From contig NZ_KB892705.1 in assembly GCF_000373905.1 (NCBI RefSeq), forward strand, positions 3,019,184 through 3,083,183: a stretch of 64,000 nt of DNA. The letters are read 5' to 3'. The notes beneath the pieces were generated by a model that was not told the DNA's origin, searched no databases, and saw only the letters and a program-made list of their open reading frames with translations. Shown here piece after piece: positions 1-64,000 of this stretch. Numbering within the stretch: the first letter of the stretch is position 1; each line of letters opens with the position of its first letter. The position numbers were made by a program, and so were the translations under genes. Source of the stretch: Mycobacterium sp. 155 (GTDB taxonomy: Bacteria > Actinomycetota > Actinomycetes > Mycobacteriales > Mycobacteriaceae).

Positions 1-73
1 CCGCCGCAAGCACCGCGGCTACGAAACCGGCCACGGTCAGCCCAGTTCCCCAAGGCGTCGAATCGTCGGTCAC
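1..73 (-). CDS. Start of a small membrane protein gene (partial, Rv0882-like)
   Basis: The minus strand has a GTG at 71-73 that opens a frame reading VTDDSTPWGTGLTVAGFVAA, and it runs off the window edge. The visible residues become hydrophobic after about ten positions, as in a first membrane segment. It lies 9 bases downstream of the RNA methyltransferase gene on the same strand, the place that the transmembrane protein gene Rv0882 holds in M. tuberculosis. The identification rests on this synteny and on 24 codons only. Confidence 0.5.
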   Translation of the reverse strand, partial: MTDDSTPWGTGLTVAGFVAAVLAA

Positions 74-82
74 CGTCTCAAT

Positions 83-910
83 CTACGTGGGTCCCAGCAG
101 TCGGGCCCGTTCGTAGAACGCCAAGGCCGCCGCGGTGGCCACATTGAGCGAATCAGTGCCGCGCGACATGGGGATCCGGACCCGCACATCGCTGGCCCGC
201 ATGGTGTGCTCGGTCAAACCCGGCCCCTCGGCGCCGACCAGTATCGCCACCCGCTCAGTTTGCAGGTCCGGCATCACCTCGGGCAGCGTCGCCGCAGCCA
301 CATCCGGGGTCATGGCAAGCACGCGGAAACCGTTGTCCTGCAATAGTTTCAGATCAGCCGGCCAGGATTGCGCGCGGGCGAACGGCACCAGCAGCGCGTG
401 CCCCATCGACACCCGCACCGCACGACGATAGAGCGGATCGGCACATCCTGCCCCGAACACCACCGCATCTACGGCCAACCCGGCAGCGTTGCGGAAGATC
501 GACCCCAGGTTCTCGTGGTCGTTGACGCCCTCGAGCACCACCACGGTGCGGGCGCCGGAGATCACCTGGGCCACTGGCAATTCCGGCGGCCGTGACGCCG
601 ACGCCAGCACGCCGCGGTTGAGATGGAAGCCGACCGCGGCGGCCATCACTTCGGCGCTGGCCCGGTAGAACGGGACCGACGCACCGGTGAGGTCCTCGGC
701 CAGTTCGCCCAGCCGCCGATCGGTGCCGAGCAATGCCCGCGGAACGAACCGCGAGGCCAGCATGCGTTGCACCACCAGCACGCCCTCGGCAATCACCAAA
801 CCCTTGCCGCTGGGCAGATCCGGCCGGCGATCCACGCTGTTGAGGTCGCGGAAATCGTCTATCCGTGGATCGGCCGGATCCTCGATATCGATGACCTGCA
901 ACGCGCTCAC
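83..910 (-). CDS. TrmH/SpoU-family RNA 2'-O-methyltransferase
   Basis: This 275-residue protein belongs to the SPOUT superfamily, which transfers methyl from SAM to a ribose 2'-OH of tRNA or rRNA. An N-terminal substrate-binding region (about 1-110) is followed by the SpoU catalytic domain. Motif 1 is NDHENLGSIFRNA with the expected N, E and R, motif 2 is GAEGPGL, and motif 3 is SLNVATAAALAFYE, which together form the knotted SAM site. It corresponds to Rv0881 of M. tuberculosis by order and length. The exact RNA target cannot be read from the sequence. The start is ATG at 908-910, 57 bases from the divergent DUF2530 gene. Confidence 0.92.
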   Translation of the reverse strand: MSALQVIDIEDPADPRIDDFRDLNSVDRRPDLPSGKGLVIAEGVLVVQRMLASRFVPRALLGTDRRLGELAEDLTGASVPFYRASAEVMAAAVGFHLNRGVLASASRPPELPVAQVISGARTVVVLEGVNDHENLGSIFRNAAGLAVDAVVFGAGCADPLYRRAVRVSMGHALLVPFARAQSWPADLKLLQDNGFRVLAMTPDVAAATLPEVMPDLQTERVAILVGAEGPGLTEHTMRASDVRVRIPMSRGTDSLNVATAAALAFYERARLLGPT

Positions 911-967
911 GCGGCGAATAGTAGTGCCGGGATCGGCGCATCCGGTATTCGAGTACGTTGGTCAGCG

Positions 968-1213
968 ATGACCGACGAGCCGCAACCGCCGCCATTGCCT
1001 GCCTGGCTCCTGGAGCCGTGGCCGGTGATCGTGGTGATCGCGACGGGGTGGCTGATCGCGACGGTCCTGGCTTTCACGCTGCCGGCTCTGCACAGTTGGC
1101 GACCGCTGTCGCTGGCGGGCCTCGCGATCGGTGTCTTCGGTACCTCAATTTTCCTGTGGCAACGGCACGCCGTGCGTCGCGGTGCGCGCGGTGCCCAACG
1201 TGGACTGACCTGA
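968..1213 (+). CDS. Small two-helix membrane protein, probable DUF2530
   Basis: An 81-residue protein with a proline-rich N-terminus (MTDEPQPPPLPAW) and two hydrophobic stretches at about 18-38 and 46-64, ending in a basic tail (RRGARGAQRG). This matches the small actinobacterial DUF2530 family (Rv0879c in M. tuberculosis); no function is known. The same frame is open further upstream, but the ATG at 968 gives the family-like N-terminus and keeps the gene clear of the divergent methyltransferase gene. The SRPBCC gene follows 8 bases after the stop, so the two are probably cotranscribed. Confidence 0.8.
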   Translation: MTDEPQPPPLPAWLLEPWPVIVVIATGWLIATVLAFTLPALHSWRPLSLAGLAIGVFGTSIFLWQRHAVRRGARGAQRGLT

Positions 1214-1221
1214 GGAGAACC

Positions 1222-1674
1222 ATGGCTGCGCCGCTGCTACAAGCCCAGATCGACATCGATGCACCGGTTGACACCGTGTGGAAGCTCATCTCCGATCTGC
1301 GCCGGATGCCACAGTGGAGCCCGCAATGCCGGTTGATGAAACTGCGCGGGCCGCTGCGTCCCGGTGCCCGCACCTTCAACCTGAACAAGCGCAAGTTCAC
1401 CTACTGGCCAACAACCAGCACCATCACCGAGGTCATCCCGCAGCAGAAGCTGGCCTTCAAGGTCGACGCCAACAACACGGTCTGGTCCTACGAACTTCAG
1501 CCCACCGAATCGGGCACCCGGGTCATCGAGAGCCGCCACGCCGAGAACGGCGTGAAGGCGATCTCCAACGCACTGATCAACACCTTCATGGGCGGAGTTC
1601 CGAGCTTCGAGAACGAACTCGTCGACGGCATGAACGCGTCACTGGCCCGTATCAAGGCGGCCGCCGAACGCTAG
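1222..1674 (+). CDS. SRPBCC (START-like/polyketide cyclase) family protein
   Basis: A 150-residue single-domain protein. Its N-terminus (QAQIDIDAPVDTVWKLISD) is the classic first strand and helix of the SRPBCC fold, a deep hydrophobic pocket that binds lipids or polyketides, and the C-terminal long helix ends at KAAAER. The start is ATG 1222, preceded by AGGAG at 1213-1217, which overlaps the stop of the upstream DUF2530 gene. The ligand is unknown. The 3' end overlaps the convergent DUF3027 gene by 4 bases. Confidence 0.88.
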   Translation: MAAPLLQAQIDIDAPVDTVWKLISDLRRMPQWSPQCRLMKLRGPLRPGARTFNLNKRKFTYWPTTSTITEVIPQQKLAFKVDANNTVWSYELQPTESGTRVIESRHAENGVKAISNALINTFMGGVPSFENELVDGMNASLARIKAAAER

Positions 1675-2504
1675 TCGGCGAGGTCGAGCACTCCGTCGTC
1701 GTACGGCTCGTACAGCGGGGAACCGGTTCCCGGCGGTTGCGGGGTGTCCGAATGGGCCCCGCAGCCGAAGCCGGCCTCCACGACGTGGCCGTCAGCCGCC
1801 AGTTCGTTGGCACACACTCCGAACATCACGCCCAGGGCGCCACCGAGCGGAAGGTAGAAGCCGCAGTCGCGACATACCCGACGGGTCGCGCGGGCCATCG
1901 CCGAACCCGGGCCGTACTCACCGTCGTGCCAGCGCTGCGCGGCTTCGGCCCGCCCCAGGGGGCTGAGTATCTGGCGGCGGCCGAGCCCCAGCTCCACCAC
2001 GGTGTCGTCAATCAGCGGGTCACCGGAGGCCATGAAGCCGGGTGTCAGCCGCGGATCTTCCGGCGGCGGGGCCAGCAGGTCGCCCGGTCCCAGATCGCCC
2101 GGCCGGATGCGGTCCTGCCAGGGCACCCATTGCGGCGCGAGGAGGGCCGTCGGTCCCGGCACCAAGACCAGCTCACTGATGGTGGTGTGGTCTGCGCCCG
2201 GATAGGCCGCTACCACGACCGCCCACTGCCAGCCCCGGTAGCCGGTCAGGTTGGCCAGGAAACGATGGGTCGCCGAACTGGGGTCCTCGAACGTGGCGCC
2301 GAGATACTCGCCGACCGTCTCCGCGCCGCTGAACTCCGCCAGCGCCGCGCGTGCTTGTTCTACGGCGCCCATCAGCAACGCCTCGAGACCCGGCGTCGAC
2401 GCAGCACCGGTGTCCGGTGCGGCTTCGGGCGCCGGCTCGGATATCACGGCCTGCTCAGAACTCTCGGCCTGCTCGACGGGCTCGGTCATGCTTTCCATCG
2501 CCAT
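1671..2504 (-). CDS. DUF3027 family protein (Rv0877-like)
   Basis: A protein of about 277 residues with an acidic, low-complexity N-terminus followed by a conserved body. The body ends in a cysteine-rich stretch (VCRDCGFYLPL, FGVCANEL, FGCGAHSD) that could bind a metal. The family is actinobacterial and uncharacterised, and M. tuberculosis Rv0877 holds the same place beside the MFS gene. The frame stays open to 2576, which would leave only 10 bases to the divergent MFS start. Starts at 2504, 2498 or 2489 are more likely because a CACTAT -10-like box lies just upstream. Confidence 0.8.
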   Translation of the reverse strand: MAMESMTEPVEQAESSEQAVISEPAPEAAPDTGAASTPGLEALLMGAVEQARAALAEFSGAETVGEYLGATFEDPSSATHRFLANLTGYRGWQWAVVVAAYPGADHTTISELVLVPGPTALLAPQWVPWQDRIRPGDLGPGDLLAPPPEDPRLTPGFMASGDPLIDDTVVELGLGRRQILSPLGRAEAAQRWHDGEYGPGSAMARATRRVCRDCGFYLPLGGALGVMFGVCANELAADGHVVEAGFGCGAHSDTPQPPGTGSPLYEPYDDGVLDLAD

Positions 2505-2586
2505 CCATAGTGCCTGACCGGTTCGGTCGAAAGCCACACCGGTCGCCAGTGCGCCCCGCCGGGCCCGGATAGGCAAGAATCGAGAG

Positions 2587-4230
2587 GTGACTTACTACCC
2601 GCCGCGGCCGCCAGCCGATCGTGGCGCGGAACACCCCGGTATGGCCAACTACCCGAGCGACGAGACGCCGCGACGTCGCCACCGGCCGTCGGGACCGAGC
2701 TCCAACCGGTGGTTGCCGCCGCTGGACGAGGAGCCCGCCGACACCTATCGCTCCGACCCAGAGTCAGGCGTCGGGTCGGCCTCCGCCGAAAAGGTGACCG
2801 TGACTCGTGCGGCAGCCGCGCGCAGCCGCGAGATGGGTTCGCGGATGTACGGTTTCGTGCATCGCGCAGCCACCGCCGACGGCGCCGACAAGTCCGGGCT
2901 GACCGCGCTGACCTGGCCGGTGGTGGCCAACTTCGCCGTCGACGCCGCCATGGCCGTCGCCTTGGCCAACACACTGTTCTTCGCCGCCGCCACCGGTGAA
3001 TCCAAGAGCAAGGTCGCGTTGTACTTGCTGATCACCATCGCCCCGTTCGCCGTGATAGCACCGCTGATCGGGCCCGCGCTCGACCGGTTGCAGCACGGCC
3101 GCCGGCTGGCGCTGGCCGCGTCGTTCGCGCTGCGCACTGTGCTGATCGTGGTGCTCATCGCCAACTACGACGGGGATTCGGGCAGTTACCCGTCCTGGGT
3201 GCTCTACCCGTGTGCGCTGGGGATGATGGTGTTGTCCAAATCGTTCTCGGTGCTCCGCAGCGCCGTCACGCCCCGCGTGCTACCGCCGACGATCGACCTG
3301 GTCCGCGTCAACTCCCGGCTGACCACCTTCGGTCTGCTGGGTGGCACCGTGGTCGGCGGCGCGATCGCCGCGGGCGCCGAGTACGGGCTCCGTGTGATGC
3401 ATCTGCCCGGTGCGCTCTATGTCGTCGCCGCTGTCTCGGCAGCCGGGGCGGTGCTGTCGATGCGGATCCCCAAGTGGGTCGAGGTCACCGAGGGCGAGGT
3501 GCCGACGACGCTGAGCTACCACGGTGACTCGGCAGGCGGCCCGGGCGAGCTGCGACGTCCCCGCAAGACCAAGACCGCGAGTCAGCCCATGGGCCGCAAC
3601 ACCATCACCGCGCTGTGGGGCAACTGCACGATCAAGGTCATGGTCGGTTTCCTTTTTCTGTACCCCGCGTTCGTGGCCAAATCGCACGACGCGACCGGCT
3701 GGCAACAGCTGCTGATGCTCGGTTTGATCGGAGCCGCCGCAGGCATCGGCAACTTCGCCGGCAACATCGCGGCGGCCCAACTCAAACTCGGCCGGCCGGC
3801 CCAACTGGTCGTGCGTGCGGCCGTCGCCGTCACCGCTGCCGCGCTGGCCGCCGCACTGGCCGGAAACCTGCTGGTCGCGGCGGGTGCCACGCTGGTGACC
3901 TCCGCTGCCAGTGCGATCGCCAAGGCGTCGCTGGACGCATCGCTGCAAGATGATCTGCCCGAGGAGTCACGCGCCTCGGCGTTCGGCCGCTCGGAGTCGG
4001 TACTGCAGCTGGCCTGGGTGGCCGGCGGCGCGACGGGCGTGCTGATCTACACGGACCTCACCGTCGGGTTCACTACGATCACCGCCGTGCTGATACTCCT
4101 GCTGGCGCAGACCATCGTGAGCTATCGCGGCGAGTCACTGATCCCCGGCCTAGGCGGTAACCGCCCGGTGCTGGCCCGACAAGAAGGCGGAGGCCCCGCG
4201 ATGGCCAGCACGACGGATACGCAGAGATGA
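2587..4230 (+). CDS. MFS-type membrane transporter (Rv0876c-like)
   Basis: 547 residues. About 100 hydrophilic cytoplasmic residues rich in Pro, Arg and Ser precede roughly twelve hydrophobic segments from about residue 105 to 520. A Gly-rich loop after the third segment (GPALDRLQHGRRLALAAS) resembles the MFS A-motif loop between helices 2 and 3. The substrate cannot be told from sequence. The start is GTG 2587 (MTYYPPRPP). The stop overlaps the ATG of the DUF2771 gene by 4 bases, so the two are translationally coupled as in M. tuberculosis Rv0876c-Rv0875c. Confidence 0.88.
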   Translation: MTYYPPRPPADRGAEHPGMANYPSDETPRRRHRPSGPSSNRWLPPLDEEPADTYRSDPESGVGSASAEKVTVTRAAAARSREMGSRMYGFVHRAATADGADKSGLTALTWPVVANFAVDAAMAVALANTLFFAAATGESKSKVALYLLITIAPFAVIAPLIGPALDRLQHGRRLALAASFALRTVLIVVLIANYDGDSGSYPSWVLYPCALGMMVLSKSFSVLRSAVTPRVLPPTIDLVRVNSRLTTFGLLGGTVVGGAIAAGAEYGLRVMHLPGALYVVAAVSAAGAVLSMRIPKWVEVTEGEVPTTLSYHGDSAGGPGELRRPRKTKTASQPMGRNTITALWGNCTIKVMVGFLFLYPAFVAKSHDATGWQQLLMLGLIGAAAGIGNFAGNIAAAQLKLGRPAQLVVRAAVAVTAAALAAALAGNLLVAAGATLVTSAASAIAKASLDASLQDDLPEESRASAFGRSESVLQLAWVAGGATGVLIYTDLTVGFTTITAVLILLLAQTIVSYRGESLIPGLGGNRPVLARQEGGGPAMASTTDTQR

Positions 4231-4733
4231 AGCGTTTTCTGACCGTCCTGGCGGTGATCGTCGTACTCGCGACGGCAGGCACGGCCGTGGCGGTATGGCG
4301 ACTCAGCCGCGGACACGACGAGCTGCCGAAGATCAGTGCCTACACCAACGGCCACCTGACCCGGGTCGGGCCGTTCCGGTACTGCCCCGTGCTCAACCTG
4401 AACGACTGCACGCAGTCGGGCAACCAGGGCGAGCTGCGAGTCAACAAGGAACACCCGGTGCAGCTGTCGGTGCCCTCGGCGATCGCCCGCGCGCCCTGGC
4501 GGCTACTGCGGGTCTACGAGAACCCGATCGACACCACGTTGTCGATCTACCGGCCGAACACCACTCTGGCCGTGACGATTCCGACGGTCGACCCGCAACG
4601 CGGCCGGCTGACCGGCATCGCCGTGCAGCTGCTCACCCTGGTGCAGGATCAAAACGGCCAGGTGTTCGACCTGCCCCACGCCGAATGGTCGGTGCGCACG
4701 AACTGGCCCGACAAGGCTCAGCCGGCACCGTGA
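4227..4733 (+). CDS. DUF2771 secreted or membrane-anchored protein (Rv0875c-like)
   Basis: 168 residues starting with a positively charged tip (MKR) and a hydrophobic stretch to about residue 25, so either a signal peptide or an N-terminal anchor. The extracytoplasmic part has two cysteines (FRYCPVLNLNDCTQSG) that could form a disulfide. It matches the mycobacterial DUF2771 family in length and position. Function is unknown. It overlaps the MFS gene by 4 bases, which suggests a joint envelope role. Confidence 0.82.
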   Translation: MKRFLTVLAVIVVLATAGTAVAVWRLSRGHDELPKISAYTNGHLTRVGPFRYCPVLNLNDCTQSGNQGELRVNKEHPVQLSVPSAIARAPWRLLRVYENPIDTTLSIYRPNTTLAVTIPTVDPQRGRLTGIAVQLLTLVQDQNGQVFDLPHAEWSVRTNWPDKAQPAP

Positions 4734-4746
4734 CCGGCGGGTTCCT

Positions 4747-4849
4747 GAATTGCTCCTCACGTGCGCGGGTCTTGAATTGCTCCTCACGTGCGCGGGTCTT
4801 GAATTGCTCCTCACGTGCGCGGGTCTTGAATTGCTCCTCACGTGCGCGG
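4747..4849 (+). repeat. 27-bp tandem repeat, 3.8 copies
   Basis: The unit starts GAATTGCTCCTCACGTGCGC and recurs with a 27-base period at 4747, 4774, 4801 and 4828, nearly identical in every copy. It lies between the DUF2771 stop and the convergent hydroquinone reductase gene. The last copy supplies the TGA stop of that gene (4838-4840). A relative with a 24-base period lies at 6390-6437. There are no spacers, so this is not a CRISPR array. Confidence 0.95.
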
Positions 4850-5851
4850 TACCCGCTCGGATTCACGCGTCGGTCCAGGTGGGGTGCCGTCACCAAAAGG
4901 CCTGCCGCCCAGTGATTCCCGGCCGTGCGGGGTAAGCCAGTTGGAAAGCTCCGGCCCCTTCGGCACAATCCGGGTCGGATTGATGTCGGCATGCACGATG
5001 TAGTAGTGCTGCTTGATCTGGACGAAGTCGATGGTATCGCCGAAACCCGGGGTCTGGAACAGGTCACGGGCATAGGCCCACAGCACCGGAAGCTCCGTGA
5101 GCTTGGACCGATTGCACTTGAAATGACCGTGATACACCGGGTCGAACCGGGCCAGCGTGGTGAACAGTCGCACGTCGGCCTCGGTGATGGTGTCGCCCAC
5201 CAGATATCGCTGCGTAGCCAACCGCTCGGAAAGCCAGTCGAGCGCAGTGAACAACCGGTCGTAGGCGGCGTCGTACGCCTCTTGTGAGCCGGCGAAACCG
5301 CACCGGTACACGCCGTTGTTGACCTCGGTGTAGATGCGCCTGGCCACAGTGTCGATCTCGGCTCGCAACGGTTCGGGGTACAGCTGCGGAGCACCCTCGC
5401 GGTGGAATTCCGTCCACTCGGTCGAGAAGTCCAGCGTCATCTGAGCGAAGTCGTTCGTCACCACGGCACCCGTCGGCACGTCGACCACGGCGGGAACCGT
5501 AATACCCTTGGGGTAGCCGGGATCGCGCGCGAAATAGGCGTCCTGCAGTCGCGGAATCTTCAACACCGGGTCGAGGCCGTCGGGATCGAGGTCGAAGGTC
5601 CAGCTGCGGGCATCGTGCGTCGGTCCACAGAAGCCGATCGACAACGCGTCTTCGAGCCCCAGGAGCCGACGCACGATGATCGCCCGGTTGGCCCACGGAC
5701 ATGCCCGGGCCACCACCAGCCGGTACCGACCCGCCTCGACGGGATAACCGTCGAGAGCGTCGCGCGTGATCCGAGTGGTGATGTAGTTGGTGTCGCGGTT
5801 GAATTCGCCTCCGGACGAAGACTTGTCGGCGACGTAGGAGCCCTGAGCCAT
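4838..5851 (-). CDS. Glutathionyl-hydroquinone reductase-like protein (GST omega/Xi type)
   Basis: 337 residues with the Xi-class GST layout. An N-terminal arm leads to a thioredoxin-like domain with the catalytic motif ACPWANRAII (Cys51), then an all-helical C-terminal domain (about 170-310) that includes YLVGDTITEADVRLF. The family reductively removes thiols from S-conjugated hydroquinones. Mycobacteria lack glutathione, so the physiological thiol is probably mycothiol, whose last biosynthetic enzyme MshD is encoded at 56.5-57.5 kb. The C-terminal residues (RVPRT) and the stop are encoded inside the 27-bp repeat, so the natural end may have been altered. It has no counterpart I know in the M. 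tuberculosis region. Confidence 0.88.
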   Translation of the reverse strand: MAQGSYVADKSSSGGEFNRDTNYITTRITRDALDGYPVEAGRYRLVVARACPWANRAIIVRRLLGLEDALSIGFCGPTHDARSWTFDLDPDGLDPVLKIPRLQDAYFARDPGYPKGITVPAVVDVPTGAVVTNDFAQMTLDFSTEWTEFHREGAPQLYPEPLRAEIDTVARRIYTEVNNGVYRCGFAGSQEAYDAAYDRLFTALDWLSERLATQRYLVGDTITEADVRLFTTLARFDPVYHGHFKCNRSKLTELPVLWAYARDLFQTPGFGDTIDFVQIKQHYYIVHADINPTRIVPKGPELSNWLTPHGRESLGGRPFGDGTPPGPTRESERVPRT

Positions 5852-5878
5852 GGCTTCAGTCTCCCCCGCCGCAACGCG

Positions 5879-6298
5879 TCAGGCGTCGAGTTCCCGTGCG
5901 ACGGCCTTGACCACCTCGGACACGCGCCGCGCGACCTTGCGGTCGGGGTAGCGGCCCTTGCGCAGCTCCGGCTGCACGGTGTCTTCCAGCAACGTGATCA
6001 TGTCCGAGACCATGCCGTGCAGCTCGTCGGGGGTGTGCTTGTGCTCGGGACGCTCCGCCTCCCGGCGCGTCTTGCTCAGGCTCGGTGGCGGATCAATCAG
6101 CTTGAGGCTCAATGCCTGCGGACCACGACGGCCTGCGGCCACCCCGAACTCGACGCGCTGGCCGGCCTTGAGCGCCTCGACACCCGAAGGCAGCGCCGAA
6201 GACCGGACATAGACGTCCTCGCCGTCCTCCTGGGACAAAAACCCGAAGCCCTTTTCGGCGTCGTACCACTTAACCCTGCCGGTCGGCACTGGACTCAC
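5879..6298 (-). CDS. cspB: Cold-shock-domain protein, CspB type
   Basis: 139 residues. Positions 1-70 are a cold-shock domain with RNP1 (KGFGFL) and an RNP2-like strand (DVYVRSSAL), which binds single-stranded RNA or DNA. The C-terminal 65 residues are a charged, helical extension ([19 protein letters not shown]) seen in the mycobacterial CspB type (Rv0871). The role is probably RNA chaperoning. The gene ends 27 bases from the hydroquinone reductase start and reads in the same direction. Confidence 0.9.
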
Positions 6299-6389
6299 CT
6301 GCTCGTCGTTGGTAGCTCTAAACAGACATAGAAATTTCGCGTCCCGGTTTGCGCCGGAACGCGATGTGCAGATCCTACTCGGGCGCTGA

Positions 6390-6437
6390 TTGCTCCTGAC
6401 GTCCGCGACCTAGTTGCTCCTCACGTCCGCGACCTGA
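6390..6437 (+). repeat. 24-bp direct repeat related to the 4.7-kb array
   Basis: Two copies of TTGCTCCTSACGTCCGCGAC start at 6390 and 6414. The core TTGCTCCTCACGT.CGCG is shared with the 27-bp array at 4747-4849 in the same orientation, so this looks like a dispersed intergenic element. It lies between the divergent cspB and YccF genes. Confidence 0.85.
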
Positions 6438-6511
6438 TTACCGCGTTACGTCCCCCACCCCCATTACTCGGTAGGCTTGGACCACCGCTCGAGGAGAAAA
6501 ATGCGTCCCAT

Positions 6512-6904
6512 ATGCGAGTGATACTGAACATCATCTGGTTGGTCTTCGGCGGCCTGTACCTGGCGCTGGGATACCTGCTGGCAGCGCTGATCTGCTTCAT
6601 CCTGATCGTCACCATCCCGTTCGGGTTCGCCTCGCTGCGCATCGCCTCCTACGCGCTGTGGCCGTTCGGCCGCACCATCGTCGACAAACCAGGCACCCGG
6701 CCGGGCGCGCTGATCGGCAACATCATCTGGATCCTGTTGTGCGGTATCTGGCTGGCCATCGGCCACCTGGTCACCGCGGTCGCCATGGCGATCACCATCA
6801 TCGGCATCCCGCTGGCGCTGGCCAACCTCAAGCTGATCCCGGTGTCCCTCATGCCGCTGGGTAAGGAGATCGTCCCGGTGGGCCCGGCCAGGGCCCCCGT
6901 ATGA
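6512..6904 (+). CDS. YccF-family inner membrane protein (Rv0870c-like)
   Basis: 130 residues with two tandem YccF repeats. Each has a hydrophobic helix followed by a conserved tail: IPFGFASLRIASYALWPFG in the first and IPLALANLKLIPVSLMPLG in the second. Function is unknown. The 3' end overlaps the moaA start by 4 bases (ATGA), so it is coupled to molybdenum-cofactor synthesis. The strong GAGGAG at 6491-6496 fits better with an ATG at 6501, which encodes only MRPICE before a stop that overlaps this gene. The true start or an upstream mini-ORF is therefore worth testing. Confidence 0.88.
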   Translation: MRVILNIIWLVFGGLYLALGYLLAALICFILIVTIPFGFASLRIASYALWPFGRTIVDKPGTRPGALIGNIIWILLCGIWLAIGHLVTAVAMAITIIGIPLALANLKLIPVSLMPLGKEIVPVGPARAPV

Positions 6905-7977
6905 CCATCACCGCACTCGGATTGCCCGCCGTGAACCCTCGCGGGGAAGCCGCTGTCAATCCGCCTCCGACAACCGGCCCGCTCATCGACAGCTACGGCC
7001 GTGTCGCGACGGACCTCCGCGTCTCACTCACCGACCGGTGCAATCTGCGCTGCACGTATTGCATGCCCGCCGAGGGTCTGGACTGGCTTCCCGGCCAGGC
7101 CCTGTTGACCGCCGGCGAACTGGCCCGGCTGCTGCGCATCGCGGTGACACGACTGGGCGTCACCAGTATCCGCTTCACCGGCGGTGAACCCCTGGTGTCC
7201 CGGCACCTCGAAGACGCGGTGGCTGCGGCCGCCGGGCTGACACCCCGCCCGGAGATCACCCTGACCACCAACGGCATTGGGTTGCAGCACCGTGCCGCCG
7301 GGTTACGCCGAGCCGGGCTGGACCGCATCAACGTCTCGCTCGACAGCGTCGATGCCGCACATTTCGCCCGGATCACCCGGCGCGACCGACTGGTCGACGT
7401 CCTAGCGGGCCTGGCCGCCGCAAAGGCCGCCGGGCTCGAGCCGGTGAAGGTCAACGCGGTGCTCGATCCGGTGACCGGGCTCGACGACGCGGTCGGCCTG
7501 CTGCGGTATTGCCTCGAACGTGGCTATCAGCTGCGCATCATCGAACAGATGCCACTGGACGCCGGGCACACCTGGAAGCGCGATCAGGTGATCGACGCCG
7601 GCCGGATCTTGCAGACCTTGCATCAGCACTTCGTGTTGCGACCCGATCGCCGGCCGCGGGGCTCGGCCCCCGCCGAACTGTGGCAGGTCGAGCCGGATGG
7701 CACACACCCGGGTGGCTCGGTCGGCGTCATCGCCTCGGTGTCGCACGCGTTCTGCTCGGCCTGCGATCGCACCCGACTGACCGCCGACGGCCAGATTCGC
7801 AGCTGCCTGTTCTCCACCGAGGAGACCGATCTGCGCGGCCTGCTGCGGAGCGGGGCGGACGATGCTGCGATCGATGCCGCATGGCGCGCAGCCATGTGGG
7901 CCAAGCCTGCCGGGCACGGCATCAACGACCCAAGCTTTGTGCAACCGGCGCGTCCCATGAGCGCGATCGGAGGCTAA
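6901..7977 (+). CDS. moaA: GTP 3',8-cyclase MoaA
   Basis: 358 residues. A radical-SAM enzyme that, with MoaC, turns GTP into cyclic pyranopterin monophosphate, the first step of molybdenum-cofactor synthesis. The N-terminal [4Fe-4S] cluster motif CNLRCTYC has cysteines at about 47, 51 and 54. The SAM-binding GGEP is present, and the C-terminal second-cluster cysteines are in FCSACDRTRL and RSCLF. The chain ends in the essential Gly-Gly. It is followed 2 bases later by moaD2, the order of Rv0869c-Rv0868c. Confidence 0.96.
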   Translation: MTITALGLPAVNPRGEAAVNPPPTTGPLIDSYGRVATDLRVSLTDRCNLRCTYCMPAEGLDWLPGQALLTAGELARLLRIAVTRLGVTSIRFTGGEPLVSRHLEDAVAAAAGLTPRPEITLTTNGIGLQHRAAGLRRAGLDRINVSLDSVDAAHFARITRRDRLVDVLAGLAAAKAAGLEPVKVNAVLDPVTGLDDAVGLLRYCLERGYQLRIIEQMPLDAGHTWKRDQVIDAGRILQTLHQHFVLRPDRRPRGSAPAELWQVEPDGTHPGGSVGVIASVSHAFCSACDRTRLTADGQIRSCLFSTEETDLRGLLRSGADDAAIDAAWRAAMWAKPAGHGINDPSFVQPARPMSAIGG

Positions 7978-7979
7978 CC

Positions 7980-8240
7980 ATGGCAGCGACGGTCGACGTG
8001 ACGGTCCGGTATTTCGCCGCTGCAGCGGCCGCTGCGGGCGTCGAGACCGAAACGTTAGGTCTCGAATCGGGAACGACGATCGAGGAGCTCGTCGCGCGGC
8101 TCGGCGACGGCAACGATGAACTCGCACGAGTGCTGAAACGGTGCTCCTACCTGTGCGACGGCGTCGCAGTGCACGACAAGACGCGCGCCGTCACAGCGCC
8201 GCAGACGCTTGACGTGTTACCACCATTCGCCGGTGGCTAA
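7980..8240 (+). CDS. moaD2: Molybdopterin synthase small subunit MoaD2
   Basis: 86 residues with the ubiquitin-like beta-grasp fold pattern (VTVRYFAAAAAAAGV) and the C-terminal Gly-Gly (PPFAGG) that is thiocarboxylated to donate sulfur to the pterin. The start is ATG 7980 with GGAGG at 7969-7973. Its large-subunit partner MoaE2 is encoded on the other side of rpfA on the minus strand. A CRP-type palindrome begins directly after the stop codon. Confidence 0.93.
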   Translation: MAATVDVTVRYFAAAAAAAGVETETLGLESGTTIEELVARLGDGNDELARVLKRCSYLCDGVAVHDKTRAVTAPQTLDVLPPFAGG

Positions 8241-8256
8241 CGTGATTTGCGTCACA
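8241..8256 (+). promoter_or_regulatory. CRP (Rv3676-type) binding site upstream of rpfA
   Basis: The sequence CGTGATTTGCGTCACA contains GTGA-N6-TCAC, the consensus of the mycobacterial cAMP receptor protein. In M. tuberculosis, rpfA is an established target of CRP. The site abuts the moaD2 stop and lies about 425 bases before the rpfA start, upstream of the riboswitch leader. Confidence 0.8.
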
Positions 8257-8464
8257 TAACAAAATGGTCACAAGCTGGCTACGAGTCGCGTTACCAACGC
8301 CACGACCTGCGCAAACGCATCAGTAACCTGCACCTTTAATGTTTTTTTAAGTTTTGCCGGGCCTAAAAACGCCCAACCCAACAAAAGGTGACTTGCTTGC
8401 GACGAACCGTTACCGTTCATTCCCAAGTCATCAACCGACCCTCACCGGATGACCTGCCATCCCC

Positions 8465-9495
<1,031 letters not shown>

Positions 9496-9501
9496 GTCCG
9501 C

Positions 9502-9930
9502 TCAGGCGGAGTTGACCCACTCGTCGGTGCCGTCAGCGAAGTGCTGGTGTTTCCACACCGGTAGCCGTTCCTTGACGGTGTCCACAAGGCGGGCACAGGT
9601 TTCGAACGCCGCCCTGCGATGGTCCGCTGCTACAGCGGCCACCAGGGCGGCGTCTCCTATGTTCAGGGTCCCGATGCGGTGACTCACCGCAATGGCCTGG
9701 ACTCCAACACTCTCCGAGGCGATCTCGGCGGCAACCGCCTCCAGCGTCTGCAGGGCGGTCGGATGGGCGGAGTACTCCAGTCGCAACACCGACCGGCCAC
9801 CGTCATGGTCGCGAACCACGCCCGAGAATCCCACGACGGCGCCTGCGGCCTCGTGAGCCACCAGCGCTTCGTATTCCGGCAGAGCGATGGGGTCCTCGGT
9901 GAGCTCCACCCGGACGACGACAGCGCTCAC
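9502..9930 (-). CDS. moaE2: Molybdopterin synthase large subunit MoaE2
   Basis: 142 residues of the MoaE family, which with thiocarboxylated MoaD converts cyclic pyranopterin monophosphate to molybdopterin. Diagnostic segments are [42 protein letters not shown] and the lysine-containing [11 protein letters not shown]. The start overlaps the mog stop by 4 bases. The operon order moaC-mog-moaE2 is that of Rv0864-Rv0866. It converges on rpfA with 6 bases between stops. Confidence 0.95.
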
Positions 9931-10430
9931 TGGCCGTGATCCCGGCCGCTCAGCTGATCCAACGCATGCTCCAGCACGTGATCGAGCACGCCCAGGCCGT
10001 CCTTCACCCCGCCCGTCGATCCCGGCAGGTTCACGATCAGCGTGCGCCCGGCCACGCCGCAGACGCCGCGCGACAGCACCGACGTGGGCACCTTGTGGCC
10101 TCCCGAGCGCCGGATGGCGTCGGCCAGGCCGGGCACCTGATAGTCCAGCACCGCCATGGTGGCTTCCGGAGTGCGGTCGGTGGGCGAGATGCCGGTGCCG
10201 CCAGAAGTGATGATCAGGTCGACGTGTTCGGCCAAAGCGGATCGCAGCGCTGCGTTGACGGCGGCACCATCGGGAACCACCATTTGTTCGGTCACGTCAT
10301 AGCCACGGTGTGACAGCCAACCGACGATCATGGGACCGGTGCGATCGTCGTAGATGCCGGCCGATGCGCGCGTCGACGCGATGACCACCCGGGCCGAACG
10401 GGTTACACCGGTGGAGTGTCTGGAGTCCAT
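9927..10430 (-). CDS. mog: Molybdopterin adenylyltransferase Mog/MoaB
   Basis: 167 residues of the MogA/MoaB fold. [15 protein letters not shown] is the conserved substrate-binding loop, and [12 protein letters not shown] follows near the C-terminus. The enzyme adenylylates molybdopterin before molybdate insertion. It is part of a minus-strand operon and overlaps moaE2 by 4 bases. With the ATG at 10430 it overlaps moaC by 28 bases, longer than the other overlaps here, so a slightly later start is possible. Confidence 0.93.
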
Positions 10431-10882
10431 AGACCCGTTTTACCGCCCTCTTTGCGCAGTACCCGGATCTGGTCGAGACGAGCCGCCGGATCGACGGCCT
10501 TGATCATGTCGTAGAGCGTCAGCGCGGCCACGCTGACGGCGGTCAGCGCTTCCATCTCGACGCCCGTGCGATCGGTACTGCGCACGGTCGCGGTGACGTC
10601 GACGCGATCGGTTCCGATGTCGAAATCGACGTCGACACCGGTCAGCGCTAACTGATGACACAGCGGAATCAGATCAGAGGTCCGCTTGGCGGCCATGATG
10701 CCGGCAACGCGTGCCGTGGCCAGCGCGTCACCCTTGGGCAACCCTCGCGAGGAGATCAATGCGACCACCTCGACGGTGGTCAGCACAGTGCCCGCAGCAA
10801 CGGCCGTACGCCTGGTGACGTCCTTGGTGGTGACGTCGACCATGTGCGCCGCCCCGGAGTCGTCGAGGTGCGACAGCCCCAC
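10403..10882 (-). CDS. moaC: Cyclic pyranopterin monophosphate synthase MoaC
   Basis: 159 residues of MoaC, which completes the GTP rearrangement begun by MoaA. The typical pieces are [36 protein letters not shown], the [21 protein letters not shown] helix with catalytic residues, and a C-terminal lysine-rich loop (RKEGGKTG). It is the second gene of the minus-strand operon, 2 bases after the small Rv0863-like gene. Confidence 0.95.
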
Positions 10883-10884
10883 CG

Positions 10885-11082
10885 TTACCGGTTGACGACG
10901 GTGACCGACTGGATGAACGGCAGGGTGTCTGCCGGTACAGGGAAGGTCACGTCACCGAACGGAGACAGTGCTCCGGTACGGTCGGTTGCCAGTTCACTGA
11001 CGGCGTGATCGTCGCCGTCACTGAGGACCGGCCAGCCGTTGTCGACGTACTGTTTCTTGTTGTTGTCAGCCACGCCCCACAT
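10885..11082 (-). CDS. Small conserved protein at head of the moaC operon (Rv0863-like)
   Basis: A 65-residue, largely polar protein (start [16 protein letters not shown], ending [10 protein letters not shown]) with no transmembrane segment or known domain. It is the first gene of the moaC-mog-moaE2 operon, as Rv0863 is in M. tuberculosis, so a link to molybdenum cofactor is suggested by position alone. The ATG at 11080-11082 is preferred over longer in-frame options because the upstream codons look like antisense of the divergent gene. Confidence 0.72.
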
Positions 11083-11186
11083 TGTGGCAGGCCAGGCATC
11101 CGGTGGCGAGACCGACATGTCCCGGCTGGGCCCGGAGCGCAGCGGCCGGGGATGTCCTGAGCGGGCTGCTTTACGCTGGTCGGGAA

Positions 11187-13478
11187 ATGACCGCGAAGAC
11201 TCCTTCGGAGGACACGAGCGCCGCGACCCGGGCGACCGCCGGGATCCCACTCGGTGCCTGGCTGGCCGATCTCCCCGACGAGGGACTTCTGCGGGTGCTG
11301 CAGTTGCGGCCGGACTTGACCCAACCGCCGCCGGCCAGTCTGTCGGCGCTGGCTGCGCGGGCCTTGTCACGACAGTCGGTCAAGGCCGCCACCGACGGAC
11401 TGGACTTCCTGCACCTGGCGGTGCTGGATGCGTTGCTGGTCCTGCACGCCGACACCTACGCCGTTACGGTCACCGAACTCAACACGCGGCTGGGTGAGCG
11501 GGCCGACGCCGACGCAGTCGCCACCGCATTGGACAACCTGCGCGAGCGGGCCGTGGTGTGGGGAACCGACGAGGTGCGGGTGGCCCCGGAGACTGCCGGG
11601 TCGCTGCCGTGGTACCCGGGCCAGGCCGTGCTGGAGCCGTCCGACCGCAGCGCCGACGAGATCGCGGCGCAGTTGGCCGATCTCGACGATGCCCAGGCTG
11701 ACCTGCTGGCCCGGTTAGTGGAGGGCTCGCCGATCGGCCGCACCCGCGATGCCGCCGCAGGGACTCCACCGGACCGGCCGGTGCCGCGGCTTCTGGAGGC
11801 CGGACTGCTGCGCCGGGTCGATGACGAAACCGTGATTCTGCCGCGGCTGGTTGGCCAGTCGCTGCGCGGCGAGGTCCCGGGTCCGGTGGAATTGGCGGTG
11901 CCCACGCTCGATGCAACGATCACGACGACCGCCGAAGTGGACGCCGTGGCCGCGGGTGCCGCGCTCGACCTGTTGCGCGAGATCGAGCTATTGGTCGAAA
12001 CCCTTGGCGCCACACCGGTTGTTGAGCTGCGCAACGGCGGTCTCGGGGTGCGTGACGTCAGACGTCTGGCCAAGACGACCGGGATCGACGAGCCGAGGCT
12101 GGGCCTCATCCTGGAACTGGCCGCGACAGCCGGGCTGATCGCTGTCGGCATGCCCGACCCCGATCCGGGCGACGACACAGGACCGTATTGGGCGCCGACA
12201 GTGGCCGCCGACCGTTTCGTGGAGTCGCCGACGGCCGCGCGCTGGCAGCTGATCGCCTCGACCTGGCTCGACCTGCAGGCCCGCCCGGCGCTCATCGGCA
12301 CCCGCGGACCCGACGGCAAACCCTTTGCGGCACTGTCAGATTCACTGTTCTCCACGGCCGCTCCACTGGATCGCCGGTTGCTGTTGACGGTGCTGGTCGA
12401 ACTTCCTCCGGGGTCTGGTGTCGACGCGGCCGAGGCTTCGCGGGCGATGATCTGGCATCGACCTCGCTGGTCGGCACGTCTGCAGCCGGGCACTGTGGCG
12501 AACCTGCTGGACGAGGCACACGCGGTGGGCCTGGCGGGCCGCGGCGCGATCAGCACGCCGGGTCGCGGCCTGCTGGCCGACAATCCGCCCGAGGACATTC
12601 TGGCGACGATGGCCAAGGTGCTACCCAAGCCGCTCGACCATTTTCTGCTGCAGGCCGATCTCACGGTGATCGTGCCGGGGCCACTGGAACGCGAGCTGGC
12701 CGAGCAGTTGGCCGTGGTGGCCACCGTCGAATCGGCAGGCGCGGCCATGGTGTACCGCATCAGCGAAGCCTCGGTGCGGCACGCGCTGGACTCCGGCCGT
12801 ACTGCCACCGAACTGCACACACTGTTCGAGAAGCACTCCAAAACCCCAGTACCACAAGGCTTGACGTACCTCATCGACGACGTCGCACGCCGGCACGGGC
12901 AGCTGCGGGTCGGCATGGCGTCGTCGTTCGTGCGGTGCGAGGATGCCGTCCTGCTGGCGCAGGCGGTGACCTCGGCGGCCACCGAACGCCTCGAGCTGCG
13001 GCTGCTGGCCCCGACGGTCGCGGTGTCACAGGCCCCGATCGCCGACGTGCTGGTCGGGCTGCGGGAGGCCGGCTTCGCCCCAGCTGCCGAGGACTCGTCG
13101 GGCAGCATCGTCGACATCAGGGCGCGCGGCGCCCGCGTCGCCGTCCCGACCCGGCGTCGGGTGTACCGGCCCGCGACACCTCCGACCGCACAGACGCTTT
13201 CGGCGATCATCGCGGTGCTGCGCAAGGTGTCCAGCGGACCGTTCGCGAATGTTCGACTGGATCCGGCGATGGCCATCACTCAGCTGCAGGACGCCGCAAT
13301 CGCCCAAACCTCGGTGGTGATCGGTTATGTGGACCCGGCAGGCGTTGCCACCCAGCGGGTGGTGGCGCCGATCAATGTCCGTGGCGGCCAGCTCACCGCC
13401 TACGATCCCGCCGCGGGGCGCGTGCGGGAGTTCGCGATTCACCGCGTCACCTCAGTGGTATCGGCCGACGGCGACTAG
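11187..13478 (+). CDS. Helicase-associated (XPB/Ssl2-type) domain protein, Rv0862c-like
   Basis: 763 residues with no Walker motifs. The N-terminus ([20 protein letters not shown]) and many winged-helix-like segments match the actinobacterial helicase-associated family represented by Rv0862c. In M. tuberculosis that gene sits next to ercc3. The C-terminal part (about 650-755) includes [19 protein letters not shown], a WYL-like beta region. It probably works with the XPB helicase encoded at 16.8 kb. The start is ATG 11187 with a TACGCT -10-like box just upstream, so the message may be leaderless. Confidence 0.85.
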
Positions 13479-13539
13479 GCCGCGACTAGGCCCACAGCAG
13501 ATCCGTGCTGGCCGCACGACTGAGCGGCAGGCGATACAA

Positions 13540-14520
13540 CTACTTGTTGCTGCGGCCAGGCGTCAACCACGAGAATGCGAGAGCGAGGATCGCGGTTGCA
13601 AAGAATCCGAGGATCGTCGTTCCGACCCAGGCTGGGAACTTCTCTATCAGACCGATAAACCATGAGTTTACAGTCCCTCTAACTGAGAACGGTCGTGTCA
13701 TGTTGACTCGCCAGACAGCCTCGGAGTTTGTGACTTGATCCGGCATAGGATCCAAACTATTGAAATTGGTTCGAACTTCGCCGTCTCGAGGCTTCTTGGG
13801 ATCAGCCGTAAAGGCACCATATGAAAATGCCAGAGCGTCGCTGAATTTACCCATACCTGACGTAAGGTTGTAGTCAATTGCCAGCCCAGGGAGGTACTGT
13901 AGCTCAAAGTTGTATGCATCAATACCTGCCGGCGTTGTGTTCAGGTTCTGCGTATCGCATGTAACCGACCAGACGGCCAATGCCCTCTGAGTGCTTTCTT
14001 CCAGCATTTGTAGCGGCTTCAATTGAAATATCGCATAATTCGCATCCGGCTTGAGACGTGTTGTCGACCACTGCAACCTCTTGGCCCAATCTGGAAACAT
14101 CCTGCTTGCATACGGAAAGCAGTTGTGAGCGTCTTTTGGCAGGAACACGCCAACTTGTGGTAACCCCTCTGCTGGCGCCCCGAAGACGACATCTTTGACA
14201 TCGATATAAGCGGCTGCGGTAAATGAAATGGTCCAGGACAGATCGTTGTGCACATAGAACTTGAATTCAGGCCCAAGGGCGCGTGTTATACCGTCAAACT
14301 GGTTGGGTGAGGCGATGGCAAGACCCACCGCCGCGCTGGGATCTGCGAGCCTGAACGGACGGTCCTCTGCTCCATGGCGTGACACAGCCCAAATTGTGAG
14401 GAATGGCAGGCAGGCGATGATCACTACCCATGCAAGATGCCGTGGCTTCATTGACGCGAAGCGTATCTGAGCCATAAGCATTGCGTCGGAGCGCCACACA
14501 CTAGCTGCCGGGGCGGACAC
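13540..14520 (-). CDS. Accessory membrane-anchored exported protein, unknown family
   Basis: 326 residues, or 303 if it starts at MKPRHLAWVV (14451). There is a hydrophobic N-terminal segment (HLAWVVIIACLPFLTIWAV), a long extracytoplasmic domain with cysteines in AHNCFPYAS and SVTCDTQNL, and a C-terminal membrane helix (TTILGFFATAILALAFSWL) ending in a short basic tail. I do not recognise the family. The base composition is clearly lower in GC than the neighbours (31 of 60 bases in line 13681 against 45 of 60 in line 17401), and the gene interrupts the Rv0862c-ercc3 pairing, so horizontal acquisition is likely. Confidence 0.7.
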   Translation of the reverse strand: MSAPAASVWRSDAMLMAQIRFASMKPRHLAWVVIIACLPFLTIWAVSRHGAEDRPFRLADPSAAVGLAIASPNQFDGITRALGPEFKFYVHNDLSWTISFTAAAYIDVKDVVFGAPAEGLPQVGVFLPKDAHNCFPYASRMFPDWAKRLQWSTTRLKPDANYAIFQLKPLQMLEESTQRALAVWSVTCDTQNLNTTPAGIDAYNFELQYLPGLAIDYNLTSGMGKFSDALAFSYGAFTADPKKPRDGEVRTNFNSLDPMPDQVTNSEAVWRVNMTRPFSVRGTVNSWFIGLIEKFPAWVGTTILGFFATAILALAFSWLTPGRSNK

Positions 14521-14594
14521 TGTTCGCAGCCGGATGCCAGATTTATGACGGCACAGTCACCCGGGGGCGAACAATTTCTCGATTCTTTTCGTGG

Positions 14595-14992
14595 TCAGGT
14601 CGGGGGCTGGTATCCAGCTGGAATCTGTTGTTTCGTGGCGTCAATGGCCGCCTTCTTCTCGGCTGACGGCTTAGCGAGCGGCGCCCCTCCTGGGTCCTTG
14701 AGTTCAGCAACCTTCGCTGCATCCGTACATGCGTCGACACGTGGCTTCAGTGCAGAGCGTTCGGTCTCAAGTTGGGCTTTCTCGGCGTTGTAGGCATCGA
14801 CGGCGGCGTGGTCGTATGTGTTGACGCTGCCAGCCGGGGCATTATGGTCGTCTGCGCGTTGCGACCACGCGTCGAATTGAGCCGCGACTTCGGGACACAA
14901 ATCGGCAAATGCAACCGCCCGAGCTACCGGGAGGACCGCCCCCAATTGATCGCCGGCAACCACACCAGGCTCACCGCCAGCAGCATGCTCAT
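14595..14992 (-). pseudogene. Frameshifted small secreted protein gene
   Basis: Downstream of about 14960 the minus strand encodes a good secreted-protein body (VAFADLCPEVAAQFDAW to QQIPAGYQPPT) with two cysteines and a helical Glu/Lys-rich middle. The matching signal peptide start (LMSMLLAVSLVW, ATG at 14990-14992) lies in a different frame that stops at 14924. A one-base shift near 14960-14970 would join MSMLLAVSLV to VVAGDQLGAVLPVARAVAFA as a normal signal peptide. Either this is a decayed gene or the assembly has a single-base error. Function unknown. Confidence 0.6.
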
Positions 14993-15104
14993 CAACTTGC
15001 GGACCACAGCCGCCCTCACCGATTGGCCAACACCCGTGCTTACGCACCCAAGCGCGCCAATCAGGGGGCATCGGGCGTCAATTTCGCGGCGGTGGATGAG
15101 CTGT

Positions 15105-15215
15105 CCTGTGCCTGGACGCCGACGCCAATCTGGTCGAACGGCTGCTGGCGGTGGATTCGACCAGCGTGCGTGTCCATCAGCACTCCGCTGTGACGGGGCG
15201 TGACCAGAGCTACTA
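15105..15215 (+). pseudogene. Remnant of a DDE (IS4/IS5-type) transposase
   Basis: One plus-strand frame reads LDADANLVERLLAVDSTSVR and continues VHQHSAVTGRDQSY before a stop at about 15215. The block AVDSTSVRVHQHSA resembles the first catalytic-Asp region of IS5-group transposases, which often have VDSTxxRAHQHA. An in-frame stop lies upstream and no rest of the gene remains. Together with the AT-richer genes next to it, this marks the 13.5-15.3 kb segment as a mobile-element scar. Confidence 0.55.
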
Positions 15216-15274
15216 GCCACGACTAACCCGACGAACAGCCTCGACACAGCTCATCCACAGAACTGTTCACGACC

Positions 15275-16723
15275 ATGTCTCTCGTGACGACCCTGTTGAG
15301 CGAGGCCGTTCAGGCGCCGGCGAGACGCGGCGTGTCGCTGCTGCACGGCTGGCTGCCGCCGACGGTATGGGCAGTGGCCGCCATCGTGTTGGTGCTGGCG
15401 ATCGGTTGGCGAAACCGACGGTGGCGGCTGATCTGGCTGCCGGCGGCGATCGTGATCGGTCTCATCCTGGCCGGGTGGACCCACTGGTACATCGACACCG
15501 AGGGACTGGCCGGCGATCCCGCACCGGACTCGCTGTGGATTTGGGTGGGTCTGACCGGTCTGGCGATCGCGGTCGCGGTGTTCGGTTGGCGGGGCAACCG
15601 CTGGTGGCGCCGAGGGGCGTCCGTGGTCGCGGTGCCGCTGTGCCTGCTGAGCGCGGGGCTGGCCCTGAACCTCTGGGTCGGCTATTTCCCGACGGTCCCG
15701 GCGGCTTGGAACGAACTGACCGCCGGGCCGTTGCCCGACGAAACCGACCTCGCGACTGTTCAGGGGATGCGGGGCAAGGGTGCACCTGAGCACGGGGCAC
15801 TCGTCCCGGTGGACATTCCTGCCGACGCGTCGGGGTTCAAACACCGCACCGAGTTGGTGTACCTGCCGCCGGCCTGGTTCGCCGCCAATGCCCCGAAGTT
15901 TCCGGTCGTGATGATGATCGCGGGTGAGTTCAACACCCCGTCCGACTGGCCGCGCACAGGCAACGCGATCGCCACGATCGACAACTTCGCCGCCGCGCAC
16001 GGCGGCAACGCCCCGGTGTTCGTGTTCGTCGACGTCGGCGGTTCCTTCAACAACGACACCGAATGCGTCAACGGTCCGCGCGGCAACGTGGCGGATCACC
16101 TCATCAAAGACGTGCCCCCATATCTCACCGGCACGTTCGATGTGCAGAAGGCCGGTTGGGGTGTCGTCGGCTGGTCGATGGGCGGCACCTGCGCGGTGGA
16201 TCTGACCGTGATGCATCCCGAGCTGTTCAGCTCCTTCGTCGACATCGCCGGGGACATGGGCCCCAATGCGGGCACCAAAGATCAGACCATCGCCAGGGTC
16301 TACGGCGGCGACGCCTCGCAGTGGCCGATCTACGACCCCACGACCGTGATCAACAAGCACGGGCCGTACCAAGGTGTTTCGGGCTGGTTCGCGATCTCCT
16401 CGGATGCGCCGCAACAACGGAGGGGCGGATGGGGCAATCCTGACGCGGTCGGCCTGGGCGGGCAGGACGCCGCAGGCAATCCGGGTGATCAGACCGACGC
16501 CGCCAATTCGCTGTGCCGGTTGGGCCGGGACAACGGCATCACCTGCGCTGTTGTCGCCAGCCCGGGCAAGCACGACTGGCCGTTCGCAATGGACGTGTTC
16601 AAGGCCTCACTGCCGTGGCTGGCGGGCCAGGTCGGCACGCCGGGCGTTGCCGAGGTGCCGCTGCCCGGAGGCGTTACGGGAGGGGCACCGGCAGGGATCC
16701 CGCTGCAGGCCGCGCACCACTGA
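15275..16723 (+). CDS. Membrane-anchored esterase with alpha/beta-hydrolase fold
   Basis: 482 residues. The first 145 hold about four membrane helices (for example VWAVAAIVLVLAIGW and LIWLPAAIVIGLILAGW). The following domain is an antigen-85/esterase-D-like alpha/beta hydrolase with the nucleophile motif GWSMGG (Ser301) and a likely catalytic histidine in PGKHDW. The catalytic domain should face outside. The substrate is unknown; related mycobacterial proteins act on acyl esters at the cell surface. Base composition returns to the high-GC norm here. Confidence 0.85.
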   Translation: MSLVTTLLSEAVQAPARRGVSLLHGWLPPTVWAVAAIVLVLAIGWRNRRWRLIWLPAAIVIGLILAGWTHWYIDTEGLAGDPAPDSLWIWVGLTGLAIAVAVFGWRGNRWWRRGASVVAVPLCLLSAGLALNLWVGYFPTVPAAWNELTAGPLPDETDLATVQGMRGKGAPEHGALVPVDIPADASGFKHRTELVYLPPAWFAANAPKFPVVMMIAGEFNTPSDWPRTGNAIATIDNFAAAHGGNAPVFVFVDVGGSFNNDTECVNGPRGNVADHLIKDVPPYLTGTFDVQKAGWGVVGWSMGGTCAVDLTVMHPELFSSFVDIAGDMGPNAGTKDQTIARVYGGDASQWPIYDPTTVINKHGPYQGVSGWFAISSDAPQQRRGGWGNPDAVGLGGQDAAGNPGDQTDAANSLCRLGRDNGITCAVVASPGKHDWPFAMDVFKASLPWLAGQVGTPGVAEVPLPGGVTGGAPAGIPLQAAHH

Positions 16724-16786
16724 ACTCCGGTGTTGTCGGCGCGTTCGGAATAATGGTCAGAATGACTTGCAAGCGAGGAGCCGCGC

Positions 16787-18436
16787 ATGAGTGACGGCCC
16801 GCTGATCGTGCAGTCCGACAAAACGGTGCTGTTGGAGATCGACCATGCCCAGGCCGGCGCGGCGCGCGCAGCCATCGCTCCGTTCGCCGAGCTGGAGCGC
16901 GCGCCCGAACACGTACACACCTACCGCATCACGCCGCTGGCGCTGTGGAACGCCCGCGCGGCCGGCCACGACGCCGAGCAGGTGGTCGACGCGCTGGTCT
17001 CGTTTTCCCGTTACGCCGTCCCCCAGCCGCTGCTGGTCGACATCGTCGACACCATGTCCCGCTACGGGCGGCTGCAGCTGGTCAAGCATCCGGCGCACGG
17101 GTTGACCCTGGTGAGCCTCGACCGGGCGGTGCTCGAGGAGGTGCTGCGCAACAAGAAGATCGCGCCCATGCTGGGTGCCCGCATCGACGATGACATCGTG
17201 ATCGTGCACGCCAGTGAACGCGGCCGGGTCAAGCAGATGCTGCTCAAGATCGGCTGGCCCGCCGAGGACCTGGCCGGCTATGTCGACGGCGAGGCGCACC
17301 CGATCGCGCTAAAGCAGGACGGCTGGGAACTGCGCGACTACCAGGAGATGGCCACCGACTCGTTCTGGGCCGGCGGCTCGGGCGTCGTGGTGCTGCCGTG
17401 TGGCGCGGGTAAGACGCTGGTCGGTGCCGCGGCGATGGCCAAGGCCGGCGCGACGACGCTGATCCTGGTCACCAACACCGTGGCGGGCCGGCAGTGGAAG
17501 CGGGAGCTGGTCGCCCGCACCTCGCTGACCGAGGACGAGATTGGCGAGTACTCCGGAGAGAAGAAGGAGATCCGCCCGGTCACCATCGCGACATACCAGG
17601 TGATCACGCGGCGCAGCAAAGGTGAGTACAAGAACCTGGAGATCTTCGACAGCCGCGACTGGGGTCTGATCATCTACGACGAGGTCCACCTGTTGCCGGC
17701 CCCGGTGTTCCGGATGACCGCTGACCTGCAGTCTCGACGCCGTTTGGGATTGACCGCGACACTGATCCGCGAGGACGGCCGGGAGGGCGACGTGTTCTCG
17801 CTGATCGGGCCCAAGCGCTACGACGCGCCGTGGAAGGACATCGAAGCCCAGGGCTGGATCGCCCCGGCCGAGTGCATCGAGGTCCGGGTGACGATGACTG
17901 ACAACGAGCGGATGATCTACGCGACCGCCGAGCCCGACGAACGCTACAAACTGTGCTCCACTGCGCACACCAAGATCGCGGTCGTGCGCTCGATCCTGGA
18001 ACGTCACTCCGGCGAACAGACACTGGTCATCGGCGCGTACCTCGACCAGCTGGAGGAACTCGGGCAGGAGCTCGATGCGCCGGTGATCCAGGGGTCGACG
18101 AAGAACTCCGAACGTGAGGCGTTGTTCGACGCGTTCCGCCGCGGCGAGATCTCCACCCTGGTGGTGAGCAAGGTGGCGAACTTCTCCATCGATCTGCCGG
18201 AAGCGTCTGTGGCCGTTCAGGTTTCGGGAACCTTCGGATCGCGCCAGGAGGAGGCGCAGCGGCTGGGCCGACTGCTGCGGCCGAAGGCCGACGGCGGTGG
18301 TGCGGTGTTCTACTCCGTGGTTTCGCGCGATTCCCTGGACGCAGAATACGCCGCGCACCGACAGCGGTTCCTCGCCGAACAGGGCTACGGGTACATCATC
18401 AAAGACGCCGACGATCTGCTGGGGCCGACGATATAG
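16787..18436 (+). CDS. ercc3: DNA repair helicase XPB (ERCC3 homologue)
   Basis: 549 residues, superfamily 2 helicase. The N-terminal third is the XPB damage-recognition-type domain. Walker A is PCGAGKTLVG (about 204-213), Walker B is YDEVHLLPA (Asp298 region), then motif III TATLIRED, the RED element typical of XPB, and the C-terminal QEEAQRLGRLLRPK motif VI. Such enzymes unwind DNA 3' to 5' with ATP. It is the counterpart of Rv0861c. The start is ATG 16787 with GAGGAG upstream. Confidence 0.95.
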   Translation: MSDGPLIVQSDKTVLLEIDHAQAGAARAAIAPFAELERAPEHVHTYRITPLALWNARAAGHDAEQVVDALVSFSRYAVPQPLLVDIVDTMSRYGRLQLVKHPAHGLTLVSLDRAVLEEVLRNKKIAPMLGARIDDDIVIVHASERGRVKQMLLKIGWPAEDLAGYVDGEAHPIALKQDGWELRDYQEMATDSFWAGGSGVVVLPCGAGKTLVGAAAMAKAGATTLILVTNTVAGRQWKRELVARTSLTEDEIGEYSGEKKEIRPVTIATYQVITRRSKGEYKNLEIFDSRDWGLIIYDEVHLLPAPVFRMTADLQSRRRLGLTATLIREDGREGDVFSLIGPKRYDAPWKDIEAQGWIAPAECIEVRVTMTDNERMIYATAEPDERYKLCSTAHTKIAVVRSILERHSGEQTLVIGAYLDQLEELGQELDAPVIQGSTKNSEREALFDAFRRGEISTLVVSKVANFSIDLPEASVAVQVSGTFGSRQEEAQRLGRLLRPKADGGGAVFYSVVSRDSLDAEYAAHRQRFLAEQGYGYIIKDADDLLGPTI

Positions 18437-18559
18437 CGGCGCGTTCAGCCCGGCGAGCAGACGCCACGGTCCCAAAATCTCGGCGCGTCGGGGACTTTCG
18501 TGTCTCAGTGTCATTGTGAGGGTGCTGTGTTGCGGTGTGTCGAGGTGACAGACCCCGCG

Positions 18560-18735
18560 TGCGGTGGTTGGTTCCGGATCATCTGGTGTCTGGCTCATTT
18601 CGCGTCTGCCGCCCCTTTTTTGGGGGGTTGGCGTTGAGCAGTAGTGCCGGCACCAGATGAGAAGGACCGGACGGCGCGACTTGATAGGAGCGTGGCATCG
18701 CCCCGACTGAGAAGTGTCCGCCGCCCGGCCCAACC
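18560..18735 (+). ncRNA. Candidate bridge RNA of the IS110 element
   Basis: Two stem-loops can be drawn by eye. Loop 1: CATCTGGTG (18580-18588) pairs with CACCAGATG (18651-18659). It encloses TTTCGCGTCT (18598-18607), a GC-rich apical hairpin with a six-T loop, and GAGCAGTAG (18636-18644). Loop 2: CGGAC (18668-18672) pairs with GTCCG (18716-18720). It encloses ATAGGAGC (18684-18691) and ACTGAG (18706-18711). Loop 1 segments correspond to the left and right target flanks, and loop 2 segments to the right and left element ends, as in published IS110 bridge RNAs. Transcript ends are guesses. Confidence 0.75.
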
Positions 18736-18775
18736 TCAATACACCCCCTCTTCATGACTGAAGGAGGCAACCACC

Positions 18776-19846
18776 ATGGTTGTTGTTGGAGCCGATGTAC
18801 ACAAGCGCAGCCACACCTTTGTCGCGGTCAACGAGGTTGGACGCAAGCTCGGCGAGAAGACCGTCAAGGCCACCACCGCCGGGCACCACACGGCCATCAC
18901 GTGGGCGCGCGAGCAGTTCGGCACCGAGCTGATCTGGGGCATCGAGGACTGCCGCAACATGTCCGCGCGCCTGGAACGTGACCTGCTGGGCGCCGGGCAA
19001 AAAGTGGTCCGGGTGCCCACCAAGCTGATGGCCCAGACCCGCAAGTCCGCGCGGGTGAGGGGCAAGTCCGATCCGATCGATGCGCTCGCGGTGGCCCGGG
19101 CGGTGCTGCGGGAACCCGACCTGCCGGTGGCGTCTCATGACGAGACGTCGCGGGAGTTCAAACTGTTGACCGATCGCCGTGATGTCCTTGTAGCACAACG
19201 TACCTCGGCGATCAACCGGTTGCTCTGGCATGCCCATGACCTCGATCCCGAGCGGGCCGCCGCGGTGGGCTCACTCAGTGCCGTCAAGCAGCAGCAGACG
19301 CTCATGGCCTGGCTGACGGAGCTGCCGGGTCTGGTCGCCGAAATTGCCCGCGCAGAGCTGACCGACATCATCCGACTCACCAGCGAGATCAACGCCTTAG
19401 CCAAGCGTTTGGCGGCCAGCGCGCACCGGTCCGCCCCGGCGCTGCTGGAGATCCCCGGCTGCGCGGAGCTGACTGCGGCCAAGATCGTCGGCGAAGCCGC
19501 CGGCGTCACCCGGTTCACCAGTGAGGCGGCGTTCGCCTGTCACGCCGGAGTCGCGCCCATCCCGGCGTGGTCGGGGGCCAGCGCCGGGCAGATGCGGCTC
19601 AGCCGCGCCGGTAACCGTCAACTCAACACTGCCCTCCACCGCATCGCCGTCACCCAGATCCGCATGACCGGCAGCGCCGGGCAGATCTACTACCACAAGC
19701 TGGTCGATGCCGGGAAAACCAAAGCCGCCGCCCGGCGCTGCGTCAAACGCCGCATCGCCCGCCGCGTCTACCAAGCCCTCCGCCGCGACGCCGGCCACCC
19801 CGACCACCAAACCCCCAGTCAGCCGCCACAATCAGCAGCGGCTTGA
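18776..19846 (+). CDS. IS110-family transposase (RNA-guided recombinase)
   Basis: 356 residues. The N-terminal DEDD/RuvC-like domain (about 1-155) has GADVHKRSH with the first catalytic Asp7, GIEDCRNM, and KSDPIDALAVARAVL. The C-terminal Transposase_20 domain (about 215-320) has LLEIPGCAELTAAKIVGE, the HAGVAPIPAWSG block and the Ser-containing ASAGQMRLSRAGNRQL. It is full-length and shows no damage, so the element may be active. The start is ATG 18776 with GAAGGAGG upstream. Confidence 0.95.
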   Translation: MVVVGADVHKRSHTFVAVNEVGRKLGEKTVKATTAGHHTAITWAREQFGTELIWGIEDCRNMSARLERDLLGAGQKVVRVPTKLMAQTRKSARVRGKSDPIDALAVARAVLREPDLPVASHDETSREFKLLTDRRDVLVAQRTSAINRLLWHAHDLDPERAAAVGSLSAVKQQQTLMAWLTELPGLVAEIARAELTDIIRLTSEINALAKRLAASAHRSAPALLEIPGCAELTAAKIVGEAAGVTRFTSEAAFACHAGVAPIPAWSGASAGQMRLSRAGNRQLNTALHRIAVTQIRMTGSAGQIYYHKLVDAGKTKAAARRCVKRRIARRVYQALRRDAGHPDHQTPSQPPQSAAA

Positions 19847-19881
19847 CATAGGAGCTATTGCTCGGCGAGCTTGGTCAGACG

Positions 19882-20226
19882 TCACGCATGCGGGCCGACC
19901 GCTTTCACGACCGTCAGCAGCACGACGGAGTCCTCGAGCGCATGCAAGCTGTGCCTGCTGCGCGGAACAACAATGTGATCACCTGGCGACCCTTCCCAGC
20001 TCGCCTCGGCATTCGCCAACGACACCCGGCCCTCGATCACCTGCAGAGTGGCCTCACCCGGGCTCTCATGCTCATCCAGAGAACTGCCCTCGGTGAGGGC
20101 GATGAGCGTCTGGCGCAATGTGTGCTCATGGCCGCCGTACACGGTGTGTGCACTGCGGCCGCTGTTTGCCGATCGAGCCGCAGTCAGCTGCTGACGGGCG
20201 AGCGCGGTGAGTGAGATCTTCTCCAT
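19882..20226 (-). CDS. Cupin-domain protein
   Basis: 114 residues with a single cupin barrel. GSSLDEHESPGEATLQVIEG is cupin motif 1 with the metal-type His and Glu, and PGDHIVVPRSRHSLHA is motif 2. Small cupins of this type often act in stress responses or as sensors, but no substrate can be assigned. The frame continues upstream past the divergent alcohol dehydrogenase start, so the ATG at 20224-20226 (MEKISLTALARQQL) is chosen. The stop lies 25 bases from the right end of the IS110 element. Confidence 0.82.
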   Translation of the reverse strand: MEKISLTALARQQLTAARSANSGRSAHTVYGGHEHTLRQTLIALTEGSSLDEHESPGEATLQVIEGRVSLANAEASWEGSPGDHIVVPRSRHSLHALEDSVVLLTVVKAVGPHA

Positions 20227-20357
20227 AACCGGATCGTGCCACTCGGGTCCGACGGATTCCGGCGGTCGCCCGGTTAACGCCGAAATCGTGACCTGACCGC
20301 CCGCGCGGGTACGGTCAGAACTTCCCGGCGAGGAACTCCGACGATAGGAGACGCACC

Positions 20358-21371
20358 ATGGCCACGCACCGCGCAGTCCACGTCGATACCGCAGGGGCTC
20401 CTCTGCGATTGGCCGATGTCGAAACCACGTCCCCACCGCCCGGTCACGTACGCATCGACGTGCGGGCCTGCGGGGTATGCGGTACCGACCGGGAGTTCGT
20501 CAACGGCTCGTTCCCGTTCATGACGTGGCCGCTGACGCCCGGCCACGAGATCGCCGGCACCGTCGCCGAATTAGGTAGCGGTGTCGAGGAATTCGGTATC
20601 GGCGATGGGGTCGCCGTCGGCTGGTTCGGCGGCAACTGCAACCACTGTGCACAGTGCCGCAGGGGCCAGTTCATGCACTGTCTGAACGGGCAGGTCCCCA
20701 GCTGGCACTATCCGGGTGGCTACGCCCAGTCGGTGACCGTGCCGGCCACCGCGCTCGCCCGGATCCCCGCTGGACTCTCGTTCACCGAGGCGGCGCCGAT
20801 GGGGTGTGCCGGGGTCACCACCTTCCAGGCGCTGCGGACCAGTGCAGCCGTCGCCGGAGACCGGGTTGCCGTCTTGGGAGTGGGCGGGCTGGGTCATCTC
20901 GGCATTCAGTTCTCGCGCGCCATGGGGTTCGAGACTGTCGCGATCGCCCGGGGTGCAGACAAGGCTGCCGACGCCGAGCGCTTCGGTGCGCACCACTACA
21001 TCGACTCCACTGCCGGCGATGTCAGCGAGGCGCTGCAGCGGCTCGGCGGGGTCACCGTGGTGCTGGCCACCGCCGCGAACTCGGATGCGATCGGCCAGAC
21101 GGTCGGCGGCCTGGCGCCGGGCGGCGAATTGATCGTGATCGGGGTGTCCGGCAATCCCCTTCCGATCAGCCCCGTTCAACTCATCACCCCGGCGCTCAGT
21201 GTCATCGGACACCCGTCGGGCACCGCCTCGCAGATCGAGGACACCATGCACTTCGCGGTGCTCAACAACATCCGTGCGCAGGTGCAGGAATGCCCGCTCG
21301 AAGACGCCGCGAGCGCGTATGCGGCAATGGCCGAGGGACGAGCCCGCTACCGCGGTGTTCTCACCATTTGA
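20358..21371 (+). CDS. Zinc-dependent alcohol dehydrogenase (MDR superfamily)
   Basis: 337 residues. Catalytic zinc ligands are in ACGVCGTD and GHE, and the structural zinc set is CNHCAQCRRGQFMHC. The Rossmann NAD(P) motif is VLGVGGLGHLGIQF (about 175-188). This is the tetrameric zinc ADH type oxidising alcohols or reducing aldehydes. Substrate unknown. It is divergent from the cupin gene across 131 bases and has GGAG upstream of ATG 20358. Confidence 0.92.
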   Translation: MATHRAVHVDTAGAPLRLADVETTSPPPGHVRIDVRACGVCGTDREFVNGSFPFMTWPLTPGHEIAGTVAELGSGVEEFGIGDGVAVGWFGGNCNHCAQCRRGQFMHCLNGQVPSWHYPGGYAQSVTVPATALARIPAGLSFTEAAPMGCAGVTTFQALRTSAAVAGDRVAVLGVGGLGHLGIQFSRAMGFETVAIARGADKAADAERFGAHHYIDSTAGDVSEALQRLGGVTVVLATAANSDAIGQTVGGLAPGGELIVIGVSGNPLPISPVQLITPALSVIGHPSGTASQIEDTMHFAVLNNIRAQVQECPLEDAASAYAAMAEGRARYRGVLTI

Positions 21372-21629
21372 AAACGATATGCGGCGCAACGCCACCTCCC
21401 GGCCACCGCCTGCGATCCAAATTGCAATAGCGTTGTCCCACAATGGTTTCTATGCCAGCTACCACGTCTCACGGGTGGCCTCGTCGGTGGGCACCGGCAG
21501 CCAATACTGTTCCGTAGAAATGCCCACCAGGTCGAGTCACTGGCCTTGTGGGATGAACAGTCCGAAGCGCGTGGCTGACGAATGCCGCTGCGTGGCAGCA
21601 TTTCCCAAATGTTGATCTAGGCTCTCAAG

Positions 21630-22055
21630 ATGGCCCTTTCCAAAGACGAACGTGAACAGTTTCTGACCGAGCCACACATCGCCGCTCTGTCTGTGTACGC
21701 CGGCGACAAGCGCGGCCCACTGACGGTGCCGATCTGGTACCAGTACGCACCCGGCGGTGAGCCCTGGCTGCTGACGGGCTCAGGGTCCCGCAAGCATCGG
21801 CTCATCGAAGCAGCGGGGCATCTGTCGCTGATGGTCGAGCGAGTCGAGCCAACGGTGCGCTACGTCGCTGTCGACGGTGCGGTGAGCCGTATCGAGCCCG
21901 GTACCGAAGAACAGCTCGCCGAGTTAGCCAAGCGCTACCTGGCTCCGGAAAGGGTCGAGCCGTATCTGGAATACGCCCGTCGCGAGCACGGTGAGAGCGT
22001 CGTGATACACCTGAAGCCCGAGCACTGGCTGTCGGCCGACCTCGGACGGCTGTGA
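21630..22055 (+). CDS. Pyridoxamine-phosphate-oxidase-like flavin/F420-binding protein
   Basis: 141 residues with a split-barrel fold pattern (LTVPIWYQYAPGGEPWLLTG, SLMVERVEPTVRYVAVDG). In mycobacteria such short PPOX-class proteins usually bind FMN or F420 and act as oxidoreductases; which one cannot be decided here. A TAGGCT -10-like box ends about 6 bases before the ATG, suggesting a leaderless message. The 258 bases before it (21372-21629) show no gene or clear signal. Confidence 0.82.
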   Translation: MALSKDEREQFLTEPHIAALSVYAGDKRGPLTVPIWYQYAPGGEPWLLTGSGSRKHRLIEAAGHLSLMVERVEPTVRYVAVDGAVSRIEPGTEEQLAELAKRYLAPERVEPYLEYARREHGESVVIHLKPEHWLSADLGRL

Positions 22056-22103
22056 CGCCGCACCCACCTTGGCAGCCATCGATCGACGCGGCAGGGTGGA
22101 GGC

Positions 22104-22700
22104 ATGGCTTCCCGACAACGCCTGTTCCGCGCGTTCTACCGACTTGGCTTCACGCCGTGGGACGGCCACCCGATTGCGCAGGGCTTGCTCGAGCTGATCG
22201 AAGGTGACGATCCGCTGCCACCGGGCAAAGCCCTCGACGTCGGCTGCGGCACGGGCGACAACTCGATCTACCTGGCGCAGCAGGGCTGGCGGGTAACCGG
22301 CGTCGACTTCGTCGCGACGGCCGTCGACAAGGCACGGACGAAGGCGGCGAAACAGGGTGTCGACGTGCGGTTCCTGCAAGCCGACGCGACGCAGTTGAGC
22401 ACCGCGGCCGTGGACCGCGATTTCACGTTGATCGTCGACAGCGGCTGCCTGCACGGGATGAGCACCGAGGACCGCGATGCCTACGCCCAGCAGATCACCG
22501 CTGTGGCGGCACCGGATGCACTGTTGTCCATCGTGGCGTTTGTCCCGGGCGCAACGTTCGGGGTTCCCGGCATCGTCGAAGCAGAGGTCAAGCACCGGTT
22601 CGCCGACGCCTGGGCCCTGGTGTCCAGCGGCAGCGAACCCGCGATGGACCACAACGGGAAAGACCCGGCCCGGCACTATCTGTTCAAGCGGCGGAGCTGA
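22104..22700 (+). CDS. Class I SAM-dependent methyltransferase
   Basis: 198 residues. SAM-binding motif I is ALDVGCGTGDNSIYLAQQG (about 46-64), followed by the acidic strand-2 end VTGVDF and a motif resembling LIVDSGCLHGM. It resembles the thiopurine/tellurite-type small-molecule methyltransferases. Substrate unknown. It may form a unit with the PPOX gene 48 bases upstream and ends next to the convergent TetR gene. Confidence 0.85.
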   Translation: MASRQRLFRAFYRLGFTPWDGHPIAQGLLELIEGDDPLPPGKALDVGCGTGDNSIYLAQQGWRVTGVDFVATAVDKARTKAAKQGVDVRFLQADATQLSTAAVDRDFTLIVDSGCLHGMSTEDRDAYAQQITAVAAPDALLSIVAFVPGATFGVPGIVEAEVKHRFADAWALVSSGSEPAMDHNGKDPARHYLFKRRS

Positions 22701-22701
22701 C

Positions 22702-23247
22702 TCACATGGCCAGCGCAGCCATGGCACCGTCGACGGTGGCACGCCGCAGCCGCTCGTAAGGAACGTCCGGGAATTGCAGGCAGCAATCCTGCAGACCGCC
22801 GAAGGCGATGACCGCGCGGGTGGACTGCTCGAGCGTGGGACGCCGGCCAAAGACCAGCGCACCCAGCCTCGCCCGCCAGGCCAGCAGTTGGTCGATCAGT
22901 CCCAGGTCGGCCAACATGGTCAGCTCGGAGACGATCAGCACAAGATCAGCGCGGTGCCGGTAATGGAAGTCGAAGTAGCCCTCGAGAAGCTCCCGCGCTG
23001 CGGCCCGCTCCGCTGGCCGCTTGCACTCCTGCTCTGCGATAAAGGCCTCACCCTCATCGATCAGGGGTTGCACGATGCTGCGGACCAGGTCTTCACGTGA
23101 CCGGAAGTGGTAGTACAGCGCGGGTTTGGTGAGGCCGAGCCGATCGGCGATGTCCTGCAAGCTGGTGCGCAGAACGCCCTTCTCGGCGAACAGTTCACGT
23201 GCCGCCGCCTGGATGCGTTGCCGGGTATCCGAAGCGGGCTTTTCCAC
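22702..23247 (-). CDS. TetR-family transcriptional regulator
   Basis: 181 residues with a full N-terminal TetR helix-turn-helix (IQAAARELFAEKGVLRTSLQ, then LGLTKPALYYHFRSREDLV) and a C-terminal ligand-binding domain with hydrophobic helices. It is divergent from the FAD monooxygenase gene. Two inverted 17-base operator arms fill the shared promoter, so it very likely represses both itself and the monooxygenase, with release by an aromatic or drug-like ligand. Confidence 0.92.
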   Translation of the reverse strand: MEKPASDTRQRIQAAARELFAEKGVLRTSLQDIADRLGLTKPALYYHFRSREDLVRSIVQPLIDEGEAFIAEQECKRPAERAAARELLEGYFDFHYRHRADLVLIVSELTMLADLGLIDQLLAWRARLGALVFGRRPTLEQSTRAVIAFGGLQDCCLQFPDVPYERLRRATVDGAMAALAM

Positions 23248-23263
23248 GTAGCTACCCTAACTT

Positions 23264-23312
23264 ACTTAACGATCGGTAAGCTCACGAAATGAGCACTTAC
23301 CGATCGTTAAGT
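23264..23312 (+). promoter_or_regulatory. TetR operator between regulator and monooxygenase
   Basis: ACTTAACGATCGGTAAG (23264-23280) and CTTACCGATCGTTAAGT (23296-23312) are perfect inverted repeats 15 bases apart. Each arm carries an inner CGATCG palindrome, so each may bind one TetR dimer. The second arm ends 11 bases before the monooxygenase ATG. Confidence 0.9.
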
Positions 23313-23323
23313 AGGGGGGCATC

Positions 23324-24532
23324 ATGAAAGTACTCATCTCCGGTGCCAGCATCGCCGGACCAGTGCTCGCCTACTGGCTGTCTCGGCATGGATTCGACGT
23401 CACCGTGGTGGAACGCTCGCCCGCGTTGCGTAAGACCGGCGGCCACGCCGTCGACCTGTTCCGGCCTGCGATGGAGATCTCCGAACGCATGGGGGTACTC
23501 CGTGAGATCGAGGCCGCAGCCACCGGCACCACCCGGTTGACCATCCATCGGCCCGGGACGTCACGTCCCGCAGAAATCGACTACATCAAGCTCATCGGTG
23601 CGATGTCCGACCGGCACGTCGAGATCATGCGCGACGACCTCAGCGAGATCTACTTCCGAGCCGGGCAGAGCGGCGTCGAATACCTCTTCGGGGACCACAT
23701 CACCGAGATCTCACCCGACGGCGATGTGACGTTCGAACACAATCGGTCCCGACGCTTCGACGTGGTCGTGGGCGCAGACGGATTGCACTCCGGCGTCCGT
23801 CGGCTGACATTCGGCGAGCATGTCGCCGAGCGCTTCCTCGGCGGATATCTGTCGGTCGTCTCTGTGCCGAAAAGCTCTGCCCGCCATAATGAAATGACCG
23901 GTTACTACGAACCGGGTCGGGTGGCGATGGTGTATACCGCCAACCATCTCGACGACGCCCGGGCGGTGTTCATCTTCCGCCCCGACAATCCGCTGGACTA
24001 TGACCACCGCGACATTGGGCGCCAACAGGCCCAATTGCGCACCGCCTACGCCGGGGCACCCGACGAAGTGCAGCGCTGGCTCGACGAGATACCGCGGTCG
24101 CCGACGTTTTACTTCGACGCCATCACACAGCTTGAAATGGCCACGTGGTCGCACGGCCGGGTGACTCTGGTCGGAGACGCAGGCTATTGCCCGGGCCCCG
24201 CCGTCGGCGGAAGTACCAGTCTCGCGGTGTATGGCGCCTACCTGTTGGCAGCCGAAATGATAAAGGCCGGTGACGACTATCGCGCCGCATTCGCCGCCTA
24301 CGAACGCGCGCTGCAGGCACCGGTTCAGGGCAGCCGGAAGCTGGCCCGGGTCAACGCACGAACCATTGTCCCCAGAAGCCGTTGGGGTGTAAGCACATTG
24401 GTGGTCGCCGGCCAGCTGATCTCATTGCTGCCGTCGAGCCTGACGAAATCACTGGCCCGGCTCAACGACAAGGGCGTGCGGCTCTACGACACCATGCCGC
24501 TGCCGGCGTGGCCGGCCTCGCTGACCGGGTGA
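23324..24532 (+). CDS. FAD-dependent aromatic monooxygenase (TetX/PHBH-like)
   Basis: 402 residues. The N-terminal dinucleotide motif is SGASIAGPVLAYWL, the DG motif is GADGLHSGVRR (about 146-156), and the GD motif is VTLVGDAGYCPGPAVGGST (about 283-301), so FAD is bound and NADPH probably used. The family hydroxylates phenols or polycyclic drugs. The divergent TetR gene and the strong operator suggest induction by the substrate. A bidirectional terminator follows at 24615. Confidence 0.9.
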   Translation: MKVLISGASIAGPVLAYWLSRHGFDVTVVERSPALRKTGGHAVDLFRPAMEISERMGVLREIEAAATGTTRLTIHRPGTSRPAEIDYIKLIGAMSDRHVEIMRDDLSEIYFRAGQSGVEYLFGDHITEISPDGDVTFEHNRSRRFDVVVGADGLHSGVRRLTFGEHVAERFLGGYLSVVSVPKSSARHNEMTGYYEPGRVAMVYTANHLDDARAVFIFRPDNPLDYDHRDIGRQQAQLRTAYAGAPDEVQRWLDEIPRSPTFYFDAITQLEMATWSHGRVTLVGDAGYCPGPAVGGSTSLAVYGAYLLAAEMIKAGDDYRAAFAAYERALQAPVQGSRKLARVNARTIVPRSRWGVSTLVVAGQLISLLPSSLTKSLARLNDKGVRLYDTMPLPAWPASLTG

Positions 24533-24614
24533 GCGCACCCGGTTGAGATTGCACACAGGGTCGTGAAATCGCGAAATCAACAGCCTTGAGCGCAATCTGG
24601 ATGCCCACGCACGC

Positions 24615-24644
24615 AAAAGCCCCCGCCGGGCGCCGGGGGCTTTT
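24615..24644. terminator. Bidirectional intrinsic terminator
   Basis: AAAAGCCCCC and GGGGGCTTTT form a perfect 10-base stem with GCCGGGCGCC between them, giving T-tracts on both strands. It separates the convergent monooxygenase (plus) and fadB (minus) genes and can serve both. Confidence 0.92.
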
Positions 24645-24656
24645 GACATTTCGTGC

Positions 24657-26804
24657 TTAGGACTCGAGCGAGGCCGGCGGCAGGAAGCGATCACCGTAGC
24701 GGGCGGCCAACTCCTTGGCCCGGGCCACGAAGGCTTCCTTGCCGACACCGCCCGGACCCTCGTACCCGACGATGAATTGGTGTGAACCGCCGGTGTAGGG
24801 CGGGTAGCCGATGCCGAAGATCGAGCCGATGTTGGCGTCAGCCGTCGACGTCAAAACCCCTTCGTCCAGGCACTTCTGGGTCTCCAGCGCCTCGGCGAAC
24901 AGCATGCGGTCGATCATGTCCTGCAGCGGGATGGTCGAGGACCCGGAGTTGAAGGTCTCCCGCAGGCCCGGCCAGAGACCGGTGCGCTTGCCGTCGACGT
25001 ACTCGTAGAAGCCGGCACCCTTCAGCCGCGACGGGCGGCCGAGCTCGATCATCTTCTCCACCACCGCCTCGGCCGGATGCGGCTCATAGGTGCCACCGGC
25101 ATCCTCGACACCCTTGCGTGTAGCGGCAGCGATCTTGTGCATGAGCTCCAGGTTGAGCTCATCCGAAAGCTGCAGTGGCGCAGCCGGATAGCCGGCCTGC
25201 GACCCAGCCTGCTCGATCGATGCCGGCTCGACGCCCTCGCCCAGCATGGCCAGCGCCTCGTTGACGAAGGTGCCGATCACGCGCGAGGTGAAGAAGCCGC
25301 GACTGTCGTTGACCACGATCGGCGTCTTCTTGATGGCCAGCGTGTAGTCGAATACCCGGGCCAGTGCCTCGTCAGAAGTCTTCTCGCCCTTGATGATCTC
25401 GACCAGCGGCATCTTGTCGACCGGCGAGAAGAAGTGGATCCCGATGAAGTCCTCCTGGCGCTTCACCCCGGCCGCCAGACCGGTGATCGGCAGCGTGGAG
25501 GTGTTGGAGCCGAGGACCGCGTTGGGTTCGACGATGTCCTCGATCTCACCGAACACCTTGTGCTTGAGTTCCTGGTTCTCGAACACGGCCTCGATCACGA
25601 AGTCGACGCCCTTGAGATCCTGCGGATCGGCGGTCGGGGTGATCTTGGAAAGCAATGCAGCAGAACGTTCTTCGGTGGTCTTACCCCGCTGGAGCGCCTT
25701 GGCCTCCAGGCCCTCGGAGTACGCCTTGCCCTTCTGCGCGGCCTCGAGAGTGACGTCCTTGAGGACGACGTCGTAGCCGGCCTTGGCCGACACGTAGGCG
25801 ATACCGGCGCCCATCATGCCCGCGCCGAGAACGCCGATCTTCTTGATCTCCTGCTTGGCGATGCCGTCGGGACGCGAACCGCCCCCGTTGATGTGCTGCA
25901 GATCCAGGAAGAACGCCTGGATCATGTTCTTGGCGGTCTGGCCGGTGACCAGCTGGGTGAAGTAGCGGCTCTCGATCCGCAAGGCGGTGTCGAAGTCGAC
26001 CTGCGCACCTTCGACCGCGGCGTCGAGGATTGCGCGCGGCGCCGGCATCGGCGCACCCTTGAGCTGCTTACGCAGCAGCGCCGGGAACGACGGCAGGATC
26101 GCGGCGAGCGCCGGGGTGGACGGCGTGCCGCCGGGGATCTTGTAGCCCTTGACGTCCCATGGCTGCGTGCCGGCGTCGGGGTTGGCTTTGATCCAGGCCT
26201 TGGCGCGCGGCACAAGTTCGTCGACGGAACCGACCAGTTCGTCGACCAGGCCGGTCTCCTTCGCCCTGGTCGGATTGAACCGGGTGCCCTGGCTCAGCAC
26301 CTCCATGAATGCCTTTTGGATACCGAACATTCGCACCGTGCGAGTCACGCCGCCACCGCCGGGCAACAGGCCAAGAGTGACTTCGGGCAGGCCGATCTGG
26401 CTGCCCTTGACGTCGGCGGCGATGCGGTGGTTACACGCCAGCGCGATCTCCAGCCCGCCGCCCAGCGCCGCGCCGTTGATCGCGGCAACGACGGGCTTCG
26501 GCAGGGTCTCCAGCTTGCGCAGGTCGGCCTTGATGTCCTCGACCATCTCGAAGGCTTCGGCAGCATTGTCGGGGCCGATGTTCATCATGCCCTTGAGGTC
26601 ACCGCCGGCGAAGAAGGTCTTCTTCGCACTGGTGATCACCACACCGGTGATCGAATCCTGTTCCGCCACAAGCCTTTCTACGGCATTGTGCATGGATTCC
26701 TTGTAGTGCTCGTTCATCACGTTGGCCGAACCGGTCGGGTCGTCCAGCGTCAGGGTGACGATGCCGTCGGCATCCTTGTCCCACTGAATGGTGTTCTCTG
26801 CCAT
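24657..26804 (-). CDS. fadB: Fatty-acid oxidation multifunctional enzyme FadB (enoyl-CoA hydratase / 3-hydroxyacyl-CoA dehydrogenase)
   Basis: 715 residues. The N-terminal crotonase domain (1-200) has the oxyanion-hole blocks TFFAGGDLKGMM and AALGGGLEIALACNHRIA. A linker helix follows, then the NAD-binding domain with GVLGAGMMGAGIAYVSAKAG (about 327-346) and the dehydrogenase domain with GIHFFSPVDKMPLVEII. It carries out steps two and three of beta-oxidation and partners FadA. The ATG at 26802-26804 is chosen because AGGAG (26813-26817) is well spaced for it, while the ATG two codons upstream is too close. Confidence 0.96.
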   Translation of the reverse strand: MAENTIQWDKDADGIVTLTLDDPTGSANVMNEHYKESMHNAVERLVAEQDSITGVVITSAKKTFFAGGDLKGMMNIGPDNAAEAFEMVEDIKADLRKLETLPKPVVAAINGAALGGGLEIALACNHRIAADVKGSQIGLPEVTLGLLPGGGGVTRTVRMFGIQKAFMEVLSQGTRFNPTRAKETGLVDELVGSVDELVPRAKAWIKANPDAGTQPWDVKGYKIPGGTPSTPALAAILPSFPALLRKQLKGAPMPAPRAILDAAVEGAQVDFDTALRIESRYFTQLVTGQTAKNMIQAFFLDLQHINGGGSRPDGIAKQEIKKIGVLGAGMMGAGIAYVSAKAGYDVVLKDVTLEAAQKGKAYSEGLEAKALQRGKTTEERSAALLSKITPTADPQDLKGVDFVIEAVFENQELKHKVFGEIEDIVEPNAVLGSNTSTLPITGLAAGVKRQEDFIGIHFFSPVDKMPLVEIIKGEKTSDEALARVFDYTLAIKKTPIVVNDSRGFFTSRVIGTFVNEALAMLGEGVEPASIEQAGSQAGYPAAPLQLSDELNLELMHKIAAATRKGVEDAGGTYEPHPAEAVVEKMIELGRPSRLKGAGFYEYVDGKRTGLWPGLRETFNSGSSTIPLQDMIDRMLFAEALETQKCLDEGVLTSTADANIGSIFGIGYPPYTGGSHQFIVGYEGPGGVGKEAFVARAKELAARYGDRFLPPASLES

Positions 26805-26815
26805 GGTCATATCTC

Positions 26816-28027
26816 CTAGACGCGCTCGATGATGGTGGCCACACCCATGCCGCCGCCGATACACAGCGTGATCAGGGCACGCCGAGCGCCGCGACGCTCC
26901 AGTTCGTCGACCATGGTTCCGGTGATCATGGCGCCCGTGGCGCCCAGCGGGTGGCCCATCGCGATGGCGCCACCGTTGACGTTGAGCTTCTCGTCGGGAA
27001 TGCCCAGATCCTTCTGGAACTTCAGCACCACCGACGCGAACGCCTCGTTGAGCTCGAACAAGTCGATGTCGTCGACCGTCAGGCCGGCACGGTCAAGCAC
27101 CTTGCGGGTGGCCGGGGTCGGGCCGGTGAGCATGATGACGGGATCGGCACCGCTGGTTGCGGTGGCCACGACGCGCGCCCGCGGGGTCAGATTCTGAGCG
27201 CTCCCCGCACTTTCGCTACCGATCAACAGCAGGGCGGCACCGTCGACGATGCCCGAGCTGTTACCGCCGGTGTGCACGTGGTTGATCTTCTCGACCCAGT
27301 GGTACTTCTGCAGCGCCACGTCGTCGAAACCGCCCATCGCACCCAGGCCCTCGAATGCCGACTTCAGCTTGCCCAAGTCAGCCACGGTGGTGCCGGGACG
27401 CATGTGCTCGTCGTGGTCGAGGATGACCAATCCGTTCTGGTCCTTGACCGGGACGACGGACTTGGCGAAGTAGCCGCCGGACCATGCGGCCGCGGCGCGC
27501 TCCTGCGAGCGTGCCGCGTAGGCGTCGACGTCGTCGCGCGAGAAGCCCTCGATGGTGGCGATCAGATCGGCGCCGATGCCCTGCGGCACGAAACCGACGC
27601 GATAGTTGGTCTCCGGGTCCATCGCCCATGCGCCGCCGTCGGAGCCCATCGGAACCCGGCTCATCGATTCGACGCCACCGGCCAGCACCAGGTCGTCCCA
27701 GCCGGAGCGAACCTTCTGGGCAGCCAGGTTGACGGCTTCCAGGCCCGACGCGCAGAAGCGGTTGAGCTGGAACCCACCGGTGGTCTCCGGCAGCTTGGCC
27801 ACCAAAGCCGCGGTGCGGGCGATGTCGCCGCCCTGGTCGCCGACCGGGGACACCACACCCAGGATGACGTCGCTGATCAACGTCTCGTCCAGGTCGGGGT
27901 AACGGCTGCGGATTTCGTCGATCAGACCGACCACCAGGTTGACGGGCTTGACCTCGTTGAGAGCGCCATTGCGCTGTTTCCCACGCGGCGTACGGATCGC
28001 CTCGTAGATGAAGGCTTCTTCGGACAT
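26816..28027 (-). CDS. fadA: Acetyl-CoA acyltransferase FadA (thiolase)
   Basis: 403 residues. The thiolase nucleophile is in [11 protein letters not shown] (about Cys92). The C-terminal active-site blocks are [18 protein letters not shown] and [10 protein letters not shown] with the acid/base cysteine. It performs the last, chain-shortening step of beta-oxidation. It is first in a fadA-fadB operon with 11 bases between genes, the counterpart of Rv0859-Rv0860. A 14-base palindrome lies upstream at 28129. Confidence 0.95.
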
Positions 28028-28128
28028 GTGTCTGCTCCCTGCCTTGTGCAGTCCAGGTTCAGGTTTTGGTTGTGGATCCGCCGCACGGATACAGACGGAC
28101 CTCTGTCCGCAGCGTAACAGGATTACAA

Positions 28129-28142
28129 ACCAACCTGTTGGT
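28129..28142. promoter_or_regulatory. Palindrome upstream of fadA (putative TetR-type operator)
   Basis: ACCAACCTGTTGGT is a perfect inverted repeat (ACCAAC, CT, GTTGGT) 102 bases before the fadA start and 143 before the aminotransferase. The AAC-NN-GTT centre resembles mycobacterial lipid-metabolism TetR sites, but the outer bases differ from the KstR consensus I know. The cognate regulator is unknown. Confidence 0.55.
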
Positions 28143-28223
28143 CGGGAGATTTAGACCACACGAAACGGTGGCATCGCATCACCGAGCGTGCGTCCAGACC
28201 GCGGATTCGCCGGGTTTCACGGT

Positions 28224-28257
28224 CTCACCGCACACTGGACCTCACCGCACACTGGAC
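28224..28257 (+). repeat. 17-bp tandem duplication in the dapC leader
   Basis: CTCACCGCACACTGGAC occurs twice head to tail (28224-28240 and 28241-28257), 28 bases before the aminotransferase ATG. A TACGCT box between repeat and ATG could be a -10 element, so the duplication falls in the -35 region. It looks like a recent slippage event. Confidence 0.9.
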
Positions 28258-28284
28258 ATCGAACAGCCCCTACGCTCAACGACC

Positions 28285-29493
28285 ATGACTGTCGAGCGGC
28301 TGCGGCCCTATGCCGTCACCATTTTCGCCGAGATGTCGGCGCTGGCCACCGAGCTTGGCGCAGTGAACCTCGGCCAGGGCTTTCCCGACGAGGACGGCCC
28401 GGCCGCGATTCTCAAGGTCGCGCAGGACGCCATCGCCGAGGGCATCAACCAATACCCGCCCGGCCTCGGCATCCCCGCGTTGCGGCAGGCGATCGCCGGA
28501 CAGCGACAGCGCCACTACGGCACTGTCTACGATCCTGACACCGAGGTGCTGGTGACTGTCGGCGCGACCGAGGCCATCGCGGCCTCGGTGATCGGCCTGA
28601 TCGAACCCGGCTCCGAGGTGCTGGTCATCGAGCCGTTCTACGACTCCTACTCCCCCGTGATCGCGATGGCCGGTTGTGTGCGCCGCAACGTCCCGCTGGT
28701 CGCAGACGGACGCGGGTTCGCCATCGACATAGAAGGACTCCGTCGGGCTGTCACTCCACGAACCCGGGCGCTGATCCTCAACTCACCGCACAATCCGACG
28801 GGCTCGGTGGCCTCTGACGCCGAGCTGCGGGCCATCGCCGCGCTGGCGGTCCAGCATGACCTGCTGGTGATCAGCGACGAGGTGTACGAACAGCTGGTCT
28901 ACTCATCGCCCAGCGGGCACCGGCATCTGCCGATCGCCAACTATCCCGGGATGGCCGAACGCACCGTCACCATCTCCAGTGCGGCCAAGATGTTCAATGT
29001 CACCGGATGGAAGATCGGATGGGCTTGCGGCGGTGCTGATCTCATCGCAGGCGTGCGCGCCGCCAAGCAGTACCTGACCTATGTCGGTGGGGCACCGTTT
29101 CAGCCCGCGGTCGCCCACGCGCTGAATCACGAGGACGCCTGGGTGGCCGATCTGCGCGACGCGTATCAGGCCAAACGGGACCGGCTGAGTTCGGCCCTGG
29201 CCGAGATCGGGTTCGAGGTGCACGACAGCCCGGGCACGTACTTCCTGTGCGCCGACCCGCGGCCACTGGGCTACGACGAAAGCAGCGCGTTCTGCGCCGA
29301 GCTACCGCACCGGTCCGGTGTAGCGGCCATTCCGATGGCGGCGTTCTGCAACCCCACCGGAGCCGGGCTGCCGGCGACATCCGGTCAAGCCCCGCACGCC
29401 GACCTGTGGAATCACCTGGTGCGCTTCGCGTTCTGCAAACGCAACGACACCCTTGACGAGGCGATCCGCCGCCTGCAGGTGCTCAAGCCGTGA
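28285..29493 (+). CDS. dapC: PLP aminotransferase, probable N-succinyldiaminopimelate aminotransferase
   Basis: 402 residues, fold-type I class I/II aminotransferase. The N-terminal substrate lid is LGQGFPDEDGP, NSPHNPTGS binds the carboxylate, and SSAAKMFNVTGWKIG contains the PLP lysine (Lys235). Order and length match Rv0858c, which is named DapC and acts in lysine/diaminopimelate synthesis. Specificity in this subgroup (kynurenine or methionine aminotransferases are close) cannot be fixed from sequence. The start is ATG 28285, likely leaderless. Confidence 0.85.
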   Translation: MTVERLRPYAVTIFAEMSALATELGAVNLGQGFPDEDGPAAILKVAQDAIAEGINQYPPGLGIPALRQAIAGQRQRHYGTVYDPDTEVLVTVGATEAIAASVIGLIEPGSEVLVIEPFYDSYSPVIAMAGCVRRNVPLVADGRGFAIDIEGLRRAVTPRTRALILNSPHNPTGSVASDAELRAIAALAVQHDLLVISDEVYEQLVYSSPSGHRHLPIANYPGMAERTVTISSAAKMFNVTGWKIGWACGGADLIAGVRAAKQYLTYVGGAPFQPAVAHALNHEDAWVADLRDAYQAKRDRLSSALAEIGFEVHDSPGTYFLCADPRPLGYDESSAFCAELPHRSGVAAIPMAAFCNPTGAGLPATSGQAPHADLWNHLVRFAFCKRNDTLDEAIRRLQVLKP

Positions 29494-29521
29494 ACCGCTA
29501 GCGGTCTGCGGCCACCATTTT

Positions 29522-30415
29522 CTAACTGCCGGTTTCCGCCGATCCGCGGGCGACGATCACGGGCACCTGCACCGATTCGACCACGGCCGCGCTCACCGAA
29601 CCGAGCATCATGCCGACGAATCCGCCCCTGCCCCGGCACCCCACTACGACCAGTTGCGCCCCTTCGGACTGCTCCACCAACTGCTGTGCGGGCCGGTCGC
29701 GCATCAGCTCGCGCCGCACCACCACGTCGGGATAGCGCTCGCACCAGCCGGCCAGCTGTTCGGAGACCGCACGATCCTCGCGGGGTTTGAGATCGGTCCA
29801 TTTGACGTCCGGAAACTCGTAGTCCACGTCGTTCCACGTGTGCACCACGACAAGTTCGACTCCACGCCGCGACGCCTCGTCGAAGGCAATCTCGGTGGCC
29901 AGTTCCGACGCGGGTGACCCGTCGACGCCGACCACGATCGGTGCGTCGTCTCGGGGCTTCTGACCGTCGCGGATCACGACGACGGGGCAGTGCGCATGCC
30001 GAATCAGGCTCGAGCTGACCGAGCCGAGCACACGCCGGCTCCATTTGCCGAGACCTCGGCTGCCGATAACCAGCAGATCGGCATGCCGCGCACGGTCGAC
30101 GAGCGTACCGACCGAGTTGCCGGAAACGATCTCGCTGCTTATGTGCAACGGTTCACCACCAGCGGTGACCTTGTTCGCGACGTCCCGCGCCGCAGCCACG
30201 ATCTCCTGTCCGCGCTTTTCCTGCCCGGTCCAGTAATCGTCGGGCAAGCCCATGTCGAGCCAGGCCGGCGCGGCCGCCATCGGCAGCACATGGATGAACG
30301 TCAGTGGGACACGGCGCAGGGCAGCGTCGCGCGCGGCCCACGCCACGGCCGCATCGGACGACGAGGATCCATCGACCCCGACCACGATGCCATGCCGAAC
30401 CGGTGCTTCGGACAT
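29522..30415 (-). CDS. Universal stress protein, two-domain
   Basis: 297 residues with two tandem Usp domains. Each has the ATP-binding pattern: GVDGSSSSD and GSRGLGKWSRRVLGSVSSSL in the first, GVDGSPASE and GCRGRGGFVGMMLGSVSAAV in the second. Mycobacterial two-domain Usps bind ATP or cAMP and are induced in hypoxia by DosR. AAGGAG lies well placed before ATG 30415. A second, more divergent Usp gene is 26 bases upstream, so both form an operon. Confidence 0.93.
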   Translation of the reverse strand: MSEAPVRHGIVVGVDGSSSSDAAVAWAARDAALRRVPLTFIHVLPMAAAPAWLDMGLPDDYWTGQEKRGQEIVAAARDVANKVTAGGEPLHISSEIVSGNSVGTLVDRARHADLLVIGSRGLGKWSRRVLGSVSSSLIRHAHCPVVVIRDGQKPRDDAPIVVGVDGSPASELATEIAFDEASRRGVELVVVHTWNDVDYEFPDVKWTDLKPREDRAVSEQLAGWCERYPDVVVRRELMRDRPAQQLVEQSEGAQLVVVGCRGRGGFVGMMLGSVSAAVVESVQVPVIVARGSAETGS

Positions 30416-30441
30416 CTGAATCTCCTTTGCTCGTAAAGGCT

Positions 30442-31335
30442 TTACAACTGATCGGCGGCGCGACAGATCAGCACCGGCACCGAGCTGTGATGCAGCATGT
30501 TGAGGCTGGTAGACCCGAGCACAGTGCCGGCCACCGCATTGCGGCCCCTGGTTCCCACCGCGATGAGCTGAGCGTCGGCGGCATGCTGAAACACTGCCTT
30601 GGCCGGAGACACCGCTTCGACAAAGCACTTCGCGTCGACCGACGGGTGCGTCCTGTTCGCGATGTCGACAGTTTCGGCCAAGGAAACCAGTTCGGCGGCT
30701 TCGAGGCCTTCCCAGTCGATCAGGAACGGGATCGTGACCCCCGCTTCGGCGGGCGGTGTCAGCGACAGCGAGCGCACCGCCGTGATGTCGGCCCCGAACC
30801 TGTCCGCGAACTCGAACGCCGCACCCAACGCCGCGACCGCGGAGTGGCTGTCATCTACTCCCACGACGACCGGGCTCTCATCCGGTGCGACCCGATCCCC
30901 TCGAAACGCCACCATGGGGCACGCTGCCCGCGTCGCCACAGCCAGTGAGACGGAGCCGAGCAGCAGCGCTGCGGCCGGCGTAACCGGCTTGCCGCCCAAC
31001 ACCACCAGGCGTGCTCCACGACTGGCTGCGACGAGCGCCTCGTCGGCAGGCTCGTCCACCGAAGCCGTCGTGATCGCGAGCACCGGCCGGTCCGATCGAA
31101 CGGCGTCGGCAGCGGCCTTGAGGTAGAGGTCGGCGCAATCTCGCTGGTACGACATCATGGCCGCGGTGATCGCGGCAACGCTCAAGCTCAGGTTGCGGCC
31201 GATGGTCGGCAGCGCATACACGATCTGCAGTGGCGCGCCGTACCGGTCGGCGACTGCGCCCGCCCACCGAGCGGCGTTGATCGCCGAGTCACTGCCATCG
31301 ATTCCAACGACGACGGGTCCATCCGAGGAAACCAT
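30442..31335 (-). CDS. Universal stress protein, two-domain (second copy)
   Basis: 297 residues, two Usp domains. The first has GIDGSDSAI but its later phosphate loop is degenerate (VVLGGKPVTPAAALLLGSVS), lacking the G-2X-G spacing. The second keeps GVDDSHSAV and GTRGRNAVAGTVLGSTSLNM. So only the second domain is likely to bind ATP. It heads a two-gene Usp operon. The paralogues are clearly diverged, so the duplication is old. Confidence 0.9.
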   Translation of the reverse strand: MVSSDGPVVVGIDGSDSAINAARWAGAVADRYGAPLQIVYALPTIGRNLSLSVAAITAAMMSYQRDCADLYLKAAADAVRSDRPVLAITTASVDEPADEALVAASRGARLVVLGGKPVTPAAALLLGSVSLAVATRAACPMVAFRGDRVAPDESPVVVGVDDSHSAVAALGAAFEFADRFGADITAVRSLSLTPPAEAGVTIPFLIDWEGLEAAELVSLAETVDIANRTHPSVDAKCFVEAVSPAKAVFQHAADAQLIAVGTRGRNAVAGTVLGSTSLNMLHHSSVPVLICRAADQL

Positions 31336-31394
31336 GCCCCCATACTCGCCGCGGCCCTGCGACCGTGGCAGGGCCGAAGGTCCCTATAGCGGGC

Positions 31395-32477
31395 TCAATC
31401 CCAGCCGATGTTCTCGATCGCCGTGGTGACCTTGGGCGGTGTTCCCGGCGGGCCCGCGGGCGTACGGGAGAACCGGGGTGCCGGTGCAGCTTGGTCGACG
31501 CCATCGATCGACACCAGCGTCGAGCGGGCTCGCAGATGTCCGTTGTTCGCAGCCTCACCCCAAGTCAGCACGGGCGTCACGCAGGCATCGGAGCCCGCGA
31601 AGATCTCGGTCCATTCGTCGCGGGTCTTGGTGGCGAAGCGTTCGGTGAAGATCGCCCGCATCTCGTCGTAGCGGGCCAGCTCGAACTGTCCGGGAATGTC
31701 GTCTGCGGCCAGCCCGAGCCCGGCCACCAACTGAGCGAAGAACTGCGGCTCGATCGATCCGACCGCCATGTATCCACCGTCGGAGGTCTCGTAAGTCCGG
31801 TAGTACGGCGCGCCACCGTCGAGCAGGAACGATTCTCGCTGATCGCGCAGTGAGCCCGTGGCCCGCATGGTCCACATCATCTGGGCGAGCATGCTGACAC
31901 CGTCGACCATCGCGGCGTCGATCACCTGGCCCCTACCTGAGCGTTCCCGCTCGTACAGCGCGGTGACGATGCCGATGAGCACCAGCATCGAACCGCCGCC
32001 GAAGTCGGCGACCAGGTTCAGCGGTGCCACCGGTGGCCTGTCCCGGTAGCCGATCGCACTCAGCACGCCTGTCTGCGACAGGTAGTTGATGTCGTGTCCG
32101 GCCGTCTGCGCCAATGGACCGTCTTGGCCCCAGCCCGTGATGCGCGCGAAAATCAGCCTCGGGTTGACGGCCTGGCACTCCTGCGGCCCGATCCCAAGCC
32201 GCTCGCAGGTGCCCGGACGGAAACAGTCCAGCAGCACATCGGCTTTCGCGGCCAGGTCCAGCAGCTTGTCGGGTTGCGCTTTCACGTCGAGATCCACGAT
32301 GCGCTTACCGCGGTGGAGCAGGTCCACGTCCTCGGCGGGCATGGTCAACCCGCCCGGGCGGCGCACCCGCACCACGTCGGCGCCCAGATCGGCCAGCATC
32401 ATCGCGGCGTGCGGCCCGGGGCCGATACCACCGAGTTCGACGACTCTCACTCCATCCAAGGGGCCTGTGTTGGTCAT
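31395..32477 (-). CDS. far: Alpha-methylacyl-CoA racemase / CoA-transferase family III
   Basis: 360 residues. The N-terminus ([20 protein letters not shown], then [17 protein letters not shown]) and the blocks [12 protein letters not shown] and [20 protein letters not shown] are those of the mycobacterial Mcr/Far proteins. Conserved His and Asp residues for proton exchange lie in the last block. It inverts the 2-methyl stereocentre of branched acyl-CoAs so that they can enter beta-oxidation. It corresponds to Rv0855. ATG 32477 is 18 bases from the divergent decarboxylase start. Confidence 0.9.
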
Positions 32478-32495
32478 GCGAGGCACACTAACGCC

Positions 32496-34172
32496 ATGAC
32501 CGAAAACGCCTACACGGTCGGCGACTATCTGTTGGACCGGCTGGCCGAGCTCGGGGTGACCGAGATCTTCGGTGTGCCCGGCGACTACCAGCTGGAGTTC
32601 CTCGACCATGTCCTTGCCCATCCCGATGTGCGCTGGGTCGGTGGCGCGAACGAACTCAACGCCGGGTACGCCGCCGACGGGTATGGCCGGTTGCGCGGGA
32701 TGGCGGCACTGGTGACGACGTTCGGCGTGGGTGAGCTGTCGGCGGCCAACGCCGTGGCGGGCAGCTTTGCCGAACATGTTCCCGTGGTGCACATCGTGGG
32801 TGCGCCGTCCAAGGACACCCAGGGGGCCCGGCGCATCGTGCACCACACGCTCGGTGACGGCGATTTCGAGCATTTCCTGCGGATCAGCCGTGAAATCACC
32901 TGTGCCCAAGCAAATCTGGCGCCAGCGACGGCGACCCGCGAGATCGACCGCGTGCTCTCGGAGGTGCGTGAGCAGAAGCGACCGGGCTACCTGCTGATCG
33001 CCACCGATGTGGCCCGCTTCCCCACCGAACCACCGGCCGCTCCCCTGCCGCGCTACACCGGCGGCACCAGCCCGCGGGCGCTGGCACTGTTCACCGCGGC
33101 CGCGGCCGAACTCATCGGCGATCACCGGGTCTCGGTGCTGGCCGACTTCCTGGTGCACCGGTTGGGTTGTGTCAGAGAACTCAACGCACTGCTGGACGCG
33201 GACGTCGTGCCGCATGCCACCCTGATGTGGGGCAAGAGTCTGGTGGACGAGAGCTCGCCGAATTACGTCGGCATCTATGCCGGTGCGGCCAGCGAGGATT
33301 CGGTGCGCGAGGTGATCGAGGGCGCGCCCGTGCTGGTGACGGCGGGGGTGCTCTTCACCGACATGGTCAGCGGATTTTTCAGTCAGCGCATCGACCCGGC
33401 TCGCACCATCGACATCGGTGCCAACCAGAGCGTGATCGCCGGCCAGGTGTATGCGCCGTTGGACATGGCCGCCGCCCTCGAGGCCATCGCCGCGATACTG
33501 TCCGAACGCGGGATCACGTCACCGGAACTGCCTCCGCCGCCCTCGCCCACCCCGGCCGCGGTGCCGGCCCGCGAAGCATCTCTCACCCAGGAGGCATTGT
33601 GGGACAGGCTTTCTCAAGCCCTTACTCCGGGCAACGTGGTACTCGCCGATCAGGGGACGTCGTTCTACGGGATGGCCGGGCACCGGTTGCCGTCCGGAGT
33701 CACGTTCATCGGCCAGCCGCTGTGGGGGTCGATCGGCTACACCCTGCCCGCCGCGCTCGGGGCCGGGCTGGCCGACCGCAACCGGCGCACGGTGCTACTG
33801 ATCGGTGACGGCGCGGCCCAGCTGACCGTGCAGGAACTCGGGGCCTTCAGCCGGGAGGACCTGGCCCCAGTCGTGGTGGTAGTCAACAACGATGGCTACA
33901 CGGTGGAACGCGCGATCCACGGCGTGACCGCACCATACAACGACATCGCCGTGTGGCGCTGGGCCGATCTACCCGCCGCGCTGGGAGTGGCTGACGCACT
34001 GACCTTCCGCGTGGCTACCTGCGGTGAGCTCGACGATGCGCTCAGCGCGGCGGCCGGCACCCGTGACCGCATGGTGTTCATCGAGGCCCTGGTGCCCCGG
34101 CTGGACATTCCGCCGTTGCTGGCCGAGCTCGCGCAGTCGGCATCGGCAGCAAATTCGCGCGGGGCGTCCTAA
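32496..34172 (+). CDS. kdc: Thiamine-diphosphate-dependent alpha-keto acid decarboxylase
   Basis: 558 residues in three domains. The N-terminal PYR domain has [19 protein letters not shown] and the catalytic-type Glu in [14 protein letters not shown]. The C-terminal PP domain has [20 protein letters not shown], reaching [11 protein letters not shown], the Mg/ThDP motif. Rv0853c, the counterpart, decarboxylates branched-chain and aromatic 2-keto acids. The very short divergent promoter (18 bases) shared with far implies leaderless transcripts on at least one side. Confidence 0.92.
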
Positions 34173-34242
34173 CGGCCGATGTCACATCCTGCGGCGCGTC
34201 GCGGTGTCCAGACGGGCGCAGCAGCGGCGCGCCCGCTGGCGA

Positions 34243-35202
34243 TTACCCCTGGCGGAACCGTTGGGCCAGTTGCTCGTCGGCCTCCCACCACAGTTTCGGC
34301 GGCGCAGGTTCTTCGGCGGCGGCAGGCTCGTACGCGTCGTCGGCGGCGACCGCGCTCTCGGATTCGGCCCGGTCCAACTCGGCATCTACCTCGGCGGCGC
34401 GCGCCTTCTCGTCGGCCGACAATGCGCGCATCAGCACAATCAAGAACGGCACCCCCAGGACATCGCCGAGGATCCACAGGACACCTGCGCCGATCACTTG
34501 GTCCATCCGTAGGCTCGGGCCCCAATCCCGTTGCAGCGCGGTATAGTACGCCGGTGCGATCAAGGGCCCCAGCCACAGCACGATGCCCAGGACGCCGTCG
34601 CCGATCGACTCCACCACGCTGATCAGCAGCGAGATCAGCTGCGAGTAACGTCTGGGTACCGGATCGGCCTGCAGGCGGGCGTAGAAGTAGCCGAACCCGA
34701 TGGTCGTCAATAAGATTCGAGTCGCAGCGGCCACGACGGGCTGCTGCAGCGCGGCTGTGTACCACGGCGTCAGGTACAGCAGCCACGGCGTGCCCAACAT
34801 GGCGATCGACGTGGTAGCCGGGTGCAGCAGGACCCGGGCGAGCCGGCCGGCAAGCAGCCGGTCGAGCCGGCCCTGTCCTGCGGGGCTCAGGGCGCCGCGC
34901 AGCACGGTGACAGGGGTCGCCGACGCCAAGAAGAACGGCACCACCAGCAGCAGGAGCACCACCTGCAGCGCCCGCACCCAAAACAGCACGTATGCGTAGA
35001 CCCCGATCATGCTGACCGTGGCCAGCAGCCAGAGCACCATGGAAACGCCGAAACACCACACGGGCCGGCCACGCAGACCTCTACGTCGCACGCACCAGCC
35101 GTAGCCGGCGACCAGCGCCAGCACCACGACCACCGACACCGCGTCGAATTGCCACGACGTCAGGACAGCCTGCAATGTCAGAGGTCCGACCTCGGTTCGC
35201 AT
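34243..35202 (-). CDS. CtaG-type cytochrome c oxidase assembly factor-like membrane protein
   Basis: 319 residues with about seven membrane helices between 15 and 265 and a charged, acidic tail (AADDAYEPAAAEEPAPP). The pattern with LLVVPFFLASATPVTVLRGALS, LLYLTPWYTAAL and IGDGVLGIVLWL fits the Caa3_CtaG family. Members help copper delivery to haem-copper oxidases or copper tolerance. No histidine-rich copper site stands out, so the role is open. It ends 70 bases from the convergent decarboxylase. Confidence 0.82.
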   Translation of the reverse strand: MRTEVGPLTLQAVLTSWQFDAVSVVVVLALVAGYGWCVRRRGLRGRPVWCFGVSMVLWLLATVSMIGVYAYVLFWVRALQVVLLLLVVPFFLASATPVTVLRGALSPAGQGRLDRLLAGRLARVLLHPATTSIAMLGTPWLLYLTPWYTAALQQPVVAAATRILLTTIGFGYFYARLQADPVPRRYSQLISLLISVVESIGDGVLGIVLWLGPLIAPAYYTALQRDWGPSLRMDQVIGAGVLWILGDVLGVPFLIVLMRALSADEKARAAEVDAELDRAESESAVAADDAYEPAAAEEPAPPKLWWEADEQLAQRFRQG

Positions 35203-35299
35203 GGGCGACAGTATGCGACCGGTACCTGTCAGTCTGCCGTGCGTCGACTGTCAGGCGGCGTTGATCCGGAGATGAAGGGTGATGCCGTCGGATGCGCCG

Positions 35300-36148
35300 C
35301 TACCGCCTCGCCTGAGTCCGGGCCCGCAACCGGGACTGCGCGAAGCCGATCACGTCGTAGTAGTGGGTGGGCGCGATCCGGGCCAGCGCGTCGAACACGT
35401 ACGCGTCCGGCCCCACCAGGATGCGCGCCTTGCCGGCCTCGACACCTCGATGGATGATCTCGGCGGCCTTGTCCGGCTGGGTCAGGGTGATCGCGGAGAA
35501 CTCGTCGGCTATCTGAGACTGGTTGCGGCCCCGGCCTTCCGGGTCTTTGCGGAAGCGGGCATTACGCACGATATTGGTGTCGATGCCGCCCGGGTGCACG
35601 TTGACGGCCGTCACCCCGGTGCCCCGCAGTTCCTGCCGCAACGCGTCGGTGAACCCGCGGACAGCGAATTTCGCTGAGCAGTATGCACTTTGGCTCGGCA
35701 TTCCGACCAACCCGAAGACACTTGAGGTGTTGACGATCACGCCTTCGTCCTGCTCGACCAGAATCGGCAGGAACGCCCGCGTCCCATTGACCACGCCGTG
35801 AAAGTTGATGTCCCACAACCACTGGTCATCCTCCGGCACGGCGTCGAGCACAGTCGAGGCGACCGCGACGCCGGCGTTGTTGAATACTGCGCCGAGTGGT
35901 TGCGGGGCCCAGTCGGCCACCTCATCGGCGAACGCTCGTTGATCGTCCGCGTCCCGCACGTCGAGCACGCGGGTCAGCACCGGGCCAGACAGGCTTGCCT
36001 CCGTCTCCTTGAGGCTCAGCTCATCGACGTCGGCGATCGCCACCGGACAGGAATGCACTGAAAGGCGTTGGGCCAGGGCCCTCCCGATGCCGGAGGCGGC
36101 TCCGGTGATGACGACCGTGCGGCCGCTGATGGTTCGACGCTTGCTCAC
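35300..36148 (-). CDS. Short-chain dehydrogenase/reductase (Rv0851c-like)
   Basis: 282 residues, classical SDR. The cofactor loop is TGAASGIGRAL, then NNAGVAVAS, the catalytic Ser in NTSSVFGL and the YCSAKFAV Tyr-Lys pair, followed by HPGGIDTNI. The Asp after strand 2 (ADVDE) favours NAD over NADP. The GTG at 36146-36148 is used because it overlaps the upstream hydrolase stop (GTGA) and has AAGGAG before it. A TTG further upstream would lie inside that gene. Confidence 0.9.
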   Translation of the reverse strand: MSKRRTISGRTVVITGAASGIGRALAQRLSVHSCPVAIADVDELSLKETEASLSGPVLTRVLDVRDADDQRAFADEVADWAPQPLGAVFNNAGVAVASTVLDAVPEDDQWLWDINFHGVVNGTRAFLPILVEQDEGVIVNTSSVFGLVGMPSQSAYCSAKFAVRGFTDALRQELRGTGVTAVNVHPGGIDTNIVRNARFRKDPEGRGRNQSQIADEFSAITLTQPDKAAEIIHRGVEAGKARILVGPDAYVFDALARIAPTHYYDVIGFAQSRLRARTQARR

Positions 36149-37029
36149 AGGTGCTCCTTGGTGTGCTTCGTGATGAGGTCTGCCAGCTGGTTCCAAGCGC
36201 CGCGCGGCAGGTCGTGTCCCATACCGACGATGGTTTCCAGGTGCGCGCCCCGGATCGCTCTGGCGGTCGCCGCGCCGCCGGTGGGGTGCACCATCCGGTC
36301 ACGGTCACCGTGGATCACCAGTGTCGGAACGTCGATCTGCGCCAGTTCGGCGGTCCGGTCACCGGAGGCGAAGATGCCCGCCAGTTGGCGTGGTGTCCCC
36401 GCAGTCGACGGGTCGCGATCCCAGTCGGCGCCGGCCTTTTCCCGCACCCATTCCTCGTCGAACGGGAATCCATGCGAGCCGATGTGCCGGAATATCCCGA
36501 CTGCGTTATCCACCGCCTCGGCGCGGGTGCGCGGCGGCCGGGTGGTGACCATGCGCCGCCACGTCGACAACGCGGGCCTGCCGATCCGCGGCGCACCGGT
36601 GGTGGACATGATCGACGTCAGCGTCCGCACGCGGCCCGGGTAGTGCGCGGTGACGGTCTGGGCGATCATTCCGCCCATCGACACTCCGACCAGATGGGCG
36701 TCCGCGAAGCCCAGTGCATCCAACAAGCCCACGGTGTCGCGGGCCATGTCGCCGAGGTGGTATTGCCGAGAATCGTTGCCGCCCCTCATGATTGCCACGG
36801 GGCGCGGTGGGCGGAAGGGCATGTGGGTGGACCGGCCGACGTCGCGGTTGTCGAACCGGGTGACGTGGCAGCCTCGCGCGACGAGCTCGGAAACCAGACC
36901 GTTCGGCCAGGAGTGCAGCTGCTGCCCCAGCCCGGAGATCAATACCAGGGGCGGGTCGGCCGGATCCCCGAACTGCTCGTAGCACAACGCGATTCCGCCA
37001 CCCACGTCGACGATGTGCTGCTCTGTCAT
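36145..37029 (-). CDS. Alpha/beta-hydrolase
   Basis: 294 residues. LVLISGLGQQLHSWP carries the oxyanion region, GVSMGGMIAQ is the nucleophile elbow, GDRDRMVHP holds the acid and GMGHDLPRG the catalytic His. It resembles the aclacinomycin methylesterase/3-oxoadipate enol-lactonase-like group; substrate unknown. GAGGAGG precedes the ATG at 37029. It is coupled to the SDR by a 4-base overlap, so the two may act on the same compound. Confidence 0.9.
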   Translation of the reverse strand: MTEQHIVDVGGGIALCYEQFGDPADPPLVLISGLGQQLHSWPNGLVSELVARGCHVTRFDNRDVGRSTHMPFRPPRPVAIMRGGNDSRQYHLGDMARDTVGLLDALGFADAHLVGVSMGGMIAQTVTAHYPGRVRTLTSIMSTTGAPRIGRPALSTWRRMVTTRPPRTRAEAVDNAVGIFRHIGSHGFPFDEEWVREKAGADWDRDPSTAGTPRQLAGIFASGDRTAELAQIDVPTLVIHGDRDRMVHPTGGAATARAIRGAHLETIVGMGHDLPRGAWNQLADLITKHTKEHL

Positions 37030-37120
37030 GCCGAAACCTCCTCGGTACTGCAAGGTACCGGCCACGGTACGCGCCGGTACCGGCACGCGCAAGAATTGCG
37101 GGTAGAGCCCCCGGGCAGCG

Positions 37121-37393
37121 TCAGCGGCGCACCGTCGGACTGTGACCCACGCCGGACCGCGGCGCCACCGGCCTCATGCCGGGCGGGTTGTTCTGCAGGA
37201 AACTCAGGCACGTCCCGAGATGTCCGGACACACAGGGCACGCCGTTGAGCGTGGGCACCGGTCCGCCCGAACGCACTTCGATGCTGTCGGTGTCGGACGG
37301 CTGAGCCATAGCAGCCGGGGCACCGGCGAGCGCGAGAGCCCAGCAGGCCACTAACCCCCGAAACAACCAGGCACGGTCAACCATCGTCGTCAC
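37121..37393 (-). CDS. Small secreted protein, mycobacterial
   Basis: 90 residues. The signal peptide is MVDRAWLFRGLVACWALALA with cleavage likely after APAAMA. The mature chain of about 60 residues contains two cysteines (PCVSGHLGTCLSF) that can form a disulfide, and a conserved-looking NNPPGMRP segment. No known domain. The first ATG (37393) and one three codons later are both possible. Confidence 0.7.
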   Translation of the reverse strand: MTTMVDRAWLFRGLVACWALALAGAPAAMAQPSDTDSIEVRSGGPVPTLNGVPCVSGHLGTCLSFLQNNPPGMRPVAPRSGVGHSPTVRR

Positions 37394-37524
37394 ACTTCAT
37401 CGGCCCTTTCGCCCCGTATTTGCAGCGTAGTCGCCTCGCGCCAACCGATCACCGGCATCGGACTCAGCACGTTGCTGCCGGTGACGAGTACCGGGTGAAA
37501 GCCGCCGCCGCATAGGGTGATCCT

Positions 37525-38778
37525 GTGAGCTGGCAGCACTTCGAGCCGTTCCTCGTCGCGTTGGCCATCGGCCTGCTGCTCGGCTTCGAACGGGAACGCA
37601 GCCACACCCGCAAACTGCCGGCTGGCTCACGCTCCTTCGCACTGCTGTCGCTGGTCGGAGCCATCGCTGCCAGCATCGACACATGGGCCGTGGTGGCCGG
37701 CTCGGCCGGGGTCGCGGCATTGCTGGCGGTCGCCTACTTCCGTACCAGCACGGACGACCCGGGAACCACCACCGAGATCGCCGGGCTCGTCGCCTATCTG
37801 CTCGGCGCCCTTGCCTACACCCGCCCCGCCGAGGCCGTGGCACTCGCCGTGGTCGTTGCCGGGCTACTGGTATCGAAGACCCGCATCCACCGCTTCGTCC
37901 GCGAGATCGTCAGTGAGGTCGAACTCGAGGACGCGATCAAGTTCTTCGTCGTGGCATTCGTGATCCTGCCGCTGCTGCCTGACCGAGCGCTCGGACCGTA
38001 CGGCGTGCTCAACCCGGCGAAGATCTGGCTGCTCGTCGTCCTGCTCACCGGTATCGGCTGGGTCGGCTACATCGGCGTGCGGGCACTGGGTCCGCAACGC
38101 GGGCTGCTGGTCACCGGTATGGCCGGCGGTTTCGTCTCGGCAAGTGCGACGACCGCGTCGATGGGCCGGCTCAGCCGAACAGCGGCCGGGCTGCGCGCGC
38201 CGCTGGCCAGCGCGCTCGTCGCGAGCCTCGCCACCTTCGTGCAGCTTCTGATGGTGATCGGCGTGGTCGACATCGACGTGCTGCGGCGCTTGTGGCCCCC
38301 GGTCCTCGCCGGCGCACTCGTGCTGGTGGGGGTCGCCTGGTTCGTCTATCGCGGCGCCCGCCAGCCGGATGACGGGACCGAGGAGTGCGACGATGCTCCG
38401 GTTCGGCCCGCAAGTCGCCCGTTCGTGCTGCGTCCCGCGCTGGTGCTGGCCGCGGTGCTGACCCTGGCTTTGCTCGTCAGCCGGTGGGCGGCCGACATGC
38501 TCGGCCCCAACGGGCTCGTGCTCACCGCGTTCGCCGCGGGTCTGGCCGATGCTCACGCCGGGGCGGTCGCCGCTGCCAGCCTGGCCGCCAACGGCGACGT
38601 CACGGTCGATGCCGCACTCGTCGCCATCGCGGCGGCGCTGGGCTCTAATCTGCTGGTCAAGACAGCACTGGCCTTCACCACGGGTGGTCACCGCTTCGGG
38701 CTGGCGTTCCTGGCCGCAATCGCCGCTCCCACAGTGGTATTCGGCGCTGCGCTGACATTGACTGTGGCCCTGGGATGA
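37525..38778 (+). CDS. MgtC/DUF4010-type membrane protein
   Basis: 417 residues with about twelve helices. The N-terminal MgtC/SapB-like part has AIGLLLGFERERSHTRKLPA and GSRSFALLSLVGAIAA. The C-terminal DUF4010 part has GLADAHAGAVAAASLAANG. MgtC-like proteins influence magnesium homeostasis and ATP synthase activity, but the function of the DUF4010 type is not established. The start is GTG 37525 (the residues after it are SWQHFEPFLVALA). An inverted repeat follows at 38812. Confidence 0.87.
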   Translation: MSWQHFEPFLVALAIGLLLGFERERSHTRKLPAGSRSFALLSLVGAIAASIDTWAVVAGSAGVAALLAVAYFRTSTDDPGTTTEIAGLVAYLLGALAYTRPAEAVALAVVVAGLLVSKTRIHRFVREIVSEVELEDAIKFFVVAFVILPLLPDRALGPYGVLNPAKIWLLVVLLTGIGWVGYIGVRALGPQRGLLVTGMAGGFVSASATTASMGRLSRTAAGLRAPLASALVASLATFVQLLMVIGVVDIDVLRRLWPPVLAGALVLVGVAWFVYRGARQPDDGTEECDDAPVRPASRPFVLRPALVLAAVLTLALLVSRWAADMLGPNGLVLTAFAAGLADAHAGAVAAASLAANGDVTVDAALVAIAAALGSNLLVKTALAFTTGGHRFGLAFLAAIAAPTVVFGAALTLTVALG

Positions 38779-38811
38779 GGCCCGTCGGCATCGAACGCCA
38801 TGCGCCGAAAC

Positions 38812-38856
38812 TGACGCCAGGGTCGCTACCGAACGTCGGCAACGACCCTGGCGTCA
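38812..38856. repeat. 14-bp perfect inverted repeat after the DUF4010 gene
   Basis: TGACGCCAGGGTCG (38812-38825) and CGACCCTGGCGTCA (38843-38856) can form a 14-base stem, extended outward by imperfect CGCCGA/TCGGCG pairs. There is no T-tract, so factor-independent termination is doubtful. The GACGCCAGGGTCG style looks like a dispersed mycobacterial intergenic element. Confidence 0.85.
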
Positions 38857-38896
38857 TTCTCGGCGCGACCAGTCTGCCTTCCTCCTTCAACGGCAG

Positions 38897-39499
38897 GTGT
38901 TCGACCGGGCCGAACGCTCCGCGATTAAAGTCCGTGAAGTGTTCGATGACCTCTGGACTGCCGCGACCCGGCATACCTTCCTGGACGCCGTGCGCGACGG
39001 CAGCATCTCCGACGCGGCATTCGACCGTTGGCTTGCCCAGGACGCGTTGTTTGTCGCCGATCTGCTGACCTTTCAGGCCCGACTGTTGGCGCGGGCACCT
39101 CGGCCGGCACAGACGGTTCTGGCGGGCGGGTGCGCAGCGTTGGTTGCCGAACTGGACTGGTTCGACGAACAGGCCGCGCAGCGCCAGATCGAACTGCCGG
39201 CCGCGCCGCTGCCGGCGACATTGGCCTACCGGGAACTGCTGCAACGGCTCGACAACGAGCCCTACGACGCGGCTGTCACCGCGCTATGGGCCATCGAGCG
39301 GGTCTACCTGCTGGCGTGGAGATCCGCGGCATCGCCGACCTCGCGGTTCGAGGAGTTCGTCGCGCACTGGACTGTGCCGGAATTCGCCAGCTATGTCGAT
39401 GGCCTCGCCGCAATCGCGGTGGACGGGTACGACATATTGGTGGCCGAGGTGCTCCACCTCGAAGTGCAGTTCTGGGATATGGCGTGGGAGGCGCCATAA
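38897..39499 (+). CDS. TenA/haem-oxygenase-fold protein
   Basis: 200 residues, nearly all helical. LWTAATRHTFLDAVRDGSIS, then DAAFDRWLAQDALFV, matches the start of the TenA (thiaminase II-like) family. The catalytic cysteine usual in TenA-C is absent from the centre, so this may belong to the TenA-E type or have lost thiaminase activity. The GTG at 38897 is the longest start; the family pattern suggests that translation could begin about 11 codons later. Confidence 0.75.
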   Translation: MFDRAERSAIKVREVFDDLWTAATRHTFLDAVRDGSISDAAFDRWLAQDALFVADLLTFQARLLARAPRPAQTVLAGGCAALVAELDWFDEQAAQRQIELPAAPLPATLAYRELLQRLDNEPYDAAVTALWAIERVYLLAWRSAASPTSRFEEFVAHWTVPEFASYVDGLAAIAVDGYDILVAEVLHLEVQFWDMAWEAP

Positions 39500-39506
39500 C
39501 GCCCCG

Positions 39507-40538
39507 TCAGCTCTTGGCCGGTTTGGTCGCCGCCTTCTCCAGCTCGCGCTCCAGGGTGAGCGAGAGGAACGTGATCGGCCCCTTGTCCGCGAACTTGTCG
39601 CTGACGTTCCCGGCGATACCGCCCTGGACGGCAAGGTCGCTCATCAAGTCGAGTTTGAGCTGCGGGCTGCCCTCGGAGAAGTCGAGGTCGGCCAGGTCCG
39701 CCCAAACGACGTTGGGGCGAGTGGTCGACTCGTAGACGTACCGCTTGTTGGTCAGGTCCAGAACCACCTGCCAAATGGTCTGCGAAGCTTCTGGCTTACC
39801 GGGATCCGGGATGCGGAAGGGCTGGGCGGCGTTGCGGATCACCGAGAACATGCTGGCGATCGCTTCCACCTGACTCGACGGTTTGGGCAGCCGGGCCACG
39901 TAATAGCTGGCCCGAGCGAAGCGGTCGGCGGCCTGCGTGTCGCCGGGTAGCGGCCGATCCCCGCCCAGACCCTGGAAGGACTTGACCAGCTCCAGCTGCT
40001 GGTCGAACGTCGGTGAATTGGTCATCACCCGGTAGTCCTTGGAGTGGTAGACCTTCGGCTGCCCGTCGATGTACTCGATGATCGCCGAGTCGCCGGTGGC
40101 GTCATCGAGAGCCAGATGCAAGCCCGGGCGAGCACCGCCGGTGGGATCGTCCATCTGCACCACCTGCACATCCGTCTCGGCGATCCAGGCGACGGCGTCG
40201 GCCACGGTGGCGAAGTTGTCCAGGAAGTATTGCAGCCACATCGACTGGCTGAGCTGGGTGCGGTTGGGATCCGGCTCGCCGTAGCTGGACTCCGCCAGCC
40301 ACAGGATGTGGCCGGCCAGGCCCGACTCGTTCATCCCGTCCGTGGTGACGATGTCGTAGGCGGTGGCTATCACGCTGCCGTACTTCGAGGTCCAGGTCAG
40401 CTTGCCCGACGCTCCGTCGTCGCGGGAGACGCCGCGCGGCTGTTTCCAGAGGTTGGTCATCAGGTCCTTGTGGAAGTCCATGTTCCTGCCGACCAGGACC
40501 GCATCGCCCGCATCGGGCCAGATGACTCGTGTACACAT
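39507..40538 (-). CDS. Choloylglycine-hydrolase/penicillin-acylase-like Ntn amidase
   Basis: 343 residues. The chain starts Met-Cys (MCTRVIW), so Cys2 becomes the N-terminal nucleophile after methionine removal. Further family marks are GRNMDFHKD, DGMNESGLAGHILWL, and the Asn region VYHSKDYRVMTNSPTFD. Such enzymes cleave linear amides such as bile salts, penicillin V or N-acyl-homoserine lactones. There is no signal peptide, so it acts in the cytoplasm. The frame extends upstream, but only the ATG at 40538 gives the Cys2 arrangement. Confidence 0.9.
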   Translation of the reverse strand: MCTRVIWPDAGDAVLVGRNMDFHKDLMTNLWKQPRGVSRDDGASGKLTWTSKYGSVIATAYDIVTTDGMNESGLAGHILWLAESSYGEPDPNRTQLSQSMWLQYFLDNFATVADAVAWIAETDVQVVQMDDPTGGARPGLHLALDDATGDSAIIEYIDGQPKVYHSKDYRVMTNSPTFDQQLELVKSFQGLGGDRPLPGDTQAADRFARASYYVARLPKPSSQVEAIASMFSVIRNAAQPFRIPDPGKPEASQTIWQVVLDLTNKRYVYESTTRPNVVWADLADLDFSEGSPQLKLDLMSDLAVQGGIAGNVSDKFADKGPITFLSLTLERELEKAATKPAKS

Positions 40539-40882
40539 TCGAGCGAGCCTAGCTGTCGGGCCCCGCCGATCCCGGGTATGCGCCGAACTCCGACATTCCC
40601 CGGGACTTTTAGCCCCTAATCCATGGGAATGTTTGACCCGATCGAGGGGGTAGCAAATTCCAGGGACAAACCGGACAGGGTCGCAGCGGAATCTCTGGAG
40701 CCCGAAACCGTCGGGCGACGAACAATGCCCGCTGCTCGTTTCGCTTGTTTTAAGTAGTGACACGCAAAACCCCAGCGTGTCATTTCCGTCCGACCCCTCC
40801 GCGGCCGTGTTTTCATGCAAGGTATCGGCGCCTCAGCGGAGCGGGTGCCGCACGCTTTCCTGGATCCCCAAGGATGGAACTC
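40539..40882. other. 344-base divergent promoter region
   Basis: No gene is seen between the amidase and the Psd-like gene. TGACACGC (40758-40765) and GCGTGTCA (40775-40782) form an 8-base inverted repeat just after TTTTAAGTAG, a plausible regulatory site. A frame continuous with the Psd-like gene runs from 40757 but its residues look non-coding. Confidence 0.5.
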
Positions 40883-42007
40883 ATGCACGAGATGCAACCG
40901 GCCGTTCAGAGACTCGTCGACCTGGTCAAAGCGAATGGCTGGCAGGACAAGTTCGAAGAGGCCATCGCCACGGTGGCGAGCTACAACGTGCCGGATCTCG
41001 CCTATCTGACCGACTTCGATTCATACATCGACTGGCTCAACGGCCTGGCGGTCTGGGCGCCCGACACCCTCGGCACCCAGCGCGTCACCTACGAGAAGGT
41101 CACCCAGTTCTATTTCGTCCTCGACCAGGAGCCGCTCAAGTCGCTGCAGAGCAAGGTCCAGCCGGGCAACGAGGGAAAGCCTCTAACGCCGTTGTCGCAG
41201 TGGATCATCGACTTCGACAATGCCTGGGGTTCCTACCTCGACACGCCGCCGTCGGTGGTGCACGTCGAGGATTTCAAGGCCAACCCGCTGTTCCAATGGG
41301 ACGAGTTCGAGGCTCCGCCCAGCGGTTACTTCACCTTCAACCAGTTCTTCGCGCGTCACATGAAGCCCGGCCAGCGCCCGATCGCCTCGATCGCCGACGA
41401 CAGCGTCATCACCTCGCCCGCCGACTGCACCTTCGTCGACTACTGGGAGGTCGACAACGACTCCAACATCCTGGTGGAGAGCAAGGGCCTGCAGTGGTCG
41501 ATCCAAGAACTGCTGAAGGACAGTGAGTACGCCGACGAGTTCGCCGGTGGCATCTTCACGCACTCGTTCCTGAACACCAACGACTACCACCGCTGGCACA
41601 CCCCGGTCGCGGGCACCGTGCTCGAATCGCGCATCGTCGCCGGTCAGGTGTCGCTGGACATCGAAGCCACACCCGGTCCCGTCGTCGACGGCAAGCAGAC
41701 GCACGAGCTCAGCATCCTGGACGGCACCGGCTACCAGTTCGTGCAGACCCGCGGCCTGATCGTCATCGATTCGCCGATCGGTCTGGTCGCCTGCCTGCCG
41801 ATGGGCATGTGGCCGGTCTCGTCGGTGGTCATCACCGCGGACAAGGGCGTCACGGTCCACAAGGGCGAAGAGCTCGGTTACTTCGCCTTCGGCGGCTCGG
41901 ATTTCGTCATGGTCTTCCAGCGCAAGTCCAACGTGCTGCTCAACGGCCGCCCGGGCAAGCACGTGCGCACCGGCACCTGTATCGGCTACGCCCACCCGAA
42001 CCTGTAA
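40883..42007 (+). CDS. Phosphatidylserine-decarboxylase-family protein, non-canonical type
   Basis: 374 residues (377 if it starts at ATG 40874). The N-terminal domain of about 140 residues resembles the helper domain found in larger Psd relatives. The C-terminal Psd-like domain has FNQFFARHMKPGQRPI, the His-rich THSFLNTNDYHRWHTPVAG, and the self-cleavage region AFGGSDFVMVF. There the usual LGST is replaced by FGGS, so a pyruvoyl group could form at the serine. The canonical mycobacterial psd is elsewhere, so the substrate may be a free amino acid. AAGG is well spaced for ATG 40883. Confidence 0.85.
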   Translation: MHEMQPAVQRLVDLVKANGWQDKFEEAIATVASYNVPDLAYLTDFDSYIDWLNGLAVWAPDTLGTQRVTYEKVTQFYFVLDQEPLKSLQSKVQPGNEGKPLTPLSQWIIDFDNAWGSYLDTPPSVVHVEDFKANPLFQWDEFEAPPSGYFTFNQFFARHMKPGQRPIASIADDSVITSPADCTFVDYWEVDNDSNILVESKGLQWSIQELLKDSEYADEFAGGIFTHSFLNTNDYHRWHTPVAGTVLESRIVAGQVSLDIEATPGPVVDGKQTHELSILDGTGYQFVQTRGLIVIDSPIGLVACLPMGMWPVSSVVITADKGVTVHKGEELGYFAFGGSDFVMVFQRKSNVLLNGRPGKHVRTGTCIGYAHPNL

Positions 42008-42329
42008 GCGGCTCTCGGCCCGCGTCGTGACCGGTGCGAGCCGGCGCCCGCCCGGGTGACACGCCCTGAAAGAGGTAACGGGGTGTAGGTCCAGGCTTGG
42101 ACCTGCCGCTGCTTGTTGTGGTGGTCGACGAGGTTCAGACGTTCGTCAGCCGTGCGCACCATTCGAGCAAGGCCGCACGTGAAGTTGGTTGATAACCAGC
42201 CCGCGCGACTTGGGGGCATCAAGACGGGTCTGCGTGTGCCGGACGATACCCACGACGGCGGTCAACTGACCCTTGATGACGAGCTGGAACAGCTTAACGA
42301 AACCAGCGACTAGCTGCGGGTTCTGTGAG
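42008..42329. other. 322-base intergenic region with a weak small ORF
   Basis: Between the Psd-like gene and tRNA-Phe the only open frame of note ends at 42313. Its last 44 codons from a GTG near 42179 read VKLVDNQPARLGGIKTGLRV and continue to a polar, acidic tail. The composition is protein-like but there is no good ribosome-binding site and I know no relative. I see no other feature. Confidence 0.35.
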
Positions 42330-42403
42330 TGGCCAGGGCCGGGATCGAACCGGCGACCTTCCGCTTTTCAGGCGGACGCTCGTACCAACTGAGCTACCTG
42401 GCC
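42330..42403 (-). tRNA. tRNA-Phe (GAA)
   Basis: On the minus strand GGCCAGG (acceptor) pairs with CCTGGCC. The D arm is GCTCAGTTGGTA.GAGC, the anticodon loop CTGAAAA gives anticodon GAA, and the T loop is GGTTCGATCC. It is last in a minus-strand Glu-Asp-Phe cluster. Confidence 0.96.
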
Positions 42404-42446
42404 GGAAGGCGTCGGTCATTCCAACCGAAATGCCTCGCCGTAATGG

Positions 42447-42520
42447 CGACCCTGACGGGACTCGAACCCGCGACCTCCGCCGTGACAGGGCGGCGCGCTA
42501 ACCAACTGCGCCACAGGGCC
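42447..42520 (-). tRNA. tRNA-Asp (GTC)
   Basis: GGCCCTG pairs with CAGGGTC, the anticodon loop is CTGTCAC with anticodon GTC, and the T arm is CGGGTTCGAGTCCCG. The CCA end appears to be encoded (TGGC on the plus strand at 42444-42447). It is the middle gene of the cluster. Confidence 0.96.
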
Positions 42521-42556
42521 TTACTTTCCTTGCGTGCTCCGCGTTACTGCGTAGCG

Positions 42557-42629
42557 TACCCCCAACGGGATTCGAACCCGTGCTACCGCCGTGAAAGGGC
42601 GGCGTCCTAGGCCACTAGACGATGGGGGC
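42557..42629 (-). tRNA. tRNA-Glu (TTC)
   Basis: GCCCCCA pairs with TGGGGGT, the anticodon loop is CTTTCAC with anticodon TTC, and the T arm is CGGGTTCGAATCCCG. It is the first transcribed gene of the Glu-Asp-Phe cluster. Confidence 0.96.
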
Positions 42630-42785
42630 CTAAATCCGAATCTCTCCGGGGTACTCACGACGTTGTCCGTTGGGAGCTTCGATAGCTTAGGGTACGGATG
42701 CCCAAATCCTCAAACCCAGTGGTCGCAGGCACAAACTAGGTGGCCGCAGACACCGTCGCTCCCACCAAGTATCCTTTCACTCCGC

Positions 42786-42858
42786 GCCCCTATAGCTCAG
42801 TTGGTAGAGCTACGGACTTTTAATCCGCAGGTCGTAGGTTCGAGCCCTACTGGGGGCA
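42786..42858 (+). tRNA. tRNA-Lys (TTT)
   Basis: GCCCCTA pairs with TGGGGGC, the D arm is AGCTCAGTTGGTAGAGC, the anticodon loop CTTTTAA gives TTT, and the T arm is GTAGGTTCGAGCCCTAC. It is divergent from the Glu-Asp-Phe cluster. Confidence 0.97.
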
Positions 42859-42879
42859 CTGGTCAAACAGTGTTTACGT

Positions 42880-42907
42880 CGTAGAGGACAGTCAGGTGTC
42901 CTCTACG
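42880..42907 (+). terminator. Probable terminator hairpin after tRNA-Lys
   Basis: CGTAGAGGACA and TGTCCTCTACG form a perfect 11-base stem with a 6-base loop, 22 bases after tRNA-Lys. There is no T-tract, as is common for mycobacterial terminators. The 208 bases that follow hold only the presumed promoter of the DUF732 gene. Confidence 0.65.
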
Positions 42908-43115
42908 GTCTAGTAGCTGCGGATCAGGGTGAAGGCCGGTACCCGGAGTTTTGTACCGCCTCACGACCCCGTGTATGTCACAGAGGTGCCAGGCCGGCAT
43001 CGGGGCCCGTCGACCAGCGGCATGCCGGGCATGCCAAAGCACTCTTAGGCGATCACAGGCATTTACCAGTTAAGGTTTACCCCCAGGATCGGCAGTTGAA
43101 CCGAAGGAGCGCGCT

Positions 43116-43511
43116 ATGTTGTCCCGGCGGGGTTCGCGGCATTTGGCCGAATCCGGTCTTCCTCGCGTGCGGCCCACTCGGGCTATTGCCACATCGGTCA
43201 GCGCGGCCGCGTTGGTCGCCGCCATGGCGTTCGGCGTTGCACCGGCTCATGCCGATTCGGCCGACGACGCCAGGTTCCTCGACATCGTCAAGCAGCTCGA
43301 CATCCCGGTGGAATCCCCTGAACAGGCCACCCAGGCCGGCCACGGGATCTGCGAGAAGGTCGCGGCGGGCAAGATCGAGCCCGCCCGCACAGTACGCAGC
43401 ATCCTCGGTCAGCTCACTGCCAGCGGTCTGCCGAAGGGCGTAGCCATCAACCTCATCTGGGGCGCGGTCGACGTCTACTGCCCGCAGTACCGCTCTCTTG
43501 TAGGCCACTGA
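43116..43511 (+). CDS. DUF732 small secreted protein
   Basis: 131 residues. The signal sequence (about 20-46) is cut after APAHA. The mature DUF732 domain has DARFLDIVKQLDIPVESPEQ, AGHGICEKVAAGK and GAVDVYCPQY, with two conserved cysteines for a disulfide. It is a common mycobacterial exported family without known function. ATG 43116 is preceded by GAAGGAG. Confidence 0.9.
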   Translation: MLSRRGSRHLAESGLPRVRPTRAIATSVSAAALVAAMAFGVAPAHADSADDARFLDIVKQLDIPVESPEQATQAGHGICEKVAAGKIEPARTVRSILGQLTASGLPKGVAINLIWGAVDVYCPQYRSLVGH

Positions 43512-43526
43512 CGCAGCCGCGGTCGG

Positions 43527-44486
43527 TCACACTGCCGGGCTGTAATGCATCCCGTTGTCGCGGTGGCCCACCGGCGGCAAGTTGCGGGCCGGGGTGTGCA
43601 CCAGCGGTGCATCCGCGGGGATACGTCCGGTCGCCCGATCCCAACCGGCGCGGGCCCTCGGATGATAGTGATGCCGCTTCGGCACCAGTTTGAACACGTG
43701 GCCGATCACCTTGCCCAGCAACCGGTGTCGCCGCTCGTCGCGGTCGGTCCAGGTGTAGCCCATTAGGTCCCGCACAGCGGGGTCGTACAGACCGACGGTG
43801 AACCAAACGAACAGCGGGTGCACGATATAGCGGCGCTGCAGAGCCCACAGCCAGCCGGGCATCTTCGCGGCGAACGGCGGCTTGGGTAGCTCGGATAGGT
43901 CCAGCACGTCGCGAGCCGCCTTGTTGTTCTCCAAGACATTGCGGCACATGTGATCCCAGTAGGCCTGGAAGTCCTCCCAGGTTTCGGGGACAGGCCGCAT
44001 GCTCATGCCGTACATCGAGTACCACTGCTTGTGTTCCTCGAAGAGCTGCCGCTTGTCGGCCTCGGAGATACCGCCCGCAAGCCGGTCGGCGACGATGATG
44101 GTGCCGACGAAGAACGTCGCATGCGCCCAGTAGAAGACATCGGGATTCAGGGCGTGGTACCGGCGCCCCTGCGCGTCGACACCCTTGATGTTGACGTGGT
44201 AGTCGCGCACCTCGGCGCCAGTCAGCGGAGCACGGTCGCCGTCGAAGACCACCCCGCCGATCGGGTATAGCGAGCGCAGCAGCCTCGGCCAGCGTTCCTG
44301 GAAGAAGATCGAGTGGTCCTCGACCGCAGCGCCGAGTTGCGGGTGCATGTTCTGCATCGAGCCGGCCCACGGGCCCTGCAGCATGCCGCGCCAGTCACCG
44401 AAGTACTTCCACGTCAACGAATCGGGCCCCAGTGGGGTGGGCGCGACGCTGGTCATCGGGCATGTCCCAGACGTATCTTCAGTCAC
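43527..44486 (-). CDS. MpaB/DUF2236-family oxygenase-like protein (Rv0826-like)
   Basis: 319 residues, helical. HPQLGAAVEDHSIFFQERWP, RDYHVNIKG, ALNPDVFYWAHATFFVGTI and YGMSMRPVPETWEDF are the family landmarks. In rubber oxygenase Lcp the DUF2236 region binds haem b through a histidine, and the WAH histidine here is a candidate. The physiological substrate is unknown. The start may be the ATG at 44486 or one ten codons later (MTSVAPTPLG). Two palindromes precede it, beside the remnant of a TetR gene. Confidence 0.85.
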   Translation of the reverse strand: MTEDTSGTCPMTSVAPTPLGPDSLTWKYFGDWRGMLQGPWAGSMQNMHPQLGAAVEDHSIFFQERWPRLLRSLYPIGGVVFDGDRAPLTGAEVRDYHVNIKGVDAQGRRYHALNPDVFYWAHATFFVGTIIVADRLAGGISEADKRQLFEEHKQWYSMYGMSMRPVPETWEDFQAYWDHMCRNVLENNKAARDVLDLSELPKPPFAAKMPGWLWALQRRYIVHPLFVWFTVGLYDPAVRDLMGYTWTDRDERRHRLLGKVIGHVFKLVPKRHHYHPRARAGWDRATGRIPADAPLVHTPARNLPPVGHRDNGMHYSPAV

Positions 44487-44494
44487 AAATGGAC

Positions 44495-44546
44495 TTTCTG
44501 CCAGCAGAAACGGTGTCGCATGTGATTTTGACTACATATGTTGTCA
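44495..44546. promoter_or_regulatory. Two palindromes in the MpaB/TetR divergent promoter
   Basis: TTTCTGCCAGCAGAAA (44495-44510) has perfect 6-base arms. TGACTACATATGTTGTCA (44529-44546) is symmetric except for one pair. Both are typical of TetR operators. The second spans the only ATG available to the TetR remnant, which argues that it is a control site and that the ATG is accidental. Confidence 0.65.
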
Positions 44547-44984
44547 CTAACCGAACGCTACTTCTATGAGAGCTTCGCCGACCGTGACGAATTTGTACGC
44601 GCGGTCTATGACGATGTCTGCGCAGCAGCGATGACCGCATTGAGCAATGCGGCCACGCCGCGCGAAGCGGTGGAGCGCTTCGTTGCCCTGATGGTCGACG
44701 ACCCCATCCGCGGCCGCGTGTTGCTCCTGACTCCGGAATCCGAGCCCGTGCTTGCCCGTTCAGGGGCGGAGTGGATGCCGAACTTCATCGACTTGCTGCA
44801 GCAGAGACTCATCCGCATCGCCGATCCGGTCCGTCAGACCATGGTGGCAACGAGCCTGATCGGTGCCTTGACCGCGCTGTTTACCGCGTACCTCAACGAC
44901 AGGCTCCCGGTCAGCCGAGATCAGTTCATCGACTACTGCGTCGACATGCTCGTCGGACGCGTAGTCAGCTCAGCTTCTGACCGA
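44538..44984 (+). pseudogene. TetR-family regulator remnant lacking its DNA-binding domain (Rv0825c-like)
   Basis: From 44538 the frame reads LSLTERYFYESFADRDEFVR, the end of a TetR helix-turn-helix and the start of its ligand domain, and continues with good coding character to about VGRVVSSAS (44970). The first helices are missing, and an in-frame TGA lies directly upstream (44529-44531). The 3' stop is also missing, since the frame runs on to 45485 antisense through the next secreted-protein gene. Both ends are therefore abnormal. In M. tuberculosis Rv0825c sits beside Rv0826 in the same arrangement. Confidence 0.7.
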
Positions 44985-45449
44985 TTACTGGTCAGGCGTG
45001 CTGACGTCGGCCAGCTCGCCTTCCTCGGACGCGGACGACTCCGCTTGCTGCTCGGCGGCAGCCTTCGCGGCCTCGGCGTCAGCGGCAGCCTTGGCTGCAC
45101 GCCCCTCCGGACTGGCCACCGACGCTCCGGGCTTGTTGGCCGACGCATACGCGCCTTCGCAGTTCAGGTAGAACTGGACCTCACCGGAGCGGTGGGAACC
45201 GTCGTTGGCGCTGGTGAAGGGTGGGGTCTGCGACCGCGTCACAATGCAGTCGCTCTCCGAGAGTTTGTCACCCACGCGGGCCGCGATCTTGACCGACAGC
45301 CCCGCATCCCCGGCCGCCGACGAGGCGTCCGCGTAGGTCTGTCCGACGTAGGGATCGGCAGCGGCAACGCCAGCGCCGAACAGGACGGTTGTCATGGCCG
45401 CCGTGGCCGCGATGGCCGAACCCGCCCCGACGACGAAAAGCTTCTTCAC
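44985..45449 (-). CDS. Secreted protein with PASTA-like segment and Ala/Glu-rich tail
   Basis: 154 residues. The signal peptide has cleavage after GVAAA. A 60-residue domain follows (DPYVGQTYADASSAAGDAGL to QFYLNCEG) with two cysteines and a PASTA-like VGQTYADAxxxxxxAGL beginning. The tail is a 45-residue helix rich in Ala, Glu and Lys (AKAAADAEAAKAAAEQQAES). The role is unknown. It is widely represented in mycobacteria as small exported proteins of this layout, to my knowledge. Confidence 0.78.
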   Translation of the reverse strand: MKKLFVVGAGSAIAATAAMTTVLFGAGVAAADPYVGQTYADASSAAGDAGLSVKIAARVGDKLSESDCIVTRSQTPPFTSANDGSHRSGEVQFYLNCEGAYASANKPGASVASPEGRAAKAAADAEAAKAAAEQQAESSASEEGELADVSTPDQ

Positions 45450-45631
45450 CTGTGCCGTACCTCCAAATCCACTGAGAAGTATTGACGGATGCTACCGCTA
45501 TCTGCCGCGTGGCGCATGCCACTGTGCCACAAGGTGGAGTAACTTGATGTCACTGAGATACACAGATATATTGAGTGCAACCAGCGGGTACAGATAACTC
45601 GGACAGACGGTGACGAGGAAGGCCAACACCC

Positions 45632-46633
45632 ATGTCGAAGGAAATGACCGACCTGCAGCTCCTACACGAGCTCGAGCCTGTCGTCGAGACAGCCATCAAC
45701 CGGCACATGCGGATGCGTAAGGACTGGAATCCTCACGACTACATCCCGTGGTCCGACGGCAAGAACTACTACGCGCTCGGCGGTCAGGACTGGGAGCCCG
45801 GCCAGTCCAAGCTTTCCGAGGTCGCGCAGACCGCAATGGTCCAGAACCTGCTGACCGAGGACAACCTGCCGTCCTACCACCGCGAGATCGCGATGAACAT
45901 GGGCATGGACGGCGCTTGGGGCCAATGGGTCAACCGCTGGACGGCTGAGGAGAACCGCCACGGCATCGCGCTGCGCGACTATCTCGTCGTGACCCGCGCC
46001 GTCGACCCGGTGGAGCTGGAAGAGCTGCGCGTCGAGCAGGTCACCCGCGGATTCTCCCCGGGCCAGAACCAGCAGGGCGACCTGTTCGCGGAGAGCCTGT
46101 TCGACTCGGTCATCTACGTGACGTTCCAGGAACTCGCCACCCGGGTGTCGCACCGCAACACCGGCAAGGCGTGTGACGACCCCATCGCCGACCAGCTGCT
46201 GCAGCGCATCTCGGGCGACGAGAACCTGCACATGATCTTCTACCGCGATGTCAGCGCCGCGGGTCTGGACATCTGCCCCAACCAGGCGATGGCCTCGCTG
46301 CACCGCGTGCTGGACAACTTCAAGATGCCTGGTTACACGGTGCCGGACTTCCGCCGCAAGGCCGTGGTGATCGCTGTCGGCGGCGTCTACGACCCGCGGA
46401 TCCACCTCGATGACGTCGTGATGCCGGTGCTCAAGAAGTGGCGCATCTTCGAGCGTGAGGACTTCACCGGAGAGGGCGCTCGGCTACGCGACGACCTGGG
46501 CCGGCTGGTCCAGGAGTTGGAGGACGCCTGCGAGAAGTTCGAGGTCGCCAAGGAGCGCCGCCTGGAGCGTGAGCGCAAGATGGCCGAGAAGAAGGCCATG
46601 AAGAACCTCCTGGTGTCGTCATCGTCGTCGTAA
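45632..46633 (+). CDS. desA1: Acyl-ACP desaturase DesA1
   Basis: 333 residues of the soluble ferritin-like desaturase family. Di-iron ligands are in EENRHG (about 106-111) and DENLHM (about 196-201), with a further Glu in the VQNLLTEDNLPSYHREI segment. The C-terminus is a basic coil and a run of five serines. DesA1 introduces a double bond in meromycolate precursors and is essential for mycolic acids. It corresponds to Rv0824c. GAGGAAGG precedes ATG 45632. Confidence 0.95.
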   Translation: MSKEMTDLQLLHELEPVVETAINRHMRMRKDWNPHDYIPWSDGKNYYALGGQDWEPGQSKLSEVAQTAMVQNLLTEDNLPSYHREIAMNMGMDGAWGQWVNRWTAEENRHGIALRDYLVVTRAVDPVELEELRVEQVTRGFSPGQNQQGDLFAESLFDSVIYVTFQELATRVSHRNTGKACDDPIADQLLQRISGDENLHMIFYRDVSAAGLDICPNQAMASLHRVLDNFKMPGYTVPDFRRKAVVIAVGGVYDPRIHLDDVVMPVLKKWRIFEREDFTGEGARLRDDLGRLVQELEDACEKFEVAKERRLERERKMAEKKAMKNLLVSSSSS

Positions 46634-46654
46634 GTCCCCCGGCTGCACCAGCGT

Positions 46655-46683
46655 CGACCCGATCCCCACTCCGGATCGGGTCG
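46655..46683 (+). terminator. Hairpin between desA1 and dus
   Basis: CGACCCGATCC (46655-46665) and GGATCGGGTCG (46673-46683) form an 11-base perfect stem with a 7-base loop. It lies 22 bases after the desA1 stop and 6 bases before the TTG start of dus. No T-tract follows, so it may lessen rather than stop read-through into dus. Confidence 0.6.
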
Positions 46684-46689
46684 ATCGCG

Positions 46690-47802
46690 TTGCGCAGCCC
46701 CGTGGTGCTCGCACCCATGGCGGGTGTGACCAATGTCGCATTCCGTACGTTGTGCCGTGAGTTGGAGGTGGCCCGCGCTGGCACCGTCAGCGGCCTGTAC
46801 GTCTGCGAAATGGTCACGGCCCGTGCTCTGGTCGAGCGGCATCCCGTCACCATGCACATGACGACGTTTGCTCCCGGCGAGTCGCCGCGGTCACTGCAGC
46901 TCTACACCGTGGACCCGGAGACCACGTTCCGGGCGGCCAGGATGATCGCTGCCGAGGGGCTGGCTGACCACATCGACATGAACTTCGGCTGCCCTGTGCC
47001 CAAAGTCACAAAGCGCGGCGGCGGCTCGGCCCTGCCGTACAAGCGGCGGCTGTTCGGTCAGATCGTCGCGGCGGCCGTGCGCGGTGTCGAAGGCACCGAC
47101 ATCCCGGTGACGGTCAAGTTCCGGATCGGCATCGACGACGCGCATCACACCCACCTGGACGCCGGCCGGATCGCCGCCGAAGAGGGCGCGGCCGCCGTCG
47201 CGCTACATGCCCGCACCGCGGCGCAGCGCTACTCCGGCACCGCCGACTGGGAGCAGATCGCCGCTCTCAAAGCCCATGTCACCGGTGTTCCCGTGCTGGG
47301 TAACGGAGACATCTTCGAAGCCGACGACGCGCTGGCGATGATGGCGGCCACCGGCTGCGACGGTGTCGTCATCGGTCGTGGCTGCCTGGGCCGGCCTTGG
47401 TTGTTCGCCGAGTTGTCCGCGGCGTTCACCGGACGGCCCGCACCGACTCCACCGACGCTGGGCGAGGTCGCCGACATCGTCCGCCGCCACGGCGAGCTGC
47501 TCAGCGAGCACTTCGGCGAAGACAAGGGCATGCGAGATATTCGCAAGCACGTGGCCTGGTATCTGCATGGTTTCCCGGCGGGCGCGGACCTGCGCCGCGG
47601 GCTGGCTCTGGTGAAAACCCGGGCTGAACTCGACGAGTTGCTCTGCGGGCTGGACGGCGACACCGCATTTCCGGACGCGGCGACCGGCCCTCGCGGCCGT
47701 CAGGGCTCTGCGGCGTCGGTGTCACTGCCAGAGGGCTGGCTGGATGACCCCGACGACTGCGCGGTGCCCTTCGGCGCTGACGTGATGCACTCCGGAGGCT
47801 GA
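46690..47802 (+). CDS. dus: tRNA-dihydrouridine synthase (DusB-like)
   Basis: 370 residues, FMN-binding TIM barrel. VVLAPMAGVTN binds FMN, MNFGCPVPKVTKRGGGSAL holds the catalytic cysteine, and GNGDIFEADD with IGRGCLGRPWLF forms the phosphate site. It reduces uridines in the tRNA D-loop. Counterpart of Rv0823c. The only start in frame is TTG 46690. The family usually begins a few residues earlier (RIGSIALRSP here), and those codons lie in the hairpin with no ATG or GTG, so the true start is uncertain. Confidence 0.92.
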   Translation: MRSPVVLAPMAGVTNVAFRTLCRELEVARAGTVSGLYVCEMVTARALVERHPVTMHMTTFAPGESPRSLQLYTVDPETTFRAARMIAAEGLADHIDMNFGCPVPKVTKRGGGSALPYKRRLFGQIVAAAVRGVEGTDIPVTVKFRIGIDDAHHTHLDAGRIAAEEGAAAVALHARTAAQRYSGTADWEQIAALKAHVTGVPVLGNGDIFEADDALAMMAATGCDGVVIGRGCLGRPWLFAELSAAFTGRPAPTPPTLGEVADIVRRHGELLSEHFGEDKGMRDIRKHVAWYLHGFPAGADLRRGLALVKTRAELDELLCGLDGDTAFPDAATGPRGRQGSAASVSLPEGWLDDPDDCAVPFGADVMHSGG

Positions 47803-48009
47803 CTGCCGGCCGCTCGGCCCGGTTTCGAGATGAGTCCGTCATCTTCTCTGGCTGGCCGACACCCGGGCCGCCTCGTTACGATGGGGGTTCGGTCGTGGCC
47901 GGCGGCGAAGATCGCAACCACGCTTATTGCTGCTAGGGACGCTCAACGCGTTCCGGAGGACTTGATGCGCACCGACGCGCACGCCCACCGAGTCGGAGGC
48001 CGGTAGAAC

Positions 48010-50097
48010 ATGAGTGACGGCGACAACGCCACTCCTGGCCATCGGCGACACGCACAAGACGCCGACGATAGTCAATGGCTTACCCGATCTCCGCTGTCAT
48101 TTCCAGGCGCCGCGCCGTGGGAACGCGCAGATCATGTGGCCGACGCCAATCCGGCGCCCGCCGAGCCGACCGGCAGCCACGTCGATGGGGTCACCGTCGC
48201 CGACCTCATCGCACGAATGTCGCGCACTGATGACGTACCGGCCCCGCGCCGCTCGCGGCACCGCGCCGTCCCGGACGACGCGGTGATTACGGACCCGGCC
48301 TACGCCGAAGACCCGGCCTACGACCCCTCGCCGAATCGCGGAGACATTACGGACACCGCGGCCAGGCCCGCTGCGCCCGACGATCACCCCCGTTCGCCCG
48401 CACCGACACATCGCTTCTTGCGAGCAGGTCACGTGCCTCCGGCGCGCGCGGTCGGTCGTCCGATCGATCGAGATCCGCTGACGGAGATCATCGAGCCGGT
48501 GCCGGCGAACCACCATAGAGTGAAGCTGGCCGGCCGTGTCGTCGCCGCGCTGCTGGCAGTACTCGCACTGGTGCTGACGGGCGGCGCATGGCAGTGGCAG
48601 TCGTCGAAGAACAACATGCTCAACAAGGTCTCGGCGCTCGACCCGAATTCCCGCGACATCCTCGACCCCAACGCCCAATTCGGCGACGAGAACTTCCTGA
48701 TCGTCGGTATCGACAGCCGGTTCGGCGCCAACGCCCAGATGGGTGCGGGCGACACCGAAGCCGCAGACGGTGCCCGCTCGGACACGATCATGCTGGTGAA
48801 CATCCCGGCCAGCCGCAAACGCGTGGTCGCCGTCTCGTTCCCCCGGGACCTGGCGATCACGCCGATCAAATGCGAACCGTGGAATCCCGAGACCTCGACA
48901 TACGGCCCTATCTATGACAAGGACACCGGCACCTACGGTCCGGACGAGGTATACACCGAGACCAAGATCAACTCGGCCTTCGCATTCGGCGGCCCCAAAT
49001 GTCTGGTGAAGGTGATCCAGAAGCTGTCCGGCCTGTCCATCAACCGGTTCATGGCCGTCGACTTCGCCGGGTTCTCCAAGATGGTCGACGCGCTCGGCGG
49101 TGTCGAGGTGTGCAGCACCACCCCGCTGGAGGACTACGAACTGGGTACCGTCCTGGCCAATGCCGGGCGTCAAACCGTCGATGGCCACACTGCGCTGAAC
49201 TACGTGCGCGCGCGCCAGGTGACCACCGAGTTCAACGGCGACTACGGCCGCATCAAACGCCAGCAGCTGTTCCTGTCCTCGTTGCTGCGTTCGCTGATCT
49301 CCAAGGACACGTTCTTCTCGCTGAGCAAGCTGAACAACGTCGTCAACATGTTCATCGCCGACAGCTACGTCGACAACATCAAGACCAAGGACCTCGTCGA
49401 CCTGGGCCAGTCGGTGCAGGGCGTCAACGCCGGGCGGATCAGCTTCGTGACGGTGCCCACGGTCGGATACGCCGACGAGAGCGGCAACGAGACCCCGCGC
49501 ACCGACGACATGCGGGCGTTGTTCGACGCGATCATCAACGACGATCCACTGCCGGGTGAGAAGAACCCCGACAACACCCCGGTCCCGGGCAGCACGCCGT
49601 CGAGCACCTCGGCCGCCCAGTCGTCCGAAACCCCGCAGACCGAGGCGCCGGCACCCGCGACCGACCCCACTCCCGCTGAACTCGTCAACGCTGTCACGAC
49701 CGACCCGCAGGACGTCACCGTGCGCGTGTCGAACTCGACCGGCGCAGACGGACTCGCCGCGACCGCAGCCGAGGAACTACAGCAGCACGGCTTTAACGTG
49801 TCGAGCCCGGACGACTACCCAGAGGCGCTGTCAGCCACCACGGTGTTCTTCTCCCCCGGTAACGAGCAGGCCGCGGCCACGGTCGCATCTTCGTTCTCCA
49901 ACCCGACGATCGAACGCGTGAGCGGCATGGGCAGCGTCGTGCGAGTGGTTCTGGGTTCCGATTTCCACAACGTGAACGCGCCCACGCCGAGCGGTTCGGA
50001 GGTGCAAGTGAACGTGGTGCACGGCACCAGCACCGTTCATACCGAGCTTCCCCCTGACCTGACCGTCACCAACGCCGCCGACACCACCTGTGAATAA
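48010..50097 (+). CDS. LytR-CpsA-Psr family cell-wall ligase (Rv0822c-like)
   Basis: 695 residues. About 170 disordered cytoplasmic residues come first, then a membrane helix (about 173-193, VVAALLAVLALVLTGGAW) and the LCP domain (about 225-420). The domain has DGARSDTIMLVNIPASRKRV, the Arg/Asp-rich SFPRDLAI, and VNYVRARQVTTEFNGDYGRI. A Pro/Thr/Glu linker leads to a LytR_C domain (about 560-650, VRVSNSTGADGLAATAAEEL). LCP enzymes attach arabinogalactan to peptidoglycan. It may respond to phosphate starvation because phoU with a Pho box follows, but no promoter evidence is seen for the LCP gene itself. Confidence 0.92.
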   Translation: MSDGDNATPGHRRHAQDADDSQWLTRSPLSFPGAAPWERADHVADANPAPAEPTGSHVDGVTVADLIARMSRTDDVPAPRRSRHRAVPDDAVITDPAYAEDPAYDPSPNRGDITDTAARPAAPDDHPRSPAPTHRFLRAGHVPPARAVGRPIDRDPLTEIIEPVPANHHRVKLAGRVVAALLAVLALVLTGGAWQWQSSKNNMLNKVSALDPNSRDILDPNAQFGDENFLIVGIDSRFGANAQMGAGDTEAADGARSDTIMLVNIPASRKRVVAVSFPRDLAITPIKCEPWNPETSTYGPIYDKDTGTYGPDEVYTETKINSAFAFGGPKCLVKVIQKLSGLSINRFMAVDFAGFSKMVDALGGVEVCSTTPLEDYELGTVLANAGRQTVDGHTALNYVRARQVTTEFNGDYGRIKRQQLFLSSLLRSLISKDTFFSLSKLNNVVNMFIADSYVDNIKTKDLVDLGQSVQGVNAGRISFVTVPTVGYADESGNETPRTDDMRALFDAIINDDPLPGEKNPDNTPVPGSTPSSTSAAQSSETPQTEAPAPATDPTPAELVNAVTTDPQDVTVRVSNSTGADGLAATAAEELQQHGFNVSSPDDYPEALSATTVFFSPGNEQAAATVASSFSNPTIERVSGMGSVVRVVLGSDFHNVNAPTPSGSEVQVNVVHGTSTVHTELPPDLTVTNAADTTCE

Positions 50098-50106
50098 TCG
50101 GGGGCC

Positions 50107-50124
50107 ATTCACCTTCCGTTCACC
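50107..50124 (+). promoter_or_regulatory. RegX3-type Pho box upstream of phoU
   Basis: ATTCACC (50107-50113) and GTTCACC (50118-50124) are direct repeats with an 11-base period, as in boxes bound by SenX3-RegX3 in mycobacteria. A TAATCT -10 element (50158-50163) lies 6 bases before the phoU ATG, so the mRNA is probably leaderless. Confidence 0.8.
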
Positions 50125-50169
50125 GGTAGCGTCGTGACGACCCGGCAACTGACCGCCTAATCTTGTCGC

Positions 50170-50835
50170 ATGCGCACCCAGTACCACGAACAGTTGGATT
50201 CCCTCACAGACCAGCTCGGCGCGATGTGTGATCTTGCGGGTACCGCGATGGAGCGCGCCACCCAGGCGCTGCTGCAGGCCGATCTGGTCCTGGCTGAGCA
50301 GGTCATCACCGATCACGACCAGATTTCCGCGTTGAGCACGCGGGCCGAGGAATCCGCATTCGTATTGCTGGCACTGCAGGCCCCGGTCGCCGGTGATCTG
50401 CGTTCGGTGGTCGGCTCGATCCAGATCGTGGCCGACGTCGACCGCATGGGCGCGCTGGCGCTGCACGTCGCCAAGATCGCTCGGCGGCGCCATCCGCAGC
50501 ATGCCCTGCCCGAGGAGGTCAACGGCTACTTCGCCGAGATGGGACGCGTGGCTGTGGAATTGGGCCACGCCGCGCGCGAGGTGCTGATCACCCGGGATCC
50601 GGAGAAGGCGGCCAGGATCCAGGAGGAAGACGATGCGATGGACGATCTGCACCGTCACCTGTTCACCGTGTTGATGGACCGGGACTGGAAGTACGGTGTG
50701 ACCGCGGCCGTCGACGTGACATTGTTGAGCCGGTTCTACGAGCGCTTCGCCGACCACGCCGTCGAGGTCGCCCGCCGGGTAATCTTCCAAGTCACCGGTG
50801 TTTATCCGGACGGCGAGGCCATCACACAGCGATAG
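50170..50835 (+). CDS. phoU: Phosphate signalling regulator PhoU/PhoY2
   Basis: 221 residues, two PhoU three-helix repeats. The family metal motif appears as [10 protein letters not shown] in repeat 1 and [14 protein letters not shown] in repeat 2. PhoU links the PstSCAB transporter to the histidine kinase SenX3 and keeps the Pho response off when phosphate is ample. It corresponds to Rv0821c (PhoY2). It lies 1.7 kb from pstB. Confidence 0.95.
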
Positions 50836-50841
50836 TCGGTA

Positions 50842-51357
50842 TCAATCCGGCACCAACCGGACGCCGATTTTACGGGCGGCCGCCAGGTCGCCGAGCACCT
50901 TGGTCAGCACCTGCAGCTCGGCACTGCTGTAGCGCAGCAGGAAATCGCGCCACCCGGAATCCATTTCGGCATGCAGTTGGCGGTGCACATCGGCCACCAG
51001 CTCACCGTCCGCGGTGAGGTTGAGCTCGATCTCCTTGCGGTTGCCGGGAATTGGTTCTCGCGCTACCAGCCCGGCGACCACCAAACGCTGAACATGTTTG
51101 GACACCGTGCCTTTGAGCCTGCCCGACCGTGCCGCCAAACCCACCACACTGACGGGCCCGTCGGCGATATCGGCCAGCAGGTGCATGCTCAACGTGGGCA
51201 GATCCCGCACTGCGCGTTCCAGCCGGGCGGGGCACCGCGCCACCAGGAAATCACGTTCGGCGTCGCCGTCGTCGCCGTCGTCGAACTTGTCTCCGACTGC
51301 GCCGATCAGCGCGGTGATGTCATCGACCAGCGCGAGCTTGGTTTTCACGGAAACCAT
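50842..51357 (-). CDS. MarR-family transcriptional regulator
   Basis: 171 residues. The winged helix-turn-helix (about 75-135) has GPVSVVGLAARSGRLKGTVS followed by KHVQRLVVAGLVARE. An acidic loop (DDGDDGDAERD) near the N-terminus is unusual. It is divergent from the quinone-oxidoreductase gene with a near-perfect 25-base palindrome between them, so it probably represses both. Confidence 0.9.
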   Translation of the reverse strand: MVSVKTKLALVDDITALIGAVGDKFDDGDDGDAERDFLVARCPARLERAVRDLPTLSMHLLADIADGPVSVVGLAARSGRLKGTVSKHVQRLVVAGLVAREPIPGNRKEIELNLTADGELVADVHRQLHAEMDSGWRDFLLRYSSAELQVLTKVLGDLAAARKIGVRLVPD

Positions 51358-51380
51358 ATTGCCATCTCACCCGCGGCCCG

Positions 51381-51406
51381 TATATCGTTTCCAGTGAAAC
51401 TATATT
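51381..51406. promoter_or_regulatory. MarR operator
   Basis: GTTTCCAGTGAAAC (51387-51400) has perfect 5-base arms, and the symmetry extends outward into TATAT on both sides (51381-51385 and 51401-51405) with one offset. A second half-site GGGAAACC follows at 51409-51416. The site overlaps the likely promoter of the oxidoreductase gene. Confidence 0.75.
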
Positions 51407-51428
51407 CCGGGAAACCAAAGGAGTCGGC

Positions 51429-52403
51429 ATGAAGGCCGCAGTCGTCAACGAATGGGGTCGGGTGCCCACCTACACCGATCTACCCGAACCTCAGCCCCGC
51501 GACGGCGCCGAGGTGGTCGCCGTCGAGTCGTCCGCCCTGACCAATCTCACTCGCGCGTTGGTATCTGGAAAGCACTACGCCAGCAAGGAGATTCAGCTCC
51601 CAGCCATTCCAGGTGTGGATGGGGTGGCCCGGCTCGCCGACGGCCGACGCGTCTATACCGGCGCGCTTGCGCCCTACGGCATGATGGCCGAGCGAACCCT
51701 CATCGATCCCCGCGGGGGCGTCGAGATCCCCGACACGCTGGACTCCGTGACCGCCGCGGCCCTGCCCAACCCGGGCGTCTCCGCGTGGGTCACATTGACC
51801 CATGCGGCCGCCGTCAAACCCGGCGACCACGTGCTGGTGCTCGGGGCAACCGGGGTCACCGGCGCCACGGCCGTGCAGCTCGCAAAGTCCGTCTTCGGTG
51901 CTGGCCAGGTTGTGGTCGCCGGTCGCGACCCCGACCGGCTGCAATGGCTGCGTTCCGTCGGTGCTGACGACGCAATCGCCCTCGGCACAGAAGATCTCGG
52001 GGCTCGCGTCGAGGCGCTACACGCGCAGCGGCCATTCGACGCAGTGCTCGACTACCTCTGGGGAAACCCGGCAGCGCAGACACTGGGCGCGCTCGCCGCG
52101 AGCCACCCGTCGGCGCACTACCACTCCACGCGGTTCGTCCAGATCGGCTCGATGGCAGGGCCCATGCTGGAGCTGGACGCCGGGGTGCTGCGCGGCAACG
52201 GCATCACCGTCAGCGGAGTGGGCATCGGCAGCGTCCCGCCGGAGGCCTTGCTCCAGGCCCGTACCGAGGGACTGACCCGGATGTTTGCGATGGTCGCGGC
52301 AGGCGAGTTGGAGTTGCGCACCCAGGCCCGGCCGCTGGCCGAGGTCGAGCAGGTGTGGACGGCCCGCGAACCATCAGGCACCCGGGTGGTGCTGACGCCT
52401 TAG
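51429..52403 (+). CDS. Zinc-independent quinone-oxidoreductase-like MDR protein
   Basis: 324 residues. The MDR fold is without zinc cysteines. The NADPH-binding segment is VLVLGATGVTGATAVQLAKS (about 139-158), followed by VVAGRDPDRL, whose Arg indicates NADPH. Such enzymes reduce quinones or enals. GGAG stands 6 bases before ATG 51429. Control by the divergent MarR gene suggests induction by an electrophile or phenolic compound. Confidence 0.9.
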   Translation: MKAAVVNEWGRVPTYTDLPEPQPRDGAEVVAVESSALTNLTRALVSGKHYASKEIQLPAIPGVDGVARLADGRRVYTGALAPYGMMAERTLIDPRGGVEIPDTLDSVTAAALPNPGVSAWVTLTHAAAVKPGDHVLVLGATGVTGATAVQLAKSVFGAGQVVVAGRDPDRLQWLRSVGADDAIALGTEDLGARVEALHAQRPFDAVLDYLWGNPAAQTLGALAASHPSAHYHSTRFVQIGSMAGPMLELDAGVLRGNGITVSGVGIGSVPPEALLQARTEGLTRMFAMVAAGELELRTQARPLAEVEQVWTAREPSGTRVVLTP

Positions 52404-52404
52404 C

Positions 52405-52469
52405 CCCGCGAGCAGACGTCAAAGCACCTGACACGCCGGGTTTCCGGGACCTTGGAGTCTGCTCGCGGG
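52405..52469. repeat. GAGCAGAC inverted-repeat intergenic element
   Basis: CCCGCGAGCAGAC (52405-52417) and GTCTGCTCGCGGG (52457-52469) are perfect 13-base inverted arms around a 39-base centre. It lies between the convergent oxidoreductase and pstB genes. A related left arm (GCCCGGCGAGCAGAC, 18448-18462) lies after ercc3, next to the IS110 insertion, so the element is dispersed. Confidence 0.85.
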
Positions 52470-52483
52470 AGAAAGGAAAGAAG

Positions 52484-53260
52484 TCAGCCGAACCGGCCGG
52501 AGATGTAATCCTCGGTGGCCTTCTTGCTGGGGTTGGAGAAAATTTTCTCGGTGTCGTCGATCTCGACGAGCCGGCCGGGCTTGCCGGTGGCCTCGAGGTT
52601 GAAGAACGCCGTCTGGTCGCTGACGCGGGCGGCCTGCTGCATGTTGTGGGTGACGATGACGATCGTGTAGTCCTGCTTAAGCGTCGAGATGAGGTCCTCG
52701 ATGGCCAGCGTGGAGATCGGGTCGAGTGCCGAGCAGGGCTCGTCCATCAGCAGCACATCGGGCTGCACCGCAATGGCTCTGGCGATGCACAACCGCTGCT
52801 GCTGACCGCCGGACAGGCCGCCGCCGGGCTTGTCGAGCCGGTCCTTGACCTCGTTCCACAGGTTCGCGCCCTTGAGCGAGCGCTCGGCGACCTCGTCGAG
52901 CATCTTCTTGTTGCGCGCACCCTGCAGCTTCAGTCCGGCAACCACGTTGTCACGAATCGACATGGTGGGAAACGGATTCGGCCGCTGGAACACCATGCCG
53001 ATGGTCTTGCGTACGCCGACGGGGTCGACGCCGGCGCCGTAGATGTCCTCACCGTCGAGCAGCACCGAGCCCTCGACGCGGGCGCCAGGAATCACCTCGT
53101 GCATGCGGTTAAGGGTGCGCAGCACGGTCGACTTGCCGCAGCCGGACGGGCCGATGAATGCGGTGACGCTGCGTGGCTGCACCGACAGCGCGACATCGGC
53201 AACCGCGTGGAACGACCCGTAGTAGATGTTGACGTCTTTGAGATCGAGCCTCTTGGCCAT
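52484..53260 (-). CDS. pstB: Phosphate ABC transporter ATP-binding protein PstB
   Basis: 258 residues. Walker A is GPSGCGKST, the signature is LSGGQQQR, and Walker B is [12 protein letters not shown]. The PstB-specific start [12 protein letters not shown] is present. It energises high-affinity phosphate uptake. It is last in the pstS-pstC-pstA-pstB operon, 9 bases after pstA. In M. tuberculosis only the isolated phoT (Rv0820) remains at this locus, so the complete operon here is the ancestral or fast-grower form. Confidence 0.96.
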
Positions 53261-53269
53261 GGTGTGCTC

Positions 53270-54184
53270 CTAGAACTTCTTGGGGGCAAAGATTTTGGCG
53301 ACCAATCGGGCCGCGATGTTGAGCACCGCGATCAGCAGGATGAGCGTCAGCGCGGCACCCCAGAGCCGATCAGTTGGCACCGGGTTGGCACCGGCGCCTG
53401 CCGAGATCTGGTCGTACATCATGCCCGGCAGCGATCCCATGAACCCGTCGAACATGTCGAAGTTGATCGCTTGCGCATAGCCCACCAGGATCAGCAGGGG
53501 TGCCGTCTCGCCCATCACGCGGGCCAGCGCCAGCATCACACCGGTGACGATGCCGGACAGCGCCGTCGGGATCACGATGCGCAGTATGGTCTTCCACTTC
53601 GGCACGCCGAGCGCGTAGCTGGCCTCCCGCAGATCCATCGGGACGATGCGCAGCATCTCCTCGGTGGCGCGGACGATCACGGGAATCATCAACAGCACCA
53701 AGGACAGTGACACCGCGAAGCCCGACCGACCGAAGCCCAGGGTGGCCACCCACAGCGCGTAGACGAACAGCGCCGCGACGATCGAGGGCACACCCGTGAG
53801 GATGTCGACCATGAATGTGGTGAGCTTGCCCAGCCGGGTGCCGCCGCCGTACTCGACGAGGTACACCGCAACCATGACACCGATGGGAATGGAGATGATC
53901 GAGCACACGAAGCCTTGCAGCAGCGTGCCCACCAGGGCGTGGTAGACACCGCCGCCGGGAGCGAACGCGGTCATTCCCGACTGGGAGTTGGTGAACCACA
54001 CCGGTGAGGTCAGGGCACTCCACCCCTTGGCGATCGCCGACCACAGCACCCACAGCAACGGCACCAGCGCGATCAGCATGGACCCCGAGACAAGCGCCGT
54101 CGCAGCGTGATTGGTGAGCTTGCGGCGAAGGCTGACGCCCTGAAAGACGGGTGTCTTGACCGGCTGGTCGAGTGTCGAAGTCAT
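53270..54184 (-). CDS. pstA: Phosphate ABC transporter permease PstA
   Basis: 304 residues with six membrane helices. The ABC-permease EAA loop is [20 protein letters not shown] (about 190-210), which contacts PstB. It forms the channel with PstC. It overlaps pstC by 4 bases. The N-terminal cytoplasmic part is short. Confidence 0.95.
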
Positions 54185-55239
54185 GACCGACCCTTTCCGG
54201 CGACGACGGCACGCGCCAGCGAGTTCACCACGAACGTGAGGATGAACAGCACGAGGCCTGCGGCAATGTAGGCGCCGGCTTTGTACTGATCGTTGAATTC
54301 GCTTGCGGTGGCGGCGATCTTGCTGGCGAAGGTGTAACCGCCGTCGAACAGGGACCAGCCGAATGCGGTCTGGGTGCCGCGCAGGATGATCAGCAGGGCG
54401 ATGGTCTCGCCGAGTGCCCGGCCCAGGCCGAGCATCGCACCGCTGATGTATCCCGACATCCCGAACGGCAGCACCGTCGTCCGTACCACCTCCCAGCGGG
54501 TGGCGCCGAGGGCCAATGCGGCCTCGATCTGCCCGCGAGGGGTCTGCACGAACACCTCACGTGTCACCGCGGTGATGATCGGCAGGATCATCACCGCCAG
54601 CACGATGCCGGCCGTGAAGATCGTGCCGCCGCCGGCCAGCGACACATTGCCCGTCTTGAACAGGAACAGCCACGACAGATTCTCGTTGAGCCACACCGCC
54701 AGTGGTTTGAGTACCGGCGCCAGCACATACAAGCCCCACACGCCATAGACGATCGACGGCACCGCGGCCAGCAGATCGACCATGTAGGCCAGCGGACCCG
54801 ACATCCGTTTCGGGACGTAATGGGTGAGGAAGACCGCGATGCCCAGTGCGACGGGCATCGCCAGAATCAACGAGAACACCGACACGAACACTGTCACCTG
54901 CAACAGGTCGAAGATGCCGAAGTGCATCGCCGAGGTGTCGGTGGTGATCCAGTTCCCGCCGTAGAGAAAGAAGTTCTCCTCATTGCGGGCGAGCGCCGGG
55001 ATGGCCCGCCAGAGGAGGAACACCCCGATCGCCGCGATGAGCGCGACGATCAGAATGCCCGAACCTTCGGCCAGACCCCGGAAAATGCGGTCGCCCAGCC
55101 GGACTTTCGCCGCCCCGTGGGACGGTTCGGTGGGGATGGGTTCCGGCTGAAGGTCGGGCGCGGCAAGTGCGTCGCCCGACCCCGAGTCGGCAGGATCAGG
55201 TGTTGTCACGGTTGTCCCGTCTGGGCCCCTGTCGGTCAT
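54181..55239 (-). CDS. pstC: Phosphate ABC transporter permease PstC
   Basis: 352 residues. About 50 hydrophilic residues are followed by six membrane helices. The EAA loop is [20 protein letters not shown]. It pairs with PstA. It begins 43 bases after pstS, within one operon. Confidence 0.95.
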
Positions 55240-55282
55240 GCGATCGAAAGTCCATCCTCACCAGAATAATTGCGCCAGCGAA

Positions 55283-56431
55283 CTAGGCGATCGCGTTGAC
55301 CGCGGTAAGCAGGCGTTGTTTGAAGGCGTCAGGAAGCGGGACGTAGCCGGCGTCGCCGAGCCCCGCCTGACCCTGGTTGGCGGCCACGGTCAGGAACGAT
55401 TTGACCGCTGCGGAGGTTTCGGCGTCGTAGCCCTTGGAGCAGACGATGTTGTAGGTCGCCAACACCAACGGGTAGGCCCCGGCTTCCTTGGAGCCGTACA
55501 GCGAATTGAGGTCGAGCACCAGGTCGTTGCCGTCGCCGGCGAACTTGGCGGCGTCGATCGCCTTGGCGGCCGAATCGTTGGTAAGCGCGACGGGGCCTGC
55601 GCCGCTGTCGATCTGCGCGGCGGCCAGCTTGGCCTGCTCGGCGAAGCCCTTCTCCACGTAGCCGATTGCTCCCGGAGTGTTCTGCACGGCCTGCACCACA
55701 CCGGAGGACTTCTGCGCGCCTTCACCGGCACCGCCCTGGAATTCGCTGCCCGCTCCCTTGGTCCACGCCTGCGGTGCGGCGGCGGCCAGGTACTTCTGGA
55801 AGTTGTCGGTGGTGCCCGAAGAGTCCGACCGGTAGACCGGCTTGATGTCGGTGTCCGGCAGGTTGGTACCGGCGTTGAGTGCTGCGATGGCGGGGTCATT
55901 CCACTTATTGATCTGGCCCTGGAAGATCTTGGCCAGCACCTCGCCGTTGACGACGAGCTTGTCGACGCCCTCGAGGTTGTAAGCCACCGCGACGGGGCCG
56001 AACACCAGCGGCAGGTTCCAGGCCGGGTTTCCGCTGCAACGATCGGCCGCAGCCTTGACCTGGTCGCCGCTCAGCGCGGAGTCCGAACCCGCGAAGTCGA
56101 CCTGCTTGGCGATGAATTGCTCGCGGCCCGCGCCCGATCCGGTCGGGTTGTAGGAGAGGTTCTTGCCCGGGCAGGCCTGACCCCACGCCTGGTTGAACAG
56201 CGCGATGGCGTTCTGCTGGGCCGTCGAGCCTTCTGCGGTCAACGCGTTCTTGCCACCACATTCGGCGGACGTCGCGGCGGTCCCGGAGGCCGACGAGCCG
56301 GATGTGGTGCCGGTGTTGTTGTCGCTACCGCAGGCGGTCAGCGTCAGCGCGGCGACGGCCGTCGCGGACAACGCCACTCCCAGCGGCGTACCGACCCTCT
56401 TACCAATGCTGTTGAGCTTCACGTATCCCAC
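55283..56431 (-). CDS. pstS: Phosphate-binding lipoprotein PstS
   Basis: 382 residues. The lipoprotein signal has the lipobox LTAC (Cys34), so the mature protein is anchored outside the membrane. Phosphate-binding segments include TAEGSTAQQNAI, DFAGSDSALSGDQV and YRSDSSGTTDNF. It captures phosphate for PstCAB. The first codon may be ATG 56431 or the GTG three codons later. A Pho box lies about 70 bases upstream. Confidence 0.95.
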   Translation of the reverse strand: MGYVKLNSIGKRVGTPLGVALSATAVAALTLTACGSDNNTGTTSGSSASGTAATSAECGGKNALTAEGSTAQQNAIALFNQAWGQACPGKNLSYNPTGSGAGREQFIAKQVDFAGSDSALSGDQVKAAADRCSGNPAWNLPLVFGPVAVAYNLEGVDKLVVNGEVLAKIFQGQINKWNDPAIAALNAGTNLPDTDIKPVYRSDSSGTTDNFQKYLAAAAPQAWTKGAGSEFQGGAGEGAQKSSGVVQAVQNTPGAIGYVEKGFAEQAKLAAAQIDSGAGPVALTNDSAAKAIDAAKFAGDGNDLVLDLNSLYGSKEAGAYPLVLATYNIVCSKGYDAETSAAVKSFLTVAANQGQAGLGDAGYVPLPDAFKQRLLTAVNAIA

Positions 56432-56498
56432 TTTCGGTTGACGGCGTCGGGCTCACCGGCAACGTATGCGGCCGCAGTGGACACTGCGATGACGGAAT

Positions 56499-56516
56499 AT
56501 GAACGGGCAGTGAACA
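56499..56516 (-). promoter_or_regulatory. RegX3-type Pho box upstream of pstS
   Basis: Read on the minus strand, GTTCAC and GTTCAT are direct repeats with an 11-base period (centres near 56513 and 56502), the spacing of mycobacterial Pho boxes. It lies in the 103 bases between pstS and the mshD stop and explains phosphate-starvation control of the pst operon. Confidence 0.75.
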
Positions 56517-56534
56517 GGTTTGGCGTGTTGACTG

Positions 56535-57476
56535 CTAGCGGCGTTGCGCGGGCCCATAGGCCGCATCGACAACGGCAACCTCGAAACCGAGTTTTCGGTA
56601 AGTGTTCACCGCTGCGGAGTTATCTGCCTCGACGTAAAGCATGACGGCAGACTGTGAACTGGCTGGCAGCGCCCCTGCGAGGTGATGCAGCCCCGTCAAA
56701 GTCAACACGGACCCCAGTCCGCGGCCCTGCGCCGATGGATCGACGCCCACCACGTAGACCTCACCGAGACCCGTACCACCCGGCAGGCCGCCGGCGTGGA
56801 TCTTCGTCCAGTGGAAACCCACGAGCCGCCCGGATGATTTTGGGCCTCCTCGCGTGCGGGTCTCGTCGAACGCCAGGAACAGGCCCTCGGGGTCGAACCA
56901 CGATTCCTCGCGGCGTTCGGCGATCTCCCGCTCGGTCCAGCCACCCTGCTCGGGATGCCAGGAAAAGGCCGCGTTGTTGACCCGCAGCAACTCGGCGTCG
57001 TCCTCTGGACCCCGGTACGTCCGGATCGTGATCCCCGCCGGGTCGCGCACCGGGGGCAGGTCGGCCAGGGGGCGACGCATCTGCAGCAGTTCCCGGACGA
57101 TGACCAACCCGAGCGACGACGCGAGGGCCCGGGCGGGCTCGAGGTTGCCGTGTGCCCAGATCCGGGTGTCCGATCCACCGGCGGACAGCCCGGTACGGGC
57201 CAGCTCCGACCCGGTCCCCCGCCGTCTGTTCCGCGGGTGCACCACCAGCTCGGCCATCGCCGGATCACCATCGCCGGCCGGCGCCAGGTTGAGGTAGCCG
57301 ATCAGATCATCGCCGTCCACGGCAACCAGGTGACGGGTCCGGTCGTGGGCGAGCTCGCGCAGTACCTGGTCACCGACCGGTGCGATCCCATCGGACTCCG
57401 TCGCGGTCGCGATGAGGGCGCGGATCTGCTGCTGATCGGCATCGGACAACGCCGTGCGCCAGCTCACCACCGTCAC
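56535..57476 (-). CDS. mshD: Mycothiol synthase MshD
   Basis: 313 residues with two GNAT folds. The N-terminal acetyl-CoA site is [18 protein letters not shown] and the active C-terminal one is [20 protein letters not shown]. It acetylates Cys-GlcN-Ins, the last step of mycothiol synthesis, and so supports redox balance throughout the cell. The start overlaps the glnR stop by 4 bases, the arrangement of Rv0818-Rv0819. Confidence 0.95.
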
Positions 57477-58246
57477 TTGGCCGGCAACCGATCGGCGAGC
57501 GAACCGTTGTCGAACGGCGGTGAGTAGTCGGCGTCATCGTCACCGTCGTCGGGTGGGGGCTCTGCGGCCGGCGTGCGTGCGCGGGAGGGACGCACCGCCT
57601 TGTAGCCGACGTTGCGCACGGTGCCGATCAACGACTCATACTCGGGCCCCAGCTTGGCGCGCAGTCGCCGAACGTGCACGTCGACGGTGCGAGTGCCGCC
57701 GAAGAAGTCGTATCCCCACACTTCCTGCAGTAGCTGGGCGCGGGTGAACACCCGACCGGCATGCTGCGACAGATACTTCAGTAGCTCGAACTCCTTATAG
57801 GTGAGGTCGAGCGGGCGGCCGCGCAGCCGCGCTGTGTAGGTGCCCTCGTCGATGACCAGCTCGCCAAGGGATATCTTGCCGGCGTTCTCCTGGCTGGCCG
57901 CGCCGCCGCGACGGCCCACCAGCAACCGAAGCCGGGCGTCGATCTCGGCCGGTCCGGTACCCGGCAACAGGACCTCGTCCAACCCCCATTCGTGGTTGAC
58001 GGCGACGAGTCCGCCTTCGTTGAGCACCGCGACCACAGGCACCGTCCCGGTGGTCCCCAGCAGCCGACACAATCCGCGGGCGGCGGCCAGATCCGTCCGC
58101 GCATCGACGATCGTCACATCGGCGTTACCCGCCTCCAGGAGCGAGGGGACCTCGGTCGGTGCCGTGCGCACGCGATGCGCCAACAGCGACAGGGAGGGCA
58201 GGACGGTCTCCGGATGCGAATCGAGGGTAAGTAGCAGCAGATCCAA
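57473..58246 (-). CDS. glnR: OmpR-type response regulator GlnR
   Basis: 257 residues. An N-terminal receiver-like domain ([18 protein letters not shown]) is followed by a C-terminal winged helix (about 130-222, [20 protein letters not shown], then [13 protein letters not shown]). GlnR is an orphan regulator of nitrogen genes in actinobacteria. TTG at 58244-58246 gives the usual family start (MDLLLL) and has GGAGGA 4 bases before it. The GTG nine codons upstream is a less likely start. The acidic C-terminal tail ([13 protein letters not shown]) is typical. Confidence 0.9.
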
Positions 58247-58426
58247 CTGGTCCTCCGGCGCACCGGGAATCACTTTGGAACCGCCCCGGACGACGATGTC
58301 GGAGGTGATTTCGGTGGATTCATGACTGACACCTGGCCGTTACCGGCCAGATGTCTTCTAACGATAACGCCTTACCTGCAGATCGGCCCCACCGCGAGAA
58401 GCGTCCAGTCGGATGTGGGCAACAAT

Positions 58427-59230
58427 ATGCCGGTGCGGAAACTGGTGATCGGGTTCGTCGTGACCGTGGTCGCGCTCGTGGTCGCAGCAGTCGGTGTGGA
58501 CTTCGGCGCCGCCATCTATGCCGAATACCGGCTGGCCCGCACGTTGCGCTCGGCGGCAGCGCTGAATTGGGACCCCACCGCTGCCATCCTCGGGTTTCCG
58601 TTCATCACCCAGGCCCGCCGACACCACTACAACGAGGTGGAGCTGCGTGCGATCGGCGTCGACCACCCCGTGGTCGGCAAGGCCTCACTGGAAGCCACCA
58701 TGCACCACATCGACCTCACCGAGGCCTCCTGGCTCATCCGACCGAACGCTCCGATGCACATCGGGAAGCTGGAAAGCCGGATCATCATCGATTCCACTCA
58801 TGTCGGCCGGTTCATGGGTATCGACGATCTGCTGGTCGAGGCTCCGTCCCGGGAGACCAATGACTCGACCGGCGGCACGACGGAATCAGGCATCTCCAGC
58901 AACCAGGGCCTGGTGTTCACCGGCACCCCCAGGGCCGCGGGAATCGACAAGCGCGTCAGCGTCACGGTCGACCTCAGCATTGCCGGCGACGACCACAGCA
59001 CACTGGTGATGACTGCCACCGGCGTACTCACGGGAGCGGGCACCGCCGACGAGCCGGTCCCCGAGGACAAGACCGCCGCGGTGCTCGCCGAGTTCAGCAG
59101 CACCATCACCGGGCAGAAGCTGCCGTTCGGTATCGCACCCACCAGCGAGGGCGCCCGGGGCTCGGACATCATCATCGAGGGCATCGCCGAGGGAGTAACC
59201 GTCGAATTGAACGAGTTCAGGCAGACATGA
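58427..59230 (+). CDS. lmeA: LmeA-like DUF2993 envelope protein
   Basis: 267 residues. One N-terminal membrane helix (KLVIGFVVTVVALVVAAVGV) is followed by a DUF2993 beta-rich lipid-binding domain. LmeA (Rv0817c/MSMEG_5785) binds lipids in the periplasm and is needed for mannan elongation of lipomannan. The ATG at 58427 is preferred; the frame is open 35 codons further but those residues do not resemble a signal. The stop overlaps the thioredoxin start by 4 bases. Confidence 0.88.
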   Translation: MPVRKLVIGFVVTVVALVVAAVGVDFGAAIYAEYRLARTLRSAAALNWDPTAAILGFPFITQARRHHYNEVELRAIGVDHPVVGKASLEATMHHIDLTEASWLIRPNAPMHIGKLESRIIIDSTHVGRFMGIDDLLVEAPSRETNDSTGGTTESGISSNQGLVFTGTPRAAGIDKRVSVTVDLSIAGDDHSTLVMTATGVLTGAGTADEPVPEDKTAAVLAEFSSTITGQKLPFGIAPTSEGARGSDIIIEGIAEGVTVELNEFRQT

Positions 59231-59652
59231 GCACTTCCATGATCACCGTGATCGCGGTCCTCATCGCTGCCCTGGGCGCGGCGTATGTGATCGGCCGGCT
59301 CGTGACGCTGCGGGCGGGAATGTTGCGGGCCGCCGACGAGGCCGCCGCGGCCCTGGACACCTCCGATCTGGGCCTGTCCACCACCGGTCCGACCATCGTG
59401 CATTTCAGCGCGGTCTGGTGCGGACCCTGCGCGGGCGTGCGCCGCGTGGTCGATCAGGTCTGCGCCGAACTGCCCGCGGTGGCCCATGTGGAGATCGATA
59501 TGGACGCGAATCCGGAGGCGGCGCGGCGTCTTTCGGTGTTGTCGCTGCCGACGACGTTCATCTTCGACGCCGAAGGGCATCAGCGATATCGCACCAGCGG
59601 CGTGCCCAAGGCTGCTGACCTGCGTACGGCGCTGGAACCACTGTTGGCCTGA
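59227..59652 (+). CDS. thiX: Membrane-anchored thioredoxin ThiX
   Basis: 141 residues. A single N-terminal helix (ITVIAVLIAALGAAYVIGRL) precedes a thioredoxin domain with the active site WCGPC (Cys65 and Cys68) and the cis-Pro in LSLPTTFIF. Because the helix lacks a cleavage site, the domain may remain tethered, with its side of the membrane uncertain. It is coupled to lmeA by a 4-base overlap and sits before the sulfur operon. Confidence 0.92.
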   Translation: MSTSMITVIAVLIAALGAAYVIGRLVTLRAGMLRAADEAAAALDTSDLGLSTTGPTIVHFSAVWCGPCAGVRRVVDQVCAELPAVAHVEIDMDANPEAARRLSVLSLPTTFIFDAEGHQRYRTSGVPKAADLRTALEPLLA

Positions 59653-59681
59653 CTAGCCGGTTATTGGGTAAGCTGTCCGAC

Positions 59682-59765
59682 GTGTCCCGCATTGAGCTTG
59701 TGCTCACCAAGCGCCGCGCAGTCGATCTGTGCCGCGTTGCGGGCTGCTGTTGTTGTTGCTGTTGA
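59682..59765 (+). CDS. Polycysteine leader peptide (cysteine-responsive attenuator)
   Basis: A 27-residue reading frame, VSRIELVLTKRRAVDLCRVA followed by Gly and six consecutive cysteines, then TGA. GTG 59682 lies 7 bases after a TAAGCT -10 box (59668-59673), so the transcript is leaderless. Polycysteine short ORFs of this kind upstream of the cysA2 operon are established in mycobacteria. Ribosome stalling at the cysteine run when cysteine is scarce raises expression of the genes downstream. Confidence 0.92.
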   Translation: MSRIELVLTKRRAVDLCRVAGCCCCCC

Positions 59766-59853
59766 GCGCAGTCGCGCGTCTTGACGTGCCCGCTCGGAGT
59801 CGTCGCTCCGGCCTGCTCACCATCCAGCCTTTCAACAACAGGAGCTTGTTCGC

Positions 59854-60330
59854 ATGTCAGTTCTCTACCCCCCAACCGGTCAGGTCGATGTCCGCGGGCC
59901 CCGATTCGCCGCCTGGGTTACTACTGGCGCACTGATCGTCACATTGCTGATCTCCGGGATCAGCAATGTGACCGCGGCAGCTCTGCTCGGTCTGCAGGCA
60001 GCGGTGTTCGCCATCGGCGCTATCAGCGGTCCTCGTCGGCATCCCTACGGCCGGATCTTCGCCACGCTGGTGGCGCCGCACCTTGGGCCCGTCACCGAGC
60101 GTGAGCCGGTCGCGCCGCTGAAGTTCGCACAACTGGTCGGTTTCGCCTTCGCGGTCGTAGGCACCGTCGGCTTTGCGCTCGCTATCCCCTCGCTGGGCCT
60201 GACAGCCACTGCGCTGGCCCTGATGGCGGCGTTTCTCAACGCCGCGTTCGGCATCTGCCTGGGCTGCCAGATCTATCCGCTGGTGACCCGTTTCCGTCGC
60301 ACGCAAAGTCCCATCTCAACACCCGCCTGA
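59854..60330 (+). CDS. DUF4395 membrane protein of the sulfur operon
   Basis: 158 residues with four membrane helices. The conserved cysteine motif GICLGCQIYPL lies in the last helix and RFAAWVTTGALIVTL in the first. DUF4395 proteins often accompany rhodaneses and thioredoxins, which suggests transfer of a reduced sulfur species across the membrane. It is the first structural gene after the polycysteine leader, 88 bases away, and precedes cysA2 by 36 bases. Confidence 0.88.
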   Translation: MSVLYPPTGQVDVRGPRFAAWVTTGALIVTLLISGISNVTAAALLGLQAAVFAIGAISGPRRHPYGRIFATLVAPHLGPVTEREPVAPLKFAQLVGFAFAVVGTVGFALAIPSLGLTATALALMAAFLNAAFGICLGCQIYPLVTRFRRTQSPISTPA

Positions 60331-60366
60331 CTCTCTAAATATCAAGCAACCGAAAGGATCTCGTCT

Positions 60367-61203
60367 ATGGCACGCTCCGACGTCCTGGTCTCCACCGAAT
60401 GGGCCGGGAACAATCTCGATACTCCTGGCGTGGTATTCGTCGAGGTCGACGAGAACACCAGCGCTTATGACGACGAGGGCCACATCCCCGGCGCCGTCAA
60501 GCTGGACTGGAGAGACGACCTGCAGGACGCCGTCAAGCGCGACTTCGTCGACCAGCAGCAGTTCTCGAAGCTGTTGTCCGACAAGGGTATCGGCAATGAC
60601 GACACCGTGGTCCTGTACGGCGGCAACAACAACTGGTTCGCGGCGTACGCCTACTGGTACTTCAAGCTGTACGGCCACGCCGACGTAAAGCTGCTCGACG
60701 GCGGCCGCAAGCGCTGGCAACTCGACGCCCGCCCGCTGATCAAAGAGACGCCTAACCGTGCTGCTACGTCGTACTCGGCCAAGCCGCAGGACCACAGCAT
60801 CCGCGCCTTCCGCGACGACGTGATCGCCGCGATCAACGTCAAGAACCTGGTCGACGTGCGTTCGCCCGACGAGTTCTCCGGCAAGATCCTGGCCCCGGCG
60901 CACCTCCCGCAGGAGCAGAGCCAGCGGCCCGGGCACATCCCCGGAGCCATCAACGTTCCGTGGAGCAAGGCCGCCAACGAGGACGGCACCTTCAAGTCCG
61001 ACGAAGATCTCGCCGCGCTCTACGCCGCCGCGGGCTTGGACGGCGAGAAGGAAACCATCGCCTACTGCCGGATCGGTGAGCGCTCGTCGCACACCTGGTT
61101 TGTGCTGCAGGAACTGCTGGGACACCAGAACGTCAAGAACTACGACGGCAGTTGGACGGAATACGGCTCCCTTGTGGGCGCCCCGATCGAGTTGGGAAGT
61201 TGA
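60367..61203 (+). CDS. cysA2: Thiosulfate sulfurtransferase CysA2 (tandem rhodanese)
   Basis: 278 residues with two rhodanese domains. The first is inactive and the second has the active loop CRIGERS (Cys234). Markers include GHIPGAVKLDW, VVLYGGNNNWFA, VDVRSPDEFSG and RPGHIPGAINVPW. It transfers sulfur from thiosulfate and was once named a sulfate-transport protein. Counterpart of Rv0815c. AAAGGA precedes the ATG. Confidence 0.95.
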   Translation: MARSDVLVSTEWAGNNLDTPGVVFVEVDENTSAYDDEGHIPGAVKLDWRDDLQDAVKRDFVDQQQFSKLLSDKGIGNDDTVVLYGGNNNWFAAYAYWYFKLYGHADVKLLDGGRKRWQLDARPLIKETPNRAATSYSAKPQDHSIRAFRDDVIAAINVKNLVDVRSPDEFSGKILAPAHLPQEQSQRPGHIPGAINVPWSKAANEDGTFKSDEDLAALYAAAGLDGEKETIAYCRIGERSSHTWFVLQELLGHQNVKNYDGSWTEYGSLVGAPIELGS

Positions 61204-61204
61204 T

Positions 61205-61507
61205 ATGTGCTCTGCACCCAAGCAAGGACAGACGTTGCCGGCCGGCGTCGACCTGGAGAAGGAAACCGTGATCACGGGCCGCGTGGTCGATGGCTCCGGC
61301 CAGGCGGTCGGCGGGGCCTTCGTGCGCTTGCTGGACGCCTCCTATGAGTTCACCGCCGAGGTGGTCGCATCGGCGACCGGTGACTTCCGTTTCTTCGCGG
61401 CGCCGGGCACCTGGACCCTGCGTGCACTGTCGGCCGCCGGCAACGGTGACGCCAGTGTCGCGCCGACCGGTGCGGGCATCCACGAGGTCGACGTAAAGGT
61501 CGCCTAG
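61205..61507 (+). CDS. sseC2: DUF1416 protein (SseC2-like)
   Basis: 100 residues. The start MCSAPKQGQTLPAG is followed by a carboxypeptidase-regulatory-like beta sandwich (ITGRVVDGSGQAVGGAFVRL, then FRFFAAPGTWTLRAL). It always accompanies cysA2 (Rv0814c) and is co-regulated in sulfur metabolism, but its chemistry is unknown. A single base separates it from cysA2. Its stop codon lies inside the first copy of a 57-base repeat. Confidence 0.92.
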   Translation: MCSAPKQGQTLPAGVDLEKETVITGRVVDGSGQAVGGAFVRLLDASYEFTAEVVASATGDFRFFAAPGTWTLRALSAAGNGDASVAPTGAGIHEVDVKVA

Positions 61508-61672
61508 CGACGATGGAGGCGAGGTACGAGCCGATGAGGAGCTAAGCTCGTCGGCCCCGCCTAGCGACGATCGAGGCGAGGTACGAGCCGATGAGAAACT
61601 AGGCTCGTCGGCCCTGCCTAGCGACGATGGAGACGAGGCACCCAGAGCGCCGAGATCTCTGCTTAGGAACTA
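61502..61672 (+). repeat. 57-bp tandem repeat, about 2.4 copies
   Basis: Units start with GCCTAGCGACGATSGAGGCG at 61502, 61559 and 61616 (the last is partial). Each full unit holds CCGATGAG..GAGCTAAGCTC..CGG, an imperfect palindrome. The first copy overlaps the DUF1416 stop. A partial palindrome tail recurs as GGAACTAGACTCGTCG at 61666-61681, immediately before the next gene, so the array may also supply its promoter. Confidence 0.88.
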
Positions 61673-61683
61673 GACTCGTCGCC

Positions 61684-61782
61684 GTGGTGCTCTTCTTCGA
61701 GATCATGCTCGTCGCGGCCGTCGTGGTCATCACGTGGTTCGCGTTGTACACCCTCTACCGGCTCGTCACCGACGAGTCGTGA
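61684..61782 (+). CDS. Very small membrane peptide (32 residues), coupled to the nitrobindin-like gene
   Basis: The frame reads [20 protein letters not shown] followed by [12 protein letters not shown]: one membrane helix and a short polar tail. A TAGACT -10 box (61669-61674) ends 9 bases before the GTG, so the message is probably leaderless. The stop codon overlaps the GTG of the next gene (GTGA), which is good evidence that it is translated. The start may be the GTG at 61684 or 61687. Function unknown. Confidence 0.72.
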
Positions 61783-62453
61783 CGTCCAGACAGGACGGTC
61801 CCGAGCCGGTCGTGCCAGGTTCGGGTGACCGCGCGGTTGCCGCGGCTGCCGAAAGAGCAAAGGCGACGGCGGTGCGTAATGTGCCGGCGTTCCAGGATCT
61901 GCCGCTGCCGGCTGATACCGCGAATGTTCGTGACGGTGTCAACCTCAGCGACGCGCTGCTCGCGCTGTTGCCACTGGTCGGCGTCTGGCGCGGCGAGGGT
62001 GAAGGTCGCGACGCCGACGGTGACTACCGCTTCGGACAACAGATCGTGGTGTCCCACGACGGCGGTGACTACCTGAACTGGGAAGCCCGGTCCTGGCGGC
62101 TGAACGAAGACGGCGAATACGACTCACCGGGTCTGCGCGAGACGGGTTACTGGCGCTTCGTGAAAGACCCGACCGATCCGACGAGCCTTGATGAGACCCA
62201 GGCCATCGAACTTCTGCTGGCGCATTCGGCCGGCTATGTGGAGTTGTTCTACGGTCAGCCGCTCAACCAGTCCTCGTGGGAGCTGGCCACCGACGCACTG
62301 GCCCGCAGCCGTTCCGGCGTGCTGGTCGGCGGCGCCAAACGGCTCTACGGCATCGTCGAGGGCGGCGATCTGGCGTATGTGGAGGAGCGCGTCGACGCCG
62401 ACGGTGGCCTCGTGCCGCACCTGTCGGCCCGGTTGACCAGGTTTGTCGGCTAG
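61779..62453 (+). CDS. Nitrobindin-like FABP-fold protein (Rv0813c-like)
   Basis: 224 residues, with about 45 extra N-terminal residues before a ten-stranded barrel. [34 protein letters not shown] and GYWRFV are hallmarks of the THAP4/nitrobindin family, which binds haem b with a near-C-terminal His or small ligands. The GTG at 61779 overlaps the preceding mini-gene stop. It corresponds to Rv0813c, whose structure shows a fatty-acid-binding-type barrel. Confidence 0.9.
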
Positions 62454-62704
62454 TGCACCACCTCGGATATGCGGTGGCCGTCCTGGCCGCCGCGGGAGCA
62501 CTGGTCTCTTGCTCGACGGAGAGCGAACCCCAACCGGCGCCGGCCTCAACACCAGCCGAGCACGGCTCGTTCGCACACTGTCTCGCCGACCACGGTGTGC
62601 CCGCGGCACCCGGTCCGGTAACCGGCCCGCCGGCCGGAGTGGACGCCGGCACCTGGCAGAAGGCCATGACAGCATGTTCAGACTTGGCTCCCGGGCCAAG
62701 CTGA
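62453..62704 (+). CDS. Small putative lipoprotein
   Basis: 83 residues. GTG 62453 shares its first base with the upstream TAG stop. The hydrophobic signal (GYAVAVLAAAGA) ends in the lipobox LVSC at residues 17-20, so the cysteine would be lipidated. The mature chain of about 64 residues is Pro/Ala-rich and holds two more cysteines (AHCLADHGV, MTACSDLAPG). It is translationally coupled to the nitrobindin-like gene. Family unknown to me. Confidence 0.75.
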   Translation: MHHLGYAVAVLAAAGALVSCSTESEPQPAPASTPAEHGSFAHCLADHGVPAAPGPVTGPPAGVDAGTWQKAMTACSDLAPGPS

Positions 62705-62784
62705 CCAGTCATACAGCCGATACCTGACCCTGGCCCAGGGGTACGCGTCGTTGCCGCCGCGGTAACGGGGTTCGGATATGGGGC

Positions 62785-62834
62785 GGCCCCCGAGCCTTAG
62801 TTCCTGGTTGGACTGACCGAGTGGCTCGGGGGCC
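62785..62834. terminator. Strong 12-bp hairpin between convergent genes
   Basis: GGCCCCCGAGCC (62785-62796) and GGCTCGGGGGCC (62823-62834) form a perfect 12-base stem around 26 bases, with no T-tract. It lies between the lipoprotein gene (plus) and the PabC-like gene (minus). A terminator is the simple reading; a structured RNA is possible because the loop is large. The rest of 62705-62998 shows nothing certain. Confidence 0.6.
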
Positions 62835-62998
62835 GGGTGACTGCGGGGAATTCGCCAGCGCGCGCAGGCAATTCGCCCGGCGCTGCTAGCGGGCAGCCAC
62901 CTCACATGTCCATAAATCAATCAATTTGTCGGACCACCTCCTTCCCTGTGTACGAACGACCGTACCGTCATACCCGCACCGCGACAAGCGATTTAATC

Positions 62999-63889
62999 TC
63001 AGCGATCACTGACGATGGCCGCGTCCACCAACCCGGCCAGCTCGTCGTGAAGCGGCGCAAACGGTAACGGCTGCCCGTCCAGGGTGTGCACCCGGGCCGC
63101 CAGCGTGATGCTTGAGACGAGCCAAACGCCTTGTGCGGTAAGAAGATCCGCCGGCCGCAGCTGACGGTAGTCACAGTCGTAGCCCTTGCTGCGGGCCACT
63201 TCGAACAGCGCCTGCTGGGTGGTTCCGCGCAGGATCGGGTACCACGGCGGCGGGGTGAGCAACAGCAGCCCACCGGATTGGTCGGTAGTCGCGATGACCA
63301 CGGTCGAACGCGGTCCTTCCAGCAGGTAGCCGTCCGAGCTGACGAAAATAGCGTCTCCGGCGCCGTGGCGGGCAGCATGCCGTAGTGCGGCCATGTTGAC
63401 GGCGTAGGACAACGTTTTAGCGCCGGCCACCAGCCACGGCATGTCGGCTGCCCCGAGCGGCAGTCCCCGGTCCAGCGTGATTGCCGCGACCCCGTCCCGT
63501 CGCGCACCGGCCACCCGGTCGGCCAACCCTCCGATGGTGACAAACGCCGTCGGCGCCCCGCCGCTCTCCCGGCCCCGGCTGTACACCAGGCGCAGCACGC
63601 CGTCGCCGGCCTGATCGGACGAGTGCTCGACGGCCCAGCGCTGCACGCCGACGCCGATAGCGTTCCGCCAGGCCGGCAGGTCCGGCTCGGGCAGGTCGAG
63701 CATCCGGGCGGATTGACTGAGCCGGGCCAGGTGCGACTCCAACAGACATGGCCTGCCGTCGCGAACCAGGAGGGTCTCGAAGACGCCGTCGCCGCGCACC
63801 GCAGCCAGCTCGTCGGCGTGCAGGAGGGGCGTATCGGGGTCGTGGAGCTGCCCGTCCAGGGTGACCAGCACTGCTGGTTGACTCGCCAT
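62999..63889 (-). CDS. pabC: Class IV aminotransferase, probable aminodeoxychorismate lyase
   Basis: 296 residues, fold-type IV PLP enzyme. The PLP lysine is in VAGAKTLSYAVNM (about Lys158). RGDGVFETLLVRDG is the entry strand and SSDGYLLEGPRSTVVI holds the glutamate that contacts the pyridine. Rv0812, the counterpart, acts as 4-amino-4-deoxychorismate lyase in folate synthesis, though D-amino-acid transaminase activity is also reported for the family. It is divergent from the partial gene at the window end. Confidence 0.87.
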   Translation of the reverse strand: MASQPAVLVTLDGQLHDPDTPLLHADELAAVRGDGVFETLLVRDGRPCLLESHLARLSQSARMLDLPEPDLPAWRNAIGVGVQRWAVEHSSDQAGDGVLRLVYSRGRESGGAPTAFVTIGGLADRVAGARRDGVAAITLDRGLPLGAADMPWLVAGAKTLSYAVNMAALRHAARHGAGDAIFVSSDGYLLEGPRSTVVIATTDQSGGLLLLTPPPWYPILRGTTQQALFEVARSKGYDCDYRQLRPADLLTAQGVWLVSSITLAARVHTLDGQPLPFAPLHDELAGLVDAAIVSDR

Positions 63890-63951
63890 GGGGCGCCACC
63901 TTAGCGCCGATGAGCCGCTTGCGCGAAGAGCAACAAACGTAGAGTTGGACC

Positions 63952-64000
63952 ATGTCAGAAGTACAGACAGCAGTGCCTGCGCCCGACGGCAGCCCCGACG
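63952..64000 (+). CDS. Start of a gene, possibly YgfZ-like folate-binding protein (partial)
   Basis: ATG 63952 opens MSEVQTAVPAPDGSPD before the window ends. Opposite the PabC-like gene in M. tuberculosis lies Rv0811c, annotated as a GcvT/YgfZ-like folate-binding protein of iron-sulfur cluster repair. The assignment is by position only; 16 codons show no domain. Confidence 0.45.
   Translation, partial: MSEVQTAVPAPDGSPD

Follow-up and report, generated by a model that had tools for sequence, protein, structure and literature searches.

The question raised by this locus is how a mycobacterial insertion sequence finds its site: whether an RNA encoded at its 5′ end reads both the ends of the element and the sequence that it interrupted, and at which nucleotide the exchange falls. 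The element occupies 18505-19858 of the plus strand of the window (the whole 64-kb stretch of DNA that was analysed), is 1354 bp long and runs from TCAGTG to ATAGGAGCTAT; its limits are defined by eight genomic copies, intact palindromes and empty orthologous sites of related copies. The transposase ORF (356 aa, 18776-19846, plus strand) matches PF01548 (E=4.5e-24) and PF02371 (E=2.2e-21), both over the cut-off, and these DEDD (RuvC-like) and IS116/IS110/IS902 C-terminal domains together are the hallmark of the IS110 family. The protein is similar in sequence to those of the IS621 and ISCro4 structures; candidate catalytic residues E57, D99, D102 and S266 fall within the stretches displayed by the IS621 alignment, and D7, assigned from a motif, is presumably another. 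IS1111 elements have their long non-coding region downstream of tnp and IS110 elements upstream; here, 271 nt (18505-18775) lie upstream and 12 nt (19847-19858) downstream, the IS110 arrangement. A helicase-like ORF ends at 18436, left of the element, and a 184-aa minus-strand ORF ends at 19882 on its right, where the crude ORF caller favoured a short plus-strand ORF.

The 4.6-Mb host genome contains eight copies of the element with 99-100% identity. All eight, extracted with their flanks, interrupt the same kind of palindrome at one nucleotide, and since the flanks outside the palindrome differ among them, they are separate insertions. Each occupied site reads, in order, GAGCAGAC, arm, loop, arm, GTC, element, TGCTC. 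In the window, the left arm, the loop and most of the right arm (GAGCAGAC...GTC^, with the caret marking the cut) lie at 18455-18504 of the plus strand, with the left target (LT), CTTTCGTGTC, at 18495-18504; the remainder of the interrupted palindrome, the right target (RT) TGCTCG, lies at 19859-19864 of the same strand. The genome (G000) also carries 37 palindromes with perfect caps, GAGCAGAC...GTCTGCTC, which are 55-58 nt long and dispersed, and an intact, unoccupied copy is found within the window at 52410-52464. A search of the genome for TTTCRYGTCT followed by 0-10 nt and GCTCG retrieved 12 matches, all spacer-free and within palindromes, two of them being the other arm of an occupied palindrome. 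A related pattern was matched 11 times in 60 genomes of the genus: ten matches read GTCTGCTCG (three of these in the own genome), and the eleventh lay outside a palindrome; the surroundings were viewed for seven of the 11, three matches in G007 and one in G009 being known as the matched string only. Since the intact palindromes read GTC^TGCTC, the right flank before insertion was TGCTC and not CTATTGCTC, and CTAT (19855-19858, plus strand), the last four nucleotides of the element, arrived with it. Of the insertion site named in the original prediction, the left part therefore stands, while the right part has to be replaced, CTAT being element and the right target being TGCTC (19859-19863). 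The sequence GTCTTCTAGCTCG in G010 was considered as an excision scar and rejected, as it does not lie within a palindrome.

The palindrome is dispersed, intergenic and multicopy, and in this sense only is REP-like; REP elements are described as having, at one end, an unpaired tag that reads GTAG or CGTC (PMC3733652, as excerpted). The palindromes tend to sit close behind gene ends: with a crude ORF caller, the neighbouring genes were convergent at six, co-directional at five and without a clear call at four of 15 intact palindromes examined out of the 37, and convergent at four of the eight occupied sites. At 29 of 29 sister loci, the palindrome was missing within 125 nt past the gene, so there is no orthologous empty site for the copy in the window.

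Such sites were found for three related copies. The gene at the L028 site has orthologues in 29 loci of other genomes without the element; the empty site in a close relative (L064) reads TACCGTCGAG^TC-ATG, and the occupied one TACCGTCGAG^TCAGTG ... ATAGGAGAAAC^TC-ATG. Empty counterparts of L030 read TAGTATCAGG^CCATG in two sister loci and TAGGATCAGG^CCATG in a third, those of L055 read, for example, TAGTCTCAGC^CCATG (sister locus L126), and the occupied right ends of both copies read AAAC^CCATG. At all three sites the left end of the element is TCAGTG, the element adds ATAGGAG plus four nucleotides, and no target base is duplicated; the terminal four nucleotides are missing from the empty orthologous sites, which thereby locate the crossover. 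An arrangement with a TT core in the donor and a CT core in the target was dropped, since the empty sites of L030 and L055 place the crossover one base earlier. For the L055 site, 23 of 30 loci were counted, the others being occupied (L124), out of register (L125) or matched inside the gene only (L135, L144, L148, L151 and L153).

The 5′ non-coding DNA had been predicted to encode a bridge RNA of two stem-loops. An Rfam scan of 17500-20800 gave no match. An alignment of 32 relatives and pair counts bear the prediction out. The stems and the donor loop are conserved among the 32 relatives and the target guides are variable. A structure of 31 pairs, named from the same sequences on which the pairs were counted, is 93.4% paired, and in eight of the pairs both partners have changed; not one of 500 shuffles was as good, and slid versions of the structure were 20-43% paired. 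The strand of the window itself folds with z=-3.3. RNAalifold alone recovered the target loop and mispaired the donor loop, and pairs were therefore counted on a structure named by hand. The target loop (18580-18659, plus strand) is closed by an outer stem, CATCTGGTG/CACCAGATG (18580-18588/18651-18659), which is 100% paired in the relatives. The donor-binding loop (18664-18731, plus strand) is weaker: pairing in its stem amounts to 85%, two positions being open in most relatives and a third in eight of 32, and the short stem CGGAC/GTCCG proposed before gives way to the longer GGACCGGACGGCG/CCGCCGCCCGGCCC (18664-18676/18718-18731). Covariation, which had been suggested as a check on the stems, is thus seen in both, less strongly in the donor stem. 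The alignment also revealed some 30 extra nucleotides near the left end (window 18511-18550) in L009, L010, L159 and L178, which are missing from L155 and L156 of the same palindrome group; in L214, the left end and the LTG (left target guide) part of the bridge RNA are duplicated in tandem, which looks like the joining of an element end to the guide sequence of the element itself (TTAGATTGGC).

All strings on which the guides had been based are present: TTTCGCGTC(T) at 18598-18607 and the left flank TTTCGTGTC(T) at 18496-18505, GAGCAGTAG at 18636-18644 and CTATTGCTC at 19855-19863, ATAGGAGC at both 18684-18691 and 19848-19855, ACTGAG at 18706-18711, CTCAGT at 18504-18509, and the stem CATCTGGTG/CACCAGATG. 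We assign the plus-strand segments as follows, from sequence, alignment and covariation. The left target guide (LTG) would be ATTTCGCGTC (18597-18606), the first base of which is unmatched in all eight copies, and the right target guide (RTG) GAGCA (18636-18640), which can pair with TGCTC of the target top strand. Since CTAT is the element end, GAGCAGTAG is a composite of GAGCA and GTAG, the latter (18641-18644) being a putative handshake guide (HSG) complementary to the terminal CTAT with one G-T pair; what had been taken for a second target guide matching nine nucleotides of right flank comprises five nucleotides of target and four of element end. The concept comes from IS621, in which handshake guides do not pair with the strand of the partner until exchange has taken place (PMC11208158, as excerpted). 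In the donor loop, the left donor guide ATAGGAG(C) (18684-18691), near-invariant in the 32 relatives, is identical to the right end at 19848-19854(19855), and the right donor guide ACTGAG (18706-18711) is the complement of the left end (C)TCAGT. The expected orientation, with a same-strand first guide and a complementary second guide, is thereby supported.

The fit of LTG to LT in the window copy is imperfect (8.0 of 10), with one C-versus-T mismatch that cannot wobble; six of the eight copies have an A one base earlier instead, where the guide G can pair as G-T. Counting itself and the flank, TTTCGCGTC has 12 occurrences with at most one mismatch on the two strands of the window, of which one lies exactly at the element edge. 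The match between guide and flank exceeds chance: it recurs in 8 of 8 copies and over 40 guide sets. Occupied arms scored 7.5-9.0 of 10 against LTG (n=8), and 26 of 74 unoccupied arms reached at least 7.5, so that occupied arms match better (Fisher P=5e-4, Mann-Whitney P=2e-4); the 74 are the arms of the 37 perfect-cap palindromes, with degenerate palindromes left out.

The guide sets came from a survey of the genus in which 88 of 396 genomes contained a transposase match at E<=1e-90. Among the matches listed, chiefly above ~60% identity, 102 loci were parsed, 93 of them with both ends; one scan placed three of six loci, most of those named, in Mycolicibacterium. The permutation set comprised 85 rows, 81 unique, with 40 distinct guide sets; L013, L158, L170, L178, L199, L206, L235 and L236 were dropped (guides unparsed, wrong left end or N), and L157 repeats L009. 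Over the 40 guide sets, LTG scored 8.32 of 10 against its own LT (permuted, 5.34), RTG scored 4.47 of 5 against its own RT (permuted, 2.83), and HSG scored 3.65 of 4 against the element end (permuted, 2.97); in each case none of 2000 permutations was as good, and the same held over the 81 unique guide-site rows. As had been proposed for the window copy, the left and right guides thus follow the flanks actually occupied, and related copies lie at guide-matching sites.

We divided the relatives by their terminal four nucleotides into groups A (AAAC or TAAC), B (CTAT or CTAC) and C (mostly CAAT); the criterion for A, this terminus plus less than 75% identity, is independent of the target. In a tree of 69 proteins, B forms a single clade (100/99), A is set apart from B and C by a weakly supported branch (84/40), and C is not one clade but needs two changes, with L175 and L178 falling with B. 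Groups B and C lie mostly within palindromes; L158 was judged by eye to do so. Several relatives (L227, L230-L232, L235-L239, L221 and L223) sit in other mycobacterial palindromes, with terminal CAAT nearly throughout and targets such as GCGAGCGTGCG...CGCAC^GCTCGC, GCGAGCGACC...^GGTCGCTCGC and similar. L225, L226 and L032 have the target CCCAAACCGAC^(G/A)TTTGG or AAACTG, followed ~17 nt on by GAGTAAATC. Within groups, the LTG-LT signal is significant in A, B and C and the RTG-RT signal in A and C; it is absent within B because RTG is invariant there. LTG adjoins the cut (offset 0) in 30 of 30 rows of B and C; in group A, 48 of 51 rows have it 1 or 2 nt further from the cut.

The handshake letters track the last four letters of the element between classes, with exceptions. 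GTTT accompanies AAAC in 23 of 25 group A sets and GTAG accompanies CTAT or CTAC in seven of seven group B sets; two of eight group C sets pair at all four HSG positions, wobble included, and L032, L237 and L238 match weakly. Among loci outside the permutation test, L206 fits the rule and L178 breaks it (HSG GTTT, terminal CTAT, a poor match). The HSG-end signal was lost within groups, with 122 (A), 2000 (B) and 1373 (C) of 2000 permutations as good, because HSG is near-invariant in A and B and because parts of C show a poor fit.

Taken together, these data make it very probable that the element is an insertion sequence of the IS110 family and transposes through recombination guided by its bridge RNA. 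With ATTTCGCGTC as LTG and GAGCA as RTG, its target-binding loop would read one arm of the dispersed intergenic palindrome, TTTCRYGTC^TGCTC in general form and TTTCACGTC^TGCTC here, and its donor-binding loop would recognise the right-end ATAGGAG and the left-end (C)TCAGT. By recombination, LT would then be joined to TCAGTG and ...ATAGGAGCTAT to RT with target bases unduplicated; the circle junction would be ...ATAGGAGCTAT^TCAGTG, as opposed to ...ATAGGAGCT^CAGTG, and the empty site would differ from GTCTATTGCTC. CTAT, the four nucleotides between the donor-guide match and the crossover, is complementary to GTAG beside RTG, so the target loop could hold the recombined strand after exchange. 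The ends, target, guides and covariation are shown, as far as sequence comparison can do so; the bridge RNA is presumably made, strand exchange would follow this order, and the element may well be active today.

The original prediction had been of a target TTTCGYGTCT/CTATTGCTC, a right guide of 9 nt and, as in IS621, a CT core present in duplicate at the two ends. CT does stand at both junctions and GAGCAGTAG does pair over nine nucleotides with CTATTGCTC, yet unoccupied arms read GTCTGCTCG in 12 of 12 matches in the own genome and in seven of eight in other genomes (the eighth, in G010, being outside a palindrome), the terminal four nucleotides are missing from the empty sites of related copies, and in several species it is the palindrome-group element that carries CTAT or CTAC; we consider this version very unlikely. 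Recognition of the palindrome or a hairpin by the transposase itself, with guide matches as by-products, would suit groups B and C, which sit mostly in palindromes, and was proposed for palindromic REPs before bridge RNAs were known (PMC1525189, as excerpted). It is hardly compatible with the guide-matching targets of group A, which are not palindromes of this kind, with left and right guides that follow their own sites, or with the occupancy of the better-matching arms, and we give it next to no weight. Nor is it at all probable that insertions fall widely and selection retains only those in harmless intergenic repeats: sites do tend to follow gene ends (convergent neighbours at 4/8 occupied and 6/15 intact palindromes by the crude caller), but intergenic selection alone would not place eight of eight copies at one identical nucleotide.

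The preferred reading, guidance by the bridge RNA, can be followed further in group A, whose targets include a start codon. The cut falls exactly 2 nt before ATG (38) or GTG (17) in 55 of 56 rows, which include the repeated sites L171/L172, L177/L195 and L163/L196; the exception, L013, is a distant copy in a Micrococcus MAG. Of these start codons, 51 of 55 begin a frame that has at least 60 codons or reaches the end of the examined stretch. Most of these relatives have CATGG, CATGC or CACGC as RTG, followed by GTTT at the guide place, with targets such as CCATG, GCATG and GCGTG and the element end AAAC. TANNNT ends 3-6 nt before the cut in 50 of 55 rows, compared with 1 of 18 at the corresponding place in group B and 0 of 15 in group C. 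In empty sites, TANNNT ends 5-7 nt ahead of the start codon (28 of 29 loci for L028, 23 of 23 for L055), and AGGAG, GGAGG or GAAGG was found in the 16 nt before the start in none of the 52 empty orthologous sites at the two places. The empty sites examined thus look leaderless; in M. tuberculosis, 26% of genes with a primary start site are reported as leaderless (PMC3898074, as excerpted). Insertion places AGGAG at a distance of 6 nt from the start codon, right behind the transposase stop codon (TGA), ATAGGAG at the right end (19848-19854, plus strand, in the window element) being Shine-Dalgarno-like in this group.

It seems likely, though less so than guidance itself, that group A is programmed for the grammar of leaderless genes. 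Its guides would read the -10 box and the start codon, and the element would hijack the promoter so that the bridge RNA starts at its own left end. AGGAG would turn the displaced gene into a Shine-Dalgarno gene whose expression is kept. The window element would then represent a related, palindrome-aimed branch in which the terminal four nucleotides and the handshake guide changed together. That the target promoter drives the bridge RNA and that the displaced gene stays expressed are, for group A, what we infer from this arrangement. No sigma-70-type promoter was found in 18400-18900, and palindrome-group elements showed no recognisable promoter for the bridge RNA. TANNNT, the only promoter type looked for at RE-LE junctions, is lacking in 88 of 88.

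Comparison with known systems is made here with the excerpted text of the cited papers. With IS621 of E. coli (PMC11208160, PMC11208158), the element shares an upstream bridge RNA with target and donor loops, guide orientation and handshake guides, a DEDD + serine transposase and insertion into a palindromic repeat (REP). The layout is not, as had been stated, exactly that of IS621. The left donor guide here ends 3-4 nt before the crossover, whereas that of IS621 reaches the core; the donor guide ATAGGAGCGTGG is nearly constant while the terminal four nucleotides vary between groups, so guide and core are not contiguous. Nor is there a fixed CT core common to target and donor at the crossover: in the palindrome copies and in L028 the two disagree at the base 5′ of the cut, and in L030 at the base 3′ of it. 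Further differences are an apparent length of 4 nt for the handshake segment and the lack of a -10 box (TANNNT) at the circle junction. ISPa11, ISPpu9 and ISPpu10 likewise interrupt a REP in every counted copy (6/6, 7/7 and 7/7; PMC1525189, PMC8450116), ISPa11 at one position, as here (PMC1525189), but these are Pseudomonas REPs, whereas both element and palindrome here are mycobacterial. IS900 of M. avium subsp. paratuberculosis is a mycobacterial IS110 element whose target motif contains CATG, like group A; its motif CATGN6TCTCCTT (AAGGAGAN6CATG on the other strand), however, contains a Shine-Dalgarno-like stretch, in contrast to group A, in which the examined empty sites have a -10 box and no Shine-Dalgarno sequence and AGGAG is supplied by the element (PMC8141618). 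ISEc21, the seekRNA system, resembles the element in its upstream RNA, unduplicated target bases and the natural redirection of a relative by guide changes, and differs in having another target and a promoter formed at the circle junction (PMC11187229). Among the matches listed in open-licence PMC, no literature other than IS900 papers was taken to deal with IS110 targeting of start codons or leaderless genes, and no paper on the palindrome was found there.

Alone, the window element is of an already known type, an IS110 element in a palindrome like IS621 and ISPa11. What appears to be new is how the donor is laid out, that handshake guide and element end change together, and that its relatives target genes that look leaderless. 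The relatives provide a natural series: a single conserved bridge-RNA scaffold is directed to pairs of -10 box and start codon as well as to several palindromes, and the letters that vary are those of LTG and RTG and, jointly, those of the handshake guide and the terminal bases of the element. The suggested donor layout, in which the terminal bases would be read only after exchange, may provide a useful rule for IS110 recombinases, and the start-codon group offers a test case for whether a transposon can avoid harming its target gene by bringing along the translation signal that is missing from leaderless genes.
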